DNA of 64,000 bases from Flavobacterium sp. WV_118_3 (GTDB lineage: Bacteria; Bacteroidota; Bacteroidia; Flavobacteriales; Flavobacteriaceae), in NCBI RefSeq assembly GCF_039778605.1, contig NZ_CP156060.1:1860001-1924000 (forward strand), read 5' to 3'. Of the stretch, positions 1 to 64,000 are shown piece after piece (position 1 is the stretch's first letter; every line of letters begins with the position of its first letter). The notes beneath the pieces were generated by a model. The model did no database searches. It worked only from the letters and a program-made list of their open reading frames with translations, and was not told the origin of the DNA. The translations under genes and the position numbers were made by a program.

Positions 1-450
1 CTCGAAACTGGTTTGCAACGGGATAAACAATACCGCCAGTATCAGAAAGGTAAAAAATGGTACCGGTTGGAAATTCAATTTAAAGTTTTCAGGGTGCGAA
101 AAATAAACCGCCAGTGTCAGTACAATCGATATTGTTGCCCATAATCCGAATGAAAATAAAATCCGGTTCCAATCCACTTTTGCCCGCGAAGTCGTCAAAC
201 TGGTAATACTTTGACGGTGTATCACTTTTACCCAAACCCACAACAAAAGACAAGCAATCGAAAGCGGCAGAATAATCATTACAAAGGTCATATTTTCACC
301 AAAGGCGGCTATGGTTTGATGCATTGCCTGCTCGGTATCGATCTCGGAAGCCGCTATATAATTGGCAATCATAACGGCAAAAAATAATACCGGAATCGGT
401 AAATATAAAAAGAAACGAAAGTTTTTGGTTTTGACTTGTTCGATAAACAT
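1..450 (-). CDS. CPBP-family intramembrane protease, N-terminal 150 residues (cut by window edge)
   Basis: Reverse-strand reading from the ATG at 448-450 is open to the window edge. The visible part is very hydrophobic, with about four membrane segments near residues 10-34, 53-77, 94-115 and 131-149. The last residues read IPLQTSFE, which is how the CPBP (CAAX protease / bacteriocin-processing) family enters its first catalytic EExxxR motif, so the window ends exactly at the active site. CPBP proteins are intramembrane glutamic proteases; the substrate here cannot be guessed. It is divergent from the ArsC-like gene, with a 115-bp shared upstream region. The family call rests on hydrophobic pattern plus the partial motif. 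Confidence 0.7.
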   Translation of the reverse strand, partial: MFIEQVKTKNFRFFLYLPIPVLFFAVMIANYIAASEIDTEQAMHQTIAAFGENMTFVMIILPLSIACLLLWVWVKVIHRQSITSLTTSRAKVDWNRILFSFGLWATISIVLTLAVYFSHPENFKLNFQPVPFFTFLILAVLFIPLQTSFE

Positions 451-565
451 ATCTGTTACTGGATTTTAGTATATTTCCTATAGCAACCTATGGTGGAAAA
501 TTTGTTTTCACTAAGTTAATCCAATTTTCACAGAATAGTAGTTCCTTTGTAAAAAATATTGCACT

Positions 566-907
566 ATGATTACAATTTACCACAACCCGAGATGCAGCAA
601 ATCCAGAGAAGGACTTTGCCTGTTGGAAGAAAAAGGAATTTCGTTTGAAACCGTAAAATACCTGGATCAGCCTTTGAGCCGCGAAGAACTACAATCAATC
701 ATCCAAAAACTGGGAATTAAACCAATCGAACTGGTTCGTCAGAAAGAAAGTCTTTGGAGCGAAAATTATAAAGGTCAGACGCTTTCCGACGATGCGATCA
801 TTACCATTTTGTCCGAAAATCCCAAACTAATTGAACGTCCGATTGTTATCAATGGTGACAAGGCCGTAATTGGTCGTCCAACCGAAAAGATTCTGGAAAT
901 TATTTAG
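566..907 (+). CDS. arsC: ArsC/Spx-family reductase (arsenate reductase, glutaredoxin type)
   Basis: 113 residues, the normal length of the family. The N-terminus HNPRCSKSR carries the catalytic Cys10 in the CxxS-like ArsC loop, and an ERPIV motif near residue 91 matches the conserved RPxV segment. Family members reduce arsenate to arsenite with glutathione/glutaredoxin, but many stand-alone copies, like this one without arsR or an efflux gene nearby, have other or unknown thiol-redox roles. The start ATG at 566 begins directly with the first beta-strand. Family sure, arsenate as substrate not. Confidence 0.85.
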   Translation: MITIYHNPRCSKSREGLCLLEEKGISFETVKYLDQPLSREELQSIIQKLGIKPIELVRQKESLWSENYKGQTLSDDAIITILSENPKLIERPIVINGDKAVIGRPTEKILEII

Positions 908-939
908 AATCAGTATACGTTTGTTTTAACAAACATTTG

Positions 940-971
940 TGATTCCCCACTTAAACCCAAGGTTACTTTTG
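940..971 (+). promoter_or_regulatory. Bacteroidota-type promoter of the TonB receptor gene
   Basis: TTG at 940-942 and TACTTTTG at 964-971 (TAnnTTTG, the -7 box of Bacteroidota sigma) are 21 bases apart. The ATG at 1004 lies 32 bases after the -7 box. Seen by pattern only. Confidence 0.55.
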
Positions 972-1003
972 CAGTCAAACCTTGCAAATCAAACTAATTA
1001 CAC

Positions 1004-3481
1004 ATGAAACGATTTCATTTTGCAGTAGTAATGTTCTTACTATTGTCTTCTGTTGTCTCATTCGCTCAAAAACCAGACGCGGCTAAAGTTACTGTTACCG
1101 GACGTGTTGTGGACAGCGAATCCAAACAACCCCTGGAATATGCGAATATCTATGCCCAAAATCTTAAAAATAAATCCGTTGTTTCCGGTGCGATGACCAA
1201 CGACAAAGGGGAATTCAGTTTTGAAGTGCCTGCCGGAAATTATTATATCAAGGTGGAGTTTCTATCTTTTAAAACCGTTGAAATCCCGCAAAAAGAACTT
1301 ACAAAAGATACCAGCCTGGGAATGATCACCCTTGCTCTTGACGCTAAACAGCTTCAGGAAGTTACCGTGGTAGCCGAGAAAAGTACGGTAGAGATCAAAC
1401 TGGACAAAAAAGTATATAACGTAGGAAAAGACATGACCGTTAAAGGCGGTAGCGTGAGCGATGTATTGGACAATGTTCCTTCGGTTACCGTGGATTCTGA
1501 CGGTAATGTAAGCCTAAGAGGTAACGACAACGTCCGTATTTTGATCGACGGAAAACCATCGGGTCTTGCCGGAATCAATGTTGCCGATGCTTTACGTACC
1601 CTTCCGGCCGATTCGGTTGACAAAGTGGAAGTAATCACCAACCCGTCGGCACGTTATGATGCCGAAGGTGGTGCCGGTATCGTAAACATCATCCTTAAAA
1701 AAGGAAAAGCACAGGGAATCAATGGTAGTGTTATGGCTGTTGCCGGTAATCCGGATAATTTCGGAGGGAATACCAATGTCAACTTCAGAAGCAAAGCGTT
1801 TAACCTCTTTACCAACTTCGGCTACAACTATAGTAACAGTCCGGGGAATTCGTTTACCGATTCGGAAAACTTAGACCGAAATACCGGTGCAGTTTCCAGC
1901 TATATCGAAGAAAGACGTAAAAACAAAAGAGAGCGTAAAGGGTATAATGCCGGTTTCGGATTGGAATGGTATTTAACCAAATCCTTAACCTGGACGAACT
2001 CGATTGGAGTCCGTAAAAACAACGGTGCCAATCCGGATAATGTATTCTTTAATAATTATGATGCTAATCACGATTTTTTATACACCCGTAACCGTTTTAA
2101 CGATCAGTCAAACGATTCACAAAATTTAGAATACTCGACAAATTTCACACAGAAGTTTAAAAAAGATGGTCATAAATTAACCGTTGATTTTTCGGCTTCT
2201 ACCAACCGTGATAATGACGATGCAACGATTAGTGATACCCGTTTTGATACCGGTGTGTCTACCATTGATAGAACTTTAAACAACCAAAAACAAACGCGAA
2301 GCCTGTTACAAGCCGATTACGTTTTACCAATTGGAAAGAAAAGTCAGTTTGAAGCGGGTTATCGCGGTGATTTTACCGATTTGACTACCGATTACCGCGT
2401 GGATCATTTTAGTAACAATACCTGGATGAACGATCCAAACTTTACCAATATTTTCGAATATAAAGAGCAAATCAACGCGCTTTATGCACAGTTTGGTTCC
2501 AAGATCAGTAAATTCAGTTATATGGTGGGAATGCGTTTTGAAGATTCCAACATCGGGATTGACTTTTTACGTACGGAACAATTCAACACCAAAAAATACC
2601 ACAATTTCTTCCCAAGTGTATTCTTGAGCTATGAGTTTGCACAGGATAACAGTATTAGTTTAAGTTATAGTAAACGTATCAACCGTCCGAGAGGGCGTTT
2701 CCTAAATCCGTTTAACGGACTATCGAGTAACATCAACGTATTCGAAGGAAACCCGGATTTGAATCCGTCGTATACCAACTCCTTTGACCTGGGTTATTTA
2801 AAACGTTGGGACAAATTAACCTTAAATACTTCGGCTTATTTTAATAAAACCGATGATAGTTTCCAGTTTATTAAAAAAGCAACCGGAAATGTAATCGACG
2901 GTAACCCGGTATACGCCAATACGCCGGTAAACTTAGCCACCGAATACCGTTTTGGTTTTGAGTTTACCTTAAATTATACGCCATACAAATGGTGGAAACT
3001 AAACGGAAACTTCAATTTCTTCCGTAACGAGTTAGATGGAAGTTATACTTATATTGATCAAAACAACACGGAAGTCTTTACCGATTTAAGCAATACAGCC
3101 TACAGCTGGTTTACCCGTGTAAGTTCGAAAGTAAGCTTACCATATGGTATCGACTGGCAGACCAATGCGACCTATAATGCACCACAAAACACGTCTCAGG
3201 GAAGAAGCGAAGGTATTGTATCGGCAAACCTGGCGTTAAGCAAGGATATTCTAAAAGATAAAGCAACGATCGCCTTAAATGTAAACGACGTGTTTAACTC
3301 CAGAAAAAGAATTACCGATACCAGCATTCCACTCCTATTAAATTCCCACAGCGAAATGCAATGGAGAGAACGTCAGATCAATCTAACCTTTACCTACCGT
3401 TTTAACAAAAGCAAATCCGACAGAGATAAGCAACAAAAACGCGATGATAATGGTGGTGGCGACGAATATATGGGCGGATAA
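1004..3481 (+). CDS. TonB-dependent outer-membrane receptor, carboxypeptidase-regulatory-like N-domain
   Basis: 825 residues. A signal peptide ends near residue 21 (SFAQ). A carboxypeptidase-regulatory-like beta-sandwich (about 29-115, starting VTGRVVDSESKQPLEYANIY) is followed by a plug domain (about 120-235, with LRGNDNVRILIDGKP and DAEGGAGIVNIILKK) and a C-terminal beta-barrel with alternating aromatic strands. The type is the OMP_b-brl_3 group of outer-membrane receptors common in Flavobacteria. It sits in the outer membrane; the ligand is unknown. The C-terminus ends in a Lys/Asp-rich then GGGDEYMGG tail rather than the usual terminal aromatic. No SusD partner follows, so a polysaccharide-utilisation role is not supported. 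Single-gene unit with its own promoter and terminator. Confidence 0.9.
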   Translation: MKRFHFAVVMFLLLSSVVSFAQKPDAAKVTVTGRVVDSESKQPLEYANIYAQNLKNKSVVSGAMTNDKGEFSFEVPAGNYYIKVEFLSFKTVEIPQKELTKDTSLGMITLALDAKQLQEVTVVAEKSTVEIKLDKKVYNVGKDMTVKGGSVSDVLDNVPSVTVDSDGNVSLRGNDNVRILIDGKPSGLAGINVADALRTLPADSVDKVEVITNPSARYDAEGGAGIVNIILKKGKAQGINGSVMAVAGNPDNFGGNTNVNFRSKAFNLFTNFGYNYSNSPGNSFTDSENLDRNTGAVSSYIEERRKNKRERKGYNAGFGLEWYLTKSLTWTNSIGVRKNNGANPDNVFFNNYDANHDFLYTRNRFNDQSNDSQNLEYSTNFTQKFKKDGHKLTVDFSASTNRDNDDATISDTRFDTGVSTIDRTLNNQKQTRSLLQADYVLPIGKKSQFEAGYRGDFTDLTTDYRVDHFSNNTWMNDPNFTNIFEYKEQINALYAQFGSKISKFSYMVGMRFEDSNIGIDFLRTEQFNTKKYHNFFPSVFLSYEFAQDNSISLSYSKRINRPRGRFLNPFNGLSSNINVFEGNPDLNPSYTNSFDLGYLKRWDKLTLNTSAYFNKTDDSFQFIKKATGNVIDGNPVYANTPVNLATEYRFGFEFTLNYTPYKWWKLNGNFNFFRNELDGSYTYIDQNNTEVFTDLSNTAYSWFTRVSSKVSLPYGIDWQTNATYNAPQNTSQGRSEGIVSANLALSKDILKDKATIALNVNDVFNSRKRITDTSIPLLLNSHSEMQWRERQINLTFTYRFNKSKSDRDKQQKRDDNGGGDEYMGG

Positions 3482-3502
3482 CATCATGAAAATCAACAAA
3501 AA

Positions 3503-3533
3503 AAGCCAAGTAAATTATTACTTGGCTTTTTTT
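3503..3533 (+). terminator. Stem-loop terminator after the TonB receptor
   Basis: Perfect 11-bp stem AAGCCAAGTAA (3503-3513) and TTACTTGGCTT (3518-3528), loop ATTA, followed by a T run. Because the stem is flanked by A and T runs it can also stop transcription arriving from the minus-strand gene at 3554. Confidence 0.85.
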
Positions 3534-3553
3534 GTATCCTAAAATATGTAATA

Positions 3554-4144
3554 TTAGGGCTGCTTTATCAGAATATATTTATCAATAGGCACAGGCACAT
3601 ATCCACTAGGTAATGCCGGCAATTCCCCTGTGTGTACATAATTCTCAGGCTTTAACCCTATTTTTATTTTTTCAATACCATTCTCAACATAATACTTAAC
3701 ACTCATTTGGCTGTTTAAATAACTTGCCGCCGGGTCACTAAAAGAAAGAAAAACCAAATTTTTTCCGCCCGTAGGACATTCGTCACATTTCCCAAGTGTT
3801 GCACCGTAGATATTATTGCCACCATAGGTAGATGAATTTGACTCCATTAAACCGATTGTATTAGCTTGTTGTATGCCATTGTGAATATAGCTGTACTCAC
3901 CTATAAGCATATCAGTTGTAAAGTTTCTAAATGGATTAACCACTTGCGTTTTCTTTCTTAGTACTATGGTTAACGAAGTAGAACCGTTAGTGTATTTCCA
4001 CGTCCCCTGAAACTTGTTTAAATCGTTATCAATGTCTTTGTAATATTTTCCGGCTTCCTGACTATGCGCTAAGTATAATGGAAAAGTTTGTGAACAGCCA
4101 GTAATTGACAGTAATAAAATAGTTATTATAAATATATTTTTCAT
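3554..4144 (-). CDS. DUF6705-like lipoprotein
   Basis: 196 residues with a lipoprotein signal: hydrophobic segment then ITGCSQT (Cys17). The remainder contains the repeated signature KDIDNDLNKFQGTWKY (about 35-50) and a C-terminal IDKYILIKQP. The two minus-strand genes at 33010-33621 and 33663-34277 share this plan (KDVDNDLDKFVGVWKF, YGEYILTKQP), so it is a paralogue. I associate the pattern with the Flavobacterium family DUF6705; function unknown. It probably sits on the cell surface or periplasmic face of a membrane. It lies 12 bp downstream of the JAMM-like lipoprotein gene and is probably co-transcribed with it, as in the second module. Confidence 0.75.
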   Translation of the reverse strand: MKNIFIITILLLSITGCSQTFPLYLAHSQEAGKYYKDIDNDLNKFQGTWKYTNGSTSLTIVLRKKTQVVNPFRNFTTDMLIGEYSYIHNGIQQANTIGLMESNSSTYGGNNIYGATLGKCDECPTGGKNLVFLSFSDPAASYLNSQMSVKYYVENGIEKIKIGLKPENYVHTGELPALPSGYVPVPIDKYILIKQP

Positions 4145-4156
4145 AGTTCTAATTTT

Positions 4157-5650
4157 TTAGTTACAAGGCGTTTTGGTTATTCCTGTGGGGCTAGTAGGAT
4201 CTAACTTGACCTCAGACCAAGTATTATTATTGTTGTAAAAATCCGAATTACTCATTTGGAATAGACTAATGTTTAAATTATACTTCTGATTTACAAATTT
4301 TAAAAATTCTCTTGCCAATGTGTTTTGGTCAGCATTCCAAGGTTTACCTTTTGCAATATACAAATCTCGCAATTCAGAATTAAAGTCTCTTAAAGATTTT
4401 TCATTTGCGAATTTTGACGTTAATATTGAAAGCGATTGTACATCGTTTGGAATTAGTGCATAGGTGTTTTCCGGCACAACCATTAAGTTGGTGAGCGGAT
4501 AGTCGGTAGGTTGAAATCCGCTACTCATTGCGATTTGGTAGGGTGTTAATAGATCATCTGCCGAAAACATCGGGTAACTCGAGTCATCGTCCTCCAACTT
4601 TACGGGATGGTTATGAGCTGCACCAAAAGTCGTAGGGAATATTCGAACCACTCCACTTCGCGTTCCTGATACACCTGGTCTAAATGATACACTGTTATTT
4701 GTGGCGTCATATTCCAATGAATAGACAGTTTCCAAGTTAGTCTCCAAATTGTTTTTTAAATGATTTAATCCTGATTTGACTTTTTTTTGCTGAATTAATT
4801 TGCCAAGTTTTACACACGGATTTGGTTGAGTTGGGGTTGGAGGTACATCTTCAACAGGGGCAGTAATAATAATTGGACATCTTGGGCAATTATTAGGAGG
4901 CGTCAGGTCTCCGTTAGTTGGTGGGGAACCATCGCCGCCGCCGCCGCCAATAGGGACAATAACTCCAGGGTCGTCTCCAAAGTCGCCCCCGCCAATATCT
5001 CCATTTACAGAGTAACAAGTTGTAACGGGAGCGTAAAATAAATGGTTTTGATCTTGACAGTCATTAGTAGCAACATGTACGCCAGTATTAGTTGAACTCC
5101 ACGCCTGATCACACATAAGTATCTGAGCCGTGACACAAATTGTAGTCTTTCCTATTTCATCGGTATTATAAGTAATCGGCGTTATTTTTACTCGCCCTGT
5201 AAAATTAAAGGAATTATGGGCAGCTGGTGCTAACGGTTCACTTGGCGTATATTTTAAAATATAGGCACTTGACTGGCCTAAACTATCTACATTAACCACA
5301 AGATTTTCAAAATAATCTACACTGTTAATTTCACGGGTAATCTTAAACGTGTAAGATGTACTTCCGGCACTTTCTATAACTTTAGCCAAATTAGGCATAA
5401 TAGTAAAGCCATATTCGGCTTCCATAACAGTTTTTGATTGTAAGCCCTTATTTTGGCCTTGACTTAACTTTGAAAATGCGTTAACAAAATTTCGCTCTTT
5501 TAACAGCGCATCGAAAGTACTACGCCTAATCTTTACCTTTTCCTGATAGCTGTTTTTTTGTATTGCATCTTGCTCAAGCTCACAGCCAAAAAGCGCGATC
5601 AGAATAAAAACAAAAATGGGAAAACGGTTTCGTAATTTTCTATTGTCCAT
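4157..5650 (-). CDS. Large lipoprotein with C-terminal JAMM-like (HxH...SxxD) domain
   Basis: 497 residues. Lipobox LFGC with Cys23. An N-terminal beta-rich region (about 60-190) contains FKITREINSVDYFENLVVNV, also present in the paralogue at 34289-35785. A Gly/Pro-rich linker (about 215-265) ends in CPRCPIIITAPVED. The C-terminal part has H346-N-H348 and S363-A-D-D366, an arrangement like the JAMM/MPN zinc motif (HxH, about seven residues, SxxD) but with 14 residues between. JAMM proteins are zinc isopeptidases or hydrolases; no activity is shown here. Followed by the DUF6705-like gene in a two-gene unit. Confidence 0.7.
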   Translation of the reverse strand: MDNRKLRNRFPIFVFILIALFGCELEQDAIQKNSYQEKVKIRRSTFDALLKERNFVNAFSKLSQGQNKGLQSKTVMEAEYGFTIMPNLAKVIESAGSTSYTFKITREINSVDYFENLVVNVDSLGQSSAYILKYTPSEPLAPAAHNSFNFTGRVKITPITYNTDEIGKTTICVTAQILMCDQAWSSTNTGVHVATNDCQDQNHLFYAPVTTCYSVNGDIGGGDFGDDPGVIVPIGGGGGDGSPPTNGDLTPPNNCPRCPIIITAPVEDVPPTPTQPNPCVKLGKLIQQKKVKSGLNHLKNNLETNLETVYSLEYDATNNSVSFRPGVSGTRSGVVRIFPTTFGAAHNHPVKLEDDDSSYPMFSADDLLTPYQIAMSSGFQPTDYPLTNLMVVPENTYALIPNDVQSLSILTSKFANEKSLRDFNSELRDLYIAKGKPWNADQNTLAREFLKFVNQKYNLNISLFQMSNSDFYNNNNTWSEVKLDPTSPTGITKTPCN

Positions 5651-5819
5651 ATTTAATACATAATTTGATCTCGCAAATCTTACAATTTTATTTTTTTAAA
5701 AAATACGAATTCCCGGAAAACATCATATTTAGTACTAAAAACACATATTAACACGTACTTTAATTAAAGCGTTTTGTACACGTTTATAGCGAGAGCAAAG
5801 GTATTAGAGGCTTTCAATA

Positions 5820-5843
5820 TTTTTTACGGGAATCCGTAAAAAA
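5820..5843. repeat. Perfect 10-bp inverted repeat, TTTTTTACGG / CCGTAAAAAA
   Basis: Arms 5820-5829 and 5834-5843 with loop GAAT. The T-run comes first and the A-run last, so it is not terminator-like. It resembles the TTTTTTACGAAA / TTTCGTAAAAAA repeat at 37752-37790 that precedes an accessory gene, and like it stands just upstream of an ATG (5855). The surrounding 5651-5819 holds no gene that I can see, only A/T-rich DNA. Confidence 0.6.
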
Positions 5844-5854
5844 CATATTCAGAT

Positions 5855-6007
5855 ATGAATTACAGGCTAAATATGGTGGTTACAAAAACCGATGGTTCAA
5901 AACTACTACACAACGGGGGGACCTATAAAATTGAATATACAGATCGTTTTTCTTTTTCCGGTGGCAAAAATTTGATTTTCACGTATAACGTTTGGAGAAG
6001 TAAATGA
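5855..6007 (+). CDS. Possible 50-residue protein or gene remnant
   Basis: A short open frame starting 11 bp after the inverted repeat, beginning MNYRLNMVVTKTDGSKLLHN. An in-frame stop precedes it at 5837-5839. The composition (alternating polar and aromatic residues, few low-complexity runs) looks more protein-like than most chance frames, and its position behind the repeat mirrors that of the accessory genes in this window. It matches nothing I recognise. It could be the truncated first part of a lost cassette gene. From 6008 to 6206 I see nothing else. Confidence 0.25.
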   Translation: MNYRLNMVVTKTDGSKLLHNGGTYKIEYTDRFSFSGGKNLIFTYNVWRSK

Positions 6008-6206
6008 CATATATCATAAAGTCACTTAAAATAACTGGTTTCAAAGAGAGGGTGATTAGTTTTTTTGTTGAGCTTTCGTAAGCTTCAATAAATTTTTAGA
6101 AAACCTCCGGGAAGTCCGATGTTTCAATACGAACCGGGCAAAATATTCTATTTTTTTCATAATAAAGTCGATTTATTGTCAACTTATTTCAAGACGGGAC
6201 ACAAAC

Positions 6207-6232
6207 AAAAAAAGCTCCGTAATACGGAGCTT
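6207..6232 (-). terminator. Terminator of the secreted endonuclease gene
   Basis: Stem AAGCTCCGT (6212-6220) and ACGGAGCTT (6224-6232), three-base loop. On the minus strand it is followed by a T run, 25 bp beyond the stop codon of the gene. Confidence 0.85.
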
Positions 6233-6256
6233 CTTTATGGAATAACACTATCTTTT

Positions 6257-8221
6257 TTAATTGATGATCAACTTTTTAACCAATGTTTGATCTGCAGCGG
6301 TTACCCGAGCCATATAAACTCCGGATGGCAATCCCAATTGTAAACGGGTTGTTCCGTCAAAATCGAACGTACGTACTTTCTGTCCGGCGATGTTATAGAT
6401 TTCAATTTGTCCGCGATCAACGCTACCGTTAATCATCAGATAATCGTGTGCCGGATTCGGATACAATACCATTTGTAGTTTTGTTATATCTTCGGTTGTT
6501 AAGGTAGCCGACCATACTTCTCCCGCATGAACACCCCATATATAATCCGCTAAATTCGGATGATCAATAAATGGATTACGGTTCATTTGCCAGGTATAGA
6601 TATAATTGTTACGATTCATTTCAAAATCATCCGATGGATCGCTGTGATTCCACGTTAATAAAGACGCTAAGTCACCCAATTGTCCTACCGTCGTATCCGG
6701 TGGATTACCGTTTACCAGATCCAATGCGTTATAACGAATCGCCATATAAAATAAAGCACGCGCTACATCACCTTTCCAGGATCCCTGGTTGCCTACCGGT
6801 CCATTATAATCGGTTCCTCCATAATCACGATTGTTACGCGAACTGTTTTCCGGTCCGTCTTCCGCTCGTAAATGATGGGCATCGGCATGGGCAGCATTAA
6901 TATCGTCTGCATTTGTGGGTAACCAAACATTGATTCCATCCGGTGTAGATGACGTTCCGTTACTAAATCCACCGCGGGATTGCGGATAAATATGTTCGCG
7001 GTTCCAGGTACCTACATTACTGCTTCCGGTCTGAAAATCGAGTTTGGCACGTGGCGCTTCTACATACATCATCCAAACCTGATTGCTGTTTAGCGGATTC
7101 TGATCGGCTTTTTTCAGAATATCGACAATATCGCCATAATTATGCGCGCGTACTACAACCGGATTGGCAATAATATTCTGAATTCCCTGTTTTAAGGCGG
7201 CTCCGCTTAGTCCTTCCAGCGAACTGTAATATCCGGCCGGAGCCGTACTGGCTACCACACCATAGGTTGGATTTAGAGGCGTTCCCCAGGTAGAAGTGGT
7301 ATAATCGTTGTCAATTACGCGAATCTCGATAAAGTCGTTCATCCGGACATAACCCGCCGGAAGTGTTCCGAATTTAATGCGTAAAACTTCGTCGCCTTCA
7401 TCTTCGGTATCATCGACCAACTGGATCGTCGTGGTAAACGAATTGGAACCTGCCGGGATAAAAACCGTTGTATTTCCGGTAAAATCAGCATTGGTAAAAC
7501 TACCGTTGTTCAGCGTAAAATTAAAAGTAAGATTGCTCGTCACATTCGTTTGTGTGGTAAAGGTGATGTTAAAACTATCCCCTTCGGTCAGATGTGTTGT
7601 CGGAGCGGTAATCGTGATACCGTTAAAAAGGATTCCACTACCATCGTTGTTACGGCCCGGTGTTGGCGCTTTAACTTCATAGGTTCCGTCGTTTTTACGC
7701 TGAATGGATTGTGTAGTCCCCTGAGAATTCATGTTTTCATTAATCTGAGTCGAAACTCCCAAAGCGGTCAGTAAAGCCGAGGCTTGTGTATTGTTGTTTC
7801 CGTAAACCAGCGCATCGATAAGATTGGTTGTTGAGGCCGGCGTATTCATCGGAAAACTGGAAGCACTTGCCTGGTAAATCGCGATCGCATCCGGTCCGTT
7901 TTGTACGGTATTAATTGGAAACAGGTAATTCGGAACCGGCGATACCAAAGGATTTCCCAACACAATAATTCCATTCGCATCGGTAACCAAACCATTCAGG
8001 TCGATCACATAGTAGCTCAAATTCGATGTTCCGCTACTTCCTCCATTAAACATAACCAAGATATAGCCGTTTAACGGAAAATTAGGTGTAGTCGATTTTA
8101 ATTCGATGAATTCTTTGTCGTCTGTCGAAGGAGTATCGGAGTCCAGCTCGTTGATAACCACCTGCGAAAACATAAGATTCGTCGCAAATAGTAGTAAAAT
8201 TTGGAGGAGTTTTTTTGTCAT
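6257..8221 (-). CDS. Secreted endonuclease I with lamin-tail and Calx-beta domains, T9SS cargo
   Basis: 654 residues from the ATG at 8219-8221, chosen because MTKKLLQILLLFATNLMFSQ is a clean signal peptide; an upstream in-frame ATG adds seven residues. Order: signal peptide, lamin-tail domain (about 20-180, VINELDSDTPSTDDKEFIEL), Calx-beta-like domain (about 195-305), endonuclease I domain of the EndA/NucM type (about 330-560, with NREHIYPQS as the catalytic His motif), and a type A sorting domain at the C-terminus (LYPNPAHDYL ... GVYMARV ... KKLIIN). Family members are non-specific extracellular nucleases. It should cross the inner membrane by Sec and the outer membrane by the type IX system. 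Likely role: DNA/RNA scavenging or matrix degradation. Confidence 0.9.
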   Translation of the reverse strand: MTKKLLQILLLFATNLMFSQVVINELDSDTPSTDDKEFIELKSTTPNFPLNGYILVMFNGGSSGTSNLSYYVIDLNGLVTDANGIIVLGNPLVSPVPNYLFPINTVQNGPDAIAIYQASASSFPMNTPASTTNLIDALVYGNNNTQASALLTALGVSTQINENMNSQGTTQSIQRKNDGTYEVKAPTPGRNNDGSGILFNGITITAPTTHLTEGDSFNITFTTQTNVTSNLTFNFTLNNGSFTNADFTGNTTVFIPAGSNSFTTTIQLVDDTEDEGDEVLRIKFGTLPAGYVRMNDFIEIRVIDNDYTTSTWGTPLNPTYGVVASTAPAGYYSSLEGLSGAALKQGIQNIIANPVVVRAHNYGDIVDILKKADQNPLNSNQVWMMYVEAPRAKLDFQTGSSNVGTWNREHIYPQSRGGFSNGTSSTPDGINVWLPTNADDINAAHADAHHLRAEDGPENSSRNNRDYGGTDYNGPVGNQGSWKGDVARALFYMAIRYNALDLVNGNPPDTTVGQLGDLASLLTWNHSDPSDDFEMNRNNYIYTWQMNRNPFIDHPNLADYIWGVHAGEVWSATLTTEDITKLQMVLYPNPAHDYLMINGSVDRGQIEIYNIAGQKVRTFDFDGTTRLQLGLPSGVYMARVTAADQTLVKKLIIN

Positions 8222-8428
8222 TTTAAGTGAGTTTAAGGACAAATGTAGCCATAATGACGAAAAAATAGCCTTTTTGAACTGTTAATACGTATCTGGATAT
8301 CAAAAAATTACCTTTTATTAACATCATTACTATCGGTTTTGGCATGGTCAAGCATCAAAATACTGTTTGATTTTTTTATTTCTGTTAAAAGAATTTTCGT
8401 AAATATTCTGAATTAAAATTGTAACATT

Positions 8429-11311
8429 GTGTATCGGGAATGTGAAACTATAAATCAGGTCAAACACAAGAAACGTTATCTATTGAAAGCCTATATCTAT
8501 CTTTTTATTGCTTTACTTTCAGGAATATGCAGGATTCATGCGCAACACCACAGCGCCATGCAGATAACCGTTGATCCCGATACCAAAATACTAAAGATTC
8601 AACAGGAGATTACCTATCATAACACGACCAACGATACCCTAAAAGACTATATTTTAAACGATTGGAATAATGCTTATTCCGATAAAAGTTCGCCTTTAGG
8701 GAAACGATTTTCGGACGAGTTTACCCGGATTTTTCATTTGGCCGGCGATAGCGATCGCGGCCATACCGATATTATTTCCATTATCGATCAAAATCAGAGA
8801 AGACTCGAATGGTCCCGCGTTCCCAACCAACCCGATCTGGTCGATGTGCATTTACTGAATCCTTTATATCCGAATCAGAAATTTAAAATTAATATTGTCT
8901 ATTCCGTAAAAATCCCGAGCGATCGTTTTACGCGATACGGATTTGACAGTCAGGGTGGTTTTTATATCAAAAACTGGTTTTTAACACCGGCGCGTTACGA
9001 AAAAGGCTGTTTTGTAAAAGACAGTAACGAAAATCTGGACGATATTTCAAATGCGGTGTCCGATTTTGATATCCAAATCATAATCCCATCGCAATTAGCA
9101 CTGACAACTGATTTAGATGTTTTGGCCACAAACGAAGCGGATCCTTATAAAATATATACCCTAAGCGGTAAAAACCGTCAGGATATACTATTGGCAGTTG
9201 AAACTACCGCTACCTATAGCTTTTATAAAAACGATAAAACGGAAATCGCAACCAACATCAACGAAAAAAAACTGGATGATTTCCAAAAAGCGGTGATCAT
9301 CGACCGGGTGGTGAATTATGTTTCCGAGCATTTGGGTAGTCCGACGCAAAATAAAATAATCATTAGTCAGACCGACTACGACCGTAATCCGTTTTACGGA
9401 CTTAACCAGCTTCCGAAATTTTTAAGACCCTTTCCCGATTCGTTTGTATATGAACTGAAATTTCTCAAAACATACGTCAACAATTATCTGAAAAATACCT
9501 TGCAATTAAATCATCGCGAGGACAACTGGATTTACGACGGCATTCAGGTGTATACGATGATGAAATATATTGAGGACAATTACCCCAATGTAAAAATGAC
9601 CGGGACGCTGGCGCGTTATAAAATCTTAAGAGGTTTTAGTCTTTTTAGTACCGGTTTTAATGAGCAATACAGCTATCTCTATCTGATGATGGCCCGTATG
9701 AACCTCGACCAGCCAATTGGAAATCCAAAAAATACTTTTGTTAAATTCAATGAACAGATTTCCGGAAAATACAAAGCCGGTCTGGCACTGAATTATCTGG
9801 ATGCTTATTTGCAACAGGAAAGTGTCGACAAGGCGCTACACGATTTTGTAAGCCTAAATAAAACGCAGCAAACCACGCGTCAGGATATCGAAAACATCCT
9901 GAAATCGAAAACCGATAAAAATATTGACTGGTTTTTTAAATCGGTGATCAATTCCAGAGATCTGATCGATTACAAATTTGGAAGAATCAAAGAAAGTGAC
10001 GATGGTAAAACCGTGCAGGTAACGGTTAAAAACAACGCCTATGCCACCGTTCCGATTTCGCTTTACGGTGTTAAAAAGGACCGCATTATATCGAAAGTAT
10101 GGTTGCCCAATGTCGCAACCGATACCGTTGTGACCGTTTCCAGAGAAGGTATCGACCGATTGGCGCTGAACTACGGTAATGAGGTGCCCGAATTTAACCG
10201 TCGGAATAATTATAAAACCTTAAAAGGGTTTCCATCGCTAAACCGTCCGATCAAGTTTAACTTTTTTAAAGATCTGGAAGATCCGCAATACAACCAGTTA
10301 TTCTATGTTCCGGATTTTAATTATAACCTATACGACGGTGTGATGTTAGGAATGCGTATCCATAACGAAACCCTGTTGGACAAACCGTTCCAATTTGATA
10401 TTACCCCGGATTATTCCAGTAATACCAAAGAGTTGGTAGGTAGTGCCACACTCTCCTATTATCAAAACATACGCGACGAGCGTTTGTATAACATCCGTTA
10501 TTCCATTACAGGATCGACTCTCCATTATGCTCCAAATGCATCGTATACCAAGATTACACCATCGGTACAATTCCGTTTCCGGGAACCGGATTACCGTGAA
10601 AATAAAAGGAAAACGATCTTGTTACGTCATGTTTTTGTAGAAAAAGAAGATTCACCATTATTAAAAAATAAAAAGGAAGAAAATTATTCTGTTTTCAATG
10701 CACGCTATTCTGTTGGAGAAGCAGAAACAGCCAAATTATACAGCTTTCTGACCGATTTACAGATTGCCAATAATTTCAGTAAAATAGCCGCGGAATACCA
10801 ATATCGTAAATTATTTGACGATCGTCGTCAGTTAACCGTTCGTTTCTTTGGTGGTACTTTTATGTATAACGAAACCGGAACCGATTTCTTTAGTTTCGGA
10901 TTGGATCGCCCATCGGATTATCTTTTCGGTTACAACCTTATCGGACGTTCGGAATCCACAGGACTTTTCAGTCAGCAATTTGTGATGGCCGACGGAGGTT
11001 TTAAATCCAAACTAAAAAACCGTTATGCCAATCAATGGATGACGACATCCAATGTTAGTGTTAGTATCTGGAACTGGATCGAAGCCTATGGTGATGCCGG
11101 GATTATTAAAAATAAGTTTTCCGATCCGCAGTTTGTATACGACAGTGGTATCCGACTGAATCTGGTTCAGGATTATTTCGAATTGTATTTCCCGGTATAC
11201 TCCAACAATGGCTGGGAAATAAAAGATCCGAACTACGGTCAGCGTATTCGATTTGTCGTAACCCTAAGCGCAAGAACATTAGTATCCCTTTTTACGCGTA
11301 AGTGGTTCTAA
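8429..11311 (+). CDS. M1-aminopeptidase-like protein with degenerate zinc motif and C-terminal barrel-like region
   Basis: About 960 residues from a GTG start; there is no in-frame ATG before the mature part, so the start is uncertain (a TTG further in also leaves a signal peptide). A signal sequence ends near GICRIHAQ. Residues about 40-500 follow the layout of gluzincin M1 peptidases, including NWIYDG (about 366) which aligns with the downstream Glu region. Where HExxH is expected, the sequence reads YELKF (341-345): the Glu remains but both His are lost. Residues about 590-960 are rich in amphipathic strands and end in TRKWF, typical of an outer-membrane barrel. Probably a surface or outer-membrane protein without classical peptidase activity. 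Divergent from the endonuclease gene. Confidence 0.7.
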   Translation: MYRECETINQVKHKKRYLLKAYIYLFIALLSGICRIHAQHHSAMQITVDPDTKILKIQQEITYHNTTNDTLKDYILNDWNNAYSDKSSPLGKRFSDEFTRIFHLAGDSDRGHTDIISIIDQNQRRLEWSRVPNQPDLVDVHLLNPLYPNQKFKINIVYSVKIPSDRFTRYGFDSQGGFYIKNWFLTPARYEKGCFVKDSNENLDDISNAVSDFDIQIIIPSQLALTTDLDVLATNEADPYKIYTLSGKNRQDILLAVETTATYSFYKNDKTEIATNINEKKLDDFQKAVIIDRVVNYVSEHLGSPTQNKIIISQTDYDRNPFYGLNQLPKFLRPFPDSFVYELKFLKTYVNNYLKNTLQLNHREDNWIYDGIQVYTMMKYIEDNYPNVKMTGTLARYKILRGFSLFSTGFNEQYSYLYLMMARMNLDQPIGNPKNTFVKFNEQISGKYKAGLALNYLDAYLQQESVDKALHDFVSLNKTQQTTRQDIENILKSKTDKNIDWFFKSVINSRDLIDYKFGRIKESDDGKTVQVTVKNNAYATVPISLYGVKKDRIISKVWLPNVATDTVVTVSREGIDRLALNYGNEVPEFNRRNNYKTLKGFPSLNRPIKFNFFKDLEDPQYNQLFYVPDFNYNLYDGVMLGMRIHNETLLDKPFQFDITPDYSSNTKELVGSATLSYYQNIRDERLYNIRYSITGSTLHYAPNASYTKITPSVQFRFREPDYRENKRKTILLRHVFVEKEDSPLLKNKKEENYSVFNARYSVGEAETAKLYSFLTDLQIANNFSKIAAEYQYRKLFDDRRQLTVRFFGGTFMYNETGTDFFSFGLDRPSDYLFGYNLIGRSESTGLFSQQFVMADGGFKSKLKNRYANQWMTTSNVSVSIWNWIEAYGDAGIIKNKFSDPQFVYDSGIRLNLVQDYFELYFPVYSNNGWEIKDPNYGQRIRFVVTLSARTLVSLFTRKWF

Positions 11312-11456
11312 ATAAAACTTAAAAAAAGTCCCTTTTTTATTTTATTTTATTAAAAATACCTTGATAAAAAATGATTTTAAATAAAATATATGCAACAAAA
11401 ACATCTCATATCCTCTTTTTTTTATCAAATATTAAATTGTAATTTTAACAATTCTT

Positions 11457-11486
11457 TGTTTTGTATTGGGTAAATAATTAAATTTG
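11457..11486 (+). promoter_or_regulatory. Promoter of the E1 dehydrogenase gene
   Basis: TTG at 11457-11459 and TAAATTTG at 11479-11486, 19 bases between, ATG 31 bases downstream at 11517. Fits the Bacteroidota TTG / TAnnTTTG pattern. Confidence 0.6.
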
Positions 11487-11516
11487 TCCCAATCTCATTT
11501 TTTTTATTATTTGACT

Positions 11517-13922
11517 ATGAATCAAACGGCCGCTAAAGAAGCGCTTTCTTTTGAAGATTTCAAAACAGAAGTGCTTAACGATTATAAAATTGCAACTATC
11601 AGTAGAGAATGCAGCTTGTTGGGAAGACGTGAAGTACTAACCGGTAAAGCGAAATTCGGGATTTTTGGAGATGGTAAAGAAGTGCCGCAACTTGCCATGG
11701 CAAAAGCATTTAAAAATGGTGATTTCCGTTCGGGATATTACCGTGATCAAACCTTTATGATGGCAATTGGCGAAATGACTATCCAACAGTTTTTTGCCGG
11801 TTTGTATGGCCATCCGGATTTGGCTCATGATCCGATGAGTGCCGGACGTCAGATGGGAGGACATTTTGCCACACATAGTCTGGATGAAAAAGGAAACTGG
11901 AAAAACCTTACCGCTCAGAAAAATTCAAGTGCCGATATCTCTCCTACTGCCGGGCAAATGCCACGTCTTTTAGGTTTAGCACAGGCCTCAAAAATATACC
12001 GCAATGTTAGCGGACTGGAAAACAATACCAATTTCTCCGTAAACGGAAATGAAGTTGCCTGGGGAACCATTGGTAACGCTTCTACTTCCGAAGGTTTGTT
12101 TTTCGAAACCATCAACGCTGCCGGAGTATTACAGGTTCCGATGGTAATGAGTGTCTGGGACGATGAATACGGAATTTCGGTTCATGCCCGTTACCAGACA
12201 ACTAAAGAAAGTATTTCCGAAATATTAAAAGGATTCCAGCGTGAAGCGGATACCAACGGTTATGAAATCATCACCGTTAAAGGATGGGATTATCCGACTT
12301 TAGTCGAAACCTATGCCAAAGCTGCTGCCATCGCACGGGAACAACATATTCCGGTACTCATCCACGTACAGGAACTAACACAACCTCAGGGTCACTCTAC
12401 TTCCGGATCACACGAGCGTTACAAAAGTAAAGAGCGTTTGGAATGGGAAGCCGAATTCGATTGTATGGCGCAAATGCGTAAATGGTTAATCGAAAACAAC
12501 ATCGCTACAGCCGAAGAAATTGAAGCGATGGATACCGAGGCTAAAAAACAGGTTTTGGAAGGTAAAAAAGCCGCCTGGAGTGCCTACGTAAATCCTATCA
12601 AAGAAGAACAACAGGAATTGGTAGCACTTTTAAACACCATTGCCGCTTCCAGTCCGAATAAAGTTTTTATTGAAAAATACAGCAACGATCTGGCCGCTAT
12701 AAAAGAGCCAATTCGCAAAGATATCCTGGTTACAGCCCGTAAAATTATTCGTCTTATCGTGAATGAAAGCGGAAAAGCACAATTAGCCAGCTGGATTACC
12801 AATTATACCGAAAAAGTACAACCGCGTTATAGTTCGCATTTGTTTTCTCAATCGGATAAAAACATTTATAACGTAGCCGAAGTGGCTCCGGTATATACAG
12901 AATCCTCTGAAGATGTGGATGCGCGTTTGATTATCCGTGATAACTTCGATGCTATTTTTACCAAATACCCGGAAGCGTTGATTTTCGGAGAAGATTCCGG
13001 AAATATCGGTGACGTAAATCAGGGATTGGAAGGTATGCAGGAAAAATACGGTGAATTCCGTGTGGCCGATGCCGGTATCCGTGAAGCGACCATTTTAGGT
13101 CAGGGAATTGGAATGGCAATGCGTGGTCTGCGACCAATTGCCGAGATCCAATACCTGGATTATTTATTATATGCGATTCAGATCATGAGTGATGATTTGG
13201 CTACGCTACAATACCGTACCGCAGGTCGTCAGAAAGCACCATTGATCATTAGAACACGTGGCCACCGTCTGGAAGGAATCTGGCATTCCGGTTCGCCAAT
13301 GGGAATGATCCTGAACGCCATTCGTGGTATCCATGTTTTGGTTCCGCGTAGTATGACAAAAGCAGCCGGTTTTTACAATACCTTATTGGAAACCGACGAA
13401 CCGGCTTTGGTGATCGAGTGTTTGAACGGATATCGTTTAAAAGAAAAAATGCCAACCAATTTAGGAGATTTCAAAACGCCAATCGGTGTGGTGGAAACCT
13501 TAAAAGAAGGTAGTGATATTACTTTGGTTTCCTATGGTTCTACCCTTCGTTTGGTAGAACAGGCGGCTAAAGAATTACAGGAAGTGGGTATTGATGCCGA
13601 AATCATCGATGTGCAATCATTATTGCCTTTCGATATCAATCATGACATCGTGAAAAGCCTTGCCAAAACCAATCGCTTACTGGTAATCGATGAAGACGTA
13701 CCAGGTGGTGCTTCGGCTTATATCTTACAACAGATCATCGACACTCAAAAAGGATACCTGCACTTAGACAGTCAGCCGCAAACATTGGCTGCCAAAGCGC
13801 ATCGTCCGGCTTATGGAACCGACGGGGATTATTTCTCTAAACCATCTGTAGAAGATATCTTCGAAAAGGTTTATGAAATTATGAATGAAGTAAATCCTTC
13901 AAAATATCCAGGTCTTTATTAA
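11517..13922 (+). CDS. 2-oxoacid dehydrogenase E1, fused alpha and beta subunits (thiamine diphosphate enzyme)
   Basis: 801 residues from the ATG at 11517 (MNQTAAKEALSFED); an upstream TTG is less likely because it would lie at the transcription start. The N-terminal half (about 1-400) is the E1-alpha TPP-binding domain, with GTIGNASTSEG and SVWDDEYGIS at the cofactor loop. The C-terminal half (about 460-800) is the transketolase-like beta part (ALIFGEDSGNIGDVNQGL, GMAMRGLRPIAEIQYLDYL) plus the transketolase C-domain. In many bacteria alpha and beta are separate genes. The enzyme decarboxylates pyruvate or branched-chain 2-oxoacids and passes the acyl group to E2 lipoyl; the substrate is not readable, branched-chain is a fair guess. 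E2 and E3 are not nearby. Confidence 0.85.
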   Translation: MNQTAAKEALSFEDFKTEVLNDYKIATISRECSLLGRREVLTGKAKFGIFGDGKEVPQLAMAKAFKNGDFRSGYYRDQTFMMAIGEMTIQQFFAGLYGHPDLAHDPMSAGRQMGGHFATHSLDEKGNWKNLTAQKNSSADISPTAGQMPRLLGLAQASKIYRNVSGLENNTNFSVNGNEVAWGTIGNASTSEGLFFETINAAGVLQVPMVMSVWDDEYGISVHARYQTTKESISEILKGFQREADTNGYEIITVKGWDYPTLVETYAKAAAIAREQHIPVLIHVQELTQPQGHSTSGSHERYKSKERLEWEAEFDCMAQMRKWLIENNIATAEEIEAMDTEAKKQVLEGKKAAWSAYVNPIKEEQQELVALLNTIAASSPNKVFIEKYSNDLAAIKEPIRKDILVTARKIIRLIVNESGKAQLASWITNYTEKVQPRYSSHLFSQSDKNIYNVAEVAPVYTESSEDVDARLIIRDNFDAIFTKYPEALIFGEDSGNIGDVNQGLEGMQEKYGEFRVADAGIREATILGQGIGMAMRGLRPIAEIQYLDYLLYAIQIMSDDLATLQYRTAGRQKAPLIIRTRGHRLEGIWHSGSPMGMILNAIRGIHVLVPRSMTKAAGFYNTLLETDEPALVIECLNGYRLKEKMPTNLGDFKTPIGVVETLKEGSDITLVSYGSTLRLVEQAAKELQEVGIDAEIIDVQSLLPFDINHDIVKSLAKTNRLLVIDEDVPGGASAYILQQIIDTQKGYLHLDSQPQTLAAKAHRPAYGTDGDYFSKPSVEDIFEKVYEIMNEVNPSKYPGLY

Positions 13923-13934
13923 TAAAAGACCTTT

Positions 13935-13964
13935 AAAAAACCGGAATTCGTTCCGGTTTTTTTT
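13935..13964 (+). terminator. Terminator with UUCG tetraloop after the E1 gene
   Basis: Perfect 12-bp stem AAAAAACCGGAA (13935-13946) and TTCCGGTTTTTT (13951-13962) closing a TTCG loop, with a continued T run. Strong intrinsic terminator. Confidence 0.95.
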
Positions 13965-14058
13965 GCTACTTACTTAGCATTAATCACATTACTATTGAAG
14001 TACCGGATATTGATTTTATTTAAAACACCGTTTAAATAATCCAACTTAAAACTTGCTT

Positions 14059-14622
14059 ATGCCGGATAACTATTATATCCTAACCGGTGGTCCCGGTTCC
14101 GGAAAAACCACCTTAATCGAAGCACTAGCGCAAAGCAGTTATTCGTGTATCCCCGAAGTGGCCCGGGAAATTATCAGCGAACAAATCCGGGATAATGGTA
14201 GTGCACTACCCTGGCAGGATTATGTTTTATATACTGAGATCATGCTCGAGCGTTCAGTTTTAAGTTATACGGAAACCGCAAAAAAGCACATTACAAACCA
14301 GCCAGTTTTCTTTGATCGCGGTATTCCCGATACGTTATGTTATGCCGAATTAACAAAGCAACCGATTACCGAAAAAATGACAGCGTATGCCCGGGAGTAT
14401 CGTTACAATCGTAACGTTTTTATCCTACCGCCCTGGGAAGCGATTTATCATACCGATGCCGAACGCAAGCAAAGTTGGGAAGAAGCCGTTGCTACCTACG
14501 AGCAAATGGTACAAACCTATCGTCAACACGGTTATACCATTATTGAAGTGCCACAAGACACTGTCGAAAACCGACTGGCTTTTATACTCCGGCATACAAA
14601 AGCAACTTCGAAAAATATGTGA
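14059..14622 (+). CDS. AAA-type small NTPase (AAA_28 / NadR-like kinase fold)
   Basis: 187 residues from the ATG at 14059. Walker A GGPGSGKTT is at residues about 9-17, the Walker-B-like/kinase signature FFDRGIPDTLCY near residue 84, and an Arg-rich lid around 115-120. The plan matches the AAA_28 group of P-loop NTPases, which contains nucleoside- or nicotinamide-riboside-kinase-like proteins. Cytoplasmic, monocistronic. The physiological substrate is unknown. Confidence 0.75.
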   Translation: MPDNYYILTGGPGSGKTTLIEALAQSSYSCIPEVAREIISEQIRDNGSALPWQDYVLYTEIMLERSVLSYTETAKKHITNQPVFFDRGIPDTLCYAELTKQPITEKMTAYAREYRYNRNVFILPPWEAIYHTDAERKQSWEEAVATYEQMVQTYRQHGYTIIEVPQDTVENRLAFILRHTKATSKNM

Positions 14623-14818
14623 TCAAACCTAAATCCGTGTATTTTCCACATCAAAACAGTAGCTATTTTTAGATTTTATTTTTTTCTTTTCAGATTGTAA
14701 CAAAAAACAAATAATAATCAAAAAGTGTTGTTTTTTAGAATACTATAAAAAATCGTACATTTATAACACGAAAAGTTATACGAATACCGTTACTAAAATA
14801 TAATCGAAACTGGTTATC

Positions 14819-15751
14819 ATGCTGGAAAAACAATGCTACATTAACAAAGAACTTTTTTTACAACGACCGAAACCTTTGGATATTCCGACTTTTATTTCGC
14901 TTTTTTCCGGATTAACCGAAAAAGTAGATTCAAAGCCGTTCCACGATGATTTCGCAGTCCTGGAAATTGATCCTTCCGTAAAACCAGTTGGCGTGGCCCG
15001 CTTTGGATTTACAAGCGTACTACTTTGCCTTTCCGGCAGTCTGGATAGCATTGTGGGTCAGCATCAATTTACCATAAAAGCACACGATATCGCTATTATT
15101 CCGGCCGAACATATTAATGCTTTATCCGGGTTTTCAGCCGATTTTAAAGCCAAATTAATCGTATTCCGATCTGATTTTCTAAGAAAAGGATTCCTGAATA
15201 CCGCTATTTTGGATGAATTACTCTACATCAATCCGGATTATCCGCCCATTTTTGAACTGGACACGGATAATTTTGAGGCCAATCTGTATAAGTTCGATAA
15301 GATACTGGAAGAACAAAATAAGACCAATCCTTTTTTTCTGGATATGATCCGGTTATATCTGGTTCAGATTCTGTTCGATTACAATCGCGTTTGCGAAATC
15401 TGTCTGCTCAATTCCACAACCAATATGAACCGGCAGTTTCAGATTGTTCATAAATTCCGAAAACTGATTGACCTTCATTTTGCCACGCTTAAAACCGTAA
15501 AAGAATATGCCGACTTATTGCATATCACTCCGAAATACCTAAGCGAATGTACCAAACAACAACTGGGCTATTCTGCCATTGATTTGATTCATCAACGCAT
15601 TCTCCTGGAATCGGAATTTTTATTACGCTATTCCGAACTGACCATTAAAGAAATTTCGATTTTTCTGAATTTTGATACGATTTCACATTTTGGACGTTTC
15701 TTTAAAGCACAAAAAAAACAGACACCATCCGAATACCGTCAAATTCGGTAA
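14819..15751 (+). CDS. AraC-family transcriptional regulator
   Basis: 310 residues. The N-terminal half is a cupin-like sensing domain (GVARFGFTSVLLCLSGSLDS, then HDIAIIPAEHINALSG). The C-terminal 100 residues hold two helix-turn-helix units: TVKEYADLLHITPKYLSECTK and the AraC signature LTIKEISIFLNFDTISHFGRFFK with QTPSEYR. It probably controls the secreted VOC protein 73 bp downstream or other genes in response to a small molecule; this is inference from adjacency. Confidence 0.9.
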   Translation: MLEKQCYINKELFLQRPKPLDIPTFISLFSGLTEKVDSKPFHDDFAVLEIDPSVKPVGVARFGFTSVLLCLSGSLDSIVGQHQFTIKAHDIAIIPAEHINALSGFSADFKAKLIVFRSDFLRKGFLNTAILDELLYINPDYPPIFELDTDNFEANLYKFDKILEEQNKTNPFFLDMIRLYLVQILFDYNRVCEICLLNSTTNMNRQFQIVHKFRKLIDLHFATLKTVKEYADLLHITPKYLSECTKQQLGYSAIDLIHQRILLESEFLLRYSELTIKEISIFLNFDTISHFGRFFKAQKKQTPSEYRQIR

Positions 15752-15824
15752 AATTGGTTCTTATAACCGCAATACCGCTCTTGATGTCCCTGTAGTTTTA
15801 GCGGAAATTTGCCTAAAAAATTAT

Positions 15825-16322
15825 ATGAAACATTTTTTAGCAACAGCTATTTTGACCGGGTTATTCGTTGTAACCGCCTGTCAGAACCAAACAAAAACAA
15901 CAGTTACCATGAATGAAAACACAAACGGTTTCAGTGCCGTTCAGTTTCGAATCGCACGTCCTACCAACAATTTAAAAGCGGTTGTAACTTTTTACAAAGA
16001 GGCTTTAGGTTTAAAAGAATTGGGTTCTTTTTCCGGACACGATGGTTACGACGGAGTGATGCTTGGCCTTCCGGGAGAACAGTATCACCTGGAATTTACG
16101 CAACACGACAGTCAGACTGCTTTACCGGAACCAACCCGTGAAAACATACTGGTTTTTTATTTCGATACACCCGAAAAATACCATCAGGCTGTGCAACGGA
16201 TGACCGATTCCGGATTCACTCCCGTAGCACCGGAAAATCCCTATTGGAACGGGAAAAGTGAAACCTATGAAGATCCCGATAAATGGCGGGTAGTTCTTTT
16301 TAACGGAATATATAAACCCTGA
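15825..16322 (+). CDS. VOC (glyoxalase/bleomycin-resistance fold) lipoprotein
   Basis: 165 residues from the ATG at 15825. The open frame continues upstream into the AraC gene but that part is not coding. The start gives a lipoprotein signal (ATAILTGLFVVTACQNQ, Cys near residue 19). The mature part is one VOC domain (about 35-165: VQFRIARPTNNLKAVVTFYKEALGLKELG ... EDPDKWRVVLFNG). VOC domains are usually cytoplasmic metal enzymes or binding proteins, so export is unusual. A cytoplasmic product could start at MNENTNG (15909). Placed directly behind the AraC regulator. Confidence 0.75.
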   Translation: MKHFLATAILTGLFVVTACQNQTKTTVTMNENTNGFSAVQFRIARPTNNLKAVVTFYKEALGLKELGSFSGHDGYDGVMLGLPGEQYHLEFTQHDSQTALPEPTRENILVFYFDTPEKYHQAVQRMTDSGFTPVAPENPYWNGKSETYEDPDKWRVVLFNGIYKP

Positions 16323-16335
16323 TTAAAAAAAGTAC

Positions 16336-16372
16336 CCTTCCAATACCGGAGCTGAAATCCCGTATTGGAAGG
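16336..16372. terminator. Stem-loop after the VOC lipoprotein gene
   Basis: 11-bp stem CCTTCCAATAC (16336-16346) and GTATTGGAAGG (16362-16372). There is no strong T run behind it on the plus strand, so termination is plausible but weak. Confidence 0.45.
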
Positions 16373-16480
16373 ATTCCTCATTTTGATTTACCTCATTCGT
16401 TTTTATCTTTATTCAACATACTTACAAGAATTTACATATGTTTTAGCAATTAAACGCTTCTTTTATTCCTACAATTCTGC

Positions 16481-16488
16481 TAAATTTG
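16481..16488 (+). promoter_or_regulatory. -7 box TAAATTTG before the PhnB-like gene
   Basis: TAAATTTG lies 25 bases before the ATG at 16514. The upstream TTG is not clear, so only the -7 box is called. Confidence 0.45.
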
Positions 16489-16513
16489 AGATAACAATCA
16501 AAAATAATCGATT

Positions 16514-16999
16514 ATGGACAAACCTATTCAAAAAATAACGCCTTTTCTCTGGTTTAACAATCAGGCGGAAGAAGCCATGAATTTCTACATTTCCATTTTC
16601 AACAATGCCCGCGTACTCAAAACCAGCTATTATAGCGAAGGTGGTCCGGCTCCTGCCGGTACGCTAATGACAGCCAGCTTTCTATTGGAAGGACAGGAGT
16701 TTGTTGCACTAAATGGCGGTCCGCAATTTACCTTTACACCAGCCATTTCATTTGTCGTAAATTGTCACAATCAGGATGAAATTGATCTTTTATGGGATAA
16801 ACTTTCCGAAGGTGGTCAGCAGCAAAAATGCGGTTGGTTACAGGACCGATACGGTGTATCCTGGCAAATCGTACCCGCCAATATGGGTGAACTTATGGGT
16901 TCTAACGATCCCGAAAAATCCCATCGCGTGATGATGGCTTTATTACAAATGGACAAGCTTGATATTAATACGCTACAACAAGCCTATAATGGCGCTTAA
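16514..16999 (+). CDS. PhnB-like VOC protein (3-demethylubiquinone-methyltransferase-like fold)
   Basis: 161 residues. ITPFLWFNNQAEEAMNFYISIF at the start, GQEFVALNGGPQFTFTPAISF in the middle and DRYGVSWQIVP near residue 117 are characteristic of the PhnB-like branch of VOC proteins. No enzyme activity is established for most members. It is followed 11 bp later by an SRPBCC gene; VOC plus AHSA1-type pairs are common in Bacteroidota and suggest one transcription unit through 17962. Confidence 0.85.
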   Translation: MDKPIQKITPFLWFNNQAEEAMNFYISIFNNARVLKTSYYSEGGPAPAGTLMTASFLLEGQEFVALNGGPQFTFTPAISFVVNCHNQDEIDLLWDKLSEGGQQQKCGWLQDRYGVSWQIVPANMGELMGSNDPEKSHRVMMALLQMDKLDINTLQQAYNGA

Positions 17000-17010
17000 A
17001 AAGATCTCCT

Positions 17011-17457
17011 ATGCATCCACAAACCTATAGTGCTAAAGCCGCAATGCTAATACGCAGACCGGTTTCCGAAGTATTTGAAGCCTTTATCAATCCGGATATC
17101 ACCACGAAATTCTGGTTTACCAAAAGTAGCGGACCACTCGAAGCCGGAAAATCCGTACAATGGGATTGGGAAATGTACAAGCATTCTGTTACAATAACCG
17201 TAAAAACCGTCGAACCGAACAAACGTATCGTGATCGAATGGCCTACTACGGTAGAATTTACTTTTACCGCACGGGAAGACAATACTACTTTTGTGAGCAT
17301 TACCGATTCCGGTTACGATGGAACTGTAGATGAAATTATTGCCGATGTCCGCAACTCTACCGAAGGTTTTACACTCGTTTTGGCCTCTTTAAAGGCACTT
17401 TTGGAACACCATATCAACTTAGCATTGGTAGCTGACCGTTTTCCTGATTTTGAATAA
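17011..17457 (+). CDS. SRPBCC / AHSA1-type START-like domain protein
   Basis: 148 residues forming one START-like ligand-binding fold: RPVSEVFEAFINPDITTKFWFTKSSG at the N-terminus and a long C-terminal helix region (TEGFTLVLASLKALLEHH). Family members resemble Aha1 C-domains or polyketide cyclases; ligand unknown. Starts 11 bp after the PhnB-like gene, so co-expression is likely. Confidence 0.8.
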   Translation: MHPQTYSAKAAMLIRRPVSEVFEAFINPDITTKFWFTKSSGPLEAGKSVQWDWEMYKHSVTITVKTVEPNKRIVIEWPTTVEFTFTAREDNTTFVSITDSGYDGTVDEIIADVRNSTEGFTLVLASLKALLEHHINLALVADRFPDFE

Positions 17458-17515
17458 TAAAACCTTTTGTGCATATTCTTAAAAGACTATTTATCGAAAT
17501 AAATTAAGCTACCCT

Positions 17516-17962
17516 ATGAAAATTCTGCAATTTAAAATCGAAATCAAAGCATCTCCTACGACTGTATGGAATGCTTTATGGGAAATTGGCAATTACGAAA
17601 AGTGGGTTCATGTTTTTAGTGAAGGTTCCACTGCTGTTTCCGACTGGAAAGAAGGAAGTACCATACTTTTTGTAGATAATGATCATCAAAATGGAATGTA
17701 CAGTATAATCGACCAACTGGTACCGAACAAATTGATGTCTTTTAAGCATCTTGGCATTTTAAAAAACGGTCAGCGGGAACCCTTAAACGACGAAACCCGA
17801 AAATGGTCGGGAATCACCGAAAATTACATTTTAATCGCTCTGGAAGATGTTACCCAATTGGAAGTGAGCATGGACATTCCCGAAGATTTTGAGGCCTATT
17901 TTAATCAAAAATTTCCGCAGGCGTTGGAAATTGTAAAGAAAATTGCGGAAAACAACTTATAA
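17516..17962 (+). CDS. SRPBCC-domain protein
   Basis: 148 residues, second START-like protein in the row: IKASPTTVWNALWEIGNYEKWVHVF and a C-terminal helix. It differs in sequence from its neighbour, so it is not a recent duplicate. The segment WSGITENYILIALEDVTQLEV forms the late beta-strands of the fold. It ends 24 bp from the converging TetR gene, with no clear terminator between. Confidence 0.8.
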   Translation: MKILQFKIEIKASPTTVWNALWEIGNYEKWVHVFSEGSTAVSDWKEGSTILFVDNDHQNGMYSIIDQLVPNKLMSFKHLGILKNGQREPLNDETRKWSGITENYILIALEDVTQLEVSMDIPEDFEAYFNQKFPQALEIVKKIAENNL

Positions 17963-17986
17963 ACTCATATCCTGATAATTATGGCA

Positions 17987-18613
17987 TTATTCATAAAGTG
18001 GCAGGATTTCCTGGAATTGTTTTTTCCCTTTTAACGTCAGATACGGATAAATGGAATGCATAAATAAAAGCGTATGGTTTCCCATCGGGCGGTAGCCAAT
18101 TGCATTTTCGGTGATTTCTTCGGCCGAAAGATAAAAATCCAAAATGATCTGGATACGCTTGTACAACATTTCGTATTCGTCCGGTAATTCTGCCTCGCGA
18201 AACAAACCGGAATCGATAAATTGTTCAATCATTCGCAAAAACTGTAGCTTACGTGAAATGATCAGTTGCTTATAATGCGCCGAAATAACATCGTTATTAC
18301 GCATCAGGTGCACGATGTCCAAATAAACAAAACGATACGCATAAATGGTTACAAAAAAGCTATCCACAAAAGTAATCAGATTCTGTAAACTCACCTCCTT
18401 CTCGCCCATCTGTCTAAATTCTTCACTAATCCAGTTAACCAGATCAAAATATAAGGCCTCCTCTATATTTTCTTTCTTTTTAAAATGATAGGTTAGATTT
18501 CCAGGACTTATTCCCAAATGATCCGATATTTTTCGCTGGCTTACATTCGGCAATCCATAAGTATTGAAAAGCTGTAAAGCGGCTTCCAATATTTTCTTTT
18601 TTGTTTTATTCAT
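17987..18613 (-). CDS. TetR/AcrR-family transcriptional regulator
   Basis: 208 residues. The N-terminal helix-turn-helix (about 5-50) reads ILEAALQLFNTYGLPNVSQRKISDHLGISPGNLTYHFKKKENI, the classic TetR DNA-binding domain. The rest is the helical ligand-binding domain, with many aromatic residues. Divergent from the DUF2867 gene; a 26-bp perfect palindrome lies 15 bp upstream of its start codon. It therefore probably represses itself and the DUF2867 gene. Confidence 0.92.
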   Translation of the reverse strand: MNKTKKKILEAALQLFNTYGLPNVSQRKISDHLGISPGNLTYHFKKKENIEEALYFDLVNWISEEFRQMGEKEVSLQNLITFVDSFFVTIYAYRFVYLDIVHLMRNNDVISAHYKQLIISRKLQFLRMIEQFIDSGLFREAELPDEYEMLYKRIQIILDFYLSAEEITENAIGYRPMGNHTLLFMHSIYPYLTLKGKKQFQEILPLYE

Positions 18614-18627
18614 CGTGCAAAAATATA

Positions 18628-18673
18628 AAAATTAGTACAACTGTACTAATTTTAACTTTATTTAGTACATTTG
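18628..18673. promoter_or_regulatory. TetR operator palindrome and divergent promoter region
   Basis: AAAATTAGTACA (18628-18639) and TGTACTAATTTT (18642-18653) form a perfect 12+2+12 inverted repeat. A further half-site TTTAGTACA is at 18661-18669. The -7 box TACATTTG (18666-18673) for the plus-strand gene starts 13 bases after the palindrome, placing the operator over the -33 region. A bound TetR dimer would block the polymerase. Confidence 0.8.
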
Positions 18674-18692
18674 CCCTAAAATATTTACTCCC

Positions 18693-19187
18693 ATGAAAGT
18701 AATTGAAGTTACCTATATGCCTGGCGAAAAAGTACTAAGTAATCTAACCCGAATTGATTTTTCCGATACATTTGCAACCACTAATCATATAAATTCAATT
18801 ACAGAAATAACCCAACTTATTTTTGGCCGTTCTCCAAAATGGATCCGTGCCTTGTTTGCTGTCCGGAATTTTATAGTGCGCTTTATCGGTCTGAAAAACA
18901 ACAAACCAGCAGACTATAAAGTCGGTTTTGAAATAGGTCACTACATTGGATTTTTCCGGATTTTTTCAATAACCGAAAATGAAATGCTACTGGGTGCCGA
19001 CGATACACATCTAAATTTCAGAGCCGTGATCACAAACTCGCAAACGCCTTTATACAATATAAAAGTCACAACGCTCGTATCGTACAACAACCGTAAGGGA
19101 CGTATCTATATGCAGTTTATAAAACCCTTTCATCGTATGGTTGTTAAAAACATGGTACGGCAAGCCTATAAAAACCCCAATGCTTAA
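18693..19187 (+). CDS. DUF2867-domain protein
   Basis: 164 residues, single domain. FSDTFATTNHI, IGHYIGFFRIFSITENEMLLGADDTHLNFRAVI and IKPFHRMVVKNMV match the DUF2867 layout, whose fold is START-like; function unknown. The TetR operator overlaps its promoter, so its expression should rise when the TetR ligand is present. Confidence 0.75.
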   Translation: MKVIEVTYMPGEKVLSNLTRIDFSDTFATTNHINSITEITQLIFGRSPKWIRALFAVRNFIVRFIGLKNNKPADYKVGFEIGHYIGFFRIFSITENEMLLGADDTHLNFRAVITNSQTPLYNIKVTTLVSYNNRKGRIYMQFIKPFHRMVVKNMVRQAYKNPNA

Positions 19188-19271
19188 ACGAATCCTAAAA
19201 GAAAAAAATCTTTGAAATTGGCTAAATAATCGGTACTTTTAAGGGAATCCAAAAAACTAAATACATTCCCC

Positions 19272-20081
19272 ATGGCAAAGTATTTTATTTCCTTTCTCAT
19301 TTTACTGTCATTTTCTACTAGCTGGGCTTTAAAACCGGATAAAAACTATGTCGCAAAACCGGAAGATCTTTCGTTACGCTATACAACCAGTACGATTACC
19401 ACTTCCGATGGATATGCGTTACATTCCTGGACCATTCAACCCGATCCGGCGAACGATAAAAGGACCACTTTGATTCTGACTTATGGCGATTCCGGCAACA
19501 TGTCCTATTGGCTCAATCAGGCGTGGGTCGCATCGAATAATGGTTATACCGTAGTACTTTTTGATTATCGCGGTTTCGGGCAAAGTCAGGATTTTACGAT
19601 CAATAATGATTACCTGTATTATAATGAATTTGTAACCGATCTGGAAGCTGTAATCCAATGGACTAAAACCAAAAATAAAAATAACAAAACCGGTATCTGG
19701 GCATTTTCAATGGGAACCATTATGACCAACATGGCCCTACAAAAACAGTCGGTCGATTTTGTAATTGCCGAAGGTTTGGTTTTCGATCCATCTGCCATTG
19801 CCGCCAAAATCAAACAGGCTAAAGACAAAACGATACTCCTGCCGGATACAAATTTCAACATTCAAAAATTATCGTCTACGATCCGCTGCCCTTATTTGCT
19901 TTTTGCCGGAGAACAAGACAAAATGACTACAGTGGCAGACAGTAAGTTGTTTTCGGAAATGGCTGCAAACAGAGAATTAATCGTATTTGACGGGAATCAT
20001 CTGGAAGGTTTTACCAAATTATCGCAGGGGGATTTTGGTACTACCTATATGCAAAAAATAAACAGTTTTATACAACGTTAA
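19272..20081 (+). CDS. Secreted alpha/beta hydrolase
   Basis: 269 residues with a signal peptide (…LLSFSTSWA). Alpha/beta-hydrolase fold with oxyanion/core strand LILTYGDSGN, VVLFDYRGFGQS, nucleophile elbow WAFSMGT (Ser near 144), acid in GEQDKMT (Asp near 214) and His in GNHLEGF (near 240). The layout resembles the BEM46/YfhR group of serine hydrolases. Predicted periplasmic or surface-exposed; substrate unknown. The P-type ATPase gene follows 19 bp later. Confidence 0.8.
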   Translation: MAKYFISFLILLSFSTSWALKPDKNYVAKPEDLSLRYTTSTITTSDGYALHSWTIQPDPANDKRTTLILTYGDSGNMSYWLNQAWVASNNGYTVVLFDYRGFGQSQDFTINNDYLYYNEFVTDLEAVIQWTKTKNKNNKTGIWAFSMGTIMTNMALQKQSVDFVIAEGLVFDPSAIAAKIKQAKDKTILLPDTNFNIQKLSSTIRCPYLLFAGEQDKMTTVADSKLFSEMAANRELIVFDGNHLEGFTKLSQGDFGTTYMQKINSFIQR

Positions 20082-20100
20082 CTCCACAATCTTACAAACC

Positions 20101-22611
20101 ATGCAGAATAGTAAAGGCCTTACCACTCGGGAAGTACTCGAATCCCGAAAAAAATACGGTAAAAACGAAGTCGACTACAAAAAAGAAAACGGATTCCGAA
20201 AAGCTGTAAAAGAGTTATTGAAAGAACCGATGGTCGTACTCCTTCTGATTGCTGCACTATTGTATTTTATCAGTGGTAATACCGACGATGCGATTTTCCT
20301 TGCCTCTGCCATTGTTCTGGTAGCGGCAATCTCTTTATATCAGGATTCCCGAAGCCGGAATGCCCTTGAAAAATTAAAAGCCTATACCGAACCGGAATGT
20401 ACCGTGATTCGCAACGGCATTACCGAAAAAATAAAAAGTACTGAACTCGTTGTAGGCGATCATCTCGTTGTGGAAGAAGGAACTTCTATTGCTGCCGATG
20501 CCCGGATTATACAGGCTAACGACTTTTCGGTTAACGAATCGATTCTCACCGGCGAATCCCTTTCCGTGACCAAAGATCCGGCAAATCCGGAACCCTACCT
20601 TTATCAGGGAACCACCGTTGTAAGCGGACTTGCGATTGCAATTGTTACGGCTATTGGCAATCAAACCCGGTTGGGGCAAATCGGGAAAAGTCTCGAAAAC
20701 ATCAAAGAGGAAAAAACACCGCTCGAACAACAAATCGGGAATTTTGTCAAAAAAATGGTGCTTTTGGGCGCTGTTATCTTCCTGATCGTATGGAGTCTTA
20801 ATTACTATCATTCCGGAAACCTACTCGACAGTTTACTCAAAGCGCTAACACTCGCCATGAGTATACTCCCGGAAGAAATTCCGGTAGCTTTTACCACATT
20901 TATGGCTCTCGGCGCCTGGCGTTTAATGCGGTTGGGAATATTGGTCAAACAAATGAAAACGGTGGAAACCCTTGGCAGTGCTACCGTGATCTGTACCGAT
21001 AAAACCGGAACGCTTACCGAAAACAAAATGAGCCTGGCTAAAATCTATTCGTTTGAAACCGATACGATTTCGGATTATTCCGGTAATCCCAATAAAGACG
21101 TAAGTGAAATTATCCGCATGGCAATGTGGTCCAGTGAGCCAATTCCTTTTGATCCGATGGAAATCGCGCTTCATAACGCCTATCGCGAAACCCATAGTCA
21201 TGACGAACGGCCAGACTATACAATGGCTCACGAATACCCTTTAGGCGGTAAGCCACCCATGATGACACATATTTTCGAAAATACCACCAAAAACCGTATT
21301 ATTGCTGCCAAAGGTGCGCCCGAAGCTTTTTTAGACTGTATCCCTTTTGACGAAACGCAAAAAAAGAAAATCACCAATGCGATGCAACAACTCGCTTCCA
21401 ACGGTTACCGTATTCTAGGCGTAGCCGAGGCCACTTTTGACGGAAATCAATACCCCAAACAACAACAGGATTTCCCTTTTGTATTCAAAGGTATTGTTGC
21501 GTTTTACGATCCTCCGAAAAAAAATATCGGCGAAGTATTACAACAATTTTATAAAGCCGGTATTATGGTAAAAATTGTAACAGGCGACAATGCCGAAACT
21601 ACGACAGCCATAGCCCGACAAATTCAATTTTCGGGTAGCGAAAACAGTTTAAACGGAGACGAATTGGTACGGATGGACGAACAGGAATTACAACAAAGAG
21701 TCCAAAACACTCAGGTGTTTACCCGTATGTATCCCGAAGCCAAACTCAAAATCATCAACGCTTTAAAAGCTCAGGGAGAAATCGTAGCCATGACCGGCGA
21801 CGGTGTGAACGACGGACCGGCGCTAAAAGCTGCACATATCGGTATTGCCATGGGAAAAAAAGGAACCGAAATTGCCAAACAGGCGGCTTCATTGATTTTA
21901 CTCGAAGACGATTTATCAAAAATGGTCACGGCAATTGCGATGGGAAGGCGAATCTATACCAATCTGAAAAAAGCAATCCAGTATATCATTTCAATTCATA
22001 TCCCGATTATTCTAACGGTATTTTTACCGCTTGCTCTGGGTTGGATATATCCAAACATCTTTTCGCCGGTTCACGTGATTTTTCTCGAATTGATCATGGG
22101 ACCTACCTGTTCTATCATTTATGAAAACGAACCAATGGAAGCCAACAGTATGAACGAAAAACCACGACCATTTTCGGCTACCTTTTTTAACTGGAAAGAA
22201 CTTTTTACCAGCATTGTCCAAGGATTGGGGATCACCGCCGGAATTATCGGTGTATATCAATTTGCAGTTCAAAACGATTATAGCGAAAACGCTACGCGAA
22301 CCCTGGTTTTTACGACATTGATCATTGCAAATATCTTTCTAACGTTGGTGAATCGTTCGTTTTACTATTCCGTGATACGAACATTGCGTTATAAAAACAA
22401 CATGATCACATGGATCATTTTATTGACACTATTGATGCTCGCTCTGATGTTGTTTGTTCCGCCATTGACTTCCTTTTTTGAGTTCGAACAGTTGTCATTA
22501 CCATCATTAATGCTTGGCAGTGCCATTGGTTTTCTATCGGTTATTTGGTTTGAACTGGTTAAAGGATGGAAACGTAGCAACGATTACAATCATAACGAAC
22601 CTAAAAAATAG
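20101..22611 (+). CDS. Cation-transporting P-type ATPase (PMCA/Ca2+-like, P2 type)
   Basis: 836 residues. N-terminal cation-ATPase domain (about 1-60), actuator domain with ILTGESLSV near residue 157, phosphorylation site DKTGTLTENKMS (Asp near 300), nucleotide domain with KGAPEAF, hinge TGDGVNDGPALKAAHIGIAMG, and about ten membrane segments including the ILPEEIPVAFTTFMALG helix M4. PEE(I/L)P in M4 is typical of calcium/manganese-type P2 pumps, which export cations with ATP. Inner membrane. Ion specificity is inference. Confidence 0.9.
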   Translation: MQNSKGLTTREVLESRKKYGKNEVDYKKENGFRKAVKELLKEPMVVLLLIAALLYFISGNTDDAIFLASAIVLVAAISLYQDSRSRNALEKLKAYTEPECTVIRNGITEKIKSTELVVGDHLVVEEGTSIAADARIIQANDFSVNESILTGESLSVTKDPANPEPYLYQGTTVVSGLAIAIVTAIGNQTRLGQIGKSLENIKEEKTPLEQQIGNFVKKMVLLGAVIFLIVWSLNYYHSGNLLDSLLKALTLAMSILPEEIPVAFTTFMALGAWRLMRLGILVKQMKTVETLGSATVICTDKTGTLTENKMSLAKIYSFETDTISDYSGNPNKDVSEIIRMAMWSSEPIPFDPMEIALHNAYRETHSHDERPDYTMAHEYPLGGKPPMMTHIFENTTKNRIIAAKGAPEAFLDCIPFDETQKKKITNAMQQLASNGYRILGVAEATFDGNQYPKQQQDFPFVFKGIVAFYDPPKKNIGEVLQQFYKAGIMVKIVTGDNAETTTAIARQIQFSGSENSLNGDELVRMDEQELQQRVQNTQVFTRMYPEAKLKIINALKAQGEIVAMTGDGVNDGPALKAAHIGIAMGKKGTEIAKQAASLILLEDDLSKMVTAIAMGRRIYTNLKKAIQYIISIHIPIILTVFLPLALGWIYPNIFSPVHVIFLELIMGPTCSIIYENEPMEANSMNEKPRPFSATFFNWKELFTSIVQGLGITAGIIGVYQFAVQNDYSENATRTLVFTTLIIANIFLTLVNRSFYYSVIRTLRYKNNMITWIILLTLLMLALMLFVPPLTSFFEFEQLSLPSLMLGSAIGFLSVIWFELVKGWKRSNDYNHNEPKK

Positions 22612-22689
22612 TTCTATTGTAAAAAACGTTTTTTTAATCCAGTGACGTTTATATTTTATGTAATTTCGACCTCTATTTGGAAGCTTACT

Positions 22690-23559
22690 ATGACGAACGA
22701 ACAAACCGCAATTAAAACAACTTATTTCAGTATTATCGGGAATACCGCTCTGGCGCTGATTAAAGGATTAACCGGTTATTTTGGGAACTCCTACGCCCTA
22801 ATTGCCGATGCAATCGAATCGACTACCGATATTTTTGCTTCGTTTCTGGTGTTGTTCGGGATTAAATATTCCAATAGACCAGCCGACAAAAATCATCCTT
22901 ACGGACACGGACGCGCCGAACCATTGATCACCTTCCTTGTTGTAGGCTTTCTGATCACTTCGGCTACGATTATTGCCTACGAAAGCATTATCAATATCAG
23001 TACACCACACGACCTGCCAAAACCGTATACACTGATTGTTTTGGGTGCCATCATTATCTGGAAAGAGATTTCATTTCGGATGGTTTATAAAAAAGGTATC
23101 GAAACCAACAGTTCGTCATTAAAAGCCGATGCCTGGCACCACCGAAGCGATGCAATTACCTCACTTGCAGCTTTTATAGGAATTTCCATAGCCTTGTTTT
23201 TTGGAAAAGGATACGAATCGGCCGACGATTGGGCGGCTTTATTTGCGTCTTTTTTTATCCTTTATAACAGCTATCTGATTTTCCGTCCCGCTTTGGGTGA
23301 AATCATGGACGAACATTTTTACGACGATCTGATCGAAGAAATACGCACCATTTCAGTTCAGGTGGATGGTGTTATCGATACCGAAAAATGCTTTATCCGG
23401 AAATCCGGTATGAAATACCATGTGGATTTGCACGCTATTGTCAACGCGCAGCTTACCGTTAAAGAAGGTCATGAAATCGCACACCGACTTAAAGATACGC
23501 TGAAAAAACAAATTCCGGAACTGGGCCATATTCTGATCCATATCGAACCCAACGAATAA
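22690..23559 (+). CDS. Cation diffusion facilitator (CDF) transporter
   Basis: 289 residues from the ATG at 22690, chosen over an upstream ATG (22642) because the -7-like box TAATTTCG lies at 22661-22668. Six membrane segments; metal-site motifs ALIADAIESTTDI (helix 2) and KADAWHHRSDAITSL (helix 5); HPYGHGRAEPL between; cytoplasmic C-domain (about 205-289). CDF proteins export Zn2+, Fe2+ or Mn2+ in exchange for protons. Lies behind the P-type ATPase but with its own promoter. Confidence 0.9.
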   Translation: MTNEQTAIKTTYFSIIGNTALALIKGLTGYFGNSYALIADAIESTTDIFASFLVLFGIKYSNRPADKNHPYGHGRAEPLITFLVVGFLITSATIIAYESIINISTPHDLPKPYTLIVLGAIIIWKEISFRMVYKKGIETNSSSLKADAWHHRSDAITSLAAFIGISIALFFGKGYESADDWAALFASFFILYNSYLIFRPALGEIMDEHFYDDLIEEIRTISVQVDGVIDTEKCFIRKSGMKYHVDLHAIVNAQLTVKEGHEIAHRLKDTLKKQIPELGHILIHIEPNE

Positions 23560-23637
23560 TTTTTTACGGCAACTGACATACTGTTGTCACTCGCCACTAC
23601 TACTTTCGTGCTGTTAGTAATTTAATCACATAACACC

Positions 23638-24264
23638 ATGATAAAAGTACCCCTGAAGGCTTCCGTAATGGAATTTACCCGTTTCCGAATAACCGAAAAC
23701 ACCACAGAAGAAGCACTCCTAAAAACCATTTCCGATTTCGAAAATGATTTTCTGGCACATCAGAAAGGCATTGTTTTTCATTGTCTGGCTAAAAACGATA
23801 AAGGAGAATATGCGAATATTCTTCTCGCCGAATACACTGCCGTACTTACGGCCATTGAAAAAGATATCGTTTCGAATCCCGGTGCGCTTTCTTTTTTAAA
23901 GCTGATCGATAAAACAACGGTCGACATCCATTATCTGGACATCGAAAAAGAGGCCTTCTTTATGCCGGAACATTTTTCCTGTATTGAATTCGGAACATTT
24001 GCCTTAAAAAAAGGAAATCTTCAGGAATTGCTAATGGTTTCCGATACTATTGAAAGAAATTACCTGTCGCGCTTTCCAAACACCCAATTGCATTTTATCG
24101 GATCGCTTTCGGAAGATCTGTATGCCGAAGTGACGTTTGGTACCACATTGGAAGCCACACAGCAAATCTGCTCCGGTTATCTTTCCGATTCAAATTGCAT
24201 GCCTTTAATGGAACTGATCGATGAAACCCGTATGACACTTGATTTTTGGTCGGTTGTATCTTAA
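23638..24264 (+). CDS. Hypothetical protein, probable tandem ABM-like fold
   Basis: 208 residues, no signal peptide. The first half (FENDFLAHQKGIVFHCLAKNDKGEYANILLAEYTA) reads like an antibiotic-biosynthesis-monooxygenase (ABM)-type ferredoxin-like fold, with a second related half (ISDTIERN-like helix, FIGSLSEDLYAEVTFGTTLEA). Such double-ABM proteins are common but uncharacterised. A box TACTTTCG at 23601-23608 lies 30 bases before the start. Fold assignment is inference. Confidence 0.65.
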   Translation: MIKVPLKASVMEFTRFRITENTTEEALLKTISDFENDFLAHQKGIVFHCLAKNDKGEYANILLAEYTAVLTAIEKDIVSNPGALSFLKLIDKTTVDIHYLDIEKEAFFMPEHFSCIEFGTFALKKGNLQELLMVSDTIERNYLSRFPNTQLHFIGSLSEDLYAEVTFGTTLEATQQICSGYLSDSNCMPLMELIDETRMTLDFWSVVS

Positions 24265-24326
24265 AATCAGTTATAAAATGAATACTTTTGAACAATCTAT
24301 TTCCCCTTGATCTTTAAAACAAAAAT

Positions 24327-24785
24327 ATGAATACCGAAAAAATAGAATCTTTTAGCGTGATCGGAATTTCTGTACGCACTACTAATGAAAACCAACAGGC
24401 AATGACGGATATCGGAGCGTTATGGCAACAATTTATATCCGAAAATCTTCTGGAAAAAATTCCGAACAAAATCGACACTACCATTTATTGCATTTATACC
24501 GATTACGAAAAAGACCATACGCAACCGTATACCACCATTTTGGGTTGCCGCGTATCCGATACAAGCCTTGTTCCGAATGGAATGGTCACAAAAACATTTA
24601 TGTCCGGCACCTATGAAAAAATAGTCGCTAAAGGTAATATTTTTCAAGGCGCACTTGCCGAAGCCTGGTTTGATATCTGGAATTCCGACAGAAACAGAGC
24701 CTATACTGCCGATTTCGAAGTGTATTCCGAAAAAGCAAGCAATCCGGAAAATGCCGAAGTGGATATTTTTATTGCTATAGCTTAA
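24327..24785 (+). CDS. GyrI-like small-molecule-binding protein (AraC effector-binding fold)
   Basis: 152 residues: FSVIGISVRTTNE at the start, ALWQQFISENLLEKIPNKID, YCIYTDYEKDHTQPYTTILGCRV and FDIWNSDRNRAYTADFEVY follow the GyrI-like/SOUL arrangement, which binds small hydrophobic molecules. There is no DNA-binding part. A -7 box TACTTTTG is at 24283-24290. The promoter and position suggest its own unit. Confidence 0.8.
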   Translation: MNTEKIESFSVIGISVRTTNENQQAMTDIGALWQQFISENLLEKIPNKIDTTIYCIYTDYEKDHTQPYTTILGCRVSDTSLVPNGMVTKTFMSGTYEKIVAKGNIFQGALAEAWFDIWNSDRNRAYTADFEVYSEKASNPENAEVDIFIAIA

Positions 24786-24790
24786 CAGCA

Positions 24791-24839
24791 CTCAAAAAAA
24801 TATATGACCGGTACCTACTATCGGTCTTATATTTTTGAG
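24791..24839. terminator. Bidirectional terminator between converging genes
   Basis: Long stem: CTCAAAAA…TATGACCG (24791-24810) pairs with CGGTCTTATATTTTTGAG (24822-24839), slightly imperfect, with A runs on the left and T runs on the right. The stop codon of the minus-strand gene is inside the hairpin. Confidence 0.75.
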
Positions 24840-25273
24840 CACAAAGCATTGGTATTTCCGCTTTGCATCGGAAACAAATTTTTCAGCACGATAACAACCA
24901 TACCGATCACATTCGCAGTAGTCGTGGCGAGCAAACCAAGAAGTACATGATCCGAGAGTTCATAATGGTATAAGTTATTGTATTGCACAATATGCAGAAC
25001 CCGATACAACCAAAAGACTAAAATTCCGGTATAAATCGCCGAAAACACAACTCTCAGAATAGTATTGATCCGGTATCGTTCGGTTCTGGATTTGTATTTT
25101 CTTATTTTTTCTTTCTCTAAATTCAGCGACAGACATTGTTCCTGTATTTCACCAATAACGAAATCTACAGGGTTGACCGATGTCTCATTTAGCAATATCC
25201 GTCCTACATTTTCGTCAAAATTATCCATCGATAGTGGCCATTTTTCCTTTATAATGTCGATAGATGTCTTCAT
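24827..25273 (-). CDS. Two-TM protein overlapping the Panacea gene (possible toxin partner)
   Basis: 148 residues from the first ATG (53-bp overlap with the upstream gene); an ATG at 25226-25228 would reduce the overlap to a few bases. A polar, helical N-terminal half with ESL-like charged stretches precedes two membrane helices (TILRVVFSAIYTGILVFWLYRVL and SDHVLLGLLATTTANVIGMVVIVL). I recognise no family. Its overlap with a Panacea-domain gene suggests a toxin-antitoxin pair, since Panacea domains are known antitoxins for varied toxins, some membrane-acting. Function is inference. Confidence 0.6.
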   Translation of the reverse strand: MKTSIDIIKEKWPLSMDNFDENVGRILLNETSVNPVDFVIGEIQEQCLSLNLEKEKIRKYKSRTERYRINTILRVVFSAIYTGILVFWLYRVLHIVQYNNLYHYELSDHVLLGLLATTTANVIGMVVIVLKNLFPMQSGNTNALCSKI

Positions 25274-25685
25274 CTTTTAATGGAATGTTACATCCTTTAG
25301 AATAAACACTTCGCCACGGAGTGCCATCCTGATGGGTCAAAGCACTTAAGTAAATGCCATCAAATTTGCCATAAATGGACCATATTTTATCCAAAAAAGT
25401 CTTATCCTGTTCGGTTATGGTTTCGGTAAGAGCAGTTAAAATTGTAGTAGTTATGTTCCACTTTTTATAGTTTTTCTTGATATTACTGTATAGGGTTGGA
25501 AAAACGGGTCCCATATCCCAGGCAATAGGATGTTCGTTGGTTAATCGTTTTTTCCCATCGGTGATGGCCAGATACCATCCGTAGGCGATATAAGTTAATT
25601 TGAGGAGTTTCATTGGGGTTAGTTCTCCGGCTTTTCCATATCTTTCGATAAAATAGTTGGCGATTGTTGTTGGGTTGTATGGCAT
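25221..25685 (-). CDS. Panacea-domain protein (DUF4065; antitoxin-type)
   Basis: 154 residues. IANYFIERYG, LTPMKLLKLTYIAYGWYLA and PIAWDMGPVFPTLYSNIKK are the hallmark segments of the Panacea/SocA-like (DUF4065) domain, which covers nearly the whole protein. Panacea proteins act as antitoxins in PanAT systems or as proteolysis adaptors (SocA). First gene of a two-gene minus-strand unit. Confidence 0.85.
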   Translation of the reverse strand: MPYNPTTIANYFIERYGKAGELTPMKLLKLTYIAYGWYLAITDGKKRLTNEHPIAWDMGPVFPTLYSNIKKNYKKWNITTTILTALTETITEQDKTFLDKIWSIYGKFDGIYLSALTHQDGTPWRSVYSKGCNIPLKDEDIYRHYKGKMATIDG

Positions 25686-25816
25686 AAACTTGATTTTTAT
25701 GTTTCCCTAATTTACTTCTTCTTCACTGATAAAAAAAGTTTTCATCCTTGATAGTCCCAATTTGACTCTTAATGTATCTCTTCAAAACCGGCTTTTATAT
25801 TTCCGATATAATTTTA

Positions 25817-25824
25817 TACTTTTG
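25817..25824 (+). promoter_or_regulatory. -7 box TACTTTTG of the tpx gene
   Basis: TACTTTTG lies 20 bases before the ATG at 25845, preceded by an A/T-rich stretch. Upstream TTG not distinct. Confidence 0.5.
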
Positions 25825-25844
25825 AATACTAAAAAAATTAAACA

Positions 25845-26342
25845 ATGGCACAAATCACTTTACAGGGAAATACGATCCATACCTATGGAGAATTACCTCA
25901 GGTAGGTACACACGCAAAAGATTTTCAACTGGTCAAAAACGACCTTTCCACGGCTTCATTATCGGATTTTAAAGGAAGTAAGGTTGTATTAAACATCTTC
26001 CCTAGCGTTGATACCGGTACTTGCGCAGCATCGGTACGTAAATTTAACGAAAAAGCCAGTAATCTGGAGAATACAAAAGTATTGTGTATTTCACGTGACT
26101 TACCATTTGCTCAGGCTCGTTTTTGTGGCGCAGAAGGTTTATCAAATGTGATCAACTTATCTGATTTCAGAGATGGCAATTTTGGTAAAGAGTATGGTTT
26201 GACCATCACTGACGGTCCTTTGGCCGGTTTACACTCACGCGTAGTTATTGTAATTGACGAAAACGGAGTGGTTCAATATAGCGAACAGGTTCCGGAAATC
26301 GTTGACGAGCCAAATTACGATAATGCTTTGGCAGCACTTTAA
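25845..26342 (+). CDS. tpx: Thiol peroxidase
   Basis: 165 residues, typical for atypical 2-Cys peroxiredoxins of the Tpx group. Peroxidatic Cys60 in [14 protein letters not shown] and resolving Cys94 in ARFCGAEGL are at the expected positions. Reduces hydrogen and lipid peroxides using thioredoxin. Cytoplasmic in this form (no signal peptide). dgkA follows 8 bp later, so they are probably co-transcribed. Confidence 0.95.
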
Positions 26343-26350
26343 AGAGCGGA

Positions 26351-26719
26351 ATGAAAAAAGATAATTCCTTTTTTACCGGTCGGCTGAAAAGCCTTGTCTT
26401 TGCCTTTAAAGGCGCTTATAAACTGATCACGACCGAACATAGTGTCATGGTTCAATTTAGCCTGGCAATAGTGGTAACTCTGGCCGGATTTTATTTTCAT
26501 ATTTCAAAAGAGGAATGGCTTATCCAGACCCTTGCAATCGGATTGGTGCTCAGTATTGAAGGATTGAATACGGCTGTCGAAAAGATAGCCGATTTTATTC
26601 ATCCGGACTACCACCAGAAAATCGGTTTTATTAAAGACATCGCCGCCGGAGCCGTATTTTTTGCTGCAATGGCCGCTATTGCTGTGGGATTAATCATATA
26701 TTTGCCACGGCTAACCTAA
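26351..26719 (+). CDS. dgkA: Diacylglycerol kinase family membrane protein
   Basis: 122 residues with three membrane helices and the DgkA signature EGLNTAVEKIADFIHP (about 76-91), preceded by FKGAYKLITTEHSVMVQFSLAI. Phosphorylates diacylglycerol or undecaprenol in the inner membrane. Which lipid is used in Bacteroidota is not settled. Confidence 0.9.
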   Translation: MKKDNSFFTGRLKSLVFAFKGAYKLITTEHSVMVQFSLAIVVTLAGFYFHISKEEWLIQTLAIGLVLSIEGLNTAVEKIADFIHPDYHQKIGFIKDIAAGAVFFAAMAAIAVGLIIYLPRLT

Positions 26720-26765
26720 TGCAAGGTTTACTGCATTTTTGGGCAACATAATTTCGAATTTTTAA

Positions 26766-29282
26766 ATGGCAAAAACAACAAAAAAAGATACTCCCGATAA
26801 AGGAGAAAAAACAGTAAAACCGAAGTTTACATGGCAGTTATCACGCCAGTACAAAGTCCTGCTCGGGGCTTTGCTCGTTTTATTTTCGGTAGCCTTGTTA
26901 CTCTCTTTTATTTCCTACTATATCTACGGGGATTACGATCAGAGTGCCTTAACCAACTTTGGGAATCGCAGTGAAAAAACCTATAACTGGTTAGGAAAAT
27001 TTGGAGCTTTCCTATCCGATTTCTTTTTATACAAAGGATTTGGTGTGGCTTCTTTTTTATTTGTCAGGCTATTCTTTTTAGCCGGTGCTTATTTATTAGT
27101 TGACTTGTCACTCGGAAAACTCAAAAAGAGTATCTTCTGGGACTTATTTGCCATGGTAATTTTGTCCATACTGTTCGGTTTTTTCTGGAATTATGTTCCG
27201 CAGTTAGGTGGAATCATCGGTTATGAAATGAACCTTTTTGTTCAGGATTATCTCGGAAAAACAGGTACTTTCCTGGTACTCCTTTTTGGCATTATTGTCT
27301 ACCTGATTCTGAAAATAAAAATTTCGACCGAAGGCATCAAAAATTTCTTTGAAAAAACCAATCAGTCTTTTAGCGACGAATTAAATCAGGATGCTCCAAT
27401 AGCACAAAACACTGTTATTACACCCGTTCCGCTTCCGGATGAAATCATCGACGAATCGATCGAAACATCCAACCCAAGTCTGGATTTTAATAGCGAAGAA
27501 GACGATGAAATTTTGTCCAATATCGAATTAAAAACCAAATCTTCTGCTTTTGAGATCGATCAGGAATCGCTAAAACCAACTATTGCGCATGCCTCGGAGA
27601 TCACGTTAAAAACCAAACCGGCAGAACCGGTTGTTCCGGTAGTAACCCCTCCTGTTGTACCAACATCCGAAATTATCAAAACAGATGATGAGCATTTTGT
27701 CATCGAAAAAATAGAAGAAGAAACCTTTGTTGAAGAAAATCTGGCCGCTAAGCTGGTTAAAGACTTCGGAGAATTCGACCCGACACTCGATTTGTCGCAC
27801 TACCAGTTTCCATCGATCGATCTTCTAAAAGAGTATAATTCCGGCGGCATCACAATCAACCAGGCGGAACTCGAAGAAAATAAAAACCGTATTGTCGAAA
27901 CGCTTCGCAATTACAAAATCGACATTGCGCAGATTAAAGCAACCGTAGGACCAACGGTGACGTTATACGAAATCGTGCCGGAAGCTGGTATTCGTATTTC
28001 CAAAATCAAAAGCCTTGAAGATGATATCGCTTTATCATTAGCTGCTTTGGGAATCCGTATTATCGCTCCGATACCGGGCAAAGGAACCATTGGTATTGAA
28101 GTTCCAAACAATTCACCGACTATGGTTTCCATGAAGAGCGTTATCGGCTCACCGAAATTTCAGACGGCCGAAATGGAGTTACCTATTGCCTTAGGTAAAA
28201 CAATTTCTAACGAAACCTTTGTTGTCGATCTGGCAAAAATGCCACACCTTTTAATGGCTGGAGCCACCGGACAAGGTAAATCCGTTGGACTAAATGCTGT
28301 TTTAACATCATTACTGTATAAAAAACACCCGGCAGAAGTAAAATTTGTACTGGTGGATCCTAAAAAAGTGGAGCTTACGCTTTTTAATAAAATCGAGCGC
28401 CATTATCTGGCCAAACTTCCGGATACCGAGGATGCCATTATTACCGATAACACAAAAGTGATCCATACGCTGAATTCCCTTTGTATCGAAATGGACAACC
28501 GTTACAGCCTGCTAAAAGATGCGATGGTTCGGAACATTAAGGAGTACAACGAAAAATTCAAACTTCGCAAACTAAATCCCGAAAACGGACACCGGTTCCT
28601 ACCCTATATCGTTTTGGTTGTCGATGAGTTTGCCGACCTGATCATGACCGCTGGTAAAGAAGTGGAAACCCCTATCGCCCGATTGGCGCAGTTGGCACGT
28701 GCTATCGGAATTCATTTGATCATTGCAACACAACGTCCATCGGTAAATGTTATTACCGGTATCATCAAAGCCAATTTCCCGGCCCGGATCGCCTTCCGTG
28801 TTACATCCAAAATTGACTCCAGAACGATTCTGGACAGTCAGGGTGCCGATCAGTTGATTGGACGCGGGGATTTGCTGTATACACAAGGTAACGATCTTAC
28901 CCGTGTACAGTGTGCTTTTGTGGATACGCCCGAAGTGGAAAAAATAACCGAATTTATTGGTTCTCAAAAAGCTTATCCGAATGCTTATTTGCTTCCGGAA
29001 TACGTTGGTGAAGAAAATGGCATAAGTCTTGATATTGATATTTCCGATAGAGATTCTTTATTCAGAGATGCCGCCGAAATTATTGTAACCGCACAACAGG
29101 GATCGGCTTCTTTGTTACAAAGAAAACTGAAATTGGGATACAATCGCGCCGGACGACTAATCGACCAGCTGGAAGCAGCCGGAATCGTTGGTCCGTTCGA
29201 AGGCAGCAAAGCCCGTAGCGTATTGATTCCTGATCTTGTATCTCTTGATCAATTCTTTGCTAATGAACTAAATGATTTGTAA
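26766..29282 (+). CDS. ftsK: DNA translocase FtsK/SpoIIIE
   Basis: 838 residues. Four or five membrane helices in the first 185 residues, then an acidic, Pro-rich linker (about 200-340). Motor domain: FtsK alpha (about 345-450), Walker A AGATGQGKS near 499, Walker B LVVDEFADL near 618, ATQRPSVNVITGIIKANFPARIAFRV, and a C-terminal winged-helix gamma domain (about 760-838) that recognises KOPS-like sites. Anchors at the septum and pumps chromosome ends during division. The next gene begins one base past its stop. Confidence 0.97.
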   Translation: MAKTTKKDTPDKGEKTVKPKFTWQLSRQYKVLLGALLVLFSVALLLSFISYYIYGDYDQSALTNFGNRSEKTYNWLGKFGAFLSDFFLYKGFGVASFLFVRLFFLAGAYLLVDLSLGKLKKSIFWDLFAMVILSILFGFFWNYVPQLGGIIGYEMNLFVQDYLGKTGTFLVLLFGIIVYLILKIKISTEGIKNFFEKTNQSFSDELNQDAPIAQNTVITPVPLPDEIIDESIETSNPSLDFNSEEDDEILSNIELKTKSSAFEIDQESLKPTIAHASEITLKTKPAEPVVPVVTPPVVPTSEIIKTDDEHFVIEKIEEETFVEENLAAKLVKDFGEFDPTLDLSHYQFPSIDLLKEYNSGGITINQAELEENKNRIVETLRNYKIDIAQIKATVGPTVTLYEIVPEAGIRISKIKSLEDDIALSLAALGIRIIAPIPGKGTIGIEVPNNSPTMVSMKSVIGSPKFQTAEMELPIALGKTISNETFVVDLAKMPHLLMAGATGQGKSVGLNAVLTSLLYKKHPAEVKFVLVDPKKVELTLFNKIERHYLAKLPDTEDAIITDNTKVIHTLNSLCIEMDNRYSLLKDAMVRNIKEYNEKFKLRKLNPENGHRFLPYIVLVVDEFADLIMTAGKEVETPIARLAQLARAIGIHLIIATQRPSVNVITGIIKANFPARIAFRVTSKIDSRTILDSQGADQLIGRGDLLYTQGNDLTRVQCAFVDTPEVEKITEFIGSQKAYPNAYLLPEYVGEENGISLDIDISDRDSLFRDAAEIIVTAQQGSASLLQRKLKLGYNRAGRLIDQLEAAGIVGPFEGSKARSVLIPDLVSLDQFFANELNDL

Positions 29283-29283
29283 A

Positions 29284-29928
29284 ATGCGTACTTTTTTTCA
29301 ATTTTTAACCCTACTCCTATTTGGTTTAACATTACAGGCCCAGGACTCCAAAAAGGCAAAAGACCTGCTGGATGAAGTTTCCGCTAAAGCCAAAAGTTAT
29401 GATAACATCGTAATCGATTTTCGCTTTACCCTGCAAAATCAAAAACAAAACCAAAATCAGGATAGCAAAGGAAACCTTACTTTAAAAGGGAACCAGTTTG
29501 TTTTGAACTTTATGGGCGTTACCCGTATCTTCGACGGAAAGAAAAATTATACCATCATTCCGGAAGATGAAGAGGTAACGATTTCCAAATACAACGAAAA
29601 CGATGAAAATTCCATCACTCCATCCAAAATGCTAACGTTCTTTAATTCCGGTTATAAATACAACTGGGATATCCTGCAAAACATCCGGGGTCGTAAAATT
29701 CAGTATGTAAAACTAACTCCACTTAGTTCAAAAGATAAAACCAAAGAAATACTGTTAGGTATTGATACTCAAACCAAACATATCTATAATAAGATCGAAA
29801 TTGCAAAAGACGGTACAAAAACCACGCTTACTGTTAATTCTTTTAAAACGAATCAGCCTATTTCGAAAAATCATTTTACCTTTACCGAGAGTAAATATCC
29901 TAATTACTACATCAATAAATTAGATTAA
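29284..29928 (+). CDS. lolA: LolA-like outer-membrane lipoprotein carrier
   Basis: 214 residues from the ATG at 29284, chosen over an in-frame ATG inside ftsK because it gives a standard signal peptide (MRTFFQFLTLLLFGLTLQAQ). The mature part is a LolA-like half-barrel (YDNIVIDFRFTLQNQ, MGVTRIFDGKKNYTIIPEDEE, KTTLTVNSFK). It carries lipoproteins across the periplasm. Fits the conserved ftsK-lolA order of Flavobacteria. Confidence 0.88.
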   Translation: MRTFFQFLTLLLFGLTLQAQDSKKAKDLLDEVSAKAKSYDNIVIDFRFTLQNQKQNQNQDSKGNLTLKGNQFVLNFMGVTRIFDGKKNYTIIPEDEEVTISKYNENDENSITPSKMLTFFNSGYKYNWDILQNIRGRKIQYVKLTPLSSKDKTKEILLGIDTQTKHIYNKIEIAKDGTKTTLTVNSFKTNQPISKNHFTFTESKYPNYYINKLD

Positions 29929-29935
29929 TTATCGG

Positions 29936-31384
29936 GTGAAAATATTAGACCGTTACATTCTTAAAAGCTTTCTGATTACATTTGCTACGGTATTTGTAAT
30001 CCTTTTTTTTATATTCATTTTACAGGGAATATGGCTCTTTATTGCCGAATTGGCAGGTAAAGATCTCGATGCCTGGCTTGTATTTCAATTCCTGCTTTTC
30101 TATTCGCCTAAAATGATTCCGCTGGTATTGCCACTTTCTATTTTGCTGGCTTCGATCATGACTTTTGGAAGTTTTGCTGAAAATTATGAATTTGCCGCGA
30201 TGAAATCGTCCGGTATTTCCCTGAAACGGGCCATGCAAAGTTTGAACATCTTTATTGTGTTACTAAGCTTTGTATCCTTTTTTTTTGCCAACAATGTCAT
30301 TCCAAAAGCCGAATATAACTTCGTAAACCTCCGAAAAGAAATTTTCCATACCAAACCCGCTATGGCTATTGCCGAGGGACTTTTTAATAAAATCGGTAAC
30401 ATTTCGATTAAAGTCAACAAAAAGTCCGGTGAAAAAGGCGAACAATTACAAGGCGTAACCATGCACGAGAAATCCAATCTCGGAACCGGTAACAAATCGG
30501 TTATTAAAGCTAAAAGAGGTTTATTGATCAACGAAGAGAATTCAAATATTCTAAAACTGGATCTGTTCGATGGTTATTATTATGAGGATGTGATGCCTAA
30601 AAACTATGAAGAACGCAAAAGAGAGCCTTTTGCCAAAGCTGCTTTTAAAAAATACCGCGTAAATATTGATCTGACCGCTTTAAATCCGGTAGACGAAAAC
30701 GAAAAAATCACCAATACGAATACCATGCTTACTCTGAATGAGTTGAATTTTACGATCGACTCACTCGAAACCAATCTAAAAAAGGATAAACTTTCTTTTG
30801 CCGATAATATCATACAAGGGACCGATTATGCGTTGAAGCCCAGACATAATACTGCTGGAGGTGACCCGTACAAAGCTAAAGACCTATTGTCACTGATGGC
30901 GCCGGATATGCAATACAAAGTTCTGGAAATCGCCAAAAACAATATCACGAGTCTAAACTATTCTATCGACAGTAATAGTGCCGATTTACTTGAAAAACAA
31001 AAAAACATCAACGTACACTGGATTGTACTCCACGAAAAATTTGTAGTCGCTTTTTCCTGCCTGCTAATGTTCTTTATCGGGGCACCACTGGGAGCCATCA
31101 TCCGTAAAGGAGGACTGGGATTACCAATCGTATTTGCGGTACTTATCTTTATTATTTACCACTTCATCAATACCTTCGGTAAAAAAGTGGCTCAGGAAAA
31201 TGGTATTCCTCCCTTTTTAGGAACCTGGATGGCATCCATTGTATTAACACCGCTGGCAATATTCCTAACCTATCGCGCAACCAATGACATTGGTGTCATG
31301 ATCAATTTTGACTGGATTACACTGCCGTTCCAAAAACTTTCCGAAAAACTATTTAAAAATAATAACAATCAAAATGGCAACTAA
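29936..31384 (+). CDS. LptF/LptG-family permease
   Basis: 482 residues from a GTG start 7 bp after lol[29 protein letters not shown] is the LptF/G N-terminal helix; six membrane helices in total, three on either side of a large periplasmic beta-jellyroll (about 110-330). Late segment [19 protein letters not shown] is the conserved TM5 region. Inner-membrane part of the LPS transport ABC complex. LptF versus LptG cannot be separated here. The last 11 bases overlap ribB. Confidence 0.9.
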
Positions 31385-32510
31385 CACTAACATACAACTC
31401 AACACTATAGAAGAAGCTATTGAAGATATCCGACAAGGCAAAATCATTATTGTTGTCGATGATGAAGATCGCGAAAATGAAGGGGATTTTATCGCTGCTG
31501 CTGAAAAAGTGACTCCTGAAATGATCAACTTTATGGCTACTCATGGCCGCGGTCTGATTTGTGCTCCTCTAACCGAAGCCCGATGTAAAGAACTTGACTT
31601 AAATCTGATGGTGACCAATAATACCGTACTTCATGAAACCCAGTTTACCGTTTCGGTTGACTTAAAAGGTCACGGTTGTACAACTGGTATTTCGGTTCAC
31701 GACAGAGCTAAAACGATACTTTCACTAGTCGATGACGACACTAAACCGGAAGACCTGGGCCGACCTGGGCATATTTTTCCGTTACGCGCCAAACAAGGCG
31801 GTGTATTGCGTCGTACCGGTCACACAGAAGCGGCTATCGATTTAGCGCGTCTGGCAGGCTTAAAACCGGCCGGAATTCTGGTAGAAATTTTAAACGAGGA
31901 CGGATCTATGGCACGCTTACCACAATTAATGGAAGTAGCCAAACGGTTTGATCTTAAAATCGTATCGATTGAGGCTTTGGTGGCCTACAGAATGCAACAT
32001 GACAGTTTAATTCAGAAAAAAGAAGATTTTGAAATCGAAACCCGTTTCGGAACGTTCCGTCTTCGCGCTTATCTTCAAATTACCAACAAGCAGGTACATA
32101 TTGCGCTTACCAAAGGAAGCTGGAGTTCTGGCGAATCGATCCTAACGCGAATCAATTCCACACATGTGAATAACGATATTTTGGGTACGCTTACCAATGA
32201 TGCTGACAAACGTCTGGATGATATGTTCCGTCGTATCAACGAGGAAGGCCGTGGCGCGATATTGTTTATCAACCAGGAAATCCAGTCGGCTGATATGCTA
32301 AACCGTTTGTCAGAACTGAAAAATTTACAGGCACAAGGGGTTAACAAAGCACCTCAGATCAAGATCGATACTAAAGATTTCGGAATCGGAGCGCAAATGC
32401 TACACGATTTGGATATCTGTAAGATTCGTTTATTATCCAATTCCGAGCAAACCAAACGCGTGGGTATGATTGGATACGGTTTGGAGATCACCGAATATGT
32501 AGGTTTTTAA
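31374..32510 (+). CDS. ribB: 3,4-dihydroxy-2-butanone-4-phosphate synthase with degenerate GTP cyclohydrolase II domain
   Basis: 378 residues from the ATG at 31374, 11 bp inside the upstream gene. The N-terminal DHBP synthase (about 1-210) has [14 protein letters not shown] and [13 protein letters not shown], the acidic and His active-site motifs; it makes the four-carbon precursor of riboflavin from ribulose-5-phosphate. The C-terminal region (about 225-378) has the GTP cyclohydrolase II fold but lacks the zinc-binding Cys cluster (C-x10-CxC type) and the catalytic residues, so only the RibB activity is expected. Confidence 0.9.
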
Positions 32511-32591
32511 TAATTTCCGATTTATAAGTCAATCACTATAAACCTGTTACAAAACCAATTAATTTTTTAGTGATTTTATAGCACAAAAGAC

Positions 32592-32621
32592 TTGTAAAAC
32601 CCGGAAAACACACTATATTTG
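32592..32621 (+). promoter_or_regulatory. Promoter of tRNA-Ser
   Basis: TTG at 32592-32594 and TATATTTG at 32614-32621, 19 bases between, 32 bases upstream of the mature tRNA. The clearest Bacteroidota promoter in the window. Confidence 0.75.
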
Positions 32622-32653
32622 CAACCGCAATCCTAAAGCGGTTGTAACATATT

Positions 32654-32741
32654 GGAGAAATGGCAGAGTGGTCGATTGCGGCAGTCTTGAAAACTGTTGA
32701 CTGTAACAGGTCCGGGGGTTCGAATCCCTCTTTCTCCGCCA
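32654..32741 (+). tRNA. tRNA-Ser (anticodon UGA)
   Basis: 88 bases including an encoded CCA. Acceptor GGAGAAA (32654) pairs with TTTCTCC (32731-32737), discriminator G. The anticodon arm CAGTC-TTGAAAA-CTG reads anticodon TGA (Ser, UCA codons), there is a long variable arm, and the T arm is GGGGGTTCGAATCCCTC. The 3' end and terminator start are repeated at 39228 (see direct repeat). Confidence 0.97.
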
Positions 32742-32759
32742 CTTTTAAAAAGCCCTGAT
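32736..32759. repeat. 24-bp direct repeat, copy 1, at the tRNA-Ser 3' end (possible att site)
   Basis: CCGCCACTTTTAAAAAGCCC plus TGAT; covers the last six tRNA bases and the first half of the terminator. Identical to 39228-39251. Such tRNA-end repeats mark integration of islands, but part of the match is a common terminator stem. Confidence 0.55.
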
Positions 32760-32782
32760 AAAAAATTATCAGGGCTTTTTTT
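32747..32782 (+). terminator. Terminator of tRNA-Ser
   Basis: 15-bp perfect stem AAAAAGCCCTGATAA (32747-32761) and TTATCAGGGCTTTTT (32766-32780), four-base loop, T tail. Confidence 0.92.
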
Positions 32783-33009
32783 ATGCTTAATTTTATCTTT
32801 CTTCGCAGGCACAGATTAAAAATCCGCGCTATTGAGCATCTTAATTCCAGACAGAAAAAAACCTGTCTACTTACATTAAAAGTAAACAGGCATCAATTTT
32901 TACTACAAGCTAAGCCCACGCGTTCCGAGTTAAGGGCTTAAAAGATCGGTTTGTTTAACAAGCGGACATCTGGCCGTTTACAGGAACCAGGTAAACTTCC
33001 TAAGAAATT
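32783..33009. other. Gene-free spacer with several stem-loops
   Basis: No convincing coding frame. It contains GACAG…CTGTC and CCTGTCTACTT…AAGTAAACAGG stems near 32855-32891, and TAAGCCC (32911-32917) pairing with GGGCTTA (32934-32940). These may end transcription from the minus-strand gene at 33010 or be a small structured RNA; I cannot decide. Confidence 0.4.
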
Positions 33010-33621
33010 CTAAGGTTGTTTTGTTAAAATGTATTCGCCGTATGGGACACGCATTTCATCGATTGCTCCTGTAGGAACTGATATAGATGCTCCATTTTTA
33101 TAGATTTTTGCTTTTATCTTTGCTATTCCATTTTCATTACTATATCGCAATACGATAGCATTATCAAGATAATCTCTGATAGGATCAGTTATATGAAGTT
33201 TTATCCTTTTTTCATTTATAGAACATTCCGAGCATTGTGGAAAAAAACCTCTATTTATGATCAGGTTCCCTTCGATAGTATTGATTTCATTTTCACCAAG
33301 TTGCTGGTTTATTCTTTCTAAAGTATTTACAATTTCGGTTCCATTAGCCACATAACGATATTCACCAACTAAAAGATCTTCATAATAACCTCCCGTCGAA
33401 TAATAACTATGCACTATCTTTTTAAAGATGATTTCTAAAGAAGTATTTCCCTGTTGAAATTTCCAAACACCGACAAATTTGTCAAGGTCGTTATCTACGT
33501 CCTTATTGTAAGTTCCACTTTTATACTTTAACGGATTATTACCTCCTGCAATTGGAATTATAGTTTGCGCCTTACATGAGAAAAGGGCAAATAAAGCAAG
33601 CGTTATGATAATATATCTCAT
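33010..33621 (-). CDS. DUF6705-like lipoprotein
   Basis: 203 residues. Short signal with LFSCKAQ lipobox (Cys16). Contains NKDVDNDLDKFVGVWKF and ends in DEMRVPYGEYILTKQP, the same ending as its neighbour at 33663; the pair is clearly duplicated. CPQCSEC-like Cys pair (FFPQCSEC) in the middle is also present in all copies. Third gene of the minus-strand module after the JAMM-like lipoprotein and the other DUF6705-like gene. Confidence 0.78.
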   Translation of the reverse strand: MRYIIITLALFALFSCKAQTIIPIAGGNNPLKYKSGTYNKDVDNDLDKFVGVWKFQQGNTSLEIIFKKIVHSYYSTGGYYEDLLVGEYRYVANGTEIVNTLERINQQLGENEINTIEGNLIINRGFFPQCSECSINEKRIKLHITDPIRDYLDNAIVLRYSNENGIAKIKAKIYKNGASISVPTGAIDEMRVPYGEYILTKQP

Positions 33622-33662
33622 AGTTGTATTTAGTTGCAGTTCATTTTATAAAAACTGTCTAA

Positions 33663-34277
33663 TTACGGTTGCTTAGTCAAAATGTATTCTCCATAAGGGA
33701 CACGCATTTCATCAATTGCTCCTGCGGGAATGAATACGGATGCACCACTTTTATAAATTTTTGCAATTATTTTTTGCGTACCGTTTTCAATTTTATAACG
33801 AAGTACCAAAGAATTATCTAAGTAATCTCTTTCTGGGTCATCTATAAAAAGAATAACTCTCTTTTCATCTAATGAACAATCTGCACAAATAGGGTGAATT
33901 CCTCTGTGGACAATTCTATTCCCATATATGTCATACGCTCCCGTAGAGGTTTGAGGCACATTAAGTTTATCCAATGTATTGATTAATTCTGTGCCATTTA
34001 CACTATAAGCATACTCACCTATTAACAGGTCTTCGTAATAATTTTTATCCGGAAAATAATCAAAATTTTTCTTTTTTAATTTAATGATCAGAGTTTTATT
34101 TCCTTCTTGATACTTCCACGTCCCTTCGTATTTACCAAATTCATTATCCACATCTTTAGTATAAGTGTTAGGTTTGTGATACGCTTCACTATGACTATCG
34201 GCTAATGGTACTATGGTTTGTGCCTTACATGAAAAAATGATAAAGACAGTTAAAAGAGATAATAAGATATTTTTCAT
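33663..34277 (-). CDS. DUF6705-like lipoprotein
   Basis: 204 residues. Signal with IFSCKAQT lipobox (Cys17). KDVDNEFGKYEGTWKY, ICADCSLDEKR, and the C-terminal GAIDEMRVPYGEYILTKQP nearly identical to the gene at 33010. The variable middle differs (YPDKNYYEDLLIGEYAY versus YYEDLLVGEYRY). It lies 11 bp after the JAMM-like lipoprotein gene, as in the other module at 3554-5650. The role is unknown; tandem duplication suggests diversification. Confidence 0.8.
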   Translation of the reverse strand: MKNILLSLLTVFIIFSCKAQTIVPLADSHSEAYHKPNTYTKDVDNEFGKYEGTWKYQEGNKTLIIKLKKKNFDYFPDKNYYEDLLIGEYAYSVNGTELINTLDKLNVPQTSTGAYDIYGNRIVHRGIHPICADCSLDEKRVILFIDDPERDYLDNSLVLRYKIENGTQKIIAKIYKSGASVFIPAGAIDEMRVPYGEYILTKQP

Positions 34278-34288
34278 GTCAATTAATA

Positions 34289-35785
34289 TTAATTACAGTT
34301 AACTTCATTTATTGGGATATTAGTTTTTGTGGATGGATCTGTATTGAGTACCAATTTAGTCCATTTTGTCAAATTGTCATCTGCTTTATACAAAGAGATT
34401 GCTAAATTATTCTCATTTAGAAAGTCTAATAAGTTTTTTTGGTAATCCGATGGATAACCATTCGGTAGCAAAGTATTTTTGTCTGCGTATTTATCATACC
34501 TTTTTTGAATCTCATTTATGAATTTTCTACGCTTATCCTTGTCACTGTATATTTCTTGTAGTTTCTGAATGGCACTTTGATTATCCATGCATAGAGCATA
34601 TACGCCTTGATAAGAGACTAAAAGATGTACAGGTATTTTTGGATCGGGAGTCCCCTGATTAGCGCTATAATTATATTGTGCATAGAATTTTGATAAAATA
34701 AATACATCCGCATGCGAAAACATAGGAGCATGCACATTTCTATGAGAATGTAGTCCTCCAAACAAAATTGGAGAAGTAGAAGAATAATTCACATAGCTAT
34801 CGCCTGTGTTTCCTTCAGGTACTTCTACAAGAGAAAGTTTTCCCTGTGCGTTTAAAAGAAGGTTATATCCCAGCTCTCGATTACCTGTCAATACCTGAGG
34901 GCTTCTTAAATTTGTTATTGCCGCTTTAAAATTGAAACTTTTCAATAACTCATTCAGTTTATCACAATGCAAAGGAGGTTCAATCCAGTCTTCAACAGGT
35001 ACCGTTATGATATTTGGGCAACGTGGACAATTACCAGGAGGATTAGAATTCCCTCCACTTGGATCTTCATCACCGCCACCGCCATTACCGCTTTGCCCTC
35101 CGGTATTATTACCTCCGGTGTATTGACCTGCTCCGGCACCAAAACTTCCACCTCCGCCAACAACGTCGCAGGTTGTGGATGTAACACTATACAAAAAATC
35201 AGAGTTATTACAATTAACTCCGCGAACGTGTTCCACTCCAACCGTATTGCCACTATTCGCCTCATTACACATCATTACTGTGGCCGTATGGCAAACAATA
35301 TCCTTACTCATTTGGGAAACGTTATAATTGATAGGCGTTAGCTTAATGGCTCCCTTAAATACAAACGAACCGTGAGCACCTGAATGTAAAGGTTCACTTG
35401 GTGTGTACTTTAAAATATAAGCACTGGGTTGTCCTATGCTATCTACATTGATAACAAGGTTTTCAAAATAATCAGGATTATTGATTTCTCTTGTAATCTT
35501 AAAGGTATAGGAAGTCTTAGTACCATCTTCTATCACCTTTGCGCCATGCGGTACGATGTTAAAATTGTACTGAGCTTCCATAACTGTACGGGATTTATCC
35601 CGGTTCGCATAAACTTTATTATAGGCTGTAGCAAACTTGCTTTCACCAAGTAATTTATCCAATGATGTTTCTCTAATCTTGATTTTAGCCGCATAGTTTT
35701 CGTTGCGAACAACTTCCTCGTTCAGCTCGCAGCCTGTGAGCATCACCAGGATCATAAAAATCCATACTTTAAAAATAGTTTTCAT
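34289..35785 (-). CDS. Large lipoprotein with C-terminal JAMM-like (HxH-x8-SxxD) domain
   Basis: 498 residues, paralogue of the protein at 4157-5650. Lipobox LTGCELN (Cys19). FKITREINNPDYFENLVINVDS and YILKYTPSEPL in the N-domain are shared. A Gly-rich linker (about 215-255) ends in NCPRCPNIITVPVEDW. Near the C-terminus GLHSHRNVHAPMFSHADVF gives H346, H348, S357 and D360, a spacing of eight between His and Ser, one more than the classical JAMM motif. The tail ends in Cys as in the paralogue. Heads a three-gene unit with two DUF6705-like genes. Confidence 0.75.
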   Translation of the reverse strand: MKTIFKVWIFMILVMLTGCELNEEVVRNENYAAKIKIRETSLDKLLGESKFATAYNKVYANRDKSRTVMEAQYNFNIVPHGAKVIEDGTKTSYTFKITREINNPDYFENLVINVDSIGQPSAYILKYTPSEPLHSGAHGSFVFKGAIKLTPINYNVSQMSKDIVCHTATVMMCNEANSGNTVGVEHVRGVNCNNSDFLYSVTSTTCDVVGGGGSFGAGAGQYTGGNNTGGQSGNGGGGDEDPSGGNSNPPGNCPRCPNIITVPVEDWIEPPLHCDKLNELLKSFNFKAAITNLRSPQVLTGNRELGYNLLLNAQGKLSLVEVPEGNTGDSYVNYSSTSPILFGGLHSHRNVHAPMFSHADVFILSKFYAQYNYSANQGTPDPKIPVHLLVSYQGVYALCMDNQSAIQKLQEIYSDKDKRRKFINEIQKRYDKYADKNTLLPNGYPSDYQKNLLDFLNENNLAISLYKADDNLTKWTKLVLNTDPSTKTNIPINEVNCN

Positions 35786-36400
35786 AATTGTTATTAAAAT
35801 GCGTGTGCAAATATTAGCTTCTCAATATCAATCCAATTACGGTTTTCCCGTAGTTAAGACATTTTGTGCCAAATTGCAGTATAAACACGTATAATCATTG
35901 GGGTACTTTTCTTACAGTAAGTGTTCGTGTGACTTAGAATGTTACAGTTAATTATGCTTTGAGTTCAAGCGAGACTGATCTTACAATTGTTAGAGGTAAT
36001 CCTTTTTGATCAATTAATGAAATTATGGAAGTGTTATATTCCTAACAGACAGAAAAAGATTCTTTCCTAATTATTGATTATAAATAGTTCTTTTTTTTCA
36101 CCCGTTACAGAATGAGTATGAAATATATAAATGTACTTATTTATTTGTATGTATCAACGCACAAATGTTTCAAAATTACTTTGTCTTATTTAAGCAGGGT
36201 ATTGATTTACAATTAGATAATTTACAGAGAATACTTTTTGATCCTCTCTGATTTTTGAAAACTGCATTTCCTTTATATTTTATTACGATCAGATTTGGTT
36301 TTAGTTCTCTTTATATAAAGCAGTCTGCTTTTAAAATATGCCCCATTTATAGAAGATTAGTAAAATAGATTTCTATCAACGTTTTTTTTAATATGAAATT
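35786..36400. other. A/T-rich intergenic DNA, no gene
   Basis: About 600 bases with frequent stops in all frames. TAAACACGTATAAT near 35880 resembles the ACACGTATTG motif of the dispersed element. Nothing else recognisable. The base composition is lower in G+C than the flanking housekeeping genes, as expected for acquired DNA. Confidence 0.5.
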
Positions 36401-36524
36401 AAGTAAAAATACGTATTGCGTTATTATCTATAAATTACTTTCTTGCATATGTAGATACAGCTATATGCTTTTTTATTAAATAAATTGGCGAAGAATTCCG
36501 TAAAGAAAATGCTATAGGTAATAT
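36401..36524 (+). repeat. Dispersed upstream element, copy A
   Basis: Shares with copy B the blocks AGTAAAAATACGTATTG, AAATTACTTTCTT, ATACAGCTATATGC and TTTTTTATTAAA…TTCCGTAAAG, ending GCTATAGGTAATAT 10 bases before the ATG of the Mrr-like gene. The order and spacing of blocks are the same in A and B. Could be a promoter/leader or a mobile-cassette end. Confidence 0.6.
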
Positions 36525-36534
36525 CAAAACTTTA

Positions 36535-37059
36535 ATGAACAAAATTGACTTTTCAGAAATACAAGATTGGGAACAATTCGAAAACTTAGTTGCTGAGTAT
36601 TTCAATGAGACGCGTGATTTGGAAGATAATAATTTAACCGAAGTATTTGTTGAACCTGTTGGGAAAGGTCCTGACGGAGGAAGAGATATTTTGTTGACAT
36701 TCCGAATAAATGATTCAATACTCTCATTTGAAAGAAGATGGATTGTTCAATGTAAATTCTATGACATACTTAAAAAAAGTTCTCTCGATAGAATCAATAT
36801 TCCAACATTAATAGAAGAATATAGAGCAGATGGATATTTGTTAATCTGCAAGAACTCTGTTACGAATGGTGTTTCTACAACTTTTGAAAATTTGAGAAAT
36901 AATTGTAGGCGAAATTATAAATATGTGATTTGGAACGGTAGTACATTTGTTAAAAAATTATATAAAACAAATGGATTGCATGAGCATTATTTTCCAGATT
37001 TTTTCGATTATAAAATGCAAAGAGCAAAATTAACTGGTATCAACGACATATTGACATAA
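36535..37059 (+). CDS. Mrr-like restriction endonuclease-fold protein paired with TIR
   Basis: 174 residues, one PD-(D/E)xK nuclease domain. WEQFENLVAEYF is the first Mrr helix; GKGPDGGRDI supplies Asp51 and VQCKF supplies the Gln72-x-Lys74 catalytic pair; IPTLIEEYRADGYLLICKN is the following core strand. No separate DNA-recognition domain and no methyltransferase nearby, so it is not a classical restriction system. The stop overlaps the TIR start by one base (TAATG), so the two are translationally coupled. Probably a defence effector or sensor acting with TIR (inference). Confidence 0.8.
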   Translation: MNKIDFSEIQDWEQFENLVAEYFNETRDLEDNNLTEVFVEPVGKGPDGGRDILLTFRINDSILSFERRWIVQCKFYDILKKSSLDRINIPTLIEEYRADGYLLICKNSVTNGVSTTFENLRNNCRRNYKYVIWNGSTFVKKLYKTNGLHEHYFPDFFDYKMQRAKLTGINDILT

Positions 37060-37541
37060 TGAAAAAAACAGCATTCATATCACACTCGATGGACGATAGC
37101 GAATTATATGTATTGTCTTTGATAACAGAATACTTGGCCAACAATGGATATTTTATTGAAACGAGTCATAATAATTCCATATTTCCAGGACAAAACATAG
37201 AATATAACATACAAACCCAAATCAATAAATCCGATTTATTTATTGGCATTGCTTCTCATTTTGGTATCAATTCACAATGGGTACTGAAAGAATGGGAATT
37301 AGCCCAAAAAAATGGAAAAACAGCATTTTTTTTGATAGAAGACAATTTACCAATAAATCCAGCTTTTGAACAAGGTAACTTGGTTGTCAGATTTAATAGA
37401 CAAAATCCACAGTATAGCATTACTCGTCTCCATTCAATGATTGAGAAAAGAAAAAAAGAAAAATCGAATAATGCTTTAAATTGGGTAGTAGGAGGATTAT
37501 TAGGGATTGCGATTATAAAGTTATTATCAGAAGACGATTAA
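37059..37541 (+). CDS. TIR-domain protein with C-terminal membrane helix
   Basis: 160 residues. TIR fold over about 1-125: strand KTAFISHSMDDSE, INKSDLFIGIAS, and QWVLKEWELA with Glu78 at the position of the NADase catalytic Glu. After a charged linker (RKKEK, about 132-138) a short hydrophobic helix LNWVVGGLLGIAIIKLL (about 142-158) suggests membrane attachment. Bacterial TIR proteins cleave NAD+ during antiphage defence or make signalling nucleotides. Coupled to the nuclease-like gene. Confidence 0.82.
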   Translation: MKKTAFISHSMDDSELYVLSLITEYLANNGYFIETSHNNSIFPGQNIEYNIQTQINKSDLFIGIASHFGINSQWVLKEWELAQKNGKTAFFLIEDNLPINPAFEQGNLVVRFNRQNPQYSITRLHSMIEKRKKEKSNNALNWVVGGLLGIAIIKLLSEDD

Positions 37542-37680
37542 AGCATATTGGATATCCAAACAAAAACTGAAACTTAAGTTAAGATACATTCTTGTGATTG
37601 GTTCACTTTTTATGCGGTTCAACTGAAAACTTTTCTTTTTTTATTAAGAATTATATTTCGATACTTTAGCTTACAAATTA

Positions 37681-37807
37681 GGTAAAAACACGGATTGATT
37701 TGTCATGTCTAAATTACTTTCTTATAGATCTAAGAAATACAGCTATATAGCTTTTTTACGAAATAAATAAGGAAAAAGTTTCGTAAAAAACAATGTTAGT
37801 GGCAATA
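37681..37807 (+). repeat. Dispersed upstream element, copy B
   Basis: GGTAAAAACACGGATTG, AAATTACTTTCTT, the palindrome AGCTATATAGCT (37741-37752), then the perfect 12-bp inverted repeat TTTTTTACGAAA (37752-37763) / TTTCGTAAAAAA (37779-37790), then AATGTTAGTGGCAATAT. It ends 27 bases before the ATG of the next gene. Best-preserved copy. Confidence 0.65.
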
Positions 37808-37833
37808 TTTCACACAGCCTTAAAAAAAATAAT

Positions 37834-38334
37834 ATGAAAAAAGACAACTTTTACGAAGTTAAAAAAATAGACTATAATTGGACACCAATAAAACTATTAG
37901 ATACACAAAAAAATGTTAGTACAATTGAAATTCTAAAAAATAATCAGATAATTAAAACTACAGGTGCAATTTTTAGAGAAATCTCAATTTCAAAAATACA
38001 TTTAGAAAGAATTGGTTTTGAAAATGATAGCCTAAATGATGTATTTGCAGTTCCAATCTACATGATTCTTGGTGAAGATTTAATGAATCTTACATCTGCT
38101 TATTTCGGATATCTAATATTTCACAAAGATGAAATTGTTAACATTCAGAAAACATACAATTCTGTGCTTACAGAAGTATATGAAACTTTTAAAACAAATC
38201 CAGAAATTATTTCCGACAGCGACAATGTTATTAAACAAAAGTTTAACAGCATATTTAATGTCAATGATCTTTTCAAAAGACTAGCAGAATACAACATAAT
38301 TGTTGAAAATAAATCTGAAATATTGATTGGATAA
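37834..38334 (+). CDS. Hypothetical protein in the accessory region
   Basis: 166 residues, predicted cytoplasmic, A/T-rich codon use. It starts MKKDNFYEVKKIDYNWTPIK and has a helical C-terminal third (NVIKQKFNSIFNVNDLFKRLAEYNI). I recognise no family. It lies between dispersed element B and the first attC-like hairpin, so it has the layout of a gene cassette. Confidence 0.65.
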   Translation: MKKDNFYEVKKIDYNWTPIKLLDTQKNVSTIEILKNNQIIKTTGAIFREISISKIHLERIGFENDSLNDVFAVPIYMILGEDLMNLTSAYFGYLIFHKDEIVNIQKTYNSVLTEVYETFKTNPEIISDSDNVIKQKFNSIFNVNDLFKRLAEYNIIVENKSEILIG

Positions 38335-38341
38335 ATACTGC

Positions 38342-38474
38342 TACTAACAACGGTTTTAAGAAATTGGGGTTTAGGGTAAAATTTAAAGGTATTTTATATA
38401 TTTGGTCTCAGTTCCTAATGGAATGGCTTCGGAACAAAAATCCCCAACTCCACAAAGCCGGCGGGACGTTAGCT
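38342..38474. other. attC-like long hairpin 1 between two small genes
   Basis: Begins TACTAACAACGG seven bases after the stop of the upstream gene and ends GGGACGTTAGCT just before the next gene. TTGGGG (about 38361) pairs with CCCCAA (about 38441), and the outer CTAAC pairs with GTTAG. Length 133 and position between gene stop and next start fit integron attC recombination sites (RYYYAAC…GTTRRRY), though the core bases are only near-consensus. Confidence 0.5.
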
Positions 38475-38482
38475 GTAACCTT

Positions 38483-38950
38483 ATGAATGACTGCGAAAAA
38501 ATGGACGAAAATATATATCACCAAATACAATACGATCGAATCGATAATTTAGAAACTAGGAGAGAAAATTTCAGCAACTATGTTTTAACTATTTGTACAG
38601 GGGTATTAGGAATTACTCTAGCAAATCCTAACTCTTTAGATTCTATATCCATATTCTTTATTTTTTTATTTGGCTTTGCAATTAATATAATTTCAATTTT
38701 ATTTATAAAAAGCACTATGCCATTTATAAGGATGCATCAAATAAGAGCAGATGAAATTAGGAAACAATACGATTTAAAACTTTCAACAATTAATGATTTG
38801 ATAATAAAACCTAGCCCAAAAATTACTATTAGAAAAAAGGATTATGAATTCAAACGTCACAACATCTATATTTGTTTACACTGGGTTATAATATTATTTT
38901 TTGCTGTGGTCACAATTCATTCTTTGTTAATCCCAAAAGATATTAATTAA
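38483..38950 (+). CDS. Two-TM protein of a cassette-like unit
   Basis: 155 residues from the ATG at 38483, nine bases after the attC-like end; the frame reads further upstream only through the hairpin. N-terminal helix IQYDRIDNLETRRENFSNYVL, two adjacent membrane helices (about 36-75), a polar middle (IRADEIRKQYDLKLSTINDLI) and a last hydrophobic helix (HWVIILFFAVVTIHSLLI). A layout with helix-TM-TM-helix-TM resembles SLATT-type or other membrane effectors of bacterial defence, but I cannot assign a family. Confidence 0.6.
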   Translation: MNDCEKMDENIYHQIQYDRIDNLETRRENFSNYVLTICTGVLGITLANPNSLDSISIFFIFLFGFAINIISILFIKSTMPFIRMHQIRADEIRKQYDLKLSTINDLIIKPSPKITIRKKDYEFKRHNIYICLHWVIILFFAVVTIHSLLIPKDIN

Positions 38951-38989
38951 TCAACCAATAAAAGTTATAATAATAAATTAAAGGCTAAA

Positions 38990-39112
38990 GCTAACAAGGT
39001 ATTGCTAAAATCGGGGCTTAACGCCTTTGATTAGGCATTTGTACAAAGTTGAACATTCGTTCTTCGATTGAACTTTTGTACTAAAAATCCCCGCCTACAG
39101 CAATCCCCAAAC
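38990..39112. other. attC-like long hairpin 2 downstream of the two-TM gene
   Basis: GCTAACAAGGTATTGCTAAAATCGGGG pattern at the left pairs with ATCCCCGCCTACAGCAATCCC at the right (GTATTGCT with AGCAAT, CGGGG with CCCCG). Inner arms TTTGTACAAAGTTGAAC and TTGAACTTTTGTAC also pair. The expected GTTAG right end is missing, so the site may be degenerate or the end of the cassette row. Confidence 0.45.
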
Positions 39113-39227
39113 CATTATAAATAAGTAAGCCATAATATTACTAAACAATACAGTCTACATATCCTCCTCAACCTTATTAAAATACAACAAAAGCGGCATC
39201 AGGTGTTCGATTGTGATACCTGTCAGC

Positions 39228-39251
39228 CCGCCACTTTTAAAAAGCCCTGAT
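39228..39251. repeat. 24-bp direct repeat, copy 2 (possible distal att site)
   Basis: Identical to 32736-32759. Immediately upstream, GGTGTTCGATTGTGATACC contains a T-loop-like TTCGATT, but its stem no longer pairs, so it may be the remains of a tRNA 3' end. Confidence 0.5.
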
Positions 39252-39270
39252 TTTAAAATCAGGGCTTTTT
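39239..39270 (+). terminator. Stem-loop terminator (bidirectional)
   Basis: Perfect 16-bp inverted repeat AAAAAGCCCTGATTTT / AAAATCAGGGCTTTTT. No gene ends within 250 bp, which fits its being the left-over terminator of a lost tRNA or of the duplicated site. Confidence 0.8.
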
Positions 39271-39876
39271 CTATTTTACGATACTTTGCGATTTTCTTCT
39301 CCGGTGAACAAAACTACTCTTCTATTTTTATTACATTTTCTATTTCAATGCTTTAGTTCTAAATTACGTAAAAACACGTATTGTTTTACTACAATCAAAA
39401 ATGTATAGCTTGTTTTACAAAAACGTACATATGCTAATAATTTTGCGAATTCAGATCGTTTCTCATCTGTATTGGTTTCGAGGTATCCTACTAGTACCGA
39501 TATAACGACTAAGTTTATCCCCCCTTTTAATACAGTTAATTAATTCATCATTCTTTAATCGAATGGGCGCAACAATTATTACACTAAGAATGTTTATTGT
39601 AATTAACCAGTGAAAGTTATTTCATTTTGTATTATAAAGGTGTTACACAAAAATCTTGTTCCTGCGTTTCGCACTCTTATGGATAAAAAACGAATGCTTA
39701 TGGTTTTTTCTCAACGTACACGATTACAACACCATACTTTTACTAAAGAAATTAAAATGCTAGCTAGGTTTATTTTTCACTCATTTATTTAAAAGTGGAG
39801 TTCAGAAACCACTATAAAAACGGGGAGAAATCCGAAAAGCCTTATGAGTAGGAATAATCAATAAATTTTAGAAATC
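39271..39876. other. Spacer with a copy of the ACACGTATTG motif; no gene
   Basis: Copy C of the dispersed element is limited to its first block: GTAAAAACACGTATTGTTTTAC at 39368-39389, where GTAAAA and TTTTAC form an inverted repeat. A 60-codon GTG-started frame at 39610-39792 looks random and is not called. The rest (39390-39876) holds the presumed promoter and leader of the AidA/PixA-type gene but no box that I can name. Confidence 0.5.
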
Positions 39877-40452
39877 ATGGCAAATACAATAAACATTCTT
39901 AGTGTAATAGATGTTGAAACGATTCTTGCAAACAAAATTCCAGCAGGAACAGCTACAAATCCAACATCTCTGGGATCATATGGCACATCCGATATATATG
40001 TGTATATGATTACGAGCCGAGGCTATATAGACAGTGCTGATAAAAACAGAGCTGATTCCGAATTGGTAATTGATGCTAATGTAGGTGATACTATTCAATG
40101 GGAATTAACGTGTCCCGGATCCGGTTTGCAGCATGATGCCATAATTGCAGGTGTAAATCCGGGCTCTGAACCTAATCCACCCTCCATTTCTACTCCGGTT
40201 CCTGTTGTGACTTACAGAAATATTTATGACACGGCAGGTTTACCGGGTTATCAAATAGTTAAACAAACCGATTATTGTTCTAATGTATTGGCTACAGGAA
40301 CTACCCAGTATTCAATTTCTTTTCAAATAATGGATAATCTGGGAAACAGCCTGGGTTATTATTTTTGGGATCCTTTCGTAAAGGTAATGAATACCGAAGA
40401 TTATTTAAGAGAACGTCAAGCTTACCTAAAAAAACAGGAGGCAGTAGTTTAA
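39877..40452 (+). CDS. AidA/PixA-family (inclusion-body) protein
   Basis: 191 residues, no signal peptide. INILSVIDVETILA at the N-terminus, a central YVYMITSRGYID, VGDTIQWELTCPG, and the late YYFWDPFVKV fit the AidA/PixA family, whose founder PixA forms crystalline inclusions in Xenorhabdus. Other members are linked to quorum sensing or host association. Physiological role open. It starts a two-gene unit with the next gene (30-bp gap). Confidence 0.75.
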   Translation: MANTINILSVIDVETILANKIPAGTATNPTSLGSYGTSDIYVYMITSRGYIDSADKNRADSELVIDANVGDTIQWELTCPGSGLQHDAIIAGVNPGSEPNPPSISTPVPVVTYRNIYDTAGLPGYQIVKQTDYCSNVLATGTTQYSISFQIMDNLGNSLGYYFWDPFVKVMNTEDYLRERQAYLKKQEAVV

Positions 40453-40482
40453 AAAAACAACCTAGTTAAAACATAAGAAAAC

Positions 40483-40929
40483 ATGACAAAAAATACAGTT
40501 TTTCAATTATCTGCTCTAAGTCAAAACGATGCAGGAGCAGCAGACGGAAGTCAACTATTCTGTGAAGTAACAAAAATTACTAATGGAAATGTAAGAACCG
40601 GATCTTTTTCAATTAACGAAATGATAGCCTTGCCAACACCTCCCGGACAAAATGGTTTTGGCCCTACACCTACCTGGTTTTTAGTGCCGGACGATAATAT
40701 TCTGGACACTTCTTTCACTCTGGAAATCTCATGTCCATCAGATTCAAACTATCCGACTACCAAAATCACTGTTAAAGCTTCTGATGTTCAAAAATGGGCC
40801 GCTATACCTTACAATGAAAGAAACAACCAAATTTACCAGGGAGGAAAATATGGTATTTTTGGTTTTGCACAAGAGGGAGCCGATGGGTTAATCTATACCG
40901 TTACGGCAGGGGTATTAAATCCAAAATAG
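40483..40929 (+). CDS. Partner of the AidA/PixA-type protein, unknown family
   Basis: 148 residues, no signal peptide, beta-rich: MTKNTVFQLSALSQNDAGAA, a Pro-rich loop PTPPGQNGFGPTPTW, LEISCPSDSNYPTT and a Gly-rich end. Its length and CPxxSNYP-like motif echo the CPGSG site of the upstream protein, but overall similarity is not visible. Possibly another inclusion or accessory component; inference from the gene pair only. Confidence 0.65.
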   Translation: MTKNTVFQLSALSQNDAGAADGSQLFCEVTKITNGNVRTGSFSINEMIALPTPPGQNGFGPTPTWFLVPDDNILDTSFTLEISCPSDSNYPTTKITVKASDVQKWAAIPYNERNNQIYQGGKYGIFGFAQEGADGLIYTVTAGVLNPK

Positions 40930-41007
40930 CAAAGTCAATAATTCATATTATTGATACCAATCTGATTTTTAATACATTTCGCCTTTTTTACATTTTTATT
41001 AGCATTA

Positions 41008-41056
41008 AAATTCAGTCTAAACTCAGTCAAAAACTAAATTTAGACTGAATTTTTTA
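41008..41056 (+). terminator. Terminator after the AidA/PixA pair
   Basis: 15-bp perfect stem AAAATTCAGTCTAAA (41008-41022) and TTTAGACTGAATTTT (41040-41054), 17-base loop, T tail. The following 41057-41316 holds no called gene; a 23-codon frame ending at 41312 (LIKRFFGYLPDPYIDLENF…) may be the tail of a lost gene. Confidence 0.8.
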
Positions 41057-41316
41057 TTGGTATATTCAGACGGCTTGCTCTTAAAAAAACTATTTAATCC
41101 CAATACTAATATCATTTTTTTTTATTGAGTCGTCCTAAAATAGGTTGGTTATTTTTGATTATACACATTTGATAAAAGTTCAGACGTTTTCAAGCTAGCT
41201 GATTTTTGTATCTTATTGACAAATTTCACAATCATGCGAATTGATCAAACGATTTTTTGGCTATCTTCCCGATCCTTATATCGACCTGGAAAACTTTGAA
41301 ACAAAATATTAAAAAA

Positions 41317-42159
41317 ATGGCCAACCACGACGACATGACCCTTGGGGATCTTTTAAAAAAAGCTCCTAAAAAAAGTATTTTTAGCACGATCGGACAACTC
41401 TTTAAAAAGAAGCCGCTAACGTTTGAAAAAGCCTTAAAAAACCCGTTAAAACACACCTCACTCGACCTACGCAATCAGAACCTAAAGGAACTGCCGGAGA
41501 GCATCGGACAATTTAAAAACCTGAGACAGCTCTATCTGGATAACAATCAACTGACAAGCCTGCCGGATGCCATTGGTGACTTACCCCAATTGGACTTACT
41601 AACCCTAAGAAACAACCAACTGACAAGTCTGCCGGACACGATCGGGAATCTTAGCACACTTACCTATATCGACCTGAAAAACAACCAACTCACAAGTTTG
41701 CCGGACGCAATTGGAAAGCTGACCAGGCTTACCAATATCGATCTGGAAAGCAACCAACTAAAAACACTTCCTGATAGCATCTGTTCCTTGACGAGAGTAT
41801 ATAGTTTCAATGCAGCAAATAACCAACTGACCCAGCTTCCGGAACTGTTCGGAAACATGACTCAGATTCAAGTGCTAAACCTACATCACAATCAGTTAAC
41901 GCATTTGCCGGAATCTTTAGGAAACTTAAAAGAAACAGTAGTCTATTTTAATATTAGTAGTAATCGCTTAAAAACACTGCCCAACACCTTGCACAAGGTG
42001 GTCTTTGAAGACATCTACCTTGACAACAATGAACTGGAATCACTAGGAACCTTAGGTCAGGGTGGTTACCGGATCGATCAACTGCACCTAAAAGGCAATC
42101 CGCTTTTAACGATACCGGAGACGTTATCGAAAAGGCCGGGTTTATGGTTGTCCCTATAA
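41317..42159 (+). CDS. Leucine-rich-repeat protein
   Basis: 280 residues from the ATG at 41317; an upstream in-frame ATG adds a doubtful stretch. Basic N-terminus (LLKKAPKKSIFSTIGQLFKKK), then at least eight LRRs of 23 residues with the consensus LPDxIGxLxxLxxLxLxxNQLTxLP (about 65-250). No signal peptide or membrane segment. LRRs are protein-binding scaffolds. It heads the long row of small genes that looks like an immunity array, where LRR proteins could bind toxins; that role is inference. Confidence 0.85.
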   Translation: MANHDDMTLGDLLKKAPKKSIFSTIGQLFKKKPLTFEKALKNPLKHTSLDLRNQNLKELPESIGQFKNLRQLYLDNNQLTSLPDAIGDLPQLDLLTLRNNQLTSLPDTIGNLSTLTYIDLKNNQLTSLPDAIGKLTRLTNIDLESNQLKTLPDSICSLTRVYSFNAANNQLTQLPELFGNMTQIQVLNLHHNQLTHLPESLGNLKETVVYFNISSNRLKTLPNTLHKVVFEDIYLDNNELESLGTLGQGGYRIDQLHLKGNPLLTIPETLSKRPGLWLSL

Positions 42160-42229
42160 AACGCCTGCCCGACAAACAAATAACACCCGCTACAAGCCTC
42201 AGAGCAATAGCGGTACGCAAAACAATTTT

Positions 42230-42742
42230 ATGAAAAAAAAGATAACCCTAATAGCCCTTTTTGTTGTTACAATCGGCAAAGCACAAAGTCACCAACTCAA
42301 TTGTGGGAATATCCATAAAATAGACAACCCAAAAGAATATTACGACGAATACAGTTCCGGAGGTGGTTATGAGAACTTAACCGTAATGAAAAAGAATTTT
42401 AAAAGTGCCATTTTCAATTCCAGGGATAGCGATTTAAAATCGATTGTGATTCGGATACAAACACAATCGGATGGAGCTAATATAATGTCTGATGCCAAGC
42501 TTTATGAACCAAAAGAAAATGAGATCGCTTTCTTTTTGGAAGATGAAGATCGAAAATCATTTATTGGCACGTCACAAAAAATGTTCTTTAAAGTCGGAGG
42601 GAAGCTAAAAACGTCGATCATTAAAGGAAAAACAAACGGATTAAAAATTCTGGAGTTTATAAAATGTGGGATGCTAAATCTGAAAAGAATGCCAATTGAT
42701 GATAAAATAATCGAGAGTTTGGAGAATGAAATCACAAAGTAA
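42230..42742 (+). CDS. Secreted hypothetical protein
   Basis: 170 residues with signal peptide MKKKITLIALFVVTIGKAQS. The mature part is charged, with paired Cys (LNCGN and FIKCGML) that may form a disulphide in the periplasm. No family recognised. Second gene of the array; starts 70 bp after the LRR gene. Confidence 0.65.
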   Translation: MKKKITLIALFVVTIGKAQSHQLNCGNIHKIDNPKEYYDEYSSGGGYENLTVMKKNFKSAIFNSRDSDLKSIVIRIQTQSDGANIMSDAKLYEPKENEIAFFLEDEDRKSFIGTSQKMFFKVGGKLKTSIIKGKTNGLKILEFIKCGMLNLKRMPIDDKIIESLENEITK

Positions 42743-42787
42743 AAAATTACGCTAATGCTTATATAAACAAAATAACAAGTCAAAAAA

Positions 42788-43411
42788 ATGGAAAATCAAC
42801 CCCAAAAAATATACACCCTCAATTGCAGAAGTTGGATGGGAAGCCTGAGCAGAAAGAGTAGTAAAGTACAACAGCCCAAATGCGAAAAATGCAACAGGGA
42901 ATTAAAAGGAGAAATCGAATATTCGAAAGTTGAATTGGAGGTCGACCGATATAACGGAGAAGATTGGGCAAGCGCTTCCGGTATACTGATGGTTTCCCAT
43001 AAGCTGTACGAAGCCCTGATGCAAGCAGGAATTAAAGGATTTGCGCCTCTAAAGGTGAAAAAGGTACCCTATAAATATGCCGACATTGATGTTAAAACAA
43101 TACCTGATTTTGTTTATTTAGCCATTTTAGCTCCTGCGATTAAAAATATTCCTATTGCTTGTGATTATAACGGAATTTGCGAAGGATGTAACCTGACACT
43201 CAATGAATACAATGAGGAAAAATCGAAATTGATTATACGGAAAACAACTGAAAATCCGATTCCGCTACAGGTTTTTTCGGATACGTATGAAGGTGCCGAT
43301 ATCTTTGACTTTACAGACCACGGAGAAATTGGCGTAACTCAAAAATTTCTCGATGTCATCAACAATTTTAATTGCCCCGAGGCAATTATTATTCCCGCAG
43401 AATGGATTTAA
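42788..43411 (+). CDS. Double-CxxC protein, immunity-like
   Basis: 207 residues, cytoplasmic. A zinc-ribbon-like pair near the start (CEKCNRE, residues about 32-38) and a second pair in the middle (CDYNGICEGC, about 120-130). Late part FTDHGEIGVTQKFLDVINNF resembles the C-terminus of Imm11/DUF1629-type proteins, which often end in 'VS.R..eai....l.g'. This links it to toxin immunity, but only loosely. Confidence 0.55.
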   Translation: MENQPQKIYTLNCRSWMGSLSRKSSKVQQPKCEKCNRELKGEIEYSKVELEVDRYNGEDWASASGILMVSHKLYEALMQAGIKGFAPLKVKKVPYKYADIDVKTIPDFVYLAILAPAIKNIPIACDYNGICEGCNLTLNEYNEEKSKLIIRKTTENPIPLQVFSDTYEGADIFDFTDHGEIGVTQKFLDVINNFNCPEAIIIPAEWI

Positions 43412-43432
43412 GAACACTACCATAAAAAATAT

Positions 43433-44119
43433 ATGGAATTTAAAATAACCGAGCAATTTGAAAATTTAGAAACCATCACAAAATCAAACTATTTTGAAGA
43501 GGTCACTATTAAATCGAATATATTAGAAACGGATCAGGCTACCGCTGATTTTGTGATCAATGATTTTTCACAATTGGGATATGAACACGTAGCTGATAGG
43601 TATTTAGATATTTTGAATATCGACAAATTCTATTTTCATGCCTGGTTTGAAGTAGATGATTTTGCGACGCAGTTGGAATTTAATATTGAAAAACTGTACA
43701 GCGGATTGTTGTTAACGGAAAAAATGTATGACGAAAAACTTTGGTTTAAAGGTCAGGCACCGGAAGAAATAGCTTTGTGGAAGACGTTCCGTATTCTCGA
43801 CACGCGTCCGGAAATTGGCGATGGTAAATTAGCCGTTTACAGTATTCAAGATGGCATCGCATCACCAAATGAACCGGTCGTTTATTATATCAATAGAGCG
43901 TTGGCGTATAAAACCAATCTGACGCTTAGCGGCTATTATGAAGCGGTTTTGGATTTGTTGGGCATAGCCGATTGGCAGTATCTTTTTACCGAAGTATCAT
44001 TAGCCGATTTAAAAGCAGATGGTATTTATCAAAACCTGAAACAAGCATTGGAAGCCTTACAAAAAGCGTTTCCGGATAAAGATTATAGCCGTTATTTTGA
44101 GCTTTTAGAAGAACGATAA
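43433..44119 (+). CDS. Hypothetical protein, immunity array
   Basis: 228 residues, acidic, no signal peptide. Notable blocks: ADRYLDILNIDKFYFHAWFEVDDFATQLEF and SGYYEAVLDLLGIADWQYLFTEVSL. Codon use is close to the host's. I know no family. Short gap (21 bp) to the preceding gene suggests co-transcription. Confidence 0.6.
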   Translation: MEFKITEQFENLETITKSNYFEEVTIKSNILETDQATADFVINDFSQLGYEHVADRYLDILNIDKFYFHAWFEVDDFATQLEFNIEKLYSGLLLTEKMYDEKLWFKGQAPEEIALWKTFRILDTRPEIGDGKLAVYSIQDGIASPNEPVVYYINRALAYKTNLTLSGYYEAVLDLLGIADWQYLFTEVSLADLKADGIYQNLKQALEALQKAFPDKDYSRYFELLEER

Positions 44120-44161
44120 AAACAAACAACAAAGTCAAATAAATACCTACTTTAAATTAGT

Positions 44162-44821
44162 ATGAAATACTTTAAAATATATCAAGAAACCGACTCAAAG
44201 GTAATTGGTAAATATCCACAGGTAAAAGAACTGAAAATTGATTTTCACCAAGCAAGAGCTTCACAATGGGGTATCATCAGTCAATGGAAAACGGAAGATG
44301 ATATTCCTGATCTGAATAATTTTGTACTGCACCATAATTCGAGGCTATCAGACTGCGTATCCAATAATTTTGTTATTACCTCTTCAGGTTTATTTATCAG
44401 TGAAAAATGCTATCAGGTTTTTGAATCGTTTAAAGTAAACGGCAATTTTTATCCTATGACTATTTTTAGACGAGGAACCCCGCATCAATACCGTTTTCTG
44501 TGTTATGAAATAGAAGAGACAAGCAGTATAGATTGGGAGCATTCGGATTTTATAGCGTTTAATAGCATTGAAGAAGAATATGGAAATACAATTAAAGTAA
44601 TAAATTTTGAAGATTTTAAGATTCAAAACAGAAAGTTATTTGAAGCAAAAGAAGATTGGGGTTTAACCCCTAAATCGCTAAAGTTCACAGAATACTTCGA
44701 TATCACACCCGCTTTTGGAATCGGTTTGATTTGCAACGAAAACGTCAAAAATGCCATAGAAGAAAACAAGCTTACAGGTTTTGTTTTTGGATCTATTGAT
44801 GTCGACATTGTTTTTGATTAA
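44162..44821 (+). CDS. Imm11-like (DUF1629-type) protein
   Basis: 219 residues. FVITSSGLFISEKCYQVFESF, FYPMTIFRRGTPHQYRFLCYEIEE and IGLICNENVKNAIEENKLTGFVF form the spacing of the Imm11/DUF1629 family: a 'YP..i.rrG' strand, an 'iDF/WEHS.F' helix and a late 'l.cNE.v...i...kltG' motif. Family members are immunity proteins next to polymorphic toxins. The best direct support that this row is an immunity array. Confidence 0.6.
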   Translation: MKYFKIYQETDSKVIGKYPQVKELKIDFHQARASQWGIISQWKTEDDIPDLNNFVLHHNSRLSDCVSNNFVITSSGLFISEKCYQVFESFKVNGNFYPMTIFRRGTPHQYRFLCYEIEETSSIDWEHSDFIAFNSIEEEYGNTIKVINFEDFKIQNRKLFEAKEDWGLTPKSLKFTEYFDITPAFGIGLICNENVKNAIEENKLTGFVFGSIDVDIVFD

Positions 44822-44866
44822 AGAAAATCATCCGCCACGAAAGCAGATTCTAACACCAACCAACAA

Positions 44867-45586
44867 ATGAAAAAAAAAGTCCTCTTACTTTTACTCCTTC
44901 CCCTATTTCTTTCCTGCAACGGACAAGAAAGCAAAACCACCGAAGCGGTCTATACCCAGAAACTGGAATATGGATTGAAAGGCCCGGTAAAAGAAGTGAT
45001 CACGTATATTCATACCGTTGACAATGGAAAAATACCGGCTAATACGGCGAAACCCATCGGAACAACGACGATAACGTTCGATAATATGGGTAATATTATG
45101 ACAATAACTAAGATATGGGATTTTGAACGTATCGGTAAATCGGTGTTTTCGAGTATTTTTTCCGGTACAGGAAAAGACTTATCGTTTAAAGAAACAGTCG
45201 ATCTTTACGATGGCGAACATACCGAAAATAGTTATAAATACATTTGGTTAGACGATTACAGTTACAATATTCGTTCGGAAAAAGACAGCTCTTATGCCAA
45301 CATTATTTCCTTAGATAAAAAATACCGCTTAGTCAAAAGTGTTTTCAAAAGGGATGCTGTTATCGAATCTGAGGAAGAAATTGAAACGGTTTACAAAGAC
45401 GATAAAATACAGGAAATTATAAATAAAGAGATGGAAAACACCGATGGAAAAAAGAGCGTGTCGTATCGCATTCAAGTCGCCCAAAAATATGACAACCAAG
45501 GCAATCCAACCGTCCTTTATGGCTATGACGACCTGACCAAACAAACAGTAAAACATGTGTTGTACAAAGAATATACCTACTACTAA
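44867..45586 (+). CDS. Lipoprotein with RHS-like strand repeats
   Basis: 239 residues; signal with LFLSCNGQE lipobox (Cys17). Body rich in short beta hairpins such as VITYIHTVDNGK, ITFDNMGNIMTITKI and YDNQGNPTVLYGYDD, which look like YD/RHS-type repeats found in Bacteroidota surface proteins. Function unknown. Followed after 2 bp by the next gene, so the two are one unit. Confidence 0.7.
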   Translation: MKKKVLLLLLLPLFLSCNGQESKTTEAVYTQKLEYGLKGPVKEVITYIHTVDNGKIPANTAKPIGTTTITFDNMGNIMTITKIWDFERIGKSVFSSIFSGTGKDLSFKETVDLYDGEHTENSYKYIWLDDYSYNIRSEKDSSYANIISLDKKYRLVKSVFKRDAVIESEEEIETVYKDDKIQEIINKEMENTDGKKSVSYRIQVAQKYDNQGNPTVLYGYDDLTKQTVKHVLYKEYTYY

Positions 45587-45588
45587 GA

Positions 45589-46209
45589 ATGACCGAAAAC
45601 GAACTACAAAAAATCGTAAAAGCAAAAATAGCACAAGGCGACTGTCTTAATACGTCCGTACAGCAGATTTTATTGGACTATAAACAATCCGGCGGACAAC
45701 AGGAAACGGCCCGGAAACTTATCGAACAAGTGGCGGTAGACCTTTCAGATGATGAAACGTTACGAGACAGAGCCTACGATATACTGGACATCATTACGGG
45801 TTGGTGTAAGCCCGAAATAAAAGTTTGGGACAAACAAAAACCAGTCCAACTAACCGATGGACTTCAATTGGAGGATGACGAAACAGGAGTCGTATTTAAT
45901 CATTTTTCATTCTGTGAAATGCTAAAACACATCATGGTCAATTATGGAAAGGTTGACTACGATGTAGCAACCGAAAAGCTAAATGATTCCTATCTGATAA
46001 AAGAGCCCCGGACAATTAAGGACGTGGAATATATCACACATGAACTGGAATTTCATTGGGCAATGCTACTCGTTCACGGAGAGATGTATTGGACAAAAGG
46101 AATACCCAGTGACGTTAATGGGTTTATCGATGAATATTTAGCCTGGAAAACGGAAATAAAACAAAAATACAACCTGAAAAATTCATACGAGTATTACGAC
46201 ATACAATAA
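45589..46209 (+). CDS. Two-part cytoplasmic protein, immunity array
   Basis: 206 residues. An N-terminal helical block (about 1-65: LQKIVKAKIAQGDCLNTSV, DRAYDILDIITGWC) and a C-terminal block (about 85-200: VFNHFSFCEMLKHIMVNYGKV, THELEFHWAMLLVHGEMYWTKGIP). Both read like helical modules that recur in Flavobacterium array genes, but no named domain fits. No export signal. Confidence 0.6.
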   Translation: MTENELQKIVKAKIAQGDCLNTSVQQILLDYKQSGGQQETARKLIEQVAVDLSDDETLRDRAYDILDIITGWCKPEIKVWDKQKPVQLTDGLQLEDDETGVVFNHFSFCEMLKHIMVNYGKVDYDVATEKLNDSYLIKEPRTIKDVEYITHELEFHWAMLLVHGEMYWTKGIPSDVNGFIDEYLAWKTEIKQKYNLKNSYEYYDIQ

Positions 46210-46226
46210 ACAAAAACCGCTAATAA

Positions 46227-46499
46227 ATGACCGTAAAAGACTATTGTATTGAAATTCATAAAATTCTGATGGAGGTCGGAGAATTGCATTGGGCTAAATG
46301 TTTTAGTAATTTTATTTCAGAATTAGAAGCCGCCGAAAACCATACCGTTTTTAGAAAAATCCTTTCCATATATGGCGGAATGGGTTCTTTTAACGATTTA
46401 GTATTGTATCATAACGGAACACTTTGTCAAAAAGAAAACGAGGCGCTATCCGAATTGCGAAAAGGACTTTATGATGAAATTGGAAAAGCATGGAAGTAG
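46227..46499 (+). CDS. Small protein with GGMGSFNDLVL motif
   Basis: 90 residues: two helices, then KILSIYGGMGSFNDLVLYHNG. This glycine motif is conserved in a family of short, uncharacterised proteins (DUF6966 as I recall it; uncertain), often found near toxin-immunity genes. Starts 17 bp after the previous gene. Confidence 0.6.
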   Translation: MTVKDYCIEIHKILMEVGELHWAKCFSNFISELEAAENHTVFRKILSIYGGMGSFNDLVLYHNGTLCQKENEALSELRKGLYDEIGKAWK

Positions 46500-46585
46500 C
46501 GCGGAAACATAAAAAACATCTTATATCGGCATCCGATTTTCCAACATCGGAAAGTCAAACGAAAATTTATATATTTTAATTCTAA

Positions 46586-46957
46586 ATGAGCGAAATTCTA
46601 GATTTTGACTGGAACAATCCAGCCGATTCAAAGGTAAATCTCAAAAAATGGGCTTACGATGACCATTGGCTTTTAATGGAACAAGACGAAGATTTGCTTT
46701 TTCACGACATAGCATGGACAGAAATCGTATTTCCTTTTATGTTTGACGAAAAGTGCTGTAAAAGAGCTTATATAATTGGCACCTTTTCAAACTATATAAG
46801 AATACTGTTTTTACGCAGGGAATTCGAAAAAACAGAACAAATCCAAAAAATGTTTATCGATCCTATGGCAGCCTATTATGCCAAAACCGGAGACAATTTG
46901 ATTGGAAATTGTATTGACTATTATCTTACTTGTAAACTAAAATGGAACAAGAAATAA
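46586..46957 (+). CDS. Hypothetical protein, immunity array
   Basis: 123 residues, acidic, aromatic (FDWNNPADSKVNLKKWAYDDHW; FPFMFDEKCCKRAYIIGTFSNYIRILFLRREFEK). No signal. Unknown family. Ends 46 bp before the next ORF; the intervening A/T-rich stretch has no obvious terminator. Confidence 0.55.
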   Translation: MSEILDFDWNNPADSKVNLKKWAYDDHWLLMEQDEDLLFHDIAWTEIVFPFMFDEKCCKRAYIIGTFSNYIRILFLRREFEKTEQIQKMFIDPMAAYYAKTGDNLIGNCIDYYLTCKLKWNKK

Positions 46958-47003
46958 ATTGGGATTTTGAATACATAAAATGTAGTAAGGAAATAATTGT
47001 AAA

Positions 47004-47492
47004 ATGATCGGTATAGAAAATATGGATTCAAATAAAAGTTTTAGACTATCGGCAGAAGCAAACACGCATAATGCGGCATTGCGGATTATACAATCCAAAG
47101 GCTATAAGATATTTTTATATCCGGGCGAAAGTGATACTTTTTATGGCAATTATTGGGCGATACAAGAAAACCGGGATTTTATTGCCGAAGATCCGCTACA
47201 ATTATTGGGAATCATTACGATTTGGGAAACCAATGGCAATAACTGGAACGGAACAGACCGTCGGAATTTACGGGATGTAATCGCAAGCCGGGCTTTTCCC
47301 AATAGTGTTTCGGATATCGAAAAACTAAGCGACGAAGATTTTGAAATACAGGTTAAGGACTATAGGCTGTTTTTCAATCGGATCTTCCCAAAAGAAATAC
47401 TCCCCGAAAATCCAACCAGACAAGAATTCTTTGACGTGATCAGTAATTTCTATAAATGGGATTTGGAGGATTTTTACGAGTGGGAAAAGTAG
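47004..47492 (+). CDS. Hypothetical protein, immunity array
   Basis: 162 residues (an internal ATG at 47022 is possible). Central part FYGNYWAIQENRDFIAEDPLQLLGIITIWETNGNNW, C-terminal helices rich in Phe and Trp (YKWDLEDFYEWEK). Acidic pI, typical of immunity proteins that mask basic nuclease toxins, but no family is recognised. Confidence 0.55.
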   Translation: MIGIENMDSNKSFRLSAEANTHNAALRIIQSKGYKIFLYPGESDTFYGNYWAIQENRDFIAEDPLQLLGIITIWETNGNNWNGTDRRNLRDVIASRAFPNSVSDIEKLSDEDFEIQVKDYRLFFNRIFPKEILPENPTRQEFFDVISNFYKWDLEDFYEWEK

Positions 47493-47520
47493 TTAAACCC
47501 AAAATCTTCTCGCTTAATTA

Positions 47521-47650
47521 TTGATTATAAAGCTAACACATTAGGTTTTCACAAAGAAACAGTATATTCGTCAGAGATAACTTCGTTTGTTTTTCTACAA
47601 AATAAAAGGAGTAAAATTTCGTAAAAAACAATACTAGTAGCAATTATAAT
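47521..47650 (+). repeat. Dispersed upstream element, copy D (diverged)
   Basis: Keeps the last part of the element: TTTTTCTACAAAATAAAAGGAG, then TTTCGTAAAAAACAAT and ACTAGTAGCAATTAT, which parallels AATGTTAGTGGCAATAT in copy B. It ends 16 bases before the ATG at 47667. The left half is not well preserved. Confidence 0.5.
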
Positions 47651-47666
47651 TCAACTATCTTCAAAA

Positions 47667-48218
47667 ATGAGAATAAAGATACTTTTGTTATTTTTAGTCA
47701 CGAGCTGTTTTTCGTCAGCGCAAAATAATATGAATTCGAGTACACGAAAATTCATTGAAAACGCTATTGTAAATCGAATAGTAAAAGATTGGAATGTTGC
47801 CGCAAATATTAAATCTGGTACGGGCGAAAAAGTGTCATTTTTTCCGATTGAAATCACAGATTTGAAAACAGGCCAGATCGTAAAGGCTCTTCAAGTGGAT
47901 ATGTCTGTAGATTGTCTAGGCCACACATTTTCTACATCATCGTGGGTTGATCTTGACGAAATATCGGAGTTTATGATCTATCTTGAAAATTATGTAATAC
48001 CTAAATCTTCGAAAAAGGCAGAAAAAAACAAGTCGATCACTTATGTTTTTAAATCTAAAGAAATTACTGTACGTTTTATGATCGGGGATTTTACCAATAG
48101 ACTTTCTATTTATCCTAAAGATGAAAAAGGCGTTGATGGGCAATGTTATTTCTGGACGGAAACTCAAATTGATAAATCACAAGAACTATTAACTGTTTTA
48201 CAAACTTTAAAACAATAA
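47667..48218 (+). CDS. Secreted hypothetical protein behind element D
   Basis: 183 residues with a signal peptide (RIKILLLFLVTSCFSSAQ; the Cys could also form a lipobox). Body mixed alpha/beta; SVDCLGHTFSTSSWVDLDEISEFMIYLENY and KEITVRFMIGDFTNRLSIYPKDE are its most structured segments. Lower G+C than the flanking genes. No family recognised. Confidence 0.6.
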   Translation: MRIKILLLFLVTSCFSSAQNNMNSSTRKFIENAIVNRIVKDWNVAANIKSGTGEKVSFFPIEITDLKTGQIVKALQVDMSVDCLGHTFSTSSWVDLDEISEFMIYLENYVIPKSSKKAEKNKSITYVFKSKEITVRFMIGDFTNRLSIYPKDEKGVDGQCYFWTETQIDKSQELLTVLQTLKQ

Positions 48219-48295
48219 CATTCATTTTCCTAGCAATATTCCGCTAACTTAAAATTTCCGTTCGCGAAAAACCTTTTTTACGGCAATTACAAACC

Positions 48296-48808
48296 ATGGC
48301 AAACAAACAACTATTTCATATTATTTGGACCGTTTTTAATGAATATCCCGTATGGGACAAAAGGGGTAATTGGCAAAAACTGTCTGCCACCTATGCCGAA
48401 TTAGAAAAGCATCATATCAGCTATCATTTCTACAAAGCATTACATCCGGAATATACCAATAAGCATCCGCAGCAAGAACGGGCTTTACTCAGTGAAAAAG
48501 CAATGGCCCAATTAAAATCCGACATTGAGAATCTTTGCCAAGACAACAAAGACCGTATTATCGATGGTTTGAAAATCAAAATGCTTACAATTGATCCCTC
48601 AAAAGTCGAAATGCTCGTATTTTCGGATCTCGAGGTACTCACTCAAAAAATTGGCCGATTAAAAAGTCGAACCGCAACACTTCTTAGTTTTGAATATCCG
48701 GAAACCTATGTCGGCAAAGGAACCTGGGGCAAAGGCTTTTGGTATTCCAACATTTTAAATAAAGAAGATTTAGCGATAGCCATTATAAAAGACTACCGCC
48801 TAAAATAA
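48296..48808 (+). CDS. Hypothetical cytoplasmic protein
   Basis: 170 residues. MANKQLFHIIWTVFNEYPVWDKRGNWQKLSATYAELEKHHI and a C-terminal domain FSDLEVLTQKIGRLKSRTATLLSFEYPETYVGKGTWGKGFWYSN. Host-like codon use. The start lies behind TTTTTTTACGGCAATTAC (48274 onward), reminiscent of the dispersed element's end. It overlaps the converging WG-repeat gene by 9 bp at their stops. Confidence 0.6.
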   Translation: MANKQLFHIIWTVFNEYPVWDKRGNWQKLSATYAELEKHHISYHFYKALHPEYTNKHPQQERALLSEKAMAQLKSDIENLCQDNKDRIIDGLKIKMLTIDPSKVEMLVFSDLEVLTQKIGRLKSRTATLLSFEYPETYVGKGTWGKGFWYSNILNKEDLAIAIIKDYRLK

Positions 48809-49927
48809 CCGTTTTCCTTTTTTATCGATATAAAACCAGATTCCGTTTTGTTTTACCAGGGCTGTTCCGTCTTTAAAGCCGTCTACACTCTGGTACTCTT
48901 CCGGAAACAGTATGTTTTGTTTCGCGTCTATAAAGTAGCCTTTTCCGTCTTTTACCACGGCAAAATTCCCTTCGCCCGAATACATCTCATCATAGATAAA
49001 TGGAATGACCGTTTCGCCTTTTTTATTAATGCAACCGTATTTTCCGGATATTCGAATGATGGCCATACCGTTATAAAAACTATAGACATTCGAGTATTTT
49101 GCCGGAATAACCAGCGTTCCTTCTGTGTTCACAAATCCATATTTGTCATTTAGAGTCACTGCCGCCATACCATCGCTAAAATGAGCGAAACCTTCATAAA
49201 GCAAAGGCACGACCACCTCGCCTTTTTTGTTGATAAAACCGGATTTTCCATTGTACGCTACACTTGCCAGACCATTCAGGAAAAAAGCGGGACTATCGTA
49301 TTTTGGTGGAATGACTATTTTTCCCTGCTTATTGATAAAGCCCCACCCTGATTTTCCGCGGATTTTTACAGCGGCCAGTCCTTCGTGAAAAGAACCGAGG
49401 TCTACGAAATCTTCCCGAACCGGTTTTCGATTGTTCAGGGTATCGATGATATACCATTTGCCGTTTTCTTTAACGGTGGTGATTGCTCCATAAAAATGAG
49501 CTGCTTGTTCATAAATAACAGGAATGATTTCTTTTCCGTTTTTGTCGATAAAGCCCCATTTGTGATCTAATTTCACGATTGCTCTATCGCTTTCTTCAAA
49601 ACTTCCAATAAAATCATATTTCAAAGGTACTACCTCTCGGCCTGTAGTGTCTACAAGTCCGTGTTTTTCGCCCAATTCAACAACGGCCAATCCTTTATGG
49701 AATGTGTACACAAAGCTATATTTACAGGGTACCACATTGCGTCCTTTTTTATCTATAAATCCGTATTTTTTATTGATTCCCACTGTCGCATATCCCTTTT
49801 CATACGGATAGAATCCACTATAGGCTGCCAGCGGATCATCGGTTTTGTATTCCTGAGAATGGCATTGTACAATGCTAAAAAGCGGTATAATAGCAAGTAA
49901 TACTTTTATTTTATGGATCGTATTCAT
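48800..49927 (-). CDS. WG-repeat lipoprotein
   Basis: 375 residues. The signal reads LLAIIPLFSIVQCHSQE, consistent with a lipoprotein (Cys23). The rest is about ten to twelve WG repeats of some 25 residues, pattern 'G.a.V..n.kyGfIdk.Gk.viP.kYd', from residue about 45 to the end. WG repeats are surface-exposed binding or scaffold modules. The only minus-strand gene in the array, so it does not belong to the main transcription unit. Confidence 0.85.
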   Translation of the reverse strand: MNTIHKIKVLLAIIPLFSIVQCHSQEYKTDDPLAAYSGFYPYEKGYATVGINKKYGFIDKKGRNVVPCKYSFVYTFHKGLAVVELGEKHGLVDTTGREVVPLKYDFIGSFEESDRAIVKLDHKWGFIDKNGKEIIPVIYEQAAHFYGAITTVKENGKWYIIDTLNNRKPVREDFVDLGSFHEGLAAVKIRGKSGWGFINKQGKIVIPPKYDSPAFFLNGLASVAYNGKSGFINKKGEVVVPLLYEGFAHFSDGMAAVTLNDKYGFVNTEGTLVIPAKYSNVYSFYNGMAIIRISGKYGCINKKGETVIPFIYDEMYSGEGNFAVVKDGKGYFIDAKQNILFPEEYQSVDGFKDGTALVKQNGIWFYIDKKGKRLF

Positions 49928-50262
49928 AAGTGATTTGTTCCAATTGTTTTTTTGTTATTCTTGATTCGGAAACGGAACGTTCCCAGCTGTAATCCGCAGC
50001 TATTATTTTAGCATAGGGAGTCAGTCGTATTGGTTTTGCTTTTCTGACGAAAATTCAATTTAAAATACTAACAATACCGTTTTTATTCCTTTTTAAATAA
50101 TCAAAAACACGGTTAATTGGGGCGAAAGATAACTGTTTTTTAAGAAAAAATGTATAAAAAACCGTTTACTAAAATTAAAATTTCACACACCTAAGAAAAT
50201 AATTACTATTTTCGTCTGTGATCCGCTTAGTCTTAGTGCTAACAAACAGTATTTACAATCTT
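49928..50262. other. Spacer with promoter for the next plus-strand genes
   Basis: Contains a palindrome GGAACGTTCC (about 49975) and an AGCTG…CAGCT stem, function unknown. TATTTTCG at 50207-50214 is a -7-like box 48 bases before the ATG at 50263. AAAAACACGG near 50104 recalls the dispersed element. No gene seen. Confidence 0.45.
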
Positions 50263-50865
50263 ATGGAAACCACATTTGATATTGACGAACAAAAACTTTT
50301 ACATTTTCTGGCCTCCACAAAAGTGAACGACGCCTGTGGTGGTCATACCGATTTTTGGGAATGGCATAACGAAACGGAAGCCTTAAAAACGAACCTGACT
50401 AAGATTGGACAAATTGCTGTTCCGCCTGGCGAAAAACAATGGGAGGCTCCCTATTGGGGACAAGATGCGAAAATCCGGTTCGACTGCTATCCGTATTACG
50501 GTTGTGACCTTTATCAATGCCAAAAATGCCATACGGTTTTTTTCTATTACGTAGAATTAGGCGGCCATGGTCCACAAAAAAGATACCGGGTGGTTCGAAA
50601 AGCGTTAATTGATCTGGAGAGCCTTACCCCTACGCATCGCATTATAATTGATTACAAAGGCATGGATTATATTATGTATAAAAATCCCGACTTAACCTAT
50701 GGCCTTTTAATTAGTAAAACTATAGGTGTTGGAATCGATGTGTACCACCAACTGTCAAAAGAAGAGCAGGAACGCTATTTAACAGACGGGATAGAAAGCC
50801 TAAACGACAGATTAAAAGATATGGATACAAATTATACGAATTATAAGGTAACGTCATGGCGTTAA
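50263..50865 (+). CDS. Hypothetical protein with Cys-pair motif
   Basis: 200 residues from the ATG at 50263; an upstream frame start (50218) would lie at the predicted transcription start. Contains YGCDLYQCQKCHTVFFYYVELGG, a zinc-ribbon-like CxxC centred at residue about 85, and YKGMDYIMYKNPDLTYGLLIS. No signal. Unknown family; the start of the second block of plus-strand array genes. Confidence 0.6.
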   Translation: METTFDIDEQKLLHFLASTKVNDACGGHTDFWEWHNETEALKTNLTKIGQIAVPPGEKQWEAPYWGQDAKIRFDCYPYYGCDLYQCQKCHTVFFYYVELGGHGPQKRYRVVRKALIDLESLTPTHRIIIDYKGMDYIMYKNPDLTYGLLISKTIGVGIDVYHQLSKEEQERYLTDGIESLNDRLKDMDTNYTNYKVTSWR

Positions 50866-50965
50866 AAACGACTGTGGAATCCACTATAACGACAACCAAC
50901 CTAAAACAAAACATTGAAATAAAATAATTTACAAAAATTAAAACCCAAAAACAACTACATAAATT

Positions 50966-51775
50966 ATGCAAAAATTAATTCTTATTTTTTTTGTTCTTAC
51001 TATAAATGTAGCCTTTTCACAAAGCTATTTTGAAGGCAAAACATTGTATTGTAAATCCGAAAATCCAAAAGCTATACAATTATTTAATACAGGAATTGAA
51101 ACGCTATACTTAAATAAAACATTAGATAAAAAGTATTTAAAAATGACCTCAGAGGCTTTTTTTGGCGCTTATAAAATGGATTCCACTTTTTGTGATGCCT
51201 TATTTTTTACGGGTTATACACTACGCTTACTGAATGATGAAAATGCATTAGCTTGTTATTATTTAGCCGATAGTTTAGCGAACAACAGATCCCTTGAATT
51301 TAAAATTAATTTAGCTGGAGAAGCTTTAAGATATGGTAACGAGATTTCAACCAAAATTGCAAGGAGAAAATATAATGAAATTATTAAATACTTTCCTGAA
51401 AGCCCGGAAGGATACTTCGGATTCGCAATAACGTCCCCTATATATGGCGATGTGGAAAAAGGCTTGGAAAATATAGACCTTGCAATCGAAAAATATAATC
51501 AAAAAAATATTCCGTTAAAAGATGATGTAGTATTCATAAAAGGAATCTTACTCGCACTAAATAAAAGGTATGAGGAAGGGCTTGAAAATTTAGAAAAAAG
51601 TTATTCTTCCTATAAAAAAGAAGATAACTTTAAAATTCATTATGCATTGTGTTTATTAAAAGTTTCCGAACGCAAAAATGACGCAAAAATGAAACAGAAA
51701 GCAGTAAAAATGTATGATAAAATTGACAATAAAGCTGAAATCCCTAAAGAAGTGGCCGAATTATTAAAATTTTAG
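50966..51775 (+). CDS. Secreted TPR-like protein
   Basis: 269 residues with signal peptide (MQKLILIFFVLTINVAFSQS). The body is alpha-helical in repeating pairs, e.g. TSEAFFGAYKMDSTFCDALFFTGYTLRLLND, YNEIIKYFPESPEGYFGFAI, GILLALNKRYEEGLENLEKSY: degenerate tetratricopeptide repeats. Low G+C. Probably a periplasmic scaffold or immunity protein. Confidence 0.7.
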   Translation: MQKLILIFFVLTINVAFSQSYFEGKTLYCKSENPKAIQLFNTGIETLYLNKTLDKKYLKMTSEAFFGAYKMDSTFCDALFFTGYTLRLLNDENALACYYLADSLANNRSLEFKINLAGEALRYGNEISTKIARRKYNEIIKYFPESPEGYFGFAITSPIYGDVEKGLENIDLAIEKYNQKNIPLKDDVVFIKGILLALNKRYEEGLENLEKSYSSYKKEDNFKIHYALCLLKVSERKNDAKMKQKAVKMYDKIDNKAEIPKEVAELLKF

Positions 51776-51825
51776 ACGGCTTATAACACTCGTTTAACCA
51801 TAGTGCTGATTAGTATAAACCCATT

Positions 51826-52236
51826 ATGATCAAAATAAACATAGAATCTCTGGCAGGCGAATTGGACATCGAAATCAAACAAACTGACAAGCACTATAAC
51901 TTGCTCGTTATCATGTCGAAATCGGACTACTTTCAGGAAAATGGTAAAGTCTGGCATGCCAAAATTGACGAGGATCAAACGATACTCAAAATCGTTGGTC
52001 TGATAAAAGCCTGTCATACGAATCCATCCCTACCCAAAGGTATAACGATTAATGATGGTACTCTTAGAAAGATTAGTCTGGAAGACGCCGTTCCCATTCA
52101 TCTCCTACTAAAAGATAGCTATCATGCTCATACAAATGAATCGGAGCTGCTGAAAACTATTTTTGAATTTGTTTGTAAACAGATACAGGATCCGGTTCTG
52201 GAAAACTACATCGGTGCTTTCGATGACTCCAAATAA
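51826..52236 (+). CDS. Hypothetical protein, immunity array
   Basis: 136 residues, acidic, no signal: MIKINIESLAGELDIEIKQTDKHYNLLVIMSKSDYF then a His-rich central HLLLKDSYHAHTNE. Overall one alpha/beta domain. No family known. Confidence 0.55.
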   Translation: MIKINIESLAGELDIEIKQTDKHYNLLVIMSKSDYFQENGKVWHAKIDEDQTILKIVGLIKACHTNPSLPKGITINDGTLRKISLEDAVPIHLLLKDSYHAHTNESELLKTIFEFVCKQIQDPVLENYIGAFDDSK

Positions 52237-52290
52237 ATTGTAAGCTACAATACGTCCAAATAGATTAAAACCAAAAATTGAAACTCAAAA

Positions 52291-52869
52291 ATGTCTTATT
52301 TATATCAGGTTATCATAATAGTAGTACCTCCTTCCGAGATGAAAAGCGTTTTTGATCGTATGCATGCTGTTTTAGTCCAAAATAATTTCGAATTTGAAGA
52401 GGAACCGTTCGATTCGGTTTACCTCGCTGATATTGAAACGGATGATGGCAGCGATTATGTGTTTGAATCGAAATGGATCAATCCGGAGTCAAAACAGGAA
52501 AGAGATGCCGTCATTGAAAGACTTAGCACCCACAGAACCGGAGGAATAGTCAATTATAGAAGTATTACAGAAGAATTTGAAGAATCGGCTCCGTATGATG
52601 TTCGTGTAGAGTTTCGTTCACTCGATAATCAGACTATCGAATCGATCGCCATTGCAACAAGAAGTGCTCTATATAACGCCCATACAACGGTTTATGATGG
52701 CATTATCGCAACCACTTTAGAGACGATGGACGTTATTGGTATTGCAAATGGTTTGGATTACCCATACGAATGGAGCGAAGAAGAAGTGGCACAATTGATC
52801 AAGAAAGGAGAACTTGAAGCGACACATCCCCGATTGGGGTATCAGAACGGAAATATGAAAAGCCTATAA
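52291..52869 (+). CDS. Hypothetical protein, immunity array
   Basis: 192 residues, very acidic, no signal. MSYLYQVIIIVVPPSEMKSVFDRMHAVL and TRSALYNAHTTVYDGIIATTLETMDVIG form two alpha-beta blocks. The ratio of acidic residues fits an inhibitor protein. No family known. Followed 19 bp later by a TTG-started gene. Confidence 0.55.
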   Translation: MSYLYQVIIIVVPPSEMKSVFDRMHAVLVQNNFEFEEEPFDSVYLADIETDDGSDYVFESKWINPESKQERDAVIERLSTHRTGGIVNYRSITEEFEESAPYDVRVEFRSLDNQTIESIAIATRSALYNAHTTVYDGIIATTLETMDVIGIANGLDYPYEWSEEEVAQLIKKGELEATHPRLGYQNGNMKSL

Positions 52870-52887
52870 AACAAAAATCACGTTACA

Positions 52888-53778
52888 TTGAAACAGCCCA
52901 ATACGACCACCGCACGGATTTTCTTTCTGAAATCAAGAATAACGAATAGCGCCATTGTTTTTAGACGTGGCCCTACCGACTGGATTCAGATGAGTCTCTG
53001 GAATTTGGATAACGACACCCTGGAACCCGGACAATGGATTAACAAAAAGGTGCCGATGCGAAATTGTGATCTATCGCCTTCCGGGAACTACCTGATGTAT
53101 GCGGTCGATAATTTTGAAAACGGAAACAGCAGAACCGTCATTTGTAAGCCGCCATTCTGGACGGGGCTTACCGTTTGGGAACATGGCGATCTGCTTTTTG
53201 ATACCGGAGGTGGCGTATTCGCAGACGAAAAAACGGTGTTGTTAAATTTGAAATCCACACAGGCACTTGAACACTATCCCGTGCCGTCTCATCTCAATGT
53301 TGCTCTTTTTCAAACCCAAAAAGAATATTCACTCCCGAAAGGGCATGTGAATCTATTACACGAATACCGACAGGAAATAAACGGATGGACGGAGCAGAAT
53401 GATCCCGCTTTTCTGCAACAGGAAACAGATCTCGAAAGCCTCGCTCCTATCGTTCCGAAACTTTGGAAAAAACCGATTACCCATAGTGCGGCTTTGTATT
53501 GGATTAGCTTTTATGATTCCAAACAACGAAAAAATATCGATTGGTTCTATCTGGGAAGAAAGGAATCGAAAATCAAATTGCATGACGTTAGCTGGGCAGA
53601 TATTGACAATAACAACCGGATTATTGCGACCAAAGAAGGAAAATTATATGCTTCCAAAAGAGCGACCGACGGTTCCGTGGCGTATACGAATTTGGAAATG
53701 CTACACGATCTGAATGCCTTACAACCGGTTTCAATCCCTACGCCGCTTAATATGCAAACCTGGGACGATAACGGATAA
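52888..53778 (+). CDS. Propeller-like cytoplasmic protein
   Basis: 296 residues from a TTG start. Strand-rich repeats with CDLSPSGNYLMYAVDN, GVFADEKTVLLNL and SWADIDNNNRIIATKEGKLYAS resemble WD40/propeller blades. Similar strands appear in the C-terminal half of the next gene. Probably binds another protein. Confidence 0.6.
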   Translation: MKQPNTTTARIFFLKSRITNSAIVFRRGPTDWIQMSLWNLDNDTLEPGQWINKKVPMRNCDLSPSGNYLMYAVDNFENGNSRTVICKPPFWTGLTVWEHGDLLFDTGGGVFADEKTVLLNLKSTQALEHYPVPSHLNVALFQTQKEYSLPKGHVNLLHEYRQEINGWTEQNDPAFLQQETDLESLAPIVPKLWKKPITHSAALYWISFYDSKQRKNIDWFYLGRKESKIKLHDVSWADIDNNNRIIATKEGKLYASKRATDGSVAYTNLEMLHDLNALQPVSIPTPLNMQTWDDNG

Positions 53779-53826
53779 TACCGACCAAAAAACAATAAAG
53801 CATCTTATACGACACAACCTATACGA

Positions 53827-55410
53827 ATGAATATTTATCAGACCGATCATACCAAAACACCGGAAATCTTTACGCTGATCAAAGAGCATAAGAACGACGC
53901 GGCGAAACGACATTTACAGCAAAATCCATCCGAAATAGCCCTTAAAGGCTGGATGGACGATACGCCTTTGCATATCGCAGCGTTAAGTGGAAACTTCGAA
54001 ATGGTGCAATTTCTGATCCAAAACGGCGCCAACGTAAATGCCGAAAGAAGTGGCCTATATACCACTCCGCTCTGTTGGGCGGACAGTTTTGAAATCGCCC
54101 GATATCTTCTGGATCATGGCGCTACCATGAACGATAAAGAATTGTATTTAGCCACCAGTCGGGATAAAGTTGCTATTGTGGACTTATTGTTATTGAAAGG
54201 AGCCAAAATCGATCCTATAGCGCCACAATATCTGGAGAGCAAAAGTATCGGGTGCTTACATATATATCTGAAACACCACATCAAAATAGATGGGCGCGAT
54301 TCTCGAAATAGTAATCTGTTGCATCAGCTAGCCTGGCTCGATCTACCGGAAGTTTTTGACTTTGCCTACGCTAATGGTTGTCCCTGGCAAAAAGATGGTA
54401 GCGGTCGAACGCCTTACGATTTGGCAAAACAAGGACGAAGAGAAACGATTTTAAAGCATTTTAAAGAGCAATATCCCGAATTAATTTCCTATAAAGTCGA
54501 AAATATACCGACCGATAATTACGCGTTTGAAAGTGTATTTGTTCTAAAACAAAGTCCAACGCAATCGGATTGTTTTATTGCGTTAACCCGGAACATGACG
54601 CTCGTAAAGTATATCGTAGCCAATGGAGAATTGATCATCGATCAAATTGCGGCAATTGCTATTCCGATGATCCGAAATTTCTGCTTTGATCAAAATGGAA
54701 ATATCCTAATTCCAACAGCCGACAGTCAATTACTGGTTTTGGAACAAACTACTTTTCAATTACGCGATACGATTCAACTGGAAAGCGACTTAGCGTTCGA
54801 TCAGATCGAATACCTGTCCTCCAAAAATATGTTTTTGGGAAGTGCTTCCAACTGGGAACTTGTATTGCTTACAGACGATTTCAAGGTGATCCGTAAATTT
54901 AAAGCTGAGGACGGAACGATGGTACCCAAAATAAGCCCGGACGAAAGTTTGATTGCGTTTTTAAGCTACGATCAGGATACGTATTATAATCTGTATCAAA
55001 TCGACAATGATGGTACGATCTCCTTTATTCGCACTTTTTTCAAAGACTGGGATAATACGTCAAGCGGTTTTAGCTTTCAACAAAATCAATTTGCCGTTTC
55101 TTTTCCTTCCGAATTAGAATATTATACTTTTGAAAACGGAAAACCAAACAAACTGTGGGAAATGGACCTGTCGAAGTATACCTCAAAATACAACGCTAGT
55201 TATTTGGCCTTTATAGCCCCTACTACTCTGGTGGTTGGAAAAGGAAAAATACTATTGATCATCGATACAGAACAGCAGCATATCACAGCCGAACTACCTT
55301 TGGATGTAGTAGCCGAAATCAAAAACGTATACGTCGACAAAGACGGTGAGCATTTGTTTGTTTCTACCGAAAAGGAGCTCCAACTACTACGAATAAAAGA
55401 ACACAATTGA
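53827..55410 (+). CDS. Ankyrin-repeat protein with C-terminal beta-propeller
   Basis: 527 residues. About four to five ankyrin repeats in residues 5-205 (TPLHIAALSGNFEMVQFLIQNGANVNAERSG; TPLCWADSFEIARYLLDHGA; VAIVDLLLLKGAKI). Then about 230-527 is a propeller-type domain (FVLKQSPTQSDCFIALTRN, PKISPDESLIAFLSYDQD, GKGKILLIIDTEQQHITAELPLD, GEHLFVSTEKELQLLRI). An uncommon combination of two binding scaffolds. No signal. Confidence 0.78.
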   Translation: MNIYQTDHTKTPEIFTLIKEHKNDAAKRHLQQNPSEIALKGWMDDTPLHIAALSGNFEMVQFLIQNGANVNAERSGLYTTPLCWADSFEIARYLLDHGATMNDKELYLATSRDKVAIVDLLLLKGAKIDPIAPQYLESKSIGCLHIYLKHHIKIDGRDSRNSNLLHQLAWLDLPEVFDFAYANGCPWQKDGSGRTPYDLAKQGRRETILKHFKEQYPELISYKVENIPTDNYAFESVFVLKQSPTQSDCFIALTRNMTLVKYIVANGELIIDQIAAIAIPMIRNFCFDQNGNILIPTADSQLLVLEQTTFQLRDTIQLESDLAFDQIEYLSSKNMFLGSASNWELVLLTDDFKVIRKFKAEDGTMVPKISPDESLIAFLSYDQDTYYNLYQIDNDGTISFIRTFFKDWDNTSSGFSFQQNQFAVSFPSELEYYTFENGKPNKLWEMDLSKYTSKYNASYLAFIAPTTLVVGKGKILLIIDTEQQHITAELPLDVVAEIKNVYVDKDGEHLFVSTEKELQLLRIKEHN

Positions 55411-55443
55411 TAATAGCAGACTTACAGCGCTGCAAAAATAAAT

Positions 55444-55803
55444 ATGGAATTAAACAATACTACCATCCAGGATATAGCAAAATTTTCGCTCTGTGAACAC
55501 AGAGACGGCACCCGACTTTCGGTAAATGTATGGGCGGAAATCCGTAAGGAATGCCTTTTAATCTCCGGTCAGGATTTGGGCGATGTCGTTCAGGAGCATT
55601 TCTCCGATAGCGATTACGAATACTGGTATGCTTTTGATGTCGAAAATACCAAACTGCTTTTTACCAAATTGTCCGAACAAAACCCGGAATTGGATAACGC
55701 AGCCGTATTATCCGAAAAATTTAGCGGTTTAGACGGTTGTCGGAATCTTCGGGATTTCTGCAAACAATTTGATATTCAATACAATTTTAGCTCACATATC
55801 TAA
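55444..55803 (+). CDS. Small acidic hypothetical protein
   Basis: 119 residues: IAKFSLCEHRDGTRLSVNVWAEI, DSDYEYWYAFDVENTKLLFTKL, then helices ending IQYNFSSHI. Clearly acidic, one domain, unknown family. It lies 33 bp behind the ankyrin/propeller gene. Confidence 0.55.
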   Translation: MELNNTTIQDIAKFSLCEHRDGTRLSVNVWAEIRKECLLISGQDLGDVVQEHFSDSDYEYWYAFDVENTKLLFTKLSEQNPELDNAAVLSEKFSGLDGCRNLRDFCKQFDIQYNFSSHI

Positions 55804-55838
55804 CGTTTACTTTAACGCATTACTAAAACAACTCCTTT

Positions 55839-56309
55839 ATGGCAAGCGAATTAACCATTTATTCTATTTATAAAACCCAAAATGAGGACAAATACTTCCT
55901 ACTGCGAACGGAACGTCCTGGTTTTTCCAATGCGTATCAAACGCAGGAAGATATGGCCTATAAAATCGAGCAACAGAAACGCGACTATATGTTGGCACAA
56001 CTTGGAACCAATTTTGAACGTATCGGTGAACATCAGGATTATCCCATTGGCGAAGTCTTGTATCTGGATAACGGAAATCTGGAATTAGACGTCTACTATA
56101 TGGAAACCAAATCAGGATGGCCGTGGGTTATTTTGGGTACGGCCAATTCTGAATCCGAATTTTTAACCCAACTAAACGACGACGAGGATTTACTCCGACT
56201 CGATCCAATTGGAGAACCCAAGCATATTAAAGCGACGTTTGTCATCGAAAATGACTTTGACTTTTCGGAAATTGAAAACGGGAATGCGAAAGATCTTAGA
56301 CCGGAATAA
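55839..56309 (+). CDS. Hypothetical protein, last gene of the array
   Basis: 156 residues, acidic, no signal. Beta-rich with YKTQNEDKYFLLRTERPGF, ELDVYYMETKSGWPWVILGTANSESEF. Unknown family. It converges with the peptide-maturation genes, 18 bp apart; no distinct terminator is visible in that gap. Confidence 0.55.
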   Translation: MASELTIYSIYKTQNEDKYFLLRTERPGFSNAYQTQEDMAYKIEQQKRDYMLAQLGTNFERIGEHQDYPIGEVLYLDNGNLELDVYYMETKSGWPWVILGTANSESEFLTQLNDDEDLLRLDPIGEPKHIKATFVIENDFDFSEIENGNAKDLRPE

Positions 56310-56327
56310 TAAACTGGTCTAAAACCT

Positions 56328-57419
56328 TTAGTCTTGATGTTTTTCTGGTAACATTTCATAAAAGGCGATGGCATTTTTTTTTAAAGGGTTATGACTCCAT
56401 TCCTCCCAAGTAGTCGTATATGGGTTATAGCCGCATTTTAAAGGCTTAGAGTATCTATTTTGGGGATTCTCTACATACGCCCTGCAATCAGTACAGATGT
56501 GCCTGAATTCACAATCTTTACAAACCTCTATTTGGTCTTTAGCTATATTCCAATATTTTTTAAATTCCTTGTTTCCAATAATTTCTTCCAATTTGGCGGT
56601 CTTACTATTTCCCAATACTTCCTTCATAGATGGACAATTTTTAATCGCACCATTACTCGCTATCGCCAATTTTCTATTCAAACAAGTATTATAGTTTTGT
56701 GATTCTGAAAAAGTTTCAATTGTTATATTAAATAGATTGGGGCTTATTATCCCACAATGGATCGAGGAATCTATTTTTTGCTTTGTACAAATCACCACTC
56801 CAAAACCATTTTTTCCCTCACTAATTATTTTAGTTTTATCGCACGAATGAATAGTTATACTTCTAATTTTCTTATTCTCTGAAACCCAGTGTAGAAATGT
56901 AGACGAAATTTCAAAATCTCTTTTGATAACGAAATCGATTGTGCGCATAAAACTGTTATTTACTTTTTGAACAATTTCATTGATCTGATTAAAACCAGTC
57001 GCATCAAAAAACCGGACTTGTATATGTCGACAATTAAGAGGTTTAATAAATTTTGTAAGTAGTAAACCAAAATCATGATCGGAATTTTTAGAAAAATCAA
57101 TAATCATATTCGATACTATAGCAGGATAATCAAATTCTAAATCCATAACTGGAAATCTGGCAATTTCACTTTTCGTACAAGGAAAGATTACTTCATTTTT
57201 ATGTAACAATTCTAAATATTCCTCAAATATCAGATGATTCGTTACATCCAGTTTTTTTGATATTTCGGAAACGTCTATGATTCCATTTCTATCAAATAAA
57301 TTTGCCAAACTATTCGGTATTAAAATATATTTATTGCGCTGTAAATCACAGATAGTAGATCTGTTTTTTCCAATTACAACCTGACAATTTGAAAAAAGTT
57401 TAAATAGTTGCGGTTTCAT
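56328..57419 (-). CDS. gwsS: Grasp-with-spasm SPASM-domain peptide maturase
   Basis: 363 residues. The C-terminal region (about 240-345) is a SPASM-like Cys-rich domain: NTCLNRKLAIASNGAIKNCPSM, then CKDCEFRHICTDCRAY and KCGYNPYTTTWEEW, with about seven Cys in the right places to bind Fe-S clusters. The N-terminal part lacks the CxxxCxxC motif of radical-SAM enzymes, as known for the SPASM partner of grasp-with-spasm systems. It probably helps the ATP-grasp enzyme modify the precursor. Its ATG overlaps the stop of the 73-residue gene (ATGA). Confidence 0.88.
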   Translation of the reverse strand: MKPQLFKLFSNCQVVIGKNRSTICDLQRNKYILIPNSLANLFDRNGIIDVSEISKKLDVTNHLIFEEYLELLHKNEVIFPCTKSEIARFPVMDLEFDYPAIVSNMIIDFSKNSDHDFGLLLTKFIKPLNCRHIQVRFFDATGFNQINEIVQKVNNSFMRTIDFVIKRDFEISSTFLHWVSENKKIRSITIHSCDKTKIISEGKNGFGVVICTKQKIDSSIHCGIISPNLFNITIETFSESQNYNTCLNRKLAIASNGAIKNCPSMKEVLGNSKTAKLEEIIGNKEFKKYWNIAKDQIEVCKDCEFRHICTDCRAYVENPQNRYSKPLKCGYNPYTTTWEEWSHNPLKKNAIAFYEMLPEKHQD

Positions 57420-57637
57420 AAAAATTCTGATAGATCTATGATCTTTGAAATGGGCTTGTAAAAAGGCATTAAAACAGATGATTTTGTTTCATAATGTCCT
57501 AAATCAATTTCCGTATGTTTTAAATCATCATCATTTTTGAAGATTTCAACATCCCAATATTTAGCAATAAAAGGATAGGCTGTTGGATTTTCCATCATAT
57601 CTATTTTAACAGCTTTTGGTATCGCTTTGGTTTCCAT
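57416..57637 (-). CDS. Unrecognised 73-residue protein in the grasp-with-spasm operon
   Basis: METKAIPKAVKIDMMENPTA at the start, acidic centre, no Cys and no double-Gly leader. Overlaps the end of the ATP-grasp gene by 32 bp and the SPASM gene by 4 bp, so it is translationally coupled to both and probably needed in matching amounts. Not one of the usual named components as I know them. It might be a precursor-recognition helper or a second peptide substrate; both are guesses. Confidence 0.65.
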   Translation of the reverse strand: METKAIPKAVKIDMMENPTAYPFIAKYWDVEIFKNDDDLKHTEIDLGHYETKSSVLMPFYKPISKIIDLSEFL

Positions 57638-58601
57638 TTTTAATTAACTTTTTTGCTATTAATTTTTCGATGTAATAATTACAATTAAGGCTAACCCATT
57701 GGAATTGACCTATTGGGTTTACTTCCAAAAAGTAATATTGATTTTGGGGCGTTACAATAATATCAAAGGAACCACAATTCAAATCCATTTGAATCATTAG
57801 CTTATGTAATTTTCGTTCTAATGCTTTAGGTAATAGATAAGGGACGCATCTATTTGGTCTAATCCGATCATAATTTCTAAAATCGATTTTTGTCTTTTCG
57901 TTTTGCTGACTAAAAATTGCCATACTTTTAAACAAACCATCAATATAAAAACTCCTTATTTCGTACTTTTTCTCAATGTATTTTTGAAAAAAAGAAGGTA
58001 AAAAGAAGGATTCTTTTTCTTCTACATCATCTTCTGTTATTAGCTTTGAGCTCGCTGAAAATTTTATCGAATGATTCTTAAACTTGAAATTGGTGTATGG
58101 ATTTTCAACGGGTTTTGTAATCACTTTTTTGTGCTTCTTTATAAATTGATGTAATTCTAAATTGCTTCCTGTTAGTAAAACATCTGGTATTTTAATTCCT
58201 AGTGACAAAGCTGTACGTAACATTTTCAATTTATTAGCATGATTGTCGTCAAACTTATTTATCTGATTGATAGAAAAACCACTATTTAAAAATTCCAGAG
58301 CAGGTGTAATTGCTTCCGTGTTTATCTTTTTGTGAATTTCTTTATTCCTTACATTATTTTTGTCGAAACCAATCCATTCACCTCTCCTGTACCATATGTT
58401 AGAGGTGCTATTTAATTTCTTATTATTTATCCGAACTTCAACTTTTTTGTTATTAGACATTTCAACACTTAAGTTGTCTATCAGATAATCATCTAAAAAA
58501 GTATTTATTGTAATATCCTCTTTTAAATAATAAATCCATGCGATTACATCATCAGTACTTAAATCATTACGCTCTGACTGAATAAAAATTTCTTTCATCA
58601 C
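57606..58601 (-). CDS. gwsG: Grasp-with-spasm ATP-grasp peptide ligase
   Basis: 331 residues; MMKEIFIQ gives two adjacent starts. N-terminal pre-ATP-grasp strand with IWYRRGEW (about 68-75), a central lid, IEKKYEIRSFYIDGLFKSMAIFS and late metal-binding GSFDIIVTPQNQYYFLEVNP-type segment (about 270-295). Resembles MvdC/MvdD graspetide ligases, which form side-chain ester or amide crosslinks in the peptide. The partner SPASM gene and precursor are adjacent. Confidence 0.9.
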   Translation of the reverse strand: MMKEIFIQSERNDLSTDDVIAWIYYLKEDITINTFLDDYLIDNLSVEMSNNKKVEVRINNKKLNSTSNIWYRRGEWIGFDKNNVRNKEIHKKINTEAITPALEFLNSGFSINQINKFDDNHANKLKMLRTALSLGIKIPDVLLTGSNLELHQFIKKHKKVITKPVENPYTNFKFKNHSIKFSASSKLITEDDVEEKESFFLPSFFQKYIEKKYEIRSFYIDGLFKSMAIFSQQNEKTKIDFRNYDRIRPNRCVPYLLPKALERKLHKLMIQMDLNCGSFDIIVTPQNQYYFLEVNPIGQFQWVSLNCNYYIEKLIAKKLIKNGNQSDTKSC

Positions 58602-58605
58602 TTAT

Positions 58606-59622
58606 TTATCTACAATTCCAAAATCCGGAAAACAATTTAAAACCATATTCTATTTCATATTCCTTTTTTTGATCATCAACATGAGTCGAAACGATATATA
58701 ATTTTTTTCGCATCGCATTCGTTTCTTCTATATCATTATGAGTGCTATAATCCGTAAAAAGATTTAATCTATAAACGCCCTTTAGTTTTACATTACAGTA
58801 ATAGGGAAAATAGCCTCTAAATCTGTAGGTGTTGTCATAAATTAAACCAATATCTCTGGGATGGATATTCCCCTTTATCATTTCTTTAATAAGAATATTT
58901 TTGTATAAAAAATAGGAACAAGTATTATGTACCATAATAACCAGACTATATTCAAAAGCGCTCAAACCTTTGTCGTTCGTATTCATATAAAACAAGCGCG
59001 GATCCTGTTTTCGTTGCTGATATAAATCCAACCAGGGTTTGTTTATTTCTTTAAAAATTAAACTATCGCCCAATCCAATTATTTTATCTCCCGGAAACCC
59101 TTTCTTTTGGGTTAAGTCCATCATCCTATTCGATGTTTTATATACAAGATTCCTATATTTCGACCACTTTAATCTTTTATCTTTCTGATCCTGAATTGCA
59201 TTTTTGTAAAGCCAGTCAAGGTATTCAAAATCTATTTTCTTAATGTAATTGGACCGGGCAATCCTGTATTTTTCAATTAGTTTTTTGTCTTTCTTTAGCT
59301 TTGGAATAACTTTTTTGAATAATGGATACTTTTCAATCGTTTCCAATTTCAATCCTTGTGTAAAAGCTTGTTCAATATATTTTTTATACGGTTTCTTCGA
59401 AAATATCGCAATTTGTGCAGCGTTGACCAGATCTTTTACAAAAATGAAATCATAAGTCGAAAAAACGTTATCGTAATAGTATAAGCAGCTATCCACTTTT
59501 TGCTGCATAAAAAAAAGTTCCTCAGCCTTATTTATATTCAAATGATAGTCCCGGTAATCTGTTTTCTGAGAATATACAAATAGCGGTATCAGAAGAAGTA
59601 CTAAAGAAAATATGCTGTTCAT
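58606..59622 (-). CDS. Secreted protein of the grasp-with-spasm locus, unknown
   Basis: 338 residues with a signal peptide (FSLVLLLIPLFVYSQ). Mostly helical (DSCLYYYDNVFSTYDFIFVKD; repeat-like helices) with a C-terminal FKLFSGFWNCR. It lies between the precursor gene and the ATP-grasp gene, with a 4-bp gap to the latter, so it likely takes part in export, processing or self-protection. I do not recognise a family. Basic, Lys-rich and low in G+C. Confidence 0.7.
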   Translation of the reverse strand: MNSIFSLVLLLIPLFVYSQKTDYRDYHLNINKAEELFFMQQKVDSCLYYYDNVFSTYDFIFVKDLVNAAQIAIFSKKPYKKYIEQAFTQGLKLETIEKYPLFKKVIPKLKKDKKLIEKYRIARSNYIKKIDFEYLDWLYKNAIQDQKDKRLKWSKYRNLVYKTSNRMMDLTQKKGFPGDKIIGLGDSLIFKEINKPWLDLYQQRKQDPRLFYMNTNDKGLSAFEYSLVIMVHNTCSYFLYKNILIKEMIKGNIHPRDIGLIYDNTYRFRGYFPYYCNVKLKGVYRLNLFTDYSTHNDIEETNAMRKKLYIVSTHVDDQKKEYEIEYGFKLFSGFWNCR

Positions 59623-59679
59623 AATCCATTACTCTTAAAAAGATGGAGCCGCAATCAGCTCCATAACTAATTGCAACTC

Positions 59680-59883
59680 CTAATCTAATACCCTAAAATC
59701 CCAGGGAGTTCCCCCTCCGTCTGTTTGTCCTGCCGTTTGAGTCTCATAGTCGCGGTAGTCATTATGACCATTAAGGCACGTTGCAACGGGTTCTATCCTG
59801 CCACCAACAATACCGACTATGTTTAAAATCTCATTTTCTTTGAACGCCTCAAACTTGTCTGTTTTTAAACTTTCTAGTTCCAT
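59680..59883 (-). CDS. RiPP precursor peptide with double-Gly leader
   Basis: 67 residues from the ATG at 59881-59883 (MELESLKTDKFEAFKENEIL); the frame can also be opened eight codons upstream from a GTG. The leader ends in IVGIVGG (double Gly, typical cut site of C39-type transporters). The predicted core of about 39 residues starts RIEPVATCLNGHNDYRD and ends GGGTPWDFRVLD. It is rich in Thr, Asp, Glu and Tyr, the residues that ATP-grasp ligases join into ester or amide rings. First gene of the minus-strand cluster; no transporter gene is in the window. Confidence 0.82.
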   Translation of the reverse strand: MELESLKTDKFEAFKENEILNIVGIVGGRIEPVATCLNGHNDYRDYETQTAGQTDGGGTPWDFRVLD

Positions 59884-60089
59884 AAATTTATCTATTAAAT
59901 TAAACACCTCTCTTAATAGTCTTTACCCTGTGCACCAAGTATCGTAATCGTCCTATTAAGAATTTCATTAGTAGAATTTATGAAAATAAAAAAGAGGAAA
60001 TAGTATCGTTGAGCCAAAAGGACAGCTTTATGATTTTTATCCTAAAAAAGAATCTGAGTATTTTTCGATTATGAATTTACCTTTAAAAC

Positions 60090-60125
60090 AAAAAGCCTTG
60101 AATTGGAAACGTTCAAGGCTTTTTT
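60090..60125 (-). terminator. Terminator of the RNA ligase gene
   Basis: 13-bp stem AAAAAGCCTTGAA (60090-60102) and TTCAAGGCTTTTT (60112-60124), nine-base loop; the A run becomes a T run on the minus strand. Symmetric A/T flanks would allow it to work in both directions. Confidence 0.85.
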
Positions 60126-60136
60126 ATACAAAAGGT

Positions 60137-61156
60137 TTATCCGTTTGCAAGGATCATTTTATGGATCTCAAAATGGACTCGTTCCATAATCCACTCTTTT
60201 TCGTCGGATGCTAAATCGTTTAAAAGATCGTTGTTGTTTTCATTAAAATCGACGATTACATCTTCTAAAAACTCGGTTTTGATGTCGGCAACCCGAAGGG
60301 GATTCGTCCGATCCAACGTACCGATTTTAGAAATCGCACTTTGCAATCGGTTTTGCGTAATATAGTTCCGCAATTCCGTTACGATAAACGATAAATCTTC
60401 TGTCCGCGAGGAAACATTGGGTACAAACGACCATTTTTCGGCCTCGTGGAATTTCTCCTCCTCGTCAAATTCGGGATTCTTTACTTTTACGATCGGTCGC
60501 CTATTCTGATCCACTTGGTTATACGGTTTGATCACCACGCCTTCGATTAGATTGTCTTGTAGTTCCGGAAGTTGCAAGGCTTTCGGAATCGTCGAGTTGA
60601 TCCGGATAGTAAAATTCATGGCTTCGGCAAATTTTCCGATCAGTAAGGGTTTGGCATAAAAGATCCCAAACTGTTCAAAATAGGCCACGGCAGTTTCATA
60701 ATCCAGATAATATTTCGATCCGGATTCGTTTTCGATGGCAATATCAAAAGCACAAAATGCAATTTCAGGCGTATAATATACTCCGGTCTGAATCGCTTGT
60801 AAATCGGCTATAGGATCAACTTCCGGATGCGGATATTTCCCACCAAACAATTCGCCGTACACCATATATTTTTCTCCGGCTATAGCACCACTGAGCTGTT
60901 CAAACAGGCGCAATATGTTGTTTTCCAATTTATTTACAACCAATTGAAACCCAAAAAAGTCATCATTCCATTGGAGGTAGTCTTTTCGTTTCGCAAACCG
61001 AAGCGTACCGTTTTCATAGCTAAAACTAAAATTCGCACCGTGTACTTTTTCGGTCACAACCCATTTTAATTTTTCCATTTCGGAAAAATCTTTTTCACTT
61101 AAACCTAGCTTTTTTGGACTATTGGGCATTTTTTCATAGCCCGAAAATTCACTCAT
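60137..61156 (-). CDS. Rnl2-family RNA ligase
   Basis: 339 residues from the ATG at 61154-61156 (MSEFSGYEKMP); an upstream TTG is less likely. Nucleophile motif TEKVHGANFSF with Lys37, motif III-like YGELFGG, and IEGVVIKPYN for motif IV/V: the nucleotidyltransferase fold of T4 Rnl2-type ligases that seal RNA nicks. Bacterial copies are thought to repair RNA, for instance after nuclease attack, which fits this defence-rich neighbourhood. No RNA 3'-phosphatase or polynucleotide kinase is next to it. Confidence 0.85.
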   Translation of the reverse strand: MSEFSGYEKMPNSPKKLGLSEKDFSEMEKLKWVVTEKVHGANFSFSYENGTLRFAKRKDYLQWNDDFFGFQLVVNKLENNILRLFEQLSGAIAGEKYMVYGELFGGKYPHPEVDPIADLQAIQTGVYYTPEIAFCAFDIAIENESGSKYYLDYETAVAYFEQFGIFYAKPLLIGKFAEAMNFTIRINSTIPKALQLPELQDNLIEGVVIKPYNQVDQNRRPIVKVKNPEFDEEEKFHEAEKWSFVPNVSSRTEDLSFIVTELRNYITQNRLQSAISKIGTLDRTNPLRVADIKTEFLEDVIVDFNENNNDLLNDLASDEKEWIMERVHFEIHKMILANG

Positions 61157-61333
61157 CGTTTTTATTTTTTTGCTAATACGTTGCAAATTAGCAACCTTGC
61201 ACCACTTTAGCGTTACTATTTACAAATATATCGGAAATATTTGAAAGAAAAATCGGAACATTAAAACTGTACTACTTTATTTTTTTCTTACAACCTATAA
61301 TTCAATACTTTAAAATTCTGTAAGGTAAAAATT

Positions 61334-61462
61334 AAGTAAAAACACGTATTGTTTTGTTAGGAGGAAATGAGTTTCTTTCGAATTGCGGGATAGGGTTATA
61401 TAATTTATTCTTTAAATAAATATGTAGACCATTTTCTAAAGAACAATCTTGTAAGCAATTTT
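61334..61462 (+). repeat. Dispersed upstream element, copy E
   Basis: AAGTAAAAACACGTATTGTTTTG at the left, TTTCTTTCGAATTG and ATTCTTTAAATAAAT in the middle, and AACAATCTTGTAAGCAATTTT at the end, 13 bases before the ATG at 61475. The left block equals copies A and C; the right inverted repeat is worn. 61157-61333 holds nothing else recognised. Confidence 0.55.
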
Positions 61463-61474
61463 AAAGACCAAGAC

Positions 61475-62998
61475 ATGCTAATTGACGAAATACTATCAAA
61501 GTTTATAGGGACAGAATCTAAAACTTATTATTCCTTCGAGACCTTTATTTTAAACCTACTAAAATATCATTTAGAGCAACAGCAAAAAGTTCTGGTTATA
61601 AATAATGACAACCTTCGCACACTTGGCGATGCAATAGCAGAAGATGGCCTTGATGATATTATAGGCAAAACTATAGTAGAAATTAAACTAAACTTAGACA
61701 GAACACCTCCAAAAATTTTTGTAGATCAATTTTTTAGTCGATTTAATAGAACAGAAGTTTCTCCAGATTTTAAAAATATTTTGATAATTAATGGACGTCC
61801 TATCTCCCGTGAAACAAAAGAAAGGATTCTTATAGAATTAAACTTCTTATCTCCACAGTTTAGAATAATACTTTGGGGACCTGAAGAACTCAATAAAATT
61901 GTTACAAAACATAAAAAAGAAGCAAACAAAATTGCAAATAATCTATTTGCGTTGAGGCTTGAAAATATTGTAAGTGGTGAAGTTCGTAATTGGGAAGATG
62001 AAAGAGAGGAAAGAATTGAATTATTAATTGACGTATATAAAAAAAGACAGTTTTCTGCCTTTCTTGGCGCAGGTGTTTCTAGTAGTGCAGGAATGCCAGA
62101 CTGGAACACTTTACTTAATTCACTTTTTGTCTCATATTTAGCAAAGGAATTCAAACATTCTGAAGCCATAAACGATAATGATATAAAACAAATTGTACAC
62201 CGATTAAATTATGTTGACGAACCTTCAGCTTTAATGGCTGCAAGATATTTAAGAAAGGGATTGACAAAAGAACAATCGGAAAGCCAAGCATTTATTAATA
62301 CTATTTCTGATAATTTATATAAGTTACGAGATTCCAAAAAAGATATTAGCTCAAAACTAATTAAGGCTATTACAAATCTTTGTATGCCAACACAAACTGG
62401 AGCAAGAGTTAAATCTGTTATCACATACAACTTTGATGACTTACTAGAGAGAGAATTAGAGACAAAAGCAATTCGTCACCATAGTATTTACAAAGAAAAT
62501 GAACTTTCTGACCCTGATGAATTACCGATTTATCACGTTCATGGTTTTTTACCCGAAGACAAATCAAAATATACAGGATTAGAGGAAATCACATTAGTTT
62601 TTTCAGAAGAAGGTTACCATCAAATATACTCGGATGCTTACCACTGGTCAAATTTGGTTCAACTCTATAATTTACGTGAGAATAGTTGTTTAATGATTGG
62701 ACTTTCATTGACAGATCCAAATCTTCGTAGACTTCTTGAGATTTCTGCGCGCAATAGTGAGCGACCAAGACATTTTGCATTTATGAAAAGACTTACTATT
62801 GAGGAATTTTGCTATGAAAAAGAGAAGAATGGTACAGAGAAGAAACAAGTAATTAACAACAAAAAAGCTGCTGAACAATTCTTAAATGGACACCATAAGT
62901 TGAATGAAGAATTAATGAAGGAACTTGGAGTTTTAATAATATGGTATACTTCTTATGATGATATTCCGACTATATTAACAAAAGTGAATAATGAATAG
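61475..62998 (+). CDS. SIR2-domain protein with N-terminal nuclease-like domain
   Basis: 507 residues. Residues about 10-160 form a restriction-endonuclease-like region with DAIAEDGLDDIIGKTIVEIK (acidic pair and E-x-K of the PD-(D/E)xK fold). Residues about 190-460 are a SIR2/NADase domain: FLGAGVSSSAGMPDW (NAD loop), ITYNFDDLLE, YHVHGFLP (catalytic His) and CLMIGLSLTDPNLRRLL. SIR2 effectors of antiphage systems (ThsA, DSR types) deplete NAD+. A nuclease-SIR2 fusion is one of the defence designs. Copy E of the dispersed element lies upstream. Confidence 0.85.
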   Translation: MLIDEILSKFIGTESKTYYSFETFILNLLKYHLEQQQKVLVINNDNLRTLGDAIAEDGLDDIIGKTIVEIKLNLDRTPPKIFVDQFFSRFNRTEVSPDFKNILIINGRPISRETKERILIELNFLSPQFRIILWGPEELNKIVTKHKKEANKIANNLFALRLENIVSGEVRNWEDEREERIELLIDVYKKRQFSAFLGAGVSSSAGMPDWNTLLNSLFVSYLAKEFKHSEAINDNDIKQIVHRLNYVDEPSALMAARYLRKGLTKEQSESQAFINTISDNLYKLRDSKKDISSKLIKAITNLCMPTQTGARVKSVITYNFDDLLERELETKAIRHHSIYKENELSDPDELPIYHVHGFLPEDKSKYTGLEEITLVFSEEGYHQIYSDAYHWSNLVQLYNLRENSCLMIGLSLTDPNLRRLLEISARNSERPRHFAFMKRLTIEEFCYEKEKNGTEKKQVINNKKAAEQFLNGHHKLNEELMKELGVLIIWYTSYDDIPTILTKVNNE

Positions 62999-63147
62999 AA
63001 AAGTTGTACATAATATCAATTTACTTCAATGGCAAGTGATACATTTCTATGTTTAACCAAAGAATATTCTACGGAATTTTAGTTTCGTAATTACGACAAT
63101 CTGAAAACCGCTACATACCATTTCTCATAATCTCATTTATAAAATAT

Positions 63148-64000
63148 ATGCAAGTAAAAGATTTGCCTAGCTATCAACAAATAATCGACTCACTTAAAGC
63201 AAAAAAACGTAAAAAGCATCTGCTTTTTGGAAATGGATTTAGTATAGCCTACGATCCTAATATTTTTTCATACAATGCTTTAAGTAAGTTTATAGATGAA
63301 ATTGATAATGACCTTTTGAAAAAGCTTTTTGAAGTTATAAATACCAAAAACTTTGAATTAGTAATGCAACAACTGGATAATTTTATAGAAATTTCCAAAA
63401 CTTTTAGTTCTGATAAAAAATTAATTCAGAAAATAATAGAAGCAAACGAAGTTTTAAAAACTAGTTTAATTGAGGCGGTACAAAAGCTTCATCCAGAACA
63501 CGTTTTTAAAGTACCAGAAGAAAAAAGTAAATGTTGTTATTCATTCCTTAACGAGTATCTTTCTCAAGAAGGTAAAGTTTTTTCAACAAATTATGATTTA
63601 CTTCCCTATTGGATTTTGATGCGTAATGACTCACAATTTGCAATTGATGGTTTTGGAAGAGAAATTGAAAATCCAGATGAAGTTTTAAAGAATCAAGAAC
63701 CAATTTTTTCAGAATTAAGATGGGGTAAGTATAAAAAAGAACAGACCATTTTCTATTTACATGGAGCTCTATTAATTTTTGATACAGGTATAGAAATTGA
63801 AAAAGAAACTTACGATACTCAACACTATCTTTTAGAGAAAATAAACGAGCGTATGGCTGCAAAATCTTATCCTATTTTTGTCACGGCAGGAAGCTCTCAA
63901 GAAAAATTAAGTCACATATCTCATAACAAATATTTATCACATTGTTATGACCAATTAACTCAAATTGAAGGCTCACTTATCACTTTCGGTTTTAATTTTG
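63148..64000 (+). CDS. DUF4917-family (SIR2-like) protein, N-terminal 284 residues (cut by window end)
   Basis: Open from the ATG at 63148 to the edge. HLLFGNGFSIAYDP (about 24-37), FSTNYDLLPYW (about 144-154), FYLHGALLIFD and FVTAGSSQEKLSHI plus IEGSLITFGFNF are the DUF4917 signature, a SIR2-like Rossmann fold with altered NAD site. It lies 149 bp after the SIR2-fusion gene on the same strand. Probably part of the same defence locus; function of DUF4917 is unknown to me. Confidence 0.85.
   Translation, partial: MQVKDLPSYQQIIDSLKAKKRKKHLLFGNGFSIAYDPNIFSYNALSKFIDEIDNDLLKKLFEVINTKNFELVMQQLDNFIEISKTFSSDKKLIQKIIEANEVLKTSLIEAVQKLHPEHVFKVPEEKSKCCYSFLNEYLSQEGKVFSTNYDLLPYWILMRNDSQFAIDGFGREIENPDEVLKNQEPIFSELRWGKYKKEQTIFYLHGALLIFDTGIEIEKETYDTQHYLLEKINERMAAKSYPIFVTAGSSQEKLSHISHNKYLSHCYDQLTQIEGSLITFGFNF

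Follow-up and report, generated by a model that had tools for sequence, protein, structure and literature searches.

A rare Mrr-type nuclease and TIR protein gene pair from Flavobacterium, a candidate two-component anti-phage module

Mrr-type nucleases and TIR NADases are, to our knowledge, common effectors of bacterial immunity, usually found in the company of a dedicated sensor (a STAND ATPase, an Argonaute or a ligand-binding domain). In the window (the whole 64,000-nt stretch analysed here, taken from the 3.85 Mb, single-contig genome of Flavobacterium sp. WV_118_3) one protein of each type is encoded by two adjoining genes, which form a minimal unit of 334 residues without a visible sensor and raise the question of whether they belong together and, if so, what they do. 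Both open reading frames lie where a sequence-only reading had placed them: an Mrr-type PD-(D/E)xK protein of 174 aa (36535..37059, + strand) and a TIR protein of 160 aa (37059..37541, + strand). The one-base overlap that it had pointed out is also there (TAATG, 37057..37061, + strand), base 37059 being common to the stop codon of the nuclease (TAA, 37057-37059) and the start codon of the TIR gene (ATG, 37059-37061), an arrangement which suggests that the translation of the two is coupled.

The first protein carries the Pfam domain Mrr_cat (PF04471; 7.9e-6, 26.4 bits against a cut-off of 21), which is matched at 0.01 by all seven of the paired nucleases described below. No second Pfam domain appeared at E-values up to 1, and the predicted model holds, beyond the catalytic domain, just a short helical C-terminus; a separate DNA-recognition domain of the kind by which Mrr-type type IV enzymes are recognised was found neither in the Pfam scan (to E 1) nor in this model. 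The active-site residues named by the sequence-only reading (D51, Q72, the following cysteine and K74) are all present, as is D47. Across the seven nucleases (the relatives being 32-55% identical to the window protein) D47, G49, D51, C73 and K74 are invariant, and position 72 is occupied by Q in six and by E, the canonical PD-(D/E)xK alternative, in one (L031). Invariant D47, D51 and K74 together with Q or E at 72 make up the pattern expected of PD-(D/E)xK enzymes; judged by its residues, the protein is a catalytic domain whose active site is complete and whose putative activity is DNA cutting. Comparison of the nuclease profile with PDB sequences gave no match at 0.1, and for the two window proteins NCBIfam returned nothing above its cut-off and PHROGs no named match.

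The second protein matches Pfam TIR_2 (7.2e-10, 39.8 bits against a cut-off of 28), and the best Foldseek matches of its predicted fold are the TIR-APAZ chains of SPARTA (1.3e-5). Its relatives are 25-39% identical to it, and F6, S8, D13, V75, E78, A82, E94, R114, P117 and G146 are invariant in the seven TIRs. The invariant E78, already singled out as the NADase residue on first inspection, occupies what we take to be the catalytic glutamate position of bacterial TIR NADases. It aligns with a glutamate in the N-terminal TIR of PDB 9m0n. A glutamate alone cannot tell NADase activity, the fold being common to nucleotide N-glycosidases. In an alternative that we hold to be very improbable, both proteins would act on nucleic acid and nucleotides: the nuclease would cut phage DNA that carries modifications, and the protein with the TIR fold would strip the bases from the nucleotides set free, as DNPH1 or MilB do. 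The putative TIR NADase ends, as had been claimed, in a C-terminal hydrophobic helix: a stretch of 19 residues (139-157) with a mean hydropathy of 1.80 and 3 residues beyond it. Over the same length the mean hydropathy is 1.80-2.56 in six TIRs and weak (1.03) in the Saprospiraceae member (L008), so that the helix is clear in six of the seven loci; 2-8 residues follow the hydrophobic stretch across the TIRs. The tail presumably crosses a membrane.

Had the two genes been rarely adjacent in other genomes, the proposal of a functional pair would have lost its ground. Relatives were sought with nuclease queries only, the TIR gene having no role in the choice of loci, and six were recovered: from genome G263 (L003, among 397 family genomes), Hyunsoonleella pacifica (L007) and a Saprospiraceae MAG (L008; both in genome_contigs), an IMG/VR contig (L024, in the viral contig search), genome G851 (L031, among 395 order genomes) and genome G1256 (L035, among 395 class genomes). 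Directly downstream of the nuclease, each of the six carries a TIR-type open reading frame of 153-159 aa in the same order and on the same strand. With the window included the pairing thus holds in 7/7 loci, and stop and start overlap in six of them (by 1 nt in the window and by 4 nt in five relatives), L008 showing a 33-nt gap; for L008 and L035 the start codon of the nuclease is our own, uncertain assignment. Since the TIR gene came up beside the nuclease at all six loci, none of which it had helped to select, chance adjacency is unlikely, and the sequences support a real two-gene unit.

The family itself is rare. Counting the window's own genome, nuclease matches occurred in 5/397 family genomes (two of them pairs), 2/395 order genomes (both pairs), 3/395 class genomes (two pairs) and 2/395 phylum genomes (one pair), the samples at the different ranks overlapping, so that these counts are not independent. 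In a local profile search the seven paired nucleases scored 232-262 bits, against 24-60 for seven other Mrr relatives, a gap that arises partly by construction, these same seven pairs having supplied the profiles. Within the stretches available for these weaker relatives (1.5-8.4 kb; L004, L005, L006, L027, L028, L029 and L036) the TIR profile found no match, and over 199 family genomes it gave the window copy 204 bits and the next two matches 31 and 28. Searches with nuclease P0001 returned one plasmid and one phage record, both holding distant Mrr proteins of about 300 aa with no annotated TIR in the stretches examined (1.5 kb for the phage record); the L035 nuclease returned one weak plasmid record and no phage, and the L003 TIR neither plasmids nor phages. 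From seven viral-contig scans, five gave the single L024 contig (two of these five having used L024's own proteins), one gave a match (L025) judged unrelated and one gave no match. A mirror-tree comparison was also tried as a sign of co-evolution and is not significant (r 0.17 between nuclease and TIR distances, a value reached by 1613 of 5040 permutations; with seven near-equidistant sequences the test is weak). As a separate observation, the distant Mrr-type relative of phage P2-EC67 (L028, 210-1121 of AJ512685.1) carries the annotation of a putative lysogenic conversion protein, and its gene lies between inverted repeats in the Z region, with no TIR in the 1.5-kb record.

The composition of the locus points to its origin. 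Because the pair has a GC content of 30.3% (vs 37.1% for the whole window), and because GC is 27-28% in the three bins that span 36-39 kb (32-43% in the other 13 bins between 30 and 46 kb), the pair looks acquired in this genome; in the six relatives its GC is close to that of the respective locus, which counts against such a signal there. Directly upstream of the pair lies a copy of a leader repeat (36396..36524, + strand) that ends 10 nt before the ATG and is 75% identical (E 1.9e-17) to a copy downstream of the pair (37629..37833, + strand), which stands directly upstream of the gene at 37834-38334. At E 0.001 the window genome holds 10 matches to the repeat (six of 129-205 nt and four of 40-72 nt), which include 39316-39387, 47591-47644 and 61276-61450 in the window and those at 787835, 791977, 798257, 815481 and 2652819 (the last on the minus strand) elsewhere on the contig (G000:C1). 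The copies mostly stand just upstream of accessory genes, and 4/10 precede defence-type genes (some of the other downstream genes having been scanned): the Mrr-TIR pair, a TIR_2 gene 235 nt on, a SIR2_2 gene at the end of the window and a gene run in which GmrSD_N is the fourth open reading frame, at a distance of 1.7 kb. A search of 15 further genomes of the genus did not find the repeat at 1e-8 (part of the candidates being scored). It could be a mobile promoter, a common regulator site or an insertion border, and its placement fits a defence role for the pair. Promoter-like sites numbered 12 (10.2 in shuffles) and terminator-like ones 0 (0.5 in shuffles), and the single Rfam match in 36200-37900 fell under the gathering score.

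Several further features of the region deserve mention in their own right. The SIR2_2 protein (507 aa, 61475-62998), whose gene begins 24 nt after its leader repeat copy, is weakly similar to the NADases ThsA (0.0024) and KomC (0.0051) and may be regarded as a second defence candidate in the window; a nuclease-like N-terminus, suspected by eye, was unsupported by profile comparison. An RNA ligase with a T4 Rnl2-type C-terminal domain (60137-61186, minus strand) adjoins it. Upstream of the pair, a 3.4-kb block (32736-36140) of two DUF6705-type genes and a large lipoprotein-like gene (one gene was Pfam-scanned) has a 76% identical paralogue at 794815-798170 of G000:C1; each lies at most about 260 nt from a leader repeat copy, which suggests duplicated variable spots. 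Downstream, a 131-nt imperfect, attC-like palindrome (38343-38473) sits between the genes at 37834-38334 and 38402-38950 and runs into the listed start of the latter. An integron cassette was considered and rejected, the end motif not being enriched (28 sites with at most one mismatch, vs 51 in the control reading) and no integrase in the genome exceeding the integron cut-off. Two genes downstream of the pair, a membrane-type protein (38444-38950), weakly similar to 8xMP (2e-5, 24.8 bits against a cut-off of 30) and PycTM (0.0061), is possibly another defence effector.

The surroundings of the relatives bear on function. In G851 (L034) a type III methyltransferase (6.5e-179) and a Res gene (2.2e-197) precede the pair, which begins 8 nt after Res. 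In G1256 (L037) type I R (5.4e-36), S (3.5e-86) and M (9e-197) genes flank it; the stop of the TIR gene lies in a 4-nt overlap with a PDDEXK_4 gene (8839-9888; a possible third component in this genome), and the latter is followed by a HEC-05-like gene (4.7e-30). The link is loose in G263 (L022), in which a CBASS cyclase (1.9e-132) and a 2TM effector (5.8e-93) lie 7.2 kb from the pair on the opposite strand. The viral contig encodes a Terminase_3 protein and has the pair at its end, and the open reading frames of L007 and L008, read by eye, include no known defence gene. No fewer than three bacterial families share the pair and a phage carries it, and 3/7 loci have known defence genes nearby and 1/7 lies in a phage contig (a tally that comes without a base rate for such neighbours).

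Its position within or directly behind restriction-modification genes at two of these loci would also suit an accessory of restriction-modification, or a selfish pair resembling toxin-antitoxin systems, in place of an independent defence system. Against this, among the proteins scanned and the open reading frames read, four loci (the window, L007, L008 and the phage contig) show no methyltransferase beside the pair, and in our judgement both proteins look enzymatic and neither antitoxin-like; we consider the accessory or selfish role improbable. The early remark that no methyltransferase or helicase lies nearby holds for the 25 of 75 window open reading frames of at least 100 aa that were Pfam-scanned (the pair included, and one, 38402-38950, taken from an internal start), and does not extend to the two relatives among restriction-modification genes. 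It is on account of the genomic context that we consider a two-gene defence module probable, and the earlier proposal of a defence candidate gains from the adjacency in 7/7 loci, from the active-site residues kept in both proteins, from the hydrophobic C-terminus of the TIR, clear in 6/7, from the defence or phage setting in 4/7 and from the lack of a fitting PADLOC 2.0 system; in keeping with the sequences, we read the pair as a rare, horizontally spread two-component anti-phage module.

On the assumption that this reading is accurate, translational coupling would supply nuclease and TIR in a fixed ratio, and the two would probably act as a complex. The Mrr-type protein would engage DNA, and since it has no recognised second domain, specificity would have to come from the state of the DNA (ends, modification or replication structures) or from the TIR partner. 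The TIR would be the effector that consumes NAD+, kept at the inner membrane by the helix at its C-terminus. Once phage DNA is engaged, whether or not it is cut, the TIR domains may assemble, and the assembled TIRs would deplete NAD+ and stop the infected cell in an abortive manner. For this whole chain (anti-phage module, complex, DNA trigger and NAD+ loss at the membrane) we put the chances slightly under even. More tentative, and on balance doubtful, is the stronger proposition that a tail-anchored TIR NADase has a recognition-less Mrr nuclease as its sensing or licensing subunit, DNA engagement directly starting NAD+ destruction at the membrane without guide, messenger or STAND receptor, in what would be an undescribed immune complex. 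If the pair works alone, it would constitute a very small immune circuit that joins DNA attack to NAD+ loss, and a clean model for how a TIR gets triggered.

The main rival reverses the order of events, as in Thoeris: the membrane TIR would sense infection and make an ADP-ribose-type messenger, with the Mrr-type nuclease as the DNA-cutting effector. Both orders predict defence, and they differ in the NAD+ product and in the active site of the executioner. The best PADLOC matches of the window TIR are indeed ThsB models (5.7e-7), but just 1/7 TIR members matches these at 0.01; moreover, in a nuclease of 174 aa there is little space for a ligand domain of the CARF, SLOG or Macro type, and none of the seven Pfam-scanned window neighbours is a ThsA-type effector (SIR2-SLOG, Macro-TM or similar), the gene adjacent to the TIR being Mrr_cat in 7/7 loci. 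We regard the Thoeris-like order as unlikely.

How far does the unit, with DNA engagement upstream of the TIR as we prefer to read it, resemble systems already catalogued? The pairing had been called unlike the classical ones, and this stands relative to PADLOC 2.0 and the papers searched, the catalogues against which it was compared: a literature search (bioRxiv preprints excluded) found no description of this pair. The closest PADLOC entry is PDC-M58, whose first component, PDC-M58A, resembles the nuclease of the pair (matching 7/7, best 5.4e-10) and whose second, PDC-M58B (PDLC04716), is unlike the TIR. PDC-M58B had no match in the window genome at 0.001 or 0.01 (controls silent in one search, two positive in the other), and none of the seven TIRs gave a match to it; its model of 165 positions hits 21/198 phylum genomes at 0.01, almost all in open frames longer than 300 aa, and three hits inspected by eye look like beta-propellers. 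The identification of the pair as PDC-M58 was accordingly rejected, the second component being a different protein.

With Thoeris (ThsA/ThsB) the pair shares the two-gene defence layout and a small TIR protein that stands alone. It departs from Thoeris in the partner of the TIR, an Mrr-type nuclease where Thoeris has ThsA and its ligand-binding domain, and in the hydrophobic helix at the C-terminus of the TIR. SPARTA, a short pAgo with TIR-APAZ, is likewise a TIR joined to a nucleic-acid-handling partner, and its TIR-APAZ chains head the structural matches of the pair's TIR. Neither protein, nor any of the seven scanned window neighbours, has a Pfam match to Argonaute or APAZ; the partner here, a nuclease, retains the residues of its active site, and the TIR bears the C-terminal hydrophobic helix. 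The Mrr-type type IV restriction enzymes, AspBHI and MspJI share with the pair's nuclease the catalytic domain family and the predicted fold, whereas the latter lacks a second Pfam domain and has a TIR gene next to it in 7/7 loci. STAND proteins in which an N-terminal TIR is replaced by Mrr_cat are mentioned in PMC9122126, in an arrangement different from that of the pair; the same source reports a phage-borne, three-gene defence of the P2-like phage AC1 with a TIR gene and transmembrane genes, in which the transmembrane proteins are separate and, in the part of the source dealing with it, no Mrr-type nuclease is mentioned. Nezha, as outlined in part of PMC11559045, consists of a SIR2 NADase in complex with the DNA-acting HerA, and the pair resembles it in joining a putative NADase to a presumably DNA-acting protein, with a TIR for SIR2 and a nuclease for HerA. 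By analogy, and with no claim of membership in either system, the pair is most simply seen as a complex in which DNA engagement would trigger the TIR, in the manner of SPARTA and Nezha.
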